Of a DNA stretch of 25,665 bases, positions 1 through 25,665 are shown one piece after another; position 1 is the first letter of the stretch, and each line of letters opens with the position of its first letter. The DNA is from a virus, in IMG/VR virus record IMGVR_UViG_3300045776_000016, positions 1 through 25,665 of that record; one strand, written 5' to 3'. A program made the position numbers and the translations under genes. The notes beneath the pieces are model-generated. The model saw only the letters and a list, made by a program, of their open reading frames with translations. It was not told where the DNA came from and ran no database searches.

Positions 1-861
1 GTAGCGGGGTTCTGCTGGCGCACTGCCACCGGTCGCCCTGCCGAACTGCGCTGGCGCCCTGGGGATCGTGTCGCGATGGCTGGCGCGGGGCATGGGGATG
101 CCATGCGGGCCGGTTTCCAGCATGCGCTGCACCGCAGCCGCGCCGGCCAGGCTATTCCCCTCCCCGAGGCCAGATATTAAATCGGCAGGAAGCACATAAC
201 TGCCCGCCGGAGCCGTCGTCTTGATCGCATCCGCCCGCCCGGGTGTGGCGCCCGCCAGGAAGCCGGTCGCCCCGCCTGACCCGGCGCCCCGCGCTTCCGA
301 GCGCGTCCACCAGGGGCTTGCCTCGGACCCGGACATGACGCCGCCATCGTCCCGCCGCTGGCGTGTCTGGCCGCCGCGCGCCTGCTGCTGCTGCGTCTGC
401 GGCGGCTGGATTGTCGGCGCCGATGCGGCTGCCGGCGCCTGTGCGGTCTGCGGCTTCGCTTGCTGCCCGGCTTGCGGCGTGTTCTGCGCCGACATGACGC
501 GCTTCTGCTGCAAGACTTTCTGGATGACCTGGCCTTGCGGCGTGCCGCCCATCATGACGGCCATCTGCTGAAGCTGGTCCGGCGACATCGACGAATACCG
601 CTGGATCATGCCTTGCATCAGCGGGCTTTCGCTCTGCGCCGATGGCGTGACGCCGCCGATGGATGGATCAGTCGAGCCTCCCGCGTCGCGGTGCATGATG
701 CCGCGCGCATGGTCGACCATCTTGTTCGCGGTCGCGATCGACAGCCCCTCGCTCGCCCCGCGCGTCAGGATCGCGTTGGCGATGCGCGCGGCGTGTGCGG
801 CCTGCTCGGGTGTCAGGCTGTGATTGTGTCGCTCGGCGAACTGCGGCCCGGTCCACGGCAT
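1..861 (-). CDS. Large phage structural-cassette protein, 3' end outside window
   Basis: An open frame of about 287 codons runs from an ATG at 861 to the left edge without a stop, so the C-terminus is missing. The start is well supported: AGGAGG lies five bases upstream. Residues 1-60 are helical (MPWTGPQFAERHNHSLTP), followed by a Gln/Met-rich stretch and a Pro/Gln linker ending in QQQQARGG (about 155-163). Near residues 218-235 is GSYVLPADLISGLGEG. From memory this motif recurs in structural-region proteins of alphaproteobacterial phages and prophages. The biochemical role is unknown. It is the last gene seen in the leftward tail cassette and lies 70 bases behind the 103-residue ORF. A virion or assembly role is inferred from position. 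The reading frame is very likely real; the function is not known. Confidence 0.8.
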   Translation of the reverse strand, partial: MPWTGPQFAERHNHSLTPEQAAHAARIANAILTRGASEGLSIATANKMVDHARGIMHRDAGGSTDPSIGGVTPSAQSESPLMQGMIQRYSSMSPDQLQQMAVMMGGTPQGQVIQKVLQQKRVMSAQNTPQAGQQAKPQTAQAPAAASAPTIQPPQTQQQQARGGQTRQRRDDGGVMSGSEASPWWTRSEARGAGSGGATGFLAGATPGRADAIKTTAPAGSYVLPADLISGLGEGNSLAGAAAVQRMLETGPHGIPMPRASHRDTIPRAPAQFGRATGGSAPAEPRY

Positions 862-881
862 GTCTGCCTCCTGTCTGCCGA

Positions 882-916
882 GGCATTACCACATCACTAC
901 AAGATGTGGCACTACC
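882..916 (-). promoter_or_regulatory. Intergenic RNA hairpin ahead of the 861 gene
   Basis: GGCATTACCACATC (882-895) and GATGTGGCACTACC (903-916) form an inverted repeat with a seven-base loop. The inner seven pairs are perfect. In the minus-strand transcript the outer part pairs with two G-U wobbles and one mismatch. No U-run follows, so it is not a classical terminator. It lies about 20 bases upstream of the start codon at 861 and just before the ribosome binding site. An attenuation, processing or mRNA-stability role is possible. Confidence 0.5.
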
Positions 917-931
917 TTTGCGCGGCAGCCC

Positions 932-1243
932 CTAGGACGTGACAACCGCTCCCGAGCAATACGAGAACCACGTTCCGGTATGACTGTTGAAGAACACAGG
1001 CACGCCGGTTCCCGATCCCACGCCTTCGCCTGGCTTCCGACCATTCGTGGCAAAAGCGAATTGCCCGCTTGCGCCCGACGCCGGAAGTGTCGCCACGGTG
1101 TAATTCGCTGGCGACGCCAGGACCGCGATGCCGTCGGCCATCGTCTGCCCGTTCGCCGTCAGTATCTGATTGAGCGTTTGCAGCACCGAGACAAGCGAAG
1201 TCAGGTCCAACGGCATGTTGGCGCCACCCGGCATAGTCGGCAT
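932..1243 (-). CDS. Small tail/fibre-associated protein
   Basis: This 103-residue protein starts at the ATG at 1243, four bases after the upstream stop, with a GGAGG-type ribosome binding site. The N-terminal part (about 10-45) is a Leu/Ile-rich helix (LVSVLQTLNQILTANGQ). The C-terminal part is glycine-rich and ends in a compact aromatic segment (NGRKPGEGVGSGTGVPVFF, then GTWFSYCSG). From memory, this NGRK-GEG-GTGV-FF/YF-GTW pattern recurs in small proteins of phage tail regions. A trimer-forming N-terminal helix with a small beta cap would fit, but this is inference. It sits between the nozzle-like protein and the large left-edge protein, and probably belongs to the short-tail tip. Confidence 0.75.
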   Translation of the reverse strand: MPTMPGGANMPLDLTSLVSVLQTLNQILTANGQTMADGIAVLASPANYTVATLPASGASGQFAFATNGRKPGEGVGSGTGVPVFFNSHTGTWFSYCSGAVVTS

Positions 1244-1246
1244 GGC

Positions 1247-3310
1247 TCACCCCCTCCCATCTGGCGCATACCGGAAACGGATGGCACCAAGTCGAACAAA
1301 CGTGCCGAGGTCTGCCCCGGACACCGATAGCGCGATCTGCCGAGCCCGCACGTTGCATGGCACGAACCGAGTCGCCCCGGTGCCGCTCGATGCGTCCGCA
1401 GTGATGGCGTACGGCCCGCATGTCGTAGCCACGCCGTCCGGGACGGTGAACGGAAAGTCCGTCGCCAGCAATTCCAGGGTCAGTGCAGGCGGCGCGTTCT
1501 GCCACTCCATGACAAAATCAGGGATAATCATGTCGATGAACACGAAGTCCTCGCCGTCCTGGAGGCTGAAAAACCCGGTCTGCCAATACCAGAGCATCGG
1601 CGCACCGTTCGCGTCTTTCGACACCTCGTGCTGCTGAAGCAACCCGGCCAGATCAGCGCCCGCCGGCGCTCCGTTCGGCGACACTCCAACCCATGCCGTG
1701 CGCTGGTATTGCGAGGATAATCCATAGTCCCATACAAGATTTTCCGCATAGTTCACCTTGACGTATCCCATTGGCGCCAGCGGATTGTAGAGTGGCGATG
1801 ATGTCGCGAGCGGGAAGTGCCAGGTCATTTCGTTGAACAGCGGGTTAGGCGCGCAATGCACCTGCCCGGCTTGCGACAGGTCGATGTTGTTAAACAGGAA
1901 GTCCCACACCGAGCACTCTATGGGCGTCACGCCGCCGCCGCTCGCGTAGGTGAAGAAGCCGCGAGTTGATAGCCACATGATGAGGCTGCCGACGACACCC
2001 GCCGCGCGCTGCGAGAGCAGGCCGCAACCGGTCGATATGCGGTTGAAGCCGAACACCAAAGGGAAGCCGATATAGCTGACCGTCCACAGATCGACATCGG
2101 TCCAGATCAGCGCCCCGAGGCCTACGGCGAGGCCGCCTACCATCTTGCTCCCGGTCGGGATGGAATATGAACCGGCCTGGTTGGTCGCGCTGGCCGTCCA
2201 ATCGGTAAAATCCCCGACATCGCACCAGCGGGCAAGCAGCGGTTCCTGCGTTCCGGCGTACTCGGCGCCGATCGACATGATGATCTCGGCCTGCGACATG
2301 ACGAACACTGCGGTCGAGTAGAGCGGCGCCGTGCTGGACACCACAACGGCAGGCGCGACCGTGGGAGGCTGCCAGTAATAAATCCCGCCATTGGTCGGGG
2401 ATGCGATCAGATCCTGCCCGAAGTGATCCAGCGACCATTGCCGAAGCTGCGCCACCGCCGCTGCCGTCCCGGCCAGGCCATAGTCTCCGGAGCCATAGTC
2501 GCCCGTTCCGTAGCCGACCATGCTCGTGTTGACCGCGTATCCGCTCGGCAGCAGGTATGCGACCTGTGCGTTGCCGCCGTTCATCGAGGCCGTTGCGCCG
2601 GATGATGCTGTGGTGGCCGCGTTAACGACGAACACATTGGCGTTCGTGACCGAGACGACGTTATAGGAACCGGAGATCGTCAGTCCACCGACCGTCGTGG
2701 AGATGTTGGCATAGTAGATGCTGCCGACAGAGTATCCATGGCTCGCCAGGGTGACGCTGACGACCGCGCTGCCGTTCGTGGTGGTGTAGGACGGCACGGC
2801 GCCTCCGTTGGCGATGCTGCTCGTAGCTGGCGCGGCTGCCGCGACGGTGTATGTCGGGCTGCTTGATGACACGACCTGATAGAGGCCGAACAGCACGATC
2901 CCGCCAACGGACACCTCCGTTTGCAAGTTGATCCAGTCGCCCGCGTTCGGGCTGTACCCGGCGTCGTTGATCGTGACCGTCGTCTGTCCGGCTATGGTGG
3001 AGAACGATACCGCCGGGTTCGTGGTTATTTCGAGCGGCGTTGTGTCGTTCAGTGCGCCGCCGATGAGAACCTGTAGCCGCTGCTCCGTCCCCGCTGCCAT
3101 GTAGGCGTTTCCGGAGGTGTCGGACCATCCGTGCAGGCCCCGGCATGTCCCGATCAGGGCTTGCGTGGACATTGCCGCCCATCCGCCCAGCTTCTGCGGC
3201 AGACCGCCGTAAAATCTGATGAGATTGCACGCGGCAACCTGCGTCTGGTTGGCCGTTTCCGACTGTTCCAGTGAGACGCCCGGCAGAAGTTTGAGGGTGC
3301 GGAGGGGCAC
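1247..3310 (-). CDS. Probable tail nozzle / stabilisation protein (P22 gp10-like or T7 gp12-like)
   Basis: A 687-residue protein starting with GTG at 3310, one base after the fibre gene's stop. Residues 1-75 hold a conserved-looking opening (LLPGVSLEQSE, CNLIRFYGGLPQKLGGW). A Gly/Ser/Thr/Val-rich beta insertion follows (about 80-275). The rest has repeated aromatic beta-strand motifs (LARWCDVGDFTDW, IWTDVDLWTVSYIG, MWLSTRGFFTYASGG) of the kind seen in beta-propeller nozzle proteins of short-tailed phages. In that family the protein closes the tail channel below the adaptor and carries the needle or fibres. The YGTGDYGSGDYG stretch is a glycine-tyrosine linker. The assignment is by motif memory; its presence next to adaptor and fibre genes supports a podovirus-type tail. 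An alternative is a generic virion structural protein. Confidence 0.68.
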   Translation of the reverse strand: MPLRTLKLLPGVSLEQSETANQTQVAACNLIRFYGGLPQKLGGWAAMSTQALIGTCRGLHGWSDTSGNAYMAAGTEQRLQVLIGGALNDTTPLEITTNPAVSFSTIAGQTTVTINDAGYSPNAGDWINLQTEVSVGGIVLFGLYQVVSSSSPTYTVAAAAPATSSIANGGAVPSYTTTNGSAVVSVTLASHGYSVGSIYYANISTTVGGLTISGSYNVVSVTNANVFVVNAATTASSGATASMNGGNAQVAYLLPSGYAVNTSMVGYGTGDYGSGDYGLAGTAAAVAQLRQWSLDHFGQDLIASPTNGGIYYWQPPTVAPAVVVSSTAPLYSTAVFVMSQAEIIMSIGAEYAGTQEPLLARWCDVGDFTDWTASATNQAGSYSIPTGSKMVGGLAVGLGALIWTDVDLWTVSYIGFPLVFGFNRISTGCGLLSQRAAGVVGSLIMWLSTRGFFTYASGGGVTPIECSVWDFLFNNIDLSQAGQVHCAPNPLFNEMTWHFPLATSSPLYNPLAPMGYVKVNYAENLVWDYGLSSQYQRTAWVGVSPNGAPAGADLAGLLQQHEVSKDANGAPMLWYWQTGFFSLQDGEDFVFIDMIIPDFVMEWQNAPPALTLELLATDFPFTVPDGVATTCGPYAITADASSGTGATRFVPCNVRARQIALSVSGADLGTFVRLGAIRFRYAPDGRG

Positions 3311-3311
3311 G

Positions 3312-4532
3312 CTACCGAACCTTCTCCAGCGCCTCGATCCTCTGCAACGCGTGCTGCAGCGCCGCAGTCAGGTATGCGATGTCGTGGTCGTAATCGCGGA
3401 TCAGATGGTGTCCGGCGGGAGCGTAGCCGTCGCTCTCCGCGAACATTTTCCGATCGTCAGGGATCGAGCGCACACCACCGGCACGCCCCGATGCAAGATC
3501 TTCCTGCGCGATGAAACCGGCGCGCGGCGTGCCTTCCATGAGATAGGTTCGCGGACGGCCCGCCAAGACATATTCGGCCCCGGCTTCCGGGGTGATGTCC
3601 CGGATATCGGTCTTCATGCGGCGATCGGACACCGCGTAGAACCCCTGCGCCTGGACACCGTATGTCACGGCTATGCCTATGCCGTCCGCCCAATAAGTCG
3701 GCGTCGTCCTCATGGACGCGGCGTCGAAAAAGCACGCGGTTGACGATCCGGCGTAGGAGCCACTTACCGTGAGCACGCCGGATACACTGAGGTTGCTATA
3801 AAACGAGACGGCGCCGATGACGCTAAGGGTGGTTTGACAGCTTACCGCCCCATAGGCGACAAACGTCGTTCCCACCGAAAAGGATGTCCCGACCGTGGCG
3901 GAAGCAGAAACAGCCAGTGTCGCCGCCGATATTTGGTAGCTGCACGACAGGTTGTTATAAAACGTCGCCGCCCCGATAACGCCGAGAGTGGATTGAAGAC
4001 TCGTCGCGCCAGTAACAGTAAGCGTGCTCGAAAGCGTCGTATTGCCTGTCACGCCGAACGTGCCGCCGACCGTCCCGTTGCCGGCCACCGCCAGCGAGGT
4101 TGGCGCCATCACCCCGTATCCGATCGACGGGAATGTAACATTCCCCGCGCCATCGCACTGATACCAATACCACCTGCCGCCCGATGGCACTGTGACCGTC
4201 GTTCCGACGCCGGAGGTCAGGATTACCGAGAAACCGCCCGTGGTGCTGTTGATGGCCCACCCGAGCTTCGGGACGTTGGGCAGCGTCACGGTGCAGTTTG
4301 CCGTCAACGCGCCGGTATAGTTCTGCACCAGCGGCCGAGCCTGATCCGCGGCACCGTTCGCCGTCGTCAGTGTGTATGTCGTCAAGCCTCCGATGGAGAC
4401 GCCCGCCGTGCCGGTGATGGACGCTTCGATCAGGACATCGTTCGTGTTGAGGATCGTGCCCCACGCGTTCTTGACGGCCGGGTCACCCGGGACGGGCTCA
4501 GCCAGGCGCAGGCTGGTGCTGTATGCGGTCAT
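3312..4532 (-). CDS. Trimeric tail fibre with C-terminal S74 self-cleaving chaperone domain
   Basis: A 406-residue fibre protein. The ATG at 4532 is chosen because it overlaps the upstream stop as ATGA; an upstream extension would be arginine-rich and non-family-like. Residues 1-60 (NAWGTILNTNDVLIEASITG) are a typical fibre N-terminal attachment segment. Residues 130-290 are short Ser/Thr/Val/Gly repeats such as STLGVIGAATFYNNLS and TTLSVIGAVSFYSNLS, typical of triple-stranded beta shafts. The C-terminal 105 residues are a Peptidase_S74 intramolecular chaperone: SDRRMKTDI gives the Ser302/Lys307 dyad, then GFIAQED and a terminal coiled coil (LQHALQRIEALE). In this family the domain drives trimer folding and then cuts itself off at the Ser. 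The protein probably contributes to receptor binding, alongside the tailspike. Confidence 0.88.
   Translation of the reverse strand: MTAYSTSLRLAEPVPGDPAVKNAWGTILNTNDVLIEASITGTAGVSIGGLTTYTLTTANGAADQARPLVQNYTGALTANCTVTLPNVPKLGWAINSTTGGFSVILTSGVGTTVTVPSGGRWYWYQCDGAGNVTFPSIGYGVMAPTSLAVAGNGTVGGTFGVTGNTTLSSTLTVTGATSLQSTLGVIGAATFYNNLSCSYQISAATLAVSASATVGTSFSVGTTFVAYGAVSCQTTLSVIGAVSFYSNLSVSGVLTVSGSYAGSSTACFFDAASMRTTPTYWADGIGIAVTYGVQAQGFYAVSDRRMKTDIRDITPEAGAEYVLAGRPRTYLMEGTPRAGFIAQEDLASGRAGGVRSIPDDRKMFAESDGYAPAGHHLIRDYDHDIAYLTAALQHALQRIEALEKVR
3791..3997 (-). repeat. Internal duplicated fibre-shaft module
   Basis: The plus-strand segment from 3791 (ggttgctataaaacg) recurs in diverged form from 3950 (ggttgttataaaacg), an offset of 159 bases or 53 codons, and similarity continues for roughly 45 bases. 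The copies encode VIGAVSFYSNLS and VIGAATFYNNLS in the fibre shaft. They look like an in-frame duplication that lengthened the shaft. Confidence 0.65.
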
Positions 4533-5275
4533 TGCGGCGGTGCTCCGGGTGCGGCCGGTTTGGCGACGTTCGGCGTGAGGCCGCGGCGGCGCATTTCCTC
4601 GTGTTCGGCAGCGGCCTTCAGCGTGCCGTATTGGGCCTCCCACGAGATCGCTTGCTGCGGCAAATCGCCTTGCGCCGAGAAGTTCTTAAGCAGCGCGCCG
4701 CACAGCCACACCATGCAGGCGGCCGTCAGCAGATCCGGGTAGACCGTGGCGAGATACGTGCTCGGGTTGCTGGAGCTGATCGGCGTCGGTGCGAACAGCC
4801 CGGTTACCACGACGGTGTAGGCGGCGTCCGGCGTCGGGCACAGGACGATGGTGTGGTCATCGCGCATAGCCCAGCGGCGTCCGATCCAGTCTGCTGCCGA
4901 CGGCGCCAGAGTGAGCGATTGCGTCGGCCAAACCATGTCGATCACGTCGAGCGAGGACATGTCGAACGGTTCGAGCGTGCCGGTCGCCAGCGTCGAGCCT
5001 GCCGGGGTCAGCAGTGCCACTCCCTCGGGCGCCAGCAGCGTCAGGGCCATGCCGGAGGTGGTAAGCGTGCGGGTGCCTGCCACGGTCGCCAGAGACGTGT
5101 CCTGTGTCCGGTTGGCGAGCATGGGGATGTCTTGGCAGATACGGCTCTCGGCGTAGCTGGTGGCGCTCGGGTAGAGCGCGGCGAAGTCTGCCGGGACGAC
5201 GTTGTAGGGAGGCTGCGCCTTCGACAGCGCGGCCAGCAGGGCAGTTTGCAGGGTCGTCCAGGTCAGGGCGGTCAT
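4529..5275 (-). CDS. Adaptor-like head-tail joining protein (second adaptor paralogue type)
   Basis: A 248-residue protein. The ATG at 5275 overlaps the upstream stop as ATGA and is preferred over the longer reading to 5365, whose extra residues read through the preceding gene's 3' end. Residues 1-60 (PADFAALYPSATSYAESRICQDIPMLANR) resemble the opening of the common phage adaptor family (SU10-adaptor/tail-tubular type), in which an early helix is followed by a short beta barrel. Middle strands read TLTTSGMALTLLAP and VIDMVWPTQSLTL. The C-terminal helix (TYLATVYPDLLTAACMVWLCGALL) is followed by a charged, proline-rich tail. The gene lies between a small unknown ORF and the S74 fibre. Members of this family form rings at the portal-tail interface. 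The call rests on pattern resemblance. Confidence 0.6.
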   Translation of the reverse strand: MTALTWTTLQTALLAALSKAQPPYNVVPADFAALYPSATSYAESRICQDIPMLANRTQDTSLATVAGTRTLTTSGMALTLLAPEGVALLTPAGSTLATGTLEPFDMSSLDVIDMVWPTQSLTLAPSAADWIGRRWAMRDDHTIVLCPTPDAAYTVVVTGLFAPTPISSSNPSTYLATVYPDLLTAACMVWLCGALLKNFSAQGDLPQQAISWEAQYGTLKAAAEHEEMRRRGLTPNVAKPAAPGAPPQ

Positions 5276-5622
5276 GGCGTCTCGCCGCGCCGGGGGTTGG
5301 GTGAGGGCTTGCATGAGTGCGTCACCACGGCTTTCCAGGCGGTCCCGGAATAGACCAGCGTGCATGTCGTAGACCCGCCGCCGGCAACGGCCCGGTCACC
5401 GCGATCATCTGCGCCTGCGAAAGTGGCTGGTATCCATTGGCCAAATACGCCCGCTGCGCACCCATCCAGATACGCCTGTTGCAGCACCACGCCCGGCGCC
5501 AGCGTGTCGATCACGGCGATATAGTCATAGTTCGGGTCGGGTGCGACCGGTCCGTCGGTCAGTTCGGCATCGTCAATGCCGAGCAGGATCGCGCCGTCGG
5601 CGCCGGTAAGGAAGGTGCTCAT
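5272..5622 (-). CDS. Small tail-region protein of unknown function
   Basis: A 116-residue protein. The ATG at 5622 overlaps the tailspike stop (ATGA), and its own stop overlaps the next gene in the same way, so the three genes are probably translationally coupled. The sequence opens MSTFLTGADGAILLGID and includes an acidic, tyrosine-containing segment (DPNYDYIAVIDTLAPG), a central QQAYLDGCAAGVFGQW, and a short beta-like end with two cysteines (STTCTLVYSG, VVTHSCKP). I do not recognise the family. No signal peptide or membrane segment is evident. Its position between the tailspike and an adaptor-like protein suggests a small virion component or tailspike partner, which is inference. Confidence 0.7.
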   Translation of the reverse strand: MSTFLTGADGAILLGIDDAELTDGPVAPDPNYDYIAVIDTLAPGVVLQQAYLDGCAAGVFGQWIPATFAGADDRGDRAVAGGGSTTCTLVYSGTAWKAVVTHSCKPSPNPRRGETP

Positions 5623-7598
5623 TGCCCACACTGATAGGTAATCGTGCCGGCAGGGATGGACGATGCCATGCTAAACAGCACCTGTGTCTGGCTTTGGTTA
5701 GTTTGCGCAACAGCCACGGGCACGTAGGCCGAAGTCTCCCCGGTTGCTGTGCAGTGCGGCGGTGCAGCTAACGGGGCGTTGAAAGTTAGCGTGCATGACG
5801 TAACCGTGCCGCTGCCGATGGTAATAATGCCGGACCAGTCGGTGCCGGCTACACTCGGCGCGCTGCCGCACGAAGATGCTGTCGGGGTGGACTTGATTGC
5901 ACCTGAGACGGTGTATTGGCCGTTAACGCCGGACTGCATCACGCGATACGCGCCGCTATCGATTTGCAGCGCATAACTTGCCTTTGCGGCGCCGCCGTAC
6001 TCCTCTCCCCGCAAACCCTGAATGATCACGTCTTGTGCCAGACTACCGATTTCAACGCACGGATAGGCCCCCGAGCCGCTGTAGCTCGTGGTGAAGCACT
6101 GGATATCTGTCAGCGTGACGTCCAAGGCATTGATCAGCGCGCCCTGCTGCCGAGTGTCGCCGATGCGGGTCTGTGCGATTTTGATTCCGCGCGTGTAGGA
6201 ACCCGACTGGTCGGCCGAAATGCCAATCGCCGCACTGTCGGCATTGCCCTGTCCTGTAAAGCCGGTGAGGTTGTTGATGTCGGAACCCACGATGCGGAAG
6301 TCTTCCCCGGCATCGATCTGCAACGCCTGCGTCTTGAACCCTTCCGCCTCAAGATCAAAGGCGTTCAGAAAGGCGGGAAAATTGACGCCGCTTTCGACCG
6401 GCGCCCCACCGCTATACGTGTTCCTGATCCACAGCCCCCGGTTCGCGTGCAACACCCGCAAATGAGAGGCAACCATTGTGTTGCTCATGCCCTCCCATAT
6501 GATAGCATTAGTGCTGCTCCACTGCCCGTCGATGACAACATTATCCAGCGTGAGCACGTCGTTGCGTTCGCTGCCGTCGTTATTTGAGTGCCACCAGATG
6601 CCGTAATCCCATGATCCGGTGCCCCCTTTCGTGCTGTTTGGCGTGAGCACCACGTCCCGCAGCGTCAGCGAGTTAACGTTATGCACTCCCTCAACACCGT
6701 CTACATTATCCGCCTGAAAGTTCTGTAGTGTCGTCAGATACGCATTTTGAACAAGCACAGCATCGCCAGCAGTTTTCGCATTGCCGAAAATGTCCAGATC
6801 ACTTATGACCACATCACGCACCTGCAGTCCGCCGGCTACGCCAATCGTTATGCAGTTATTCGCGCCATTCCGGCACATAATCGTTGTTGCCTGCCGCCCT
6901 GCGCCGCGCAGCGTGACAAAACTGCTAGAGATTTGCAGTGTCCCGCCGGTCAGTCCGGTTCCGGTCCATACATAGGCGCCGGGCGGGAAGAAGACTGTGC
7001 CGCCTCCAAAACTTACACTCGCGTTCGCCTGCACGACGGCCGTCGCAGCATTGATGGCCTGCGTATCATCGGTTGAACCGTTACCATAGGCGCCGCACTG
7101 CTTGACACTGATCAAACCCTGTGGCGGGACAAGCAGCCATCGCCCGGTCGAGACGCCGGTTGGCGCAATCGTGCCACAGCCGTCGTCCGCTGCCGTGCTG
7201 GTGGCGGACCACAGGTACAGCGCACCGCCGCCATCCCCGTCCGCGGTGTATCCGAAGGTTTGCGCCGTGGTCGGTGACCAGGTCCATGTCGGCGCACTCA
7301 AGACGCGCAGAGACGCAACATTCGCAACGTGGATTTGCCCGATCCATCCCGCCGCCGACTGCGTCACGCCGTTGGCGGTGATGGGCGACAGCGAGTGATC
7401 CAGCCCGACGATCTGCGCCCCGGTATACTGCACCGTCTTTCCGGCCTGCGTCCCGGAATTGCTCCCGGCGAGGAACGCGTCCGTAAGCGCCGGAGATATT
7501 CCGGCGGTGCAGTTGAACGGCACACCGGCGGTTCCGGAGCACGCGGCGGATGCCGCGCCGGACCAGAGCAGGAGTGCCAGTATGATCCATCGCGTCAT
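5619..7598 (-). CDS. Beta-helix tailspike with N-terminal Sec-type signal peptide
   Basis: A 659-residue protein starting at the ATG at 7598, which overlaps the preceding stop as ATGA. Residues 1-18 (MTRWIILALLLWSGAASA) are a textbook signal peptide with an ASA cleavage site before Ala19. Cys20 and Cys30 could pair afterwards. Residues 94-155 (SLRVLSAPTWTWSPT, GDGGGALYLWSA, ADDGCGTI, GRWLL) look like a head-binding region seen before tailspike helices. QCGAYGNGSTDDTQAINAA (168-186) is the opening of a pectate-lyase-3 type right-handed beta-helix, which fills the rest of the chain up to a small cysteine-containing C-terminal cap. Such proteins bind or cleave host surface polysaccharide. No catalytic residues can be assigned by eye. 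An export signal on a virion protein is unusual. Confidence 0.82.
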   Translation of the reverse strand: MTRWIILALLLWSGAASAACSGTAGVPFNCTAGISPALTDAFLAGSNSGTQAGKTVQYTGAQIVGLDHSLSPITANGVTQSAAGWIGQIHVANVASLRVLSAPTWTWSPTTAQTFGYTADGDGGGALYLWSATSTAADDGCGTIAPTGVSTGRWLLVPPQGLISVKQCGAYGNGSTDDTQAINAATAVVQANASVSFGGGTVFFPPGAYVWTGTGLTGGTLQISSSFVTLRGAGRQATTIMCRNGANNCITIGVAGGLQVRDVVISDLDIFGNAKTAGDAVLVQNAYLTTLQNFQADNVDGVEGVHNVNSLTLRDVVLTPNSTKGGTGSWDYGIWWHSNNDGSERNDVLTLDNVVIDGQWSSTNAIIWEGMSNTMVASHLRVLHANRGLWIRNTYSGGAPVESGVNFPAFLNAFDLEAEGFKTQALQIDAGEDFRIVGSDINNLTGFTGQGNADSAAIGISADQSGSYTRGIKIAQTRIGDTRQQGALINALDVTLTDIQCFTTSYSGSGAYPCVEIGSLAQDVIIQGLRGEEYGGAAKASYALQIDSGAYRVMQSGVNGQYTVSGAIKSTPTASSCGSAPSVAGTDWSGIITIGSGTVTSCTLTFNAPLAAPPHCTATGETSAYVPVAVAQTNQSQTQVLFSMASSIPAGTITYQCGQ

Positions 7599-8368
7599 GT
7601 GATACTTCCGAAGATAAGGTTTCCGGCTTCGTCGGTCAGCACATCGCCCGCTTCATCGGCTATACCGATCGCCTGCCAGGCCCACAGCGGCATGCCGGGC
7701 ATCAGGCCGACGATGGATACCGCGCCCCGGTAGACCGTCCCCAGCCCTTGCGATGTGGACCAGAACAGGGCTTCGCCCGGGCCAATCGGCAGGTTCAGGA
7801 GCGCGCCCCAATAGGCCGAGGCACCGAGCGACACCTGAACCGGTGGTCCGGCCGGATTGTAGATCAGCATCCATGTGCGGGCAGGTTGCGCGGCCAGCAG
7901 CAGTTGCGAAGCGGACGGCGCCGCGATCGTGGTCGAATAGTCCGCAGCAACCGGCGTCGGGATCCCGGAGAGCGCAGCGATATCCGCCAGAACATCCGGC
8001 TTATCCGCCGGGTAAAGCCTGGGCACCGAGGCGTTCAGCACGTAGACCGAAAAGCCCTGGTTCATCGGCGACGTCGGAACGGCAGGATTTCCGGCCACGG
8101 CATACCCCGTCACGTCGGGGCTTGGACGGGGGTTGGAGCGGGGTTGCGGGTCGCCCGGCAGGATAATGCTGCGAAGCTGCGCCTGGGGCACGTCCAGGCA
8201 GGACGGGCAGACCAGCAGGCCTGTATCGGCCAGGCCCGCGCCGCGATACTCGAACTGCCGCTGCAATCTGCTCAGCGGATACCAGAACGTGCACCGCCCG
8301 CACTCGCCCTTCGCCTGCGGATTGCGCGGGCTTGTCCGGGCGCGGCCTTGGAGATCGCCGTGCCCCAT
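7595..8368 (-). CDS. Virion protein with N-terminal four-cysteine zinc ribbon
   Basis: A 257-residue protein, with its start at 8368 one base after the adaptor stop. Cys23, Cys26, Cys54 and Cys57 (CGRC and CPSC) form a zinc ribbon around YPLSRLQRQFEYRG. This arrangement is familiar from small proteins found next to the adaptor gene in podovirus-like genomes. A proline-rich stretch follows (DPQPRSNPRPSPDVTG). The C-terminal half (about 140-257) is a beta-domain with LIYNPAGPPVQVSLGASAYWG and ends in a short acidic repeat (IADEAGDVLTDEAGNLIFG). The C-terminal portion may be a later fusion, since the zinc ribbon often occurs as a short protein by itself. The role is unknown; a virion or tail-assembly location is inferred from context. 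Confidence 0.72.
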   Translation of the reverse strand: MGHGDLQGRARTSPRNPQAKGECGRCTFWYPLSRLQRQFEYRGAGLADTGLLVCPSCLDVPQAQLRSIILPGDPQPRSNPRPSPDVTGYAVAGNPAVPTSPMNQGFSVYVLNASVPRLYPADKPDVLADIAALSGIPTPVAADYSTTIAAPSASQLLLAAQPARTWMLIYNPAGPPVQVSLGASAYWGALLNLPIGPGEALFWSTSQGLGTVYRGAVSIVGLMPGMPLWAWQAIGIADEAGDVLTDEAGNLIFGSIT

Positions 8369-8369
8369 C

Positions 8370-9107
8370 TCAAATATGCCCGTAGATGCCGATGTTCGGC
8401 TGGATCAAACGCGGTCCCATCTCCTGGTCGCGGGTAACGAAGTCCGACCACGAGGTTGCCGCTTGCTCCTTCAGTTCTGCGAGCCGCGCTTGGCGCTCCA
8501 TAGGGTTGGCCGGCCCGAACTTGGTGAACAGCCGCAGCGCCAGCGCGGACGCGAGAGCATCGAGGCCGCGATAGACGACATCCGGGGTTTCGCCACCGCC
8601 AATGCCAGCGTCCTGGATCTGCTGCAGCCCGTACCAGTTCACGACGTAGGTTGGCGCACCGATGCTCGGGTTTTGCCAGAACGTCACTTGCGGCGTCGCC
8701 AACATCTCGAACCAGAATTGCACCGGGTTGCCGGGACTGTTCTTGTTCGGGATTTGCGCAAACTCGGTGCGGGTGACCGGCGTCAGGACGACATCGCTGT
8801 TCTGGCCCGTGCCGTTGCCATTCACCAGCGACAGATAGACCTCGGTGAGCGTCACGAGGCTGGCGGGCAGCGTGTATGTCGCGGTGCCCGCCAAAAGGTT
8901 GATGGTGCCGGTGACGATCTTCCAGAGCGGCGCCCCGTTGTTGGTCCAGCGGATCAGCTCGTATCCGAGGGAGTTGCGGGCCGATGTCAGATGGTGCCGC
9001 GTGATCGCTTCCGGCCGAACGCCTATGCGGTCGAACGCTTCAAAAACGAGCTCGCTGTTGGAAGGAGAAAACCCCCACGTGCCACTTGAAGAACCGGGCG
9101 TTGTCAT
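8370..9107 (-). CDS. Head-tail adaptor, P22 gp4-like
   Basis: A 245-residue protein starting at the ATG at 9107 with a GAGG ribosome binding site. The recognisable pattern is FSPSNSELVFEAFDRIGVRP near the N-terminus, then HLTSARNSLGYELIRWTN, LWKIVTGTINLLAGTATYTLP, RTEFAQIPNKNSPGNPVQFW, TFWQNP and YGLQQIQDAG, and a C-terminal helix (LASALALRLFTKFGP) followed by a charged helix. This matches the family of podovirus adaptors (tail accessory factor gp4-like) that assemble as a dodecameric ring beneath the portal and connect it to the nozzle. Its presence is one of the main reasons for calling this a short-tailed phage. It is followed immediately by the zinc-ribbon protein. Confidence 0.75.
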   Translation of the reverse strand: MTTPGSSSGTWGFSPSNSELVFEAFDRIGVRPEAITRHHLTSARNSLGYELIRWTNNGAPLWKIVTGTINLLAGTATYTLPASLVTLTEVYLSLVNGNGTGQNSDVVLTPVTRTEFAQIPNKNSPGNPVQFWFEMLATPQVTFWQNPSIGAPTYVVNWYGLQQIQDAGIGGGETPDVVYRGLDALASALALRLFTKFGPANPMERQARLAELKEQAATSWSDFVTRDQEMGPRLIQPNIGIYGHI

Positions 9108-9173
9108 GGAGGGCAGCCTCTGCCGATAGTGCGGTCAGCCGGCGCAGTCACCCGCGCCGGGATCGATCCTGGA

Positions 9174-9500
9174 TCAGTCCGGGTCTTTATCCGCGCCCGC
9201 GCCACCTTCGCCCTTGCCCTCGTGGTGCCGCTCGAACGATGGCACGCTCACCTTGCCAGCCGCGGAGAAAGGTTCAACGCCACCGCCCTCGGCGCGGCGC
9301 TTGCGATCCGGCCGGTGCGCCTCGGACTTACCGGGCACCTTGCCGCCATGCTTGCGCTCGTGGCGTTTCTTCTCCTCCTCCTTCTCGTCCTCGCGCTTTT
9401 CCTCGGCTTTCGTCTCGCCGCCACGGGCGCGACGCTCAACCTTGCGGGGATGCTCCAGGCGGGGCTTCTCGTGTTCCTTGCGGCCTTCGTGACGCGCCAT
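9174..9500 (-). CDS. Highly charged small protein with RAxGG motifs
   Basis: A 108-residue protein made almost entirely of Lys, Arg, Glu, Asp, His and Gly, with a long charged helix (ETKAEEKREDEKEEEKKRHE). It carries RRARGGETK and KRRAEGGGVEPF, an RA-x-GG pattern also seen in the 207-residue protein (16944-17567) and, more loosely, in the left-edge protein. It lies between a beta-rich structural protein and the adaptor, with 16 bases upstream and 66 bases downstream. Composition suggests a disordered or nucleic-acid-contacting protein. The frame is long, and its position between co-directional genes supports it. No enzymatic family is recognised. Confidence 0.65.
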   Translation of the reverse strand: MARHEGRKEHEKPRLEHPRKVERRARGGETKAEEKREDEKEEEKKRHERKHGGKVPGKSEAHRPDRKRRAEGGGVEPFSAAGKVSVPSFERHHEGKGEGGAGADKDPD

Positions 9501-9516
9501 CGGTCTAGTCCTTTCC

Positions 9517-10209
9517 TTAGAAACCGCCGATCCCGGATTGGATCGACTGCATGACCGCGAGGCCGGTGCCGGCGGTGATAGTCAGCCGGTGCGCGAAGAT
9601 CGGACCAGCCGCAAAATTCGTCTCGCCGTTCGCATTGGCGTTCGCCAGCGTGCTATCCGGCCAGGCTAGCGGCGGATTGTAGCCGCTGGGATTCATCGCG
9701 AACTGCTGCGGCGTCGCCACCAGCGTTGGTGGTATGTCGTTCGGATCGTCGTAGGTATGCTCGACCGTGAAGGTGACCGCACCCGAAGCGATCGAGACGC
9801 CAACGCGCAAGCCCCAGAACGGCCGCGTGAAGTCATCCACAATCCATGGCGTCGATGCCACGCCGCATGTGCCGACGGTGATGTTGCCCACGGTCGCCGC
9901 CGAGCTTGTAACGCTCGTCACAGTCGCGAAGTCGAGCGCGGTGAAGGCCGAGGATGCGTTCAGGCCGGTCACGGTGCTGCTGATCGGGGCGCCCGACTGG
10001 TTCGTGCCGGTGACCGTGAAAACGACCGTCGCATCGTTGGCGTTCGAGGCTACCGCGATGCGCCGGGCCACGTCGGTCTTGCCGACGCCGGACGACACCA
10101 GGGATCCGTTCAGCGTCAGCGCGCCAGCCCCTGCCGGCACCTGCGACAAGCAGATGCCGTTCGCTACCGCTGCGACAAGCTGGAGGCTGATGGTGGACGG
10201 GTTCGCCAT
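9517..10209 (-). CDS. Beta-rich structural protein
   Basis: A 230-residue protein. The ATG at 10209 (MANPSTISLQLVAAVANG) is chosen because it lies a few bases after the upstream stop; the longer reading adds an arginine-rich segment out of the preceding gene. The body is rich in Ala, Ser, Thr, Val and Asn, with alternating strand-like segments (VARRIAVASNANDATVVFTV, ITVGTCGVASTPW) and a C-terminal section with TVEHTYDDPND. This looks like an Ig-like or jelly-roll virion protein. It directly follows the 425-residue protein and both lie in the head-tail interval, so it may be a minor capsid or head-fibre protein. No family name can be given. Confidence 0.75.
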   Translation of the reverse strand: MANPSTISLQLVAAVANGICLSQVPAGAGALTLNGSLVSSGVGKTDVARRIAVASNANDATVVFTVTGTNQSGAPISSTVTGLNASSAFTALDFATVTSVTSSAATVGNITVGTCGVASTPWIVDDFTRPFWGLRVGVSIASGAVTFTVEHTYDDPNDIPPTLVATPQQFAMNPSGYNPPLAWPDSTLANANANGETNFAAGPIFAHRLTITAGTGLAVMQSIQSGIGGF

Positions 10210-10213
10210 GCGA

Positions 10214-11491
10214 TCAAGCCTGCGTCTGACCGTAGATCGAGGTCGGGTTCGCCGCGGTGCCGGCAACGACATCCGCGACGTTCAGGAATTGCGCCATCTC
10301 CAGGCGCCGGCCGGTCATGACCAAGCTGGTGATGACGCCGTTGGAGGCGTTGGCCGCAGCGATCGGCGTGCCGCCGCCGTTGGCGCTCACCTGCGTCGTG
10401 CCCCGGACATCGCCCGTAATGGAGGTGGCCGGATTGGTCATATCCGCCGCCAGCCAGCCGACGTTCGTGGTGACAAACGTGCCGCCCCAAGAGATGTCGG
10501 TGGCCTCCCAAACCCGGTTGCGATAGGCCATGCCGAACACGTCGGAAGTGCCTACCGAATAGTTGTGGGTGCCATCGGTAAAGTTCGGCGTGACCGAGAT
10601 GATATACTTGTGCGCCTTCTTGCCCCACCCGGTCGATGCTCCGGCTGCCACGGTGATCGTCTCGGACATCGCAACGCCGAAAATATCCAGGCTCCTGACC
10701 GTGAACGTGCCGCCGGTGCCACCCGCCACGCCGCTGATCTGCACGCCGCGAGCAATCCCCTGCCGACTGTCGAGGAACAGCCCGGGGCCAGCCGCAATCC
10801 ACGGCAGAGCGGCCTGGGGGATGGGGAAGCCAACCGGGCTCGGTCCCCACGCATCGCCGGTCCCGATCGGTGCCGTTGCATTGGTCGCCAACGGGACGTA
10901 GGAGGCGTTGACCGTGATGACGTTCGTCGTGGTGTTGATGCTGGTAACCTGCGTCAACAGCGGGATCGTGCCGCCAGCGTTGCCGACATTACCGATGACC
11001 AGCGGCATCCCAACGGTGAAGTCGTTGGCGTTCGCGACCGTGATATTGGCCGACCCTGCGGTGCAGTTGCCGAACTCAAACCCGAAGTCGAGCGCCAGAC
11101 CGGTCGTGGTGACCGCGCCGCCATTCAGGGCCGCCGCGAAGGCGCGGGCCGGTACGTTCGGCGTGATGCCAACCGATGCCCCTGCCAGGGTCAGTGCAAC
11201 GCCGCTGGCGACAGTCTGCGCCGCGGCGATGTTGTTGCTCGCGAGTGCCGCCGGGACCGCCCCGACGCTCTTGACGAACGGCATATCGATGTGCGCCGGA
11301 ATGACACCCGTGTAGCCGTTCACCTTGTCCTTTTGGAACAGGAACCGGATGTCGATGAAGCCATCCGCCTGATAGGTGGCGGACGGCCCTGCGTCCTGGT
11401 TGGGATCGGGCACCGCGGACCCGAACGTAGCTGCCTGGAGCTTCGTCAGGTCGCCGTAGGTGAATACCGGCCCTGGAGTGGCGTCGGTCAT
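10214..11491 (-). CDS. Beta-rich virion structural protein
   Basis: A 425-residue protein starting with the ATG at 11491, directly abutting the stop of the HNH gene (TAAATG). Its probable ribosome binding site (GAAGGA) lies inside the 3' end of that gene. The N-terminal region (GPVFTYGDLTKLQAATFGS, DIRFLFQKDKVNGYTG) is conserved-looking. The remainder is a series of Ala/Gly/Thr/Val strands with recurring ITVNAS-type segments (TSINTTTNVITVNASY, TVRSLDIFGVAMSETITVAAG), as expected for stacked beta domains. Position just after the major capsid gene suggests a head-associated or head-completion protein. I know similar proteins only as unnamed structural proteins of podovirus-like prophages. Confidence 0.75.
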   Translation of the reverse strand: MTDATPGPVFTYGDLTKLQAATFGSAVPDPNQDAGPSATYQADGFIDIRFLFQKDKVNGYTGVIPAHIDMPFVKSVGAVPAALASNNIAAAQTVASGVALTLAGASVGITPNVPARAFAAALNGGAVTTTGLALDFGFEFGNCTAGSANITVANANDFTVGMPLVIGNVGNAGGTIPLLTQVTSINTTTNVITVNASYVPLATNATAPIGTGDAWGPSPVGFPIPQAALPWIAAGPGLFLDSRQGIARGVQISGVAGGTGGTFTVRSLDIFGVAMSETITVAAGASTGWGKKAHKYIISVTPNFTDGTHNYSVGTSDVFGMAYRNRVWEATDISWGGTFVTTNVGWLAADMTNPATSITGDVRGTTQVSANGGGTPIAAANASNGVITSLVMTGRRLEMAQFLNVADVVAGTAANPTSIYGQTQA

Positions 11492-11890
11492 TTAGGCCGT
11501 TCCTTCTGTGCGAGCGAAATCGCCATGGTGTTCTGCTTCGGCGGCGAGGCGCGCGGCTTTGGCTTCGGTGATGGTTTTGAACGAGCCTAGAAACAGCGCC
11601 TTGCCGCCTGCGACTATCTGAGCCCGCCAGGAACCGCGCCGCGCTTCCCACGAGACGCCCTTGATCCCGGACTTGTTAGTTGTCCGCAAGCCTTGATTGG
11701 CGCTGTTCTGCCTCTGTGTTGCCAGGCGCAGGTTGCACCACCGGTTGTCAGATCGGACGCCGTTGATGTGGTCAACCCGACCGCCAACCTTTACCGCACC
11801 ATGCTCGCGGTGCAGCGTGCCGAGCCAGATACGGCATCCGCTGTTCGGTTCCCAGGTTGAGTTGGCTTCAAGTCGCTGCACTATGTTCAT
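11492..11890 (-). CDS. Free-standing HNH homing endonuclease with AP2 DNA-binding domain, shortened
   Basis: A 132-residue protein with an AAGGA ribosome binding site and start at 11890. Residues 17-57 are the HNH core: GCRIWLGTL, then GGRVDHINGVRSDNRWCNLR. Asp40, His41 and Asn53 correspond to the metal-binding Asp, catalytic His and Asn of I-HmuI-type enzymes. Residues 74-127 are an AP2-like domain (SGIKGVSWEARRGSWRAQI, LGSFKTITEAKAARLAAEAE, HGDFA). Relative to the usual layout, about 15 residues holding the first His-Arg are missing between GGR and VDH, so activity is uncertain. It sits between the major capsid gene and the next structural gene, as mobile phage endonucleases often do, and supplies the downstream gene's ribosome binding site. 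Confidence 0.88.
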   Translation of the reverse strand: MNIVQRLEANSTWEPNSGCRIWLGTLHREHGAVKVGGRVDHINGVRSDNRWCNLRLATQRQNSANQGLRTTNKSGIKGVSWEARRGSWRAQIVAGGKALFLGSFKTITEAKAARLAAEAEHHGDFARTEGTA

Positions 11891-11907
11891 CCTCGGTGTC
11901 CTTAGAT

Positions 11908-11936
11908 CGTATGTCGGTTCTATAGACCAACATACG
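11908..11936 (-). promoter_or_regulatory. RNA hairpin between capsid and HNH genes
   Basis: CGTATGTCGGT (11908-11918) and ACCAACATACG (11926-11936) flank a seven-base loop. In the minus-strand transcript the single non-Watson-Crick position becomes a G-U pair, giving an uninterrupted 11-pair stem. It lies 24 bases behind the capsid stop and 17 bases ahead of the HNH start. No U-run follows. It could limit read-through into, or translation of, the endonuclease, or protect the 3' end of capsid mRNA. Confidence 0.6.
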
Positions 11937-11959
11937 CGCCAAGAACACCTGAAAGCGGC

Positions 11960-12868
11960 CTAATTGCTGGGGAAAAATCCTACGCCAAGCCTCCAATCGT
12001 CGACTCCCATATAATATCTTTCATATGCCTTCACCATCAGGTTGTCCGTGGTAAAGTCCGTCTGCATGGAGCTTTCGAACGGCTCGCGCTCCAGCATGAT
12101 CAGTCCGCCGGCATCCGACAGGACGAACCAAGCATAGGGCGAGGTCAGGAAGTCCAGGACCACGTAACCGTCGCGAAGATCGTCGTTCTCCTTGACGGTC
12201 CAGATGTCGTTGTCCGTGGTGCCGGGCCGAAGCTCGGTTTCCATCAGTCGCTTGGCGACATGGCGGAGTTCGACCGGAACGACCAGCTTCTTGCCCTGCG
12301 ACCCGTAGAGCAGGCCGGCATCGTCGCGGAACCGGCGGATCATGTTGTTCGCCAGGATTAGCGTGTTTTCGTTCAGGCCAACCTGCACAGACGGGGTGTT
12401 CGGCACGAGGTAGCCGTCAACCGGGTGCGAGGTCGAGAACAGCGCTAAGTTGTCGCCGCCGATGCTCGGGTTCAGGACGTTGCCGGTGTTCAGCGTGGAC
12501 GCGCCGACGATTTCCTTCATCTGGCGGAACGAGCGGGCCAGGCCGAGGTTCGCCGCGTTGAACGAGGACTTGTAGAGGTTGTCCTTGAGCGCAACGCGGG
12601 TGAACGCGTAGCCGAGCGAGAATTCCACGTGGATGTGGTTGTAGGTAAACCGCTGGCCGGCGCCCTGGTCGAACACGGTTGGCGTGCCGGCGGTGCGGAG
12701 TTGCGGCAGGGGTAGGTAGCGCATGTGGACGGTCTTTTCCGCCGCCATGTGCGACACGCCCTTGGCGTAGATTTTCGACCACTGGACGGGCATCTCGTTG
12801 TAGAGGCCCTTGATCTTGCGGACACCCGGAAGCAGGAGCGCCGGGATTTGGGAGGTGGTGATTGCCAT
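11960..12868 (-). CDS. Major capsid protein
   Basis: A 302-residue protein with a GGGAGG ribosome binding site and start at 12868. The sequence follows the pattern of Mu gpT-like/HK97-fold capsid proteins: an N-terminal arm (MAITTSQIPALLLPGVRKI), an extended loop segment (TYNHIHVEFSLGYAFTRVAL), the LFSTSHPVDG motif near residue 150, a spine helix (NENTLILANNMIRRFRDDAG), LVVPVELRHVAKRLM, and a C-terminal barrel section (YVVLDFLTSPYAWFVLSDAG, LMVKAYERYYMG). No separate protease domain is present. It follows the scaffold-like and decoration-like genes, as expected for a head module, and is probably the most abundant virion protein. Confidence in the role is high; the exact subfamily is by memory. 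Confidence 0.88.
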   Translation of the reverse strand: MAITTSQIPALLLPGVRKIKGLYNEMPVQWSKIYAKGVSHMAAEKTVHMRYLPLPQLRTAGTPTVFDQGAGQRFTYNHIHVEFSLGYAFTRVALKDNLYKSSFNAANLGLARSFRQMKEIVGASTLNTGNVLNPSIGGDNLALFSTSHPVDGYLVPNTPSVQVGLNENTLILANNMIRRFRDDAGLLYGSQGKKLVVPVELRHVAKRLMETELRPGTTDNDIWTVKENDDLRDGYVVLDFLTSPYAWFVLSDAGGLIMLEREPFESSMQTDFTTDNLMVKAYERYYMGVDDWRLGVGFFPSN

Positions 12869-12883
12869 GGGTCTGTGCCTCCC

Positions 12884-13492
12884 TTAGATGCCGGTTGCCG
12901 ACAGCAACTGAGCGGTGTTCAGTCGAACCTCGAGCCACGGATTGACGTTCGCCGGGTCTTGCGGGCCGCCGGACACGCCGAGCACTCCGATGATCTGGAA
13001 TGGCAACGTCGCGGTCAGGCCGAGCGTGGTGTAGTCGAGCGCCAGCGTGGACACGCCGGCCGCGTTCGGGGCGCCATTCGTGCCGGTCAGGAAGTTGATG
13101 TTCTGCCCGACCCAGGACTGCGCGAACGTGCCGCCGCTGCACTGTGCCATGAACGTGACGAACGGGTCCTCGTAGACCAAGCATTGCACGTCGGCCGAGG
13201 GGTTCGACGTGGACTGATACGCGCCGTTCAGGCCGTATGCGGTCTGCTGCTGCGTCTGGTCGTAGTAGGCCAGCACGCCCTGGAACACGCCCACCTGCGT
13301 CGTTCCCGCCAGCGTGCCGAGGATCATGTATCCCTGGTTGCCGCCAGTGCCGATCGCCACGAGGTCGCCGCGGCCGATGCTGGAGCCGTAGCCCTGCTTG
13401 ATGGCCTTCTGGTTTGCCTGGTGGGTGTTGGACCCGCTGATGCGGTTCCGCGCCAGGGTCAGCCCGTTAGGCTGAAAAAGGTTCGTCGCCAT
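12884..13492 (-). CDS. Head decoration / capsid-associated protein
   Basis: A 202-residue protein located 15 bases upstream of the capsid gene. It begins MATNLFQPNGLTLARNRISG and contains GYGSSIGRGDLVAIGTGGNQGY, short VGVFQGVLAYYD and AQSWVGQNINFLTGTNG segments, and a C-terminal GGPQDPANVNPWLEVRLNT. I associate this pattern with capsid-accompanying structural proteins in podovirus-like phages, and the beta-rich, compact composition fits a decoration or cement protein. Its start lacks a strong Shine-Dalgarno sequence; the leader of about 140 bases before it carries a GC hairpin. Role inferred from position and composition. Confidence 0.75.
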   Translation of the reverse strand: MATNLFQPNGLTLARNRISGSNTHQANQKAIKQGYGSSIGRGDLVAIGTGGNQGYMILGTLAGTTQVGVFQGVLAYYDQTQQQTAYGLNGAYQSTSNPSADVQCLVYEDPFVTFMAQCSGGTFAQSWVGQNINFLTGTNGAPNAAGVSTLALDYTTLGLTATLPFQIIGVLGVSGGPQDPANVNPWLEVRLNTAQLLSATGI

Positions 13493-13636
13493 GTCTCGGC
13501 TTTCGGGTGAGGCAACGACGAACTCCAGCGTGGAGCGGCGCGTCCTGGTGATCGAAAGCCACTGACCGGCGAGGCCGTGGTTTGATGGGGCGGCACGCTA
13601 AGCAGAACCGCCCCGGTATTGCAAGCGAATAATTGC
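13493..13636. other. Leader gap with GC hairpin before the decoration/capsid genes
   Basis: This 144-base gap holds no gene. GGGGCGG (13587-13593) and CCGCCCC (13608-13614) are a perfect seven-pair inverted repeat with a 14-base loop. No T-run follows on either strand and no convincing -35/-10 pair was seen. It may be an attenuator or processing site that separates scaffold expression from capsid expression. Confidence 0.45.
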
Positions 13637-14284
13637 CTACCTTTGACGAAGAACGCGGCCGGCGGACCCTACCTCGCCCTCGATCGACACGCCGAGCGGG
13701 ACGGTTTCAACGAGTCTGCCCATGTCGGACAGGCCGTCGCCCCCCTTGACTTGGCCGTGCTGGGCACCCTGCGCGCGGTCGCGTAGCTGCTTGGTGGCGG
13801 CCTGATAGTCTTCGTCCTTGGCCTGGATCGTCAACGCCTTGGGCCGGCCATAGAGCCGCTGGCCGAACTGCTCAACCGCAGCATCCGGCGGGGTGCCGGG
13901 TGCCACCATCTCGGGCCAGTCGCGCGCCTTCTCGGGCCGCCAGCCACCGTCGTAGATTTCCCGGAGATAGGCGCCGTCCACCGGCTGCCCCATGACTGTG
14001 ATGGTGTCCCACTTCACATCCCAGCCCGGCTTGATCCGGTGCTTGGGAACATCGAAGCGGTTGACTTCGCGGTCGTTGCGGCTGACGCGGCGCACCTGCT
14101 CGTCGCCTGCCTCCTCGCGGGCCGGAGCGGCTTGGCCGAGATCCTGTGCGGCTGCGCCAACGCCTGCCTTTGCGGCATCGTCAGCGGTGCGCGTCGCCCT
14201 GGTGCGCGTGACAGCGCGACGCTTGCGGACCGTGCGGCGGACAAGGCGCGGCGCGGCCTCGGTCGTTGTGGTGGTTTCGCTCAT
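13637..14284 (-). CDS. Head-module protein of unknown function
   Basis: A 215-residue protein starting at 14284 with an AAGGGA ribosome binding site. Residues 1-75 are Thr, Arg and Ala rich and probably disordered (RRTVRKRRAVTRTRATR). Residues 75-150 form a conserved-looking core: RFDVPKHRIKPGWDVKWDT, GQPVDGAYLREIYDGGWRP, and PPDAAVEQFGQRLYGRP. A helical KALTIQAKDEDYQAATKQLRDR segment, longer than a single turn, precedes a flexible end. I have a weak memory of similar core motifs in proteins coded between scaffold and capsid genes in alphaproteobacterial phages, but no function is attached. The basic N-terminus could contact DNA or scaffold. Confidence 0.7.
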   Translation of the reverse strand: MSETTTTTEAAPRLVRRTVRKRRAVTRTRATRTADDAAKAGVGAAAQDLGQAAPAREEAGDEQVRRVSRNDREVNRFDVPKHRIKPGWDVKWDTITVMGQPVDGAYLREIYDGGWRPEKARDWPEMVAPGTPPDAAVEQFGQRLYGRPKALTIQAKDEDYQAATKQLRDRAQGAQHGQVKGGDGLSDMGRLVETVPLGVSIEGEVGSAGRVLRQR

Positions 14285-14296
14285 CGTTCAGTTCCC

Positions 14297-15346
14297 TTAC
14301 CGCTGCACCGTTCCGTCGCCCTGCACCCATCCGCCGGAGCCGCCCGCCGCGCGCTCCTCGGCGATAAGCACCTGCTCGTAGGCATAGTCCCCGAGCCTCA
14401 TCTGATTGACGCTCGCGGCTTCCTCCCAATCGGCTCGCGCCTGGGAGCCGGCCGGCGGCAGGACCACTTGCACCACCTTGCCGTTCGCCCGGGTGACGCC
14501 GACAGGACCAAGCAAGGTCTGAACCGTCTTCGCGCCCGATGCACTGCCACCGCCGCCGCGGTTCGTCGGACCCGCGCTCGAGGTGCTGTTCTGGCGGCCG
14601 TTGTCCACTTGCTGCCTCCGTGCGGCGGGGGGTTCGGTACCGGTGCCGTGGTTCTCGCCGTAGACCTGGGCCACGATCTGGTCGATGAAATCGACATACT
14701 CTTGGCTGCCCTCGCGCTTGCCGGCCCGTAGCGCCTCGGAGTGAGCGCCGTTGGCGGTCGCGCGGTAGGCCGCGTCGGTGTGGTAGCGCGGGTGCGCGTC
14801 GAGCCAGGCGCGGGCTTCCGCGGACTGGCCTCCGCCGGTCGCGCCCTGGTCGCCCTGCGGCTGCGGCTGTCCGCCTTGCTGCTTGAGCCAGTTCAGTTCG
14901 CCGGACGCCTGGTTCAGCCGATAGTTGGCCGATGCCAACAGTTCGTCGGCTGCGATCTCCGCGTCGATGTCGCCGCTCTCGCGCGCCGCCCGCTTCGCGA
15001 GCTTGGCCGCGGTCTGGTCCGCCTTGGCAGCTTCAAGCGCCGATCCTACGGCAGCGACCCGATCCGTGGCGCGGCCCATGTTCGCCCGGGCAACCTCGTC
15101 GCGCGCCCGCGCCGCCTGGGTGCGAGCATCGTTCTCGCGCTTGCGGGCATCGGCAAGCTCCTGGTCCCGCTGCTCCAGCGCCTTGCGGCTGTCCGCAAGC
15201 ATTCGCTCCGGATCATGGTCCGCGTGGCCTGCATCGGCGACGGCAACCGAGGTCGATGCGTCGGAAACAAGATCATCGGAGCGGTCGCGTCGCGGCTGGC
15301 GCGTTACCGCCTGTCCGCCTTCGTCGATCGTCAGGGTTTCACTCAC
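14297..15346 (-). CDS. Probable scaffolding protein
   Basis: A 349-residue protein starting with GTG at 15346 and overlapping the upstream stop by eight bases, with an AAGGAAG ribosome binding site. Residues 50-155 are a long coiled coil rich in Ala, Glu, Arg and Asp (KALEQRDQELADARKRENDA, ARANMGRATDRVAAVGSALE). Around residues 180-230 is ARAWLDAHPRYHTDAAYRA, then SQEYVDFIDQIVAQVYG. This coiled coil plus W-L-x-x-HPR-(F/Y)-x-TD pattern is familiar from phage proteins annotated as scaffold or capsid assembly factors. The Gly/Ser-rich linker and C-terminal region (LGDYAYEQVLIAEERA) would be the capsid-contacting end. It lies two genes upstream of the decoration/capsid pair, the usual place for a scaffold. 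Confidence 0.7.
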   Translation of the reverse strand: MSETLTIDEGGQAVTRQPRRDRSDDLVSDASTSVAVADAGHADHDPERMLADSRKALEQRDQELADARKRENDARTQAARARDEVARANMGRATDRVAAVGSALEAAKADQTAAKLAKRAARESGDIDAEIAADELLASANYRLNQASGELNWLKQQGGQPQPQGDQGATGGGQSAEARAWLDAHPRYHTDAAYRATANGAHSEALRAGKREGSQEYVDFIDQIVAQVYGENHGTGTEPPAARRQQVDNGRQNSTSSAGPTNRGGGGSASGAKTVQTLLGPVGVTRANGKVVQVVLPPAGSQARADWEEAASVNQMRLGDYAYEQVLIAEERAAGGSGGWVQGDGTVQR

Positions 15347-15593
15347 CGGGAGCTTCCTTTTCGTTCAGGGTTTCCAGCATGGCCGCCAGCGTGGCGTGCC
15401 GGAGTTTCGAGATGTGGCAGCAGTCGATCAGGGGTTTGGATCCTCGGCGCGCGCTCAGCCGGGCGAACTCGGTGCGGGCCGCCACCGCAAGCGCCGGATC
15501 AGTGAGCATCGCCAGCCTCCAGTCGTGTTTCGGCTTGCGGCCTTTCGACACGTCATGGTGCGCGGCGATGCACTGATCCAGCGTCGCGGTCAT
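15339..15593 (-). CDS. Small basic protein of unknown function
   Basis: An 84-residue protein with its start at 15593, two bases after the stop of the GroES-like gene. It is basic and helical, with DQCIAAHHDVSKGRKPKHDW near the N-terminus and a central LAVAARTEFARLSARRGSKP. Cys and His residues cluster at DCCHIS. Its stop overlaps the scaffold GTG start, so the two are probably translationally coupled. No family is recognised. Confidence 0.65.
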   Translation of the reverse strand: MTATLDQCIAAHHDVSKGRKPKHDWRLAMLTDPALAVAARTEFARLSARRGSKPLIDCCHISKLRHATLAAMLETLNEKEAPGE

Positions 15594-15595
15594 TG

Positions 15596-16096
15596 TCAGA
15601 CCGCTATGTGTGGGTTGAGCACGCGGCCGATGAAGTTCTCATCGTTGATGATACGGCAGGGCCAGCCGCTGTCCCAATCGTAGGCCTTGTGTTCTTCGTC
15701 GTGCCGGTCGCGATACATGATCGTTTCGGCGCCTTCGCCAGCGATGTTGACCGGGTGGCCATCGGTCGCACGGGTCATCAGCCAGTCGCCCACCTTCGGC
15801 GCCCCGCTCTTACCGAATGTCGCTTCGAGGTAGCTTTCGTCGCCGGTAAACGCCGATGGGCCGAGCGCGACCACCATCACGATTTTCCCCTGAACCACGT
15901 CCTCACGCTGCCGGGCGCCGGTCGTTGTCCAGCCTGTGAGCGGGTTTTCCAGCGGGCGAATGTATTGGGCAACAAGAACGTCGCGGCCGAATAGCTCAAG
16001 GTCGAGCTTACCGATCTGCCGCAAGATGTGCTCTTGCGCGATCGAGTAATCCGCGTGGTGATGCTTGTGCAGCGTCGTGTAAGTCATGCCAGACAT
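15596..16096 (-). CDS. GroES-like (Cpn10-fold) protein
   Basis: A 166-residue protein. The pattern follows co-chaperonin GroES over most of its length: an opening strand (ELFGRDVLVAQYIRP, 35-48), a variable mobile-loop region, VQGKIVMVVALGP (68-80) matching the GEVxAVGxG strand, KVGDW (101-105) matching KVGDxVxF, and a closing CRIINDENFIGRV (147-159) matching the ED-I-L-A end strand. An insert of about 25 residues (MYRDRHDEEHKAYDWDSGW) lies before the last strand, and the N-terminus is longer than in cellular GroES. T4 gp31 is a precedent for a phage co-chaperonin needed for capsid folding. Location between portal and scaffold supports a head-assembly role. Starts at 16096 or 16087 are both possible. 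Confidence 0.58.
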   Translation of the reverse strand: MSGMTYTTLHKHHHADYSIAQEHILRQIGKLDLELFGRDVLVAQYIRPLENPLTGWTTTGARQREDVVQGKIVMVVALGPSAFTGDESYLEATFGKSGAPKVGDWLMTRATDGHPVNIAGEGAETIMYRDRHDEEHKAYDWDSGWPCRIINDENFIGRVLNPHIAV

Positions 16097-16100
16097 GGGT

Positions 16101-16289
16101 TCATCCGTGCAGGTTTCGGGCGCGGTTTTCGATGATGTCGATTGCGAGCTTCAGCCCGCGCACCACGCCCTGATTGAGACGCATCTGGTCCAGCGTGTCC
16201 GCCGTCCGGGCAGACAGATATCCCTCGTGCACGGTGACGCTCTGCTGAAGCTCGGCAATCACCGCGTCACGAAGGAGTTGGCCGGACAT
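16101..16289 (-). CDS. Small helical protein of unknown function
   Basis: A 62-residue ORF from 16289, three bases after the upstream stop. It is predicted helical throughout (LRDAVIAELQQSVTVHEGYL and GVVRGLKLAIDIIENRARN), with no cysteines or membrane segment. The Shine-Dalgarno match is weak, but tight packing between two genes on the same strand supports translation. No homologous family is recognised. Confidence 0.6.
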   Translation of the reverse strand: MSGQLLRDAVIAELQQSVTVHEGYLSARTADTLDQMRLNQGVVRGLKLAIDIIENRARNLHG

Positions 16290-16292
16290 CGG

Positions 16293-16685
16293 TTAGGCGG
16301 CGTTCGGCGTCGGCGCCGCTGGTGCTGGCGTGGGAGCCGGCGCGGTCGCCGCCGCCAGGGTGGCATCCGCTGCGATCCGCGCCTGGGCGGCCTGCAACTC
16401 GGCCTGATCGTCGGCCAGCCTCTGCTTGCGCGCGGCCTCGGCGGCTGCGGCAGCCGCGTCAATGACCGGCGCGGCCGGAGCGGCGGCATGCTGCGGCTGA
16501 GCGGGATCCCCTTGCGCAACCAGCGTCGCCGTGCCGGTCTTCAGGCCGTGCTGCGTGATGGCTCCGATCGCCGCTTCCAGCGCGTTCGCGCCTGTCGGGT
16601 TGTAGGTGCCGAACTTGTCGCCGTCATGCACGTCCGCAATCCAGCCATGGGCGGTGTCGCCGTCAACCGTCACTCGTAGCGGCAT
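16293..16685 (-). CDS. Ala/Pro-rich protein with small N-terminal domain
   Basis: A 130-residue protein. The ATG at 16685 (MPLRVTVDGDTAHGWIADV) is preferred because GAAGGG lies upstream and the longer reading overlaps the previous gene. Residues 1-60 look like a small folded beta/alpha domain (DGDKFGTYNPTGANALEAAI). Residues 65-130 are an Ala-rich helix ending in a Pro/Ala/Thr tail (APAPTPAPAAPTPNAA). The head module surrounds it. Function unknown; the tail suggests a flexible linker or assembly peptide. Confidence 0.65.
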   Translation of the reverse strand: MPLRVTVDGDTAHGWIADVHDGDKFGTYNPTGANALEAAIGAITQHGLKTGTATLVAQGDPAQPQHAAAPAAPVIDAAAAAAEAARKQRLADDQAELQAAQARIAADATLAAATAPAPTPAPAAPTPNAA

Positions 16686-16692
16686 GGTGTCG

Positions 16693-16943
16693 TTACCCTT
16701 CGATGTCAAAAATACCGCTCGCGCGGCGGGGAGCCTTGAGCTTCAGGGTCTGGTCACTCGGCCAGACGACTTCGCCTGTGGCGATTTCGAGCGCGACCCG
16801 GGCAGCGGTTGCCAGGGTGCGCCCGTCGATGGTCGAGAGTTGGAGCTTCTCGCCCGCGGTGTCGGTTGCCATGTGCGTTGCCGTCACGATGGCGCTTTCG
16901 ATCTCCCGCAGCGCGGCCGGGGGGAATACGAGCATCCGGGACA

Positions 16944-16944
<1 letters not shown>
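16693..16944 (-). CDS. Small protein of unknown function
   Basis: An 83-residue protein. The ATG at 16944 overlaps the upstream stop as ATGA, which fixes the start against a GTG six bases earlier. It opens MSRMLVFPPAALREIESAIV and contains DGRTLATAARVALEIATGEV and a basic end (LKLKAPRRASGIFDIEG). A mixed alpha/beta fold is likely. It is coupled to the preceding Gly/Pro-rich gene. No family is recognised. Confidence 0.65.
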
Positions 16945-17559
<615 letters not shown>

Positions 17560-17567
<8 letters not shown>

Positions 17568-17697
17568 GGCCAAATACTCCAATGATGGCAGCCCAGAGTC
17601 TCTGCCAGGCAGACTTGCGTTTGCGGTATATTTCCCACGTCGGCATCTTTGCAAGTTCTTCGCGCGTGGGCCACTCGGGCAGATCGGTTTGATACAT
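17560..17697 (-). CDS. 45-residue protein behind the portal gene
   Basis: A short ORF from the ATG at 17697, three bases after the portal stop, to the TGA at 17560. It overlaps the GTG of the next gene. The translation opens MYQTDLPEWPTREELAKMPT, is rich in Trp and charged residues, and ends in a hydrophobic helix (WQRLWAAIIGVFGRG). The upstream sequence AAGGCGAG can serve as a ribosome binding site. The tight fit between two genes and the sensible composition support it. Function unknown; an amphipathic or membrane-associating C-terminus is possible. Confidence 0.65.
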
Positions 17698-17700
17698 GCT

Positions 17701-20049
17701 CTACTCGCCTTCTTCGGCCGCTGGTTGTTGTGCTGCTGCGGTTGCGGCCTGCTGCTGACCTTCGACATGGTGCGCATGCTCTTGCGCCCTGTCCGCCGCC
17801 GCGTTCGCCGTCGAGTGCATCCTGTCTGCCGACGCGATCGAGCCATCCGACACGGCCTTGACCTTTGCAGCCTCCAGCGACATTGCGGCGCGCGTCTCGG
17901 CACTCTGCCGGTCCGCCTCGCGCTCCTGCCCCTCGGACTGGATCTCGGCCATGCGTTCCTGGTGCTTCTGTGTCTCGGTCTGCTGCTGCACTTGCGCCTT
18001 GTCGGTGTCGGACTTCGCCTTGATCTGCGCCGCAACGATGCGCGGGTCGGGCGGTGGCGGTGCCGCTTGCTGCTGCGGCATCTCGAACTCGTCGCTGTTC
18101 GCGCCCGCCAGCACACGAGACGCGTGCTTGAAGATCGCCCGGTTGTTCGCGATCCCCTGAAACTGCGGCAGGCCGCCGAGCATGATAAGGCCCTGCACCT
18201 TCATCAGCCGATGGATTTGCGATGGCGTGTTCGGGTCCGCCGCCGGGATCAAATCTGGCTGCAGCAGTTCATCCGCGATCTGCCATTGCCGGGACGGCCG
18301 CTTGTTGCCGCGGGTCAGCACCGCCGGGTCTTCGGCCAGCAATTCCCGCAGCATGTCGAACTCGTCTTGCTGCGAAATGTGATCGTCCTTGTGGACGGCG
18401 CCGGGCACCTGCGACACGCTCTCGATGTAGGACATGATCGTGCCTACCGGCGTGTTGCCGATGCGGCCTTCGCCTACCGGGATGTCCAGCACGCCAGCGA
18501 GCCGCTTGGCATCGTTCTCGACCTTGGACCCGAGTGCCATCGCTTCGGCCGAAGGCGGCTTGTAGGGCATCGGCATCAGCGCGTCGCCGATCGCCTGGGC
18601 ACCGGCGCCGTTGATCCCGATAACCTCGCCAGGCCCCGGACGTATTACCGTGTTGGTCTGCCGCGAAGTCGGCCCGATCAGTTGCAGGAACGCGGGGAAG
18701 TTTGCCAGCAGCGAGCTGTCCACGCACGAGCGCTGGATCATGGTGGCAACCTGTGTCGGGTTGCCGACGATGTGGATCAAGCCGAAGTCGTAGAAGCCAA
18801 ACCCCGGCAGGAAGCCGTATTTCACGTAGCGGCGTCGCGGCGTGTAGTCCTCGTCGTCCTGCTTCCAATTGCGCCGAATTTCGAGAATGGTCCGGCTGTC
18901 CAGGTCAATCGAGACGCGATACGGCAGCGGGAAGCCCGGCTTGCGCCCGTTCTCGTCCCTGTCAAGCTCGGACAGGTCCCCGATCAGCGACGACGTCGTG
19001 CCCGATCCGATCTCGCAATAGCACTCGTAGACCAAGTGTTCGAAGTCATCCGGCAGCGCTGGCGATGCGACGATGCCCTCGGCCTCCGAGACTGCCACCT
19101 CGGTGTCCGTGGTCTGCCCCGTCGGCTGCACCAATGCCACGTCGAGGTAGTGGCCGGACGCCTGCAACCGCCGCATCGTCGCCTGGCGGTAGCGGATGCG
19201 CTCCGTGACGCGGCCGGCACCCGACAGGTGCGCACAGTCGTTCGACACGATCAGGTCTTGCGCCTTGACCCACACGGACACCGGCTTGCGCTTGAGCGGG
19301 CAGCGATAGACCTTGCGGAACGCGTTTCCGATCAGCGCCCGATGAAAGATCATCTTGGAGAAGTCGGGGTAATACTCGCGATCCCCGACGGTCAGATACC
19401 AGTTCAGGTCTTTTTCCAACGCATCGGCCAGATCGTCCATGTCGCCCTGCGACTGGTCACCGGGGATGCCGGCGGCTTGCGGGGGCGGAGGCTGGCCCGG
19501 TGCGGCTGCCTGCTGCGGTTCGGGAACGTCGTCACGCCGCACCTTGACCGGCCCGGACACAGGCAGCAGCTCAGCCCGCGCGACGCCCCATAGCCGGGCG
19601 GCTGCCTCCAGCATGACCGTGCTGACGGCCTTGCAGACCGTGCCATCGGCTGAAACGCTCGTCGTCGGGTCTTGCAGCTTGATCCCAAGGAAGTCCGCAG
19701 CGCGGTTCGCCGTTTCTTCCCAATCCTTCCGCGACTGCAAATCCGCGTCGATGCCGTCAAGCAGGTAGGACGCCAGCGCACCAAGTGCGTTCATGTCCAT
19801 GCCATCGGCCAGGTTCGCGTCAAACTTGCCATCGCGCGCCGGAGGCTCGCCTGCCATGATACCGTCGCCGCCGATGGAGATTACCAGCCGGCCAGCCGCA
19901 TCCGTGCTCTCGGTGATCTGCGGCGCCGCGGGAGTGTCGTCTACAACCTCAACGGAAACAGGCCCGCCGGTCTGCTGACCGTGGACACGCACCTCGGGAG
20001 ACGCCTTGCGCAGTGCCGCAACGGCCATGTCTGTGTCCGTCCGCAGCAT
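17701..20049 (-). CDS. Portal protein (P22-type size class)
   Basis: A 782-residue protein; start at 20049, with an in-frame ATG at 20028 (MAVAALRKASPEV) as alternative. Residues 205-300 carry the diagnostic portal pattern: LEKDLNWYLTVGDREYYPDF, MIFHRALIGNAFRKVY and KPVSVWVKAQDLIVSND. This matches the wing/stem section of large podovirus portals. Residues 176-193 are a Pro/Gln linker. Residues from about 670 are a long charged, Gln/Ala-rich helix (DPRIVAAQIKAKSDTDKAQV onward), as expected for a C-terminal barrel or tunnel extension. The dodecameric portal is the DNA entry pore, the docking site for terminase and the base for the adaptor. Its promoter region faces the plus-strand gene at 20189. 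Confidence 0.83.
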   Translation of the reverse strand: MLRTDTDMAVAALRKASPEVRVHGQQTGGPVSVEVVDDTPAAPQITESTDAAGRLVISIGGDGIMAGEPPARDGKFDANLADGMDMNALGALASYLLDGIDADLQSRKDWEETANRAADFLGIKLQDPTTSVSADGTVCKAVSTVMLEAAARLWGVARAELLPVSGPVKVRRDDVPEPQQAAAPGQPPPPQAAGIPGDQSQGDMDDLADALEKDLNWYLTVGDREYYPDFSKMIFHRALIGNAFRKVYRCPLKRKPVSVWVKAQDLIVSNDCAHLSGAGRVTERIRYRQATMRRLQASGHYLDVALVQPTGQTTDTEVAVSEAEGIVASPALPDDFEHLVYECYCEIGSGTTSSLIGDLSELDRDENGRKPGFPLPYRVSIDLDSRTILEIRRNWKQDDEDYTPRRRYVKYGFLPGFGFYDFGLIHIVGNPTQVATMIQRSCVDSSLLANFPAFLQLIGPTSRQTNTVIRPGPGEVIGINGAGAQAIGDALMPMPYKPPSAEAMALGSKVENDAKRLAGVLDIPVGEGRIGNTPVGTIMSYIESVSQVPGAVHKDDHISQQDEFDMLRELLAEDPAVLTRGNKRPSRQWQIADELLQPDLIPAADPNTPSQIHRLMKVQGLIMLGGLPQFQGIANNRAIFKHASRVLAGANSDEFEMPQQQAAPPPPDPRIVAAQIKAKSDTDKAQVQQQTETQKHQERMAEIQSEGQEREADRQSAETRAAMSLEAAKVKAVSDGSIASADRMHSTANAAADRAQEHAHHVEGQQQAATAAAQQPAAEEGE

Positions 20050-20155
20050 CGATCGGTCGGCGGGACCATCGGCCAGGGCGGTTATGAGCGCGGATCAGCC
20101 GGCGCGGCGTCTGCGACGGGCGGACACTAAGATAGGCTGTGGCGGAAATGCAAGG

Positions 20156-20165
20156 ATGACGTCAT
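20156..20165. promoter_or_regulatory. 10-base palindrome in the divergent gap
   Basis: ATGACGTCAT is a perfect palindrome 24 bases before the GTG of the plus-strand gene. It abuts TATAGC (20165-20170), which could be a weak -10 box for rightward transcription; no good -35 is visible. The gap 20050-20188 separates the portal (leftward) from the membrane gene (rightward) and must hold any promoter for the latter. Confidence 0.35.
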
Positions 20166-20188
20166 ATAGCGCGTGAAGGAGATCGATC

Positions 20189-20362
20189 GTGGACGAACTG
20201 TTTGACCCGCTCGTTGGGTGGCTCCCCGATTTTCTGCAAGGCCCCGCGGTTCTGGTGTTGCTCGCGCTCGCGATATTCATCGTTTGGGTGTTCAAGCGCG
20301 GACTGAAGTCGATCCTGGATGAAGGCGCGGAGATCAACCGGCAGCGGGAGCGGTGGAAGTAG
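20189..20362 (+). CDS. Small single-span membrane protein, only plus-strand gene
   Basis: A 57-residue ORF starting with GTG at 20189 with AAGGAG (20176-20181) seven bases upstream, one of the best ribosome binding sites in the window. It begins MDELFDPLVGWLPDFLQGP, has one membrane helix at about 20-36 (AVLVLLALAIFIVWVF), then a basic stop-transfer KRG and a charged tail (LDEGAEINRQRERWK). It is probably N-out or N-in with the charged tail cytoplasmic by the positive-inside rule. The reverse-strand frame over it is low-quality. It runs opposite to every neighbour, tail to tail with the 20368 ORF (five bases apart) and head to head with the portal. A moron-type gene, a holin-like protein or a superinfection-exclusion protein are possibilities; none is demonstrated. 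Confidence 0.75.
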   Translation: MDELFDPLVGWLPDFLQGPAVLVLLALAIFIVWVFKRGLKSILDEGAEINRQRERWK

Positions 20363-20367
20363 CTACC

Positions 20368-20574
20368 TCACGAACCTGACTGGACAGACGGCCGACGCCA
20401 AAGCGCTTCGTCCGTGAATTCGTCGCGGCGCCAGTCGATTTCTTCCCACCCATCACCTTCCGGTGGATGGACCACGCTCTTTCGGCCGCCCTCAGTCGTG
20501 GCGTATTCAAATCGCGCCTCGTCAAACGGTTCTATTGTGCGGTGAACGCCTTCCGGCGGCCATTGAACAGTCAT
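20368..20574 (-). CDS. Small acidic phage protein, unknown function
   Basis: A 68-residue protein. The ATG at 20574 overlaps the upstream stop as TAATG and is preferred to the longer reading. The sequence opens MTVQWPPEGVHRTIEPFDEA and has DGWEEIDWRRDEFTDEALWR toward the end. It is Trp- and Glu/Asp-rich, with no cysteines or membrane segment. Similar DGW-x-E-x-DW short proteins occur in phage genomes without a known role. It is the last gene of the terminase operon before the plus-strand gene. Confidence 0.7.
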   Translation of the reverse strand: MTVQWPPEGVHRTIEPFDEARFEYATTEGGRKSVVHPPEGDGWEEIDWRRDEFTDEALWRRPSVQSGS

Positions 20575-20870
20575 TAGACGGATTTCTTCAGCGCCGCGTC
20601 GATCATGTCGCGCCACATGACGTCAGCCTCCTTGTAGGGGTCCGGAACATACCCAAGCCCCGATAGGTCCGAATAGTTGCCAGCCACCACCATCGCCTCA
20701 GTCGGTTCGCGCATGGCGGCGATGGCAGCGCGGGCCAGCGCGCGGTAGTGCTCGGCCAGAAACAGGTAGCGCGGCCTGCTGAAAACCTCAGCGGGCGGCA
20801 CATCCTCATAGTCGCTTACTGGGGTGCTCTCGCTCAACTTCCGCGCCACCCGCTCAACCATCTCGTTCAT
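20574..20870 (-). CDS. Phage protein with AMREPTEAM motif, unknown function
   Basis: A 98-residue protein starting at 20870, two bases after the terL stop. It has an N-terminal helix (MNEMVERVARKLSE), a central LAEHYRALARAAIAAMREPT and a C-terminal WRDMIDAALKK. This AI-x-AMREPTEAM plus W-R-x-MIDAAL pattern is common in short proteins of phages and prophages of many proteobacteria, none of which has a known function to my knowledge. It overlaps the next gene, suggesting coupled translation. Confidence in the reading frame is high. Confidence 0.8.
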   Translation of the reverse strand: MNEMVERVARKLSESTPVSDYEDVPPAEVFSRPRYLFLAEHYRALARAAIAAMREPTEAMVVAGNYSDLSGLGYVPDPYKEADVMWRDMIDAALKKSV

Positions 20871-20872
20871 AG

Positions 20873-22600
20873 CTACGATCCTATCGCGTACGGAACGCCA
20901 GGCGGACGCCGGTAAACCTTCCGCTCGTGCTCAATCGCATCATACTCGGCGCGACGTAGGACGACGCCATGCCGACGCATGAAGGACAGGGCCATGGAGC
21001 AAGAGTCGACGTAATCATCGTGCTTGCCCCGCGGGAACGATGTCACCTCGTCAACAACCTCTTGCGACCAGTCCTTGCCCGGCTCCCACACCATGCCGCC
21101 GGACCAGACATCCATCCCGCTCACCGGGTCTTTGCGCACATCCCCGCTGAACATCGGCGAGACAGCATGCAACCGCGCAACCTTGTCGCCGCTGAACGCG
21201 CCCTTGCCATTCGCCGGGATCAGCATCGTGGTCCACGGCGCATCCGCAAACTGCCGCTTGATCTCGGCCGCCGTGTCATGCCCGCGCGCCTTGTCCTCGA
21301 TGATGAGGTAATCCGCCTTCTTCGCGTAGCAGAACCGGCCAACCATCTCCGCCAGTTTCGCCAGTGGGCACTTCGCACGCTCGGCACCGGTCAGGATCAC
21401 GTTCGGCGCCCCGCCGTCGCCCTCAAACGCACCCCATGATGTCCACGCGTTCCAGTCGTTCTCCTCCGCCTCCTTGATCGCCGTGTCCAGACTGACGACA
21501 ACCGTTCCGAGGTCGGGGAACGCAGGCGATGACCAGTACCGCCACCAGTCGCGACGAATGATCCCGCCACCGCGGATCGTCGGACTTTGCTGATACTGCC
21601 CGGCCCAGGCGTAGGGGCCTTTGATCTTCTTCAGAGCCTCGATGGCTTCCGGTGAGAACCGTTCGGGCCATGCGAGCGTGCCCTCGGCCTGCGCCATCGG
21701 CGAACCCATCCGGACCTTCAGCACGCCCTTATCGTCAGTGAACAGCCCCTCCAGCTCGTTGCCTTCGTCATCGAGGCCGCGAGGATCCCGGAACACCTGT
21801 ATCGGCTCGCCGTCGTCATCCCGACGCAGCACAACGGGGTTATCACGTAGCGGTTCAAACTCCATCGGGATGCACATCCAGGTGTAGTTTGATCCGAACT
21901 CGGCCAGCACGCCGGTCGCATCCTGCTCATGCGTCCGCTGCTGGATGTTGATGATTGCGCCTTCATCCAGGTTGGAAAGTCGGTCGGGCATGACTTCGCG
22001 GAGCCACATGCTCGTGCCGGCGCGCACCGCGTCAGACTCTACCGTGTTTGGGTCTGAGGCGTCATCGAGCAGGATGTAATCGGCGCGGTGCCCGGTTGTG
22101 CCTGATCCAACCGAGATCGCCCGTTTCCATCCGGTCTTGCTGTTCTCAACAAGCCCAAGCCCCTCGCGGGTCAATGTCACCCGGTCGCCCCATAGCCGCT
22201 GATACTCCGGCGCATTGATTATGCGGCGGAAGCGGTCGTTGTCGCGCTCAGGCAGAGCAATCGAGTAGGACGCAGACAGGAAACGCAAATGCGGCATGTT
22301 GCACGGCCCCCACAACCACGCCGGATAGTAGCAATTCAGGAGCAACGACTTCATGGAGCCCGGCGACACATTGATGATGAGCCGCTTGATGTGACCATCG
22401 GCCACCGCCATCAGCGCGTCCGCCATCGCCTCCAAAACCCATCCCTCCATGAACTTTGTCTGAGGTTCGACACAGCGCCAGAACGCGCGCACGAAGGCCA
22501 GCAGGTCTTGCTCACATTTCTCCTTCAGCGCCGCAGCCTGGCGGCGCCGCTCTATCTCGGCCCGCGCCCGCTCCCTGACCCTCGCAGCGAGGTCTGCCAT
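20873..22600 (-). CDS. terL: Terminase large subunit (ATPase and nuclease)
   Basis: A 575-residue packaging motor. The start at 22600 overlaps the upstream stop (TGATG). The ATPase domain has a Walker A at 78-85 (VSPGSMKS, Lys84), a form with Met before Lys that I regard as typical of this terminase group, and a Walker B at 175-180 (YILLDD). QQRTHEQD (220-227) follows where the coupling motif is expected. The RNase-H-like nuclease domain shows Asp372 (VVSLDTAI), Glu435/Asp436 (YLIIEDKA) and Asp528/Asp529 (GKHDDYVD). TerL cuts concatemeric DNA and pumps it through the portal. TerS lies upstream with three small ORFs between, and the portal follows downstream beyond three small genes. Confidence 0.95.
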   Translation of the reverse strand: MADLAARVRERARAEIERRRQAAALKEKCEQDLLAFVRAFWRCVEPQTKFMEGWVLEAMADALMAVADGHIKRLIINVSPGSMKSLLLNCYYPAWLWGPCNMPHLRFLSASYSIALPERDNDRFRRIINAPEYQRLWGDRVTLTREGLGLVENSKTGWKRAISVGSGTTGHRADYILLDDASDPNTVESDAVRAGTSMWLREVMPDRLSNLDEGAIINIQQRTHEQDATGVLAEFGSNYTWMCIPMEFEPLRDNPVVLRRDDDGEPIQVFRDPRGLDDEGNELEGLFTDDKGVLKVRMGSPMAQAEGTLAWPERFSPEAIEALKKIKGPYAWAGQYQQSPTIRGGGIIRRDWWRYWSSPAFPDLGTVVVSLDTAIKEAEENDWNAWTSWGAFEGDGGAPNVILTGAERAKCPLAKLAEMVGRFCYAKKADYLIIEDKARGHDTAAEIKRQFADAPWTTMLIPANGKGAFSGDKVARLHAVSPMFSGDVRKDPVSGMDVWSGGMVWEPGKDWSQEVVDEVTSFPRGKHDDYVDSCSMALSFMRRHGVVLRRAEYDAIEHERKVYRRPPGVPYAIGS

Positions 22601-22914
22601 CAGTCGTCAGATAGCCAGTCGCAAACCACCGCGGCCTCGACACGACTGCGGAAGAAACCGCCTATCGCGATCTTAGGCAACGGATCGCGGCGGTCGTGAC
22701 AAACACTCACGCTTGACGAACCGTCGCGGTCCCATACCACAACCGCCACCCCCACAATCGACCCGCCGGCGTCGATATGGCCGTCAACCGTATCGCAGCA
22801 GGTTTTCAGCGCTTGGCGCCGGTCCCGCTCGCGATTGTCGGGGAACATCAGCAGTCGCGGGCCATCGGAGCCACGCGGGCGCACAGACCGGATGCGAACC
22901 CGCGCAGCCGTCAT
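22600..22914 (-). CDS. Small phage protein upstream of terL, unknown function
   Basis: A 104-residue protein. The ATG at 22914 shares bases with the preceding stop (TGATG), and its stop shares bases with the terL start, so three genes are chained. It begins MTAARVRIRSVRPRGSDGPR, contains NRERDRRQALKTCCDTVDGH and a beta segment (SIVGVAVVVWDRDGSSSVS), and ends VEAAVVCDWLSDD. The longer reading to 23157 adds arginine-rich sequence from the overlapping gene and is rejected. The fold is probably alpha/beta. No family is recognised. Confidence 0.7.
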   Translation of the reverse strand: MTAARVRIRSVRPRGSDGPRLLMFPDNRERDRRQALKTCCDTVDGHIDAGGSIVGVAVVVWDRDGSSSVSVCHDRRDPLPKIAIGGFFRSRVEAAVVCDWLSDD

Positions 22915-23186
22915 CACGCCTGCCCCTCGACCGTTTCGAGCCGGGAGAAGTCGATGGCGGCCAGGTCTGCCACCCGCACGCTCCACTCGCCGCACGCCAT
23001 GTCCTGTGCCGTCTCGGGCCAGTATGTGGCCACCACGGGTTGCGGTTGCCCGATCGCGCTCCGCTGCATCCCGAGCAGTAGCGGGACAGGCGGGCGGGCG
23101 CGGCAGATGCCGCCCTGCGACCCGGTGACAGACAGCCAGTGCCGGCAGTTGCCGCACCCGTTGATAGATCCCGTATCCGCGGTCAT
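22914..23186 (-). CDS. Small four-cysteine protein, probable zinc binder
   Basis: A 90-residue protein whose ATG at 23186 overlaps the upstream stop (ATGA). Cys11 and Cys14 (CGNCRHW), Cys28 (GICRARPP) and Cys65 (ACGEW) form a spaced cysteine set with an intervening WPET segment. This CRHW...CR-RPP...WP-T...CGEW layout is common in small uncharacterised phage proteins and suggests one structural zinc. The C-terminus (IDFSRLETVEGQA) is acidic. It lies in the short cluster between terS and terL. A regulatory or packaging-accessory role is speculative. Confidence 0.75.
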   Translation of the reverse strand: MTADTGSINGCGNCRHWLSVTGSQGGICRARPPVPLLLGMQRSAIGQPQPVVATYWPETAQDMACGEWSVRVADLAAIDFSRLETVEGQA

Positions 23187-23623
23187 GGCGTGGTCCTCAG
23201 TCCAATCGTGGGATGCCCGGCAGATAGCGCGCGGGCGGGTAGCGGGGGCTTGCTGGAGGCAGCGGGAGGCGTCGCAGGGGCGAGCGGCAGCGGCTTGCTC
23301 CACCAGTCAGCCTCGGCCGTTAGTGCCGCGATCTGACCCCGTTGCCGAATGATCTCCGCCTCGAGTTGCCGGATGCGATGCTCGAGCGTGGGGATGTCGG
23401 CGGCCTGCTTGTGCGCCAGGTCTTTCCAGAGAGCGGGGACGTAGGCAGCGTCCGCGGTGCGCTCGGAGCCGGGCTGAGCCGGATCGACCGCGAACGGCCG
23501 CAGGTGCGCCGGGTCTGGCAGGCCGAGGCCGGCGCGCCTCACCTGCTGCGCCCCGTTGACCGCAGCCCACCTATCGGCCGCCTGTTGCGGGGCAGGGCGG
23601 CTCGTATCGGGGTGACCCGTCAT
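23183..23623 (-). CDS. Coiled-coil protein, first gene after the terS gap
   Basis: A 146-residue protein starting at 23623 with GAAGGA upstream. Residues 1-70 are Pro/Ala/Gln-rich (QQAADRWAAVNGAQQVRRAG). Residues 73-105 are a coiled coil (IPTLEHRIRQLEAEIIRQRG then QIAALTAEADWW). The end is Pro/Ala-rich. Coiled coil plus flexible arms suggests an oligomeric accessory protein. It is the first gene downstream of the palindromic regulatory gap, so it would be the leader of any transcript started there. No family is recognised. Confidence 0.7.
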   Translation of the reverse strand: MTGHPDTSRPAPQQAADRWAAVNGAQQVRRAGLGLPDPAHLRPFAVDPAQPGSERTADAAYVPALWKDLAHKQAADIPTLEHRIRQLEAEIIRQRGQIAALTAEADWWSKPLPLAPATPPAASSKPPLPARALSAGHPTIGLRTTP

Positions 23624-23764
23624 TGTGTGATATCCTTCCGTGCAGGTAGGGCCGTTGAAATCATTGGGTTAATTCCGTTCCGCAATCGCGAGGAAACAGC
23701 GCTCGCGAACGAATTCCCGGATTGTCGTGCTGTATCAACGCGTTGTGGCACATATCAACAGGCG

Positions 23765-23801
23765 GATAACACGCGATAACTAGAGCATATCGCGTCTTAT
23801 C
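23765..23801. promoter_or_regulatory. Operator-like imperfect palindrome
   Basis: GATAACACGCGATA (23765-23778) and TATCGCGTCTTATC (23788-23801) are inverted copies matching at 13 of 14 positions with a nine-base centre. No T-run follows on either side, arguing against a terminator. It lies in the gap between terS and the coiled-coil gene, immediately downstream of a leftward TTGACA box, where a bound regulator would block RNA polymerase. Confidence 0.6.
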
Positions 23802-23810
23802 TATTGTCAA
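23784..23810 (-). promoter_or_regulatory. Candidate sigma70-type promoter, leftward
   Basis: A perfect TTGACA lies at 23810-23805, overlapping the terS stop codon. TATGCT (23789-23784) follows after a 15-base spacer, shorter than the 17 usually preferred. The putative -10 lies inside the palindrome. Such a promoter would express the accessory ORFs, terL and the genes beyond, independently of terS. Confidence 0.4.
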
Positions 23811-24352
23811 TGGCGTGTGTCTCCGTCGCTGGTCTCGCGTCCTGTCTCGGCCAGGGCGGCCAATTCCTCGTCTGTGAGGTCGGCCACGCCCTTGATCAGC
23901 CGGACGCTCTTGCGGTCCTCGATGTGGCCGAGGATGCGCGCCAGATCGACCAGGGCGCCACGCTTGTCAGCCGGTCGTATGACGCTGTCGGCCGTCACAG
24001 GAGCCATGGCCATCGACGCGAGCTCGCGGACGATGCTGGCCTTGCTCACATCGTATTGCCGGGCCGTTTCCACGGCCGCAGCGGCCGCGCTGACGCGAGC
24101 GATGGCCAGAATGGGGGATATCTTGGGATGATCGACCAATCGTTTTGCCTCGCGTGACGCGTCCTGTCCGGACCATTTGAGTGATGCTGGATATGCGCTG
24201 CGATAGGCTGCTGTGGCGTTGGCCATGTCGTTTGAGATGTATGCGGTGACGAACGCCCTCTGCTGAGTGGTGAGGGCTTGCATGAGTGCGCTGATTGTCG
24301 CCGCGTGCTCATCAGACAGATCATCGTCGATATCGTCTGTGATGTCGGACAT
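23807..24352 (-). CDS. terS: Terminase small subunit
   Basis: A 181-residue protein. The ATG at 24352 (MSDITDDIDDDLSDEH) is preferred; a TTG at 24409 would add 19 unsupported residues. LTTQQRAFVTAYISNDMANA (about 27-46) followed by ATAAYRSAYP is the typical opening of Terminase_2-type small subunits, a helix-turn-helix that recognises the packaging site. ASREAKRLVDHPKI and a central helical oligomerisation region follow, then KRGALVDLARILGHIEDRKS. The acidic N- and C-termini are usual. It marks viral DNA for TerL. The gene is separated from terL by three small ORFs and a regulatory gap, rather than being adjacent. Confidence 0.88.
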   Translation of the reverse strand: MSDITDDIDDDLSDEHAATISALMQALTTQQRAFVTAYISNDMANATAAYRSAYPASLKWSGQDASREAKRLVDHPKISPILAIARVSAAAAAVETARQYDVSKASIVRELASMAMAPVTADSVIRPADKRGALVDLARILGHIEDRKSVRLIKGVADLTDEELAALAETGRETSDGDTRH

Positions 24353-24427
24353 CTGGCGGTGCGCTCCGATCTCGCGAAATGCGATGGTGTCAATATCGCA
24401 GCGGGGCAACGGATTGCAATATCTGTG

Positions 24428-25081
24428 TCAGCCTGGGGTTCGCGGTGTGTCTGCCGGGGGAGCTGATCGTGCCGGTGGTGATAGGGGGTCGTTTGCCTGT
24501 CCGCGTGCGTCTGGTGTGGTATCGGCGAGTTCCGCCGCTCCGGGGTTGTCGGGTTGGTTGCGTCGGGGCGGCTTTTGTCCGACTGGCGTCGGACGCCCGC
24601 TATCAGGAAGGCAAGGTGGAACGATTTGTGCGGTGCAAGGGTTTGATGGGATTGTGTGATTACGATTTGTCTTGACAGGTGTGATTTCGCCCTTTGATAC
24701 AGGTACTGCCCACGTGCTCAGGTATGCGCGTGCGGGGGAGCGTTTTCGGCGTTTCGTTTCGCTGCGCACCGTGGCTGCGTCATCTGGATAAAGCCGGAAC
24801 AGGATCGGGCGCGACGGCCACAGGTCGCCGCCATCTTCCAACGACCATGAACCTTTCGGCCACTCGCCCTCATAATGCGCGCGGAAGATGCCCGTGCTCC
24901 CAGGCTCGATGACGTTGAACGACGAACCGTCTTTCGGGCAGTAAATCGCGTCGTTCCATCCCAGCTCTTTCAGCCGCATGAACGCCTCGACCATGGCATG
25001 GATAGCGGACCGCTCATCGGGCATCCGCGCAGCCCGCCCTGCCGCGCGTTCTTCGGCCGTGGTTTCAGGATTGGTGCTCAT
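24428..25081 (-). CDS. Phage protein with conserved N-terminal half and atypical tail
   Basis: A 217-residue ORF whose ATG at 25081 overlaps the stop of the 32-residue ORF (ATGA). Residues 20-110 look like a genuine phage domain: RSAIHAMVEAFMRLKELGWN, DAIYCPKDGSSFNVIEPGST, GEWPKGSWSLEDGGDLWPSR, with PILFRLYP at its end. From about residue 125 the protein becomes Pro/Asn/Thr-rich and low-complexity (PPRRNQPDNPGAAELADTTP), and codons end more often in A or T than in the neighbours. The natural protein may have ended near residue 120, with read-through into former intergenic DNA. Function unknown. Confidence 0.7.
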   Translation of the reverse strand: MSTNPETTAEERAAGRAARMPDERSAIHAMVEAFMRLKELGWNDAIYCPKDGSSFNVIEPGSTGIFRAHYEGEWPKGSWSLEDGGDLWPSRPILFRLYPDDAATVRSETKRRKRSPARAYLSTWAVPVSKGEITPVKTNRNHTIPSNPCTAQIVPPCLPDSGRPTPVGQKPPRRNQPDNPGAAELADTTPDARGQANDPLSPPARSAPPADTPRTPG

Positions 25082-25176
25082 TCCATGTATTCCGCCAGGA
25101 ACGCCGCTTCACGGTGGATTTCCTCGCGGGTCATCCACCACGAATAGCCGCACGTGGGTTCGGGTTTGTCGGTCAT
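25078..25176 (-). CDS. 32-residue protein coupled at both ends
   Basis: An ORF from the ATG at 25176 to the TGA at 25078. Its start overlaps the upstream stop and its stop overlaps the downstream start, both as ATGA. It opens MTDKPEPTCGYSWWMTREEI and continues as an amphipathic helix (HREAAFLAEYME). Double overlap and non-random composition support translation, although no strong ribosome binding site is seen. Function unknown. Confidence 0.6.
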   Translation of the reverse strand: MTDKPEPTCGYSWWMTREEIHREAAFLAEYME

Positions 25177-25433
25177 AGCGTTGTATCCATCAAAATGACG
25201 CGAAGCTCGGACACAGTTGCATCCTGGTTCTGACGGGTAAGAAAGACCTCAATCGCGGCGTGAGCGCGATGTGCCCACAGTGCCGCCTGAGCCTGAAGAT
25301 CAAGGCGATCAATCTCGTTAGCTGGTGTCGCCAGGATGTGGTTCCCGAACCCGCATCGCGCTGCCAGGGAACCACCTGAGGCTTGCAGATCAGCCCATGC
25401 CTTCTCGGCCGTGGTTTTCAGATCGTCCGGCAT
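25173..25433 (-). CDS. Small phage protein of unknown function
   Basis: An 86-residue protein. The ATG at 25433 shares bases with the preceding stop (TAATG), and this start is chosen over a longer reading beginning at 25475. It opens MPDDLKTTAEKAWADLQASG, has a central FGNHILATPANEIDRLDLQA and a helical end (AALWAHRAHAAIEVFLTRQN). It looks alpha-helical and soluble. Together with its neighbours it forms a chain of overlapping small ORFs upstream of terS. No family is recognised. Confidence 0.7.
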   Translation of the reverse strand: MPDDLKTTAEKAWADLQASGGSLAARCGFGNHILATPANEIDRLDLQAQAALWAHRAHAAIEVFLTRQNQDATVSELRVILMDTTL

Positions 25434-25665
25434 TACTGCATCCTCCGGGGCGCTTCCTGATGGCGGCATTCGCACCGGGCCAAGACCTCCTTCAGCAGAG
25501 CGCGGATGTCAGACCGCTCGCCGTTGCCGATGTAGTTTGCCCGGCGACCTGGTGCAGCACCGAAGGGCGCGACGACAAGCGCGATAGCGCAGCCGGGCAA
25601 GATGGCCTCGACCGCTTTGATGGCTTGCACCATTCGTTCGCCGCCTGCCGGGTTGAGCGGGCGGG
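25433..25665 (-). CDS. Small phage protein, probably 5'-truncated by the window edge
   Basis: The frame ending at 25433 is open to the right edge; an ATG at 25633 exists, but the upstream residues (LNPAGGER) also look coding, so the true start may lie outside. The readable part contains AVEAILPGCAIALVVAPFGA, then ANYIGNGERSDIRALLKEVL. The R-x-NYI-x-N-x-R-x-D-x-x-x-LLKE pattern occurs widely in short uncharacterised phage and prophage proteins. It overlaps the next gene as TAATG. Function unknown. Confidence 0.65.
   Translation of the reverse strand, partial: RPLNPAGGERMVQAIKAVEAILPGCAIALVVAPFGAAPGRRANYIGNGERSDIRALLKEVLARCECRHQEAPRRMQ

Follow-up and report, generated by a model that had tools for sequence, protein, structure and literature searches.

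What is a single short frame doing between packaging and head genes that all read the other way, and is it a gene at all? The window analysed here, a whole virus record of 25,665 bases, carries the late half of an uncultivated tailed phage. As the original prediction had it, the other recognised genes are leftward: the small and large terminase subunits (the latter TerL), the portal, the major capsid protein and the structural genes (Table 1). Neither Pfam nor PHROGs recognised the portal, which shares about 23-63% identity with proteins annotated as portal or "head to tail connecting" in other phages, where TerL lies near. Related TerL and portal proteins occur in isolates of about 50-65 kb (Pelagibacter HTVC023P and HTVC027P, Roseobacter CRP-901 and CRP-902, Caulobacter RW and Planktothrix Pag-Yong1), and a capsid-protein search led to the nearest relatives, uncultivated contigs of at most 70 kb whose capsid identity is in most cases 78-85%.

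Table 1. Features at the TerL-portal locus of the window and at the corresponding site in relatives (window positions unless a relative is named)
Feature	Position	Strand	Basis or remark
Portal (head-to-tail connecting) protein	17701..20049	-	homology and synteny
Intergenic gap, divergent from portal gene; candidate promoter region	20050..20188		139 bp
10-base palindrome ATGACGTCAT	20156..20165		no more than base composition gives
Shine-Dalgarno AAGGAG	20176..20181	+	7 nt before GTG, by sequence
Putative 57-aa single-span membrane protein gene, GTG start	20189..20362	+	coding score, Shine-Dalgarno, helix, structure model
82-aa ORF (68 aa from inner ATG)	20368..20616	-	weak coding signal, doubtful; convergent with 57-aa gene
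98-aa ORF	20574..20870	-	good coding signal
Terminase large subunit (TerL)	20873..22600	-	homology, synteny
Terminase small subunit	23807..24409	-	Pfam/PHROGs-type profile matches
Family of about 65 aa	L094:1377-1571; L096:1234-1431; L098:5075-5278; L128:2531-2797	- (all)	
Cro/CI-type HTH_3 regulator, opposite strand, upstream of portal	L098:5275-5679; L139 about 628-981	-	

The rightward ORF of 57 codons begins with GTG, as predicted, ends with TAG at 20360-20362 and has a well-spaced AAGGAG ahead of it. The clean membrane helix and charged tail described for its product were confirmed: hydropathy peaks at a Kyte-Doolittle (KD) value of 2.91 from residue 19, and net charge changes from -4 ahead of the helix to +3 behind it, in a basic tail. 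Its coding score of 0.39 bits per codon lies among those of most long genes of the window (0.25-0.58), GC by codon position (0.70/0.33/0.79) falls inside the span of the long genes, and the remaining five frames over the same stretch all score lower. An antisense ORF of 80 aa (20095-20337, minus strand) was ruled out as a true gene by its codon usage, with a score of -0.10. A single-sequence AlphaFold model places helices at residues 5-16 and 19-56, with a mean pLDDT of 80.

Among ORFs of at least 50 aa, exactly one in the window combines an SD-like (Shine-Dalgarno-like) motif with a strong membrane helix, and it is this one; simulated windows with the same dinucleotide make-up held 0.005 such ORFs on average. 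That a ribosome-binding motif, a strong helix and phage-like codon usage should coincide in an ORF that fills its gap, stopping 5 bases short of the convergent 82-aa ORF, makes it improbable that we are looking at a chance opening in GC-rich intergenic DNA that is never expressed, although such a reading would account for the lack of conservation in any relative and of a detectable promoter. Codon usage, the Shine-Dalgarno motif and the helix instead favour what appears to be a real gene.

The check proposed for the frame, conservation in related phages, was carried out and none was found. Searches for relatives of the 57-aa protein found none in viral contigs, isolated phages, plasmids or 19 related records, nor, with relaxed statistics, at any of the TerL-portal loci that we fetched, and PADLOC gave no match. 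Weak matches fall over the membrane helix, to NCBIfam MIGRI (NF047648, E 0.009) and Pfam DUF6019 (E 0.041), both under the curated cut-offs, and to phrog_4169 (E 0.036), likewise weak. We rejected all three as families of this protein, the overlap reflecting helix composition only. By sequence comparison the gene is an apparent orphan among all the sets searched, and since these gave no homolog, the frame offers no test of selection. Non-conservation is equally compatible with an orphan accessory gene and with a chance ORF.

The gene had been placed between the terminase operon and the portal. It does adjoin the portal gene directly, but the 98-aa and 82-aa ORFs separate it from TerL; relatives of the 98-aa ORF were sought in known phages and none was found. 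We compared this junction in 69 contigs, some redundant, where TerL and portal are both visible; the two genes lie between 0 and about 5 kb apart. In every relative examined the 57-aa gene is missing from the junction while portal and TerL are conserved there, so that an extra gene stands between conserved flanks, as is expected of a moron. Where portals are 51-63% identical to that of the window (L033, L034, L036, L039, L045 and others), the junction either holds nothing or is occupied by unrelated ORFs, most of them on the same strand. It is empty in L079, L081, L082 and L086 and nearly so in L078, and L033/L080, L034/L085, L036/L075, L077 and L084 have there, for the most part, small same-strand ORFs that bear no relation to the 57-aa protein. 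Part of the more distant relatives have a conserved same-strand protein of about 70 aa at this position. The TerL-portal junction is a variable cargo site of this phage group, occupied locally by the 57-aa gene.

Cargo on the opposite strand is also found there. A protein of about 65 aa lies opposite to TerL and portal at the junction in L094, L096, L098 and L128; its members share 45-62% identity, have a consensus like ITxPxFxAGLVARDGRVIEAAPxxRYMxGWxGxRVAxYCRxKGWxWE and find no match in Pfam. The HTH_3 regulator upstream of the portal in L098 and L139 suggests independently regulated cargo at the junction. Both the family and the regulator are unrelated to the 57-aa protein, and this survey leaves out opposite-strand junction ORFs that look like GC-rich shadows (in L107, L133 and L143, for example). 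Across this large uncultivated phage group, cargo recurs at the junction on either strand. We dropped the notion of the opposite strand as the early one, since the strands are mixed in the relative G005, where SSB and ERF lie opposite to the late genes and DnaB lies on the late strand.

Several other features came to light in the window and its relatives. In a near relative, a 224-aa gene opposite to the late genes (L062:5263-5937, minus strand, on the contig of L034 at 43263-43937) sits just upstream of decoration and capsid genes, another solitary opposite-strand insertion in a head module. The contig of L039 has two adjacent proteins with terminal PEP-CTERM sorting motifs (L066:10891-12257, minus strand), and that of L034 encodes a PAS-domain protein and, after it, one of 99 aa with a membrane helix at its C-terminus (L060:4680-5159, plus strand). 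A 129-aa ORF lies upstream of TerL in the window (22914-23303, minus strand), but in L034, L039, L041, L043 and L045 its relatives are found downstream of the portal; from these positions it appears to be a cargo gene that shifts its place. Between the capsid gene and the next structural gene, an HNH-AP2 ORF (11492-11890, minus strand) resembles what an internal deletion would leave of a longer endonuclease with two HNH domains and AP2, present at the equivalent place in L034 (11032-12123) and L038.

How the 57-aa gene would be switched on is a separate matter. If it is expressed, its orientation opposite to the late genes requires separate transcription. The upstream gap of its own that had been noted is there, and part of it (20120-20180) is AT-richer than the window (GC 0.52 vs 0.64). 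Scans for sigma-70 promoters and hairpins at 19900-21000 returned neither a consensus sigma-70 promoter nor an intrinsic terminator, other promoter types being outside their range; self-contained control, part of the original prediction, was therefore not detected, and since these scans came back empty, orientation is the one argument for independent control. The 10-base palindrome that had been pointed out is present but not significant, being one of 21 such palindromes in the window, and we rejected it as an operator because that number is not above chance.

Expression from a prophage, a setting often associated with morons and put forward for this gene, was not supported. Tyrosine and serine recombinase domains are absent from two near relatives of 67 and 70 kb, and no prophage relative was met in bacterial genomes (one per species) scanned with the portal and capsid proteins, by a method that matches short exact peptide patterns and so misses distant relatives; the window is itself a genome fragment. 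Recombinase domains of both kinds, tyrosine or serine, do occur in some more distant relatives. Prophage expression is therefore unproven and, as regards the near group, unsupported.

We lean, by a modest degree, towards an accessory, moron-like gene whose product, a peptide of the inner membrane, would act on the host envelope. The accessory part of this reading agrees with the original prediction and draws on the variable junction, the absence of the gene from relatives with portals 51-63% identical, the opposite-strand genes in distant relatives and the precedent of phage SPP1 described below. Base composition gives no sign of recent import (GC 0.60 in the ORF vs 0.64 in the window), and a deviant composition is frequent but not obligatory in morons.

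We propose a model where an orphan gene, inserted opposite to the late genes at the TerL-portal cargo site, would be transcribed rightward from the AT-richer upstream gap, independently of the leftward packaging and head operon. Its predicted product has one transmembrane helix, at about residues 19-36. With an acidic N-terminus (net -4) and a basic KRGLK following the helix, the positive-inside rule would orient it N-out/C-in, so that the tryptophan-containing N-terminus may face the periplasm and the basic, partly amphipathic helical tail the cytoplasm. The protein would act on the host inner membrane to the benefit of the phage. Superinfection exclusion, with the entry of a second phage's DNA blocked, is our favoured guess at its specific role, a tentative one of low confidence, and other envelope effects share the rest; our searches, PADLOC included, gave no specific pointer to exclusion, and the literature on exclusion proteins and morons offered general precedents only.

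A peptide of this build might act on the host in other ways. Small membrane toxins resemble it in having a single helix and a basic tail within a short chain. A type I toxin-like protein or early inhibitor, taking over the host through depolarisation of its membrane or binding to one of its membrane proteins, could even be paired with an antisense RNA, which convergent leftward transcription from terL might yield. With no family match in Pfam, PHROGs, NCBIfam or PADLOC, we consider this unlikely. A holin-like role, also raised at the outset, fared poorly. A holin, antiholin or other lysis peptide would cross the inner membrane once, accumulate there and time lysis, and the small size, single strong helix and charged tail would suit it; a weak 66-aa candidate aside, the window shows no second strong small membrane protein, and the phage's lysis genes lie outside this fragment. 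Yet Pfam, PHROGs and NCBIfam give no holin family match, the gene is opposite to the late operon in which lysis genes normally read, and neither an endolysin nor a spanin was recognised among its neighbours. The sole endolysin domain in a relative, GH108 at 51538-51789 of the 53.8-kb contig of L158, is far from TerL and portal, and near relatives do without any such gene at the junction. A holin is less likely than an accessory envelope-acting peptide, and we hold it to be quite improbable.

Position between packaging and head genes might also suggest a part of the virion: a membrane-active minor protein that serves in structure or DNA ejection and leaves the host unaltered. Relatives encode very large late proteins of a kind that could act in ejection. 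Since the gene lies on the strand opposite to the late genes and relatives that share the head genes lack it, this seems to us the most doubtful of the alternatives.

For the moron-like reading that we prefer, the broader implications are modest. If real, the gene adds to the orphan small membrane proteins of a kind overlooked by gene callers; it is ordinary in kind and by itself nothing very surprising. The recurrent cargo site is a modestly useful by-product, as the TerL-portal junction offers a simple place to seek small anti-host or exclusion genes. It is tempting to speculate, as a long shot, that the junction is a cargo hot spot for opposite-strand units switched on apart from the late operon, among them regulators, small soluble proteins and, in this phage, a membrane protein, and that the 57-aa protein is the first of a new phage-encoded family of inner-membrane exclusion or host-control proteins.

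Among known systems, HK97 gp15 is a superinfection-exclusion membrane protein. Like it, the 57-aa protein would come from an accessory gene and is predicted to be small and to lie in the inner membrane, but there is no sequence match, and size and insertion site differ. Closer to hand, the cargo genes of L094, L096, L098 and L128 share with it both the TerL-portal site and the orientation relative to the late genes; that of L139 has the same orientation and lies upstream of the portal in a contig with no TerL. Unlike the 57-aa protein, this cargo of distant relatives consists of a soluble family of about 65 aa and the HTH_3 regulator, with no membrane helix. In Bacillus phage SPP1, ORFs 3-5 between the terminase and portal genes have been termed morons, and several small transmembrane ORFs elsewhere in that genome are among its morons (PMC6316719). 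The 57-aa gene differs from SPP1 ORFs 3-5 in being on the opposite strand, in having no identified promoter or terminator and in showing no sequence relation to them. What it shares with them is the arrangement itself, a small extra ORF between terminase and portal that is absent or different in relatives.
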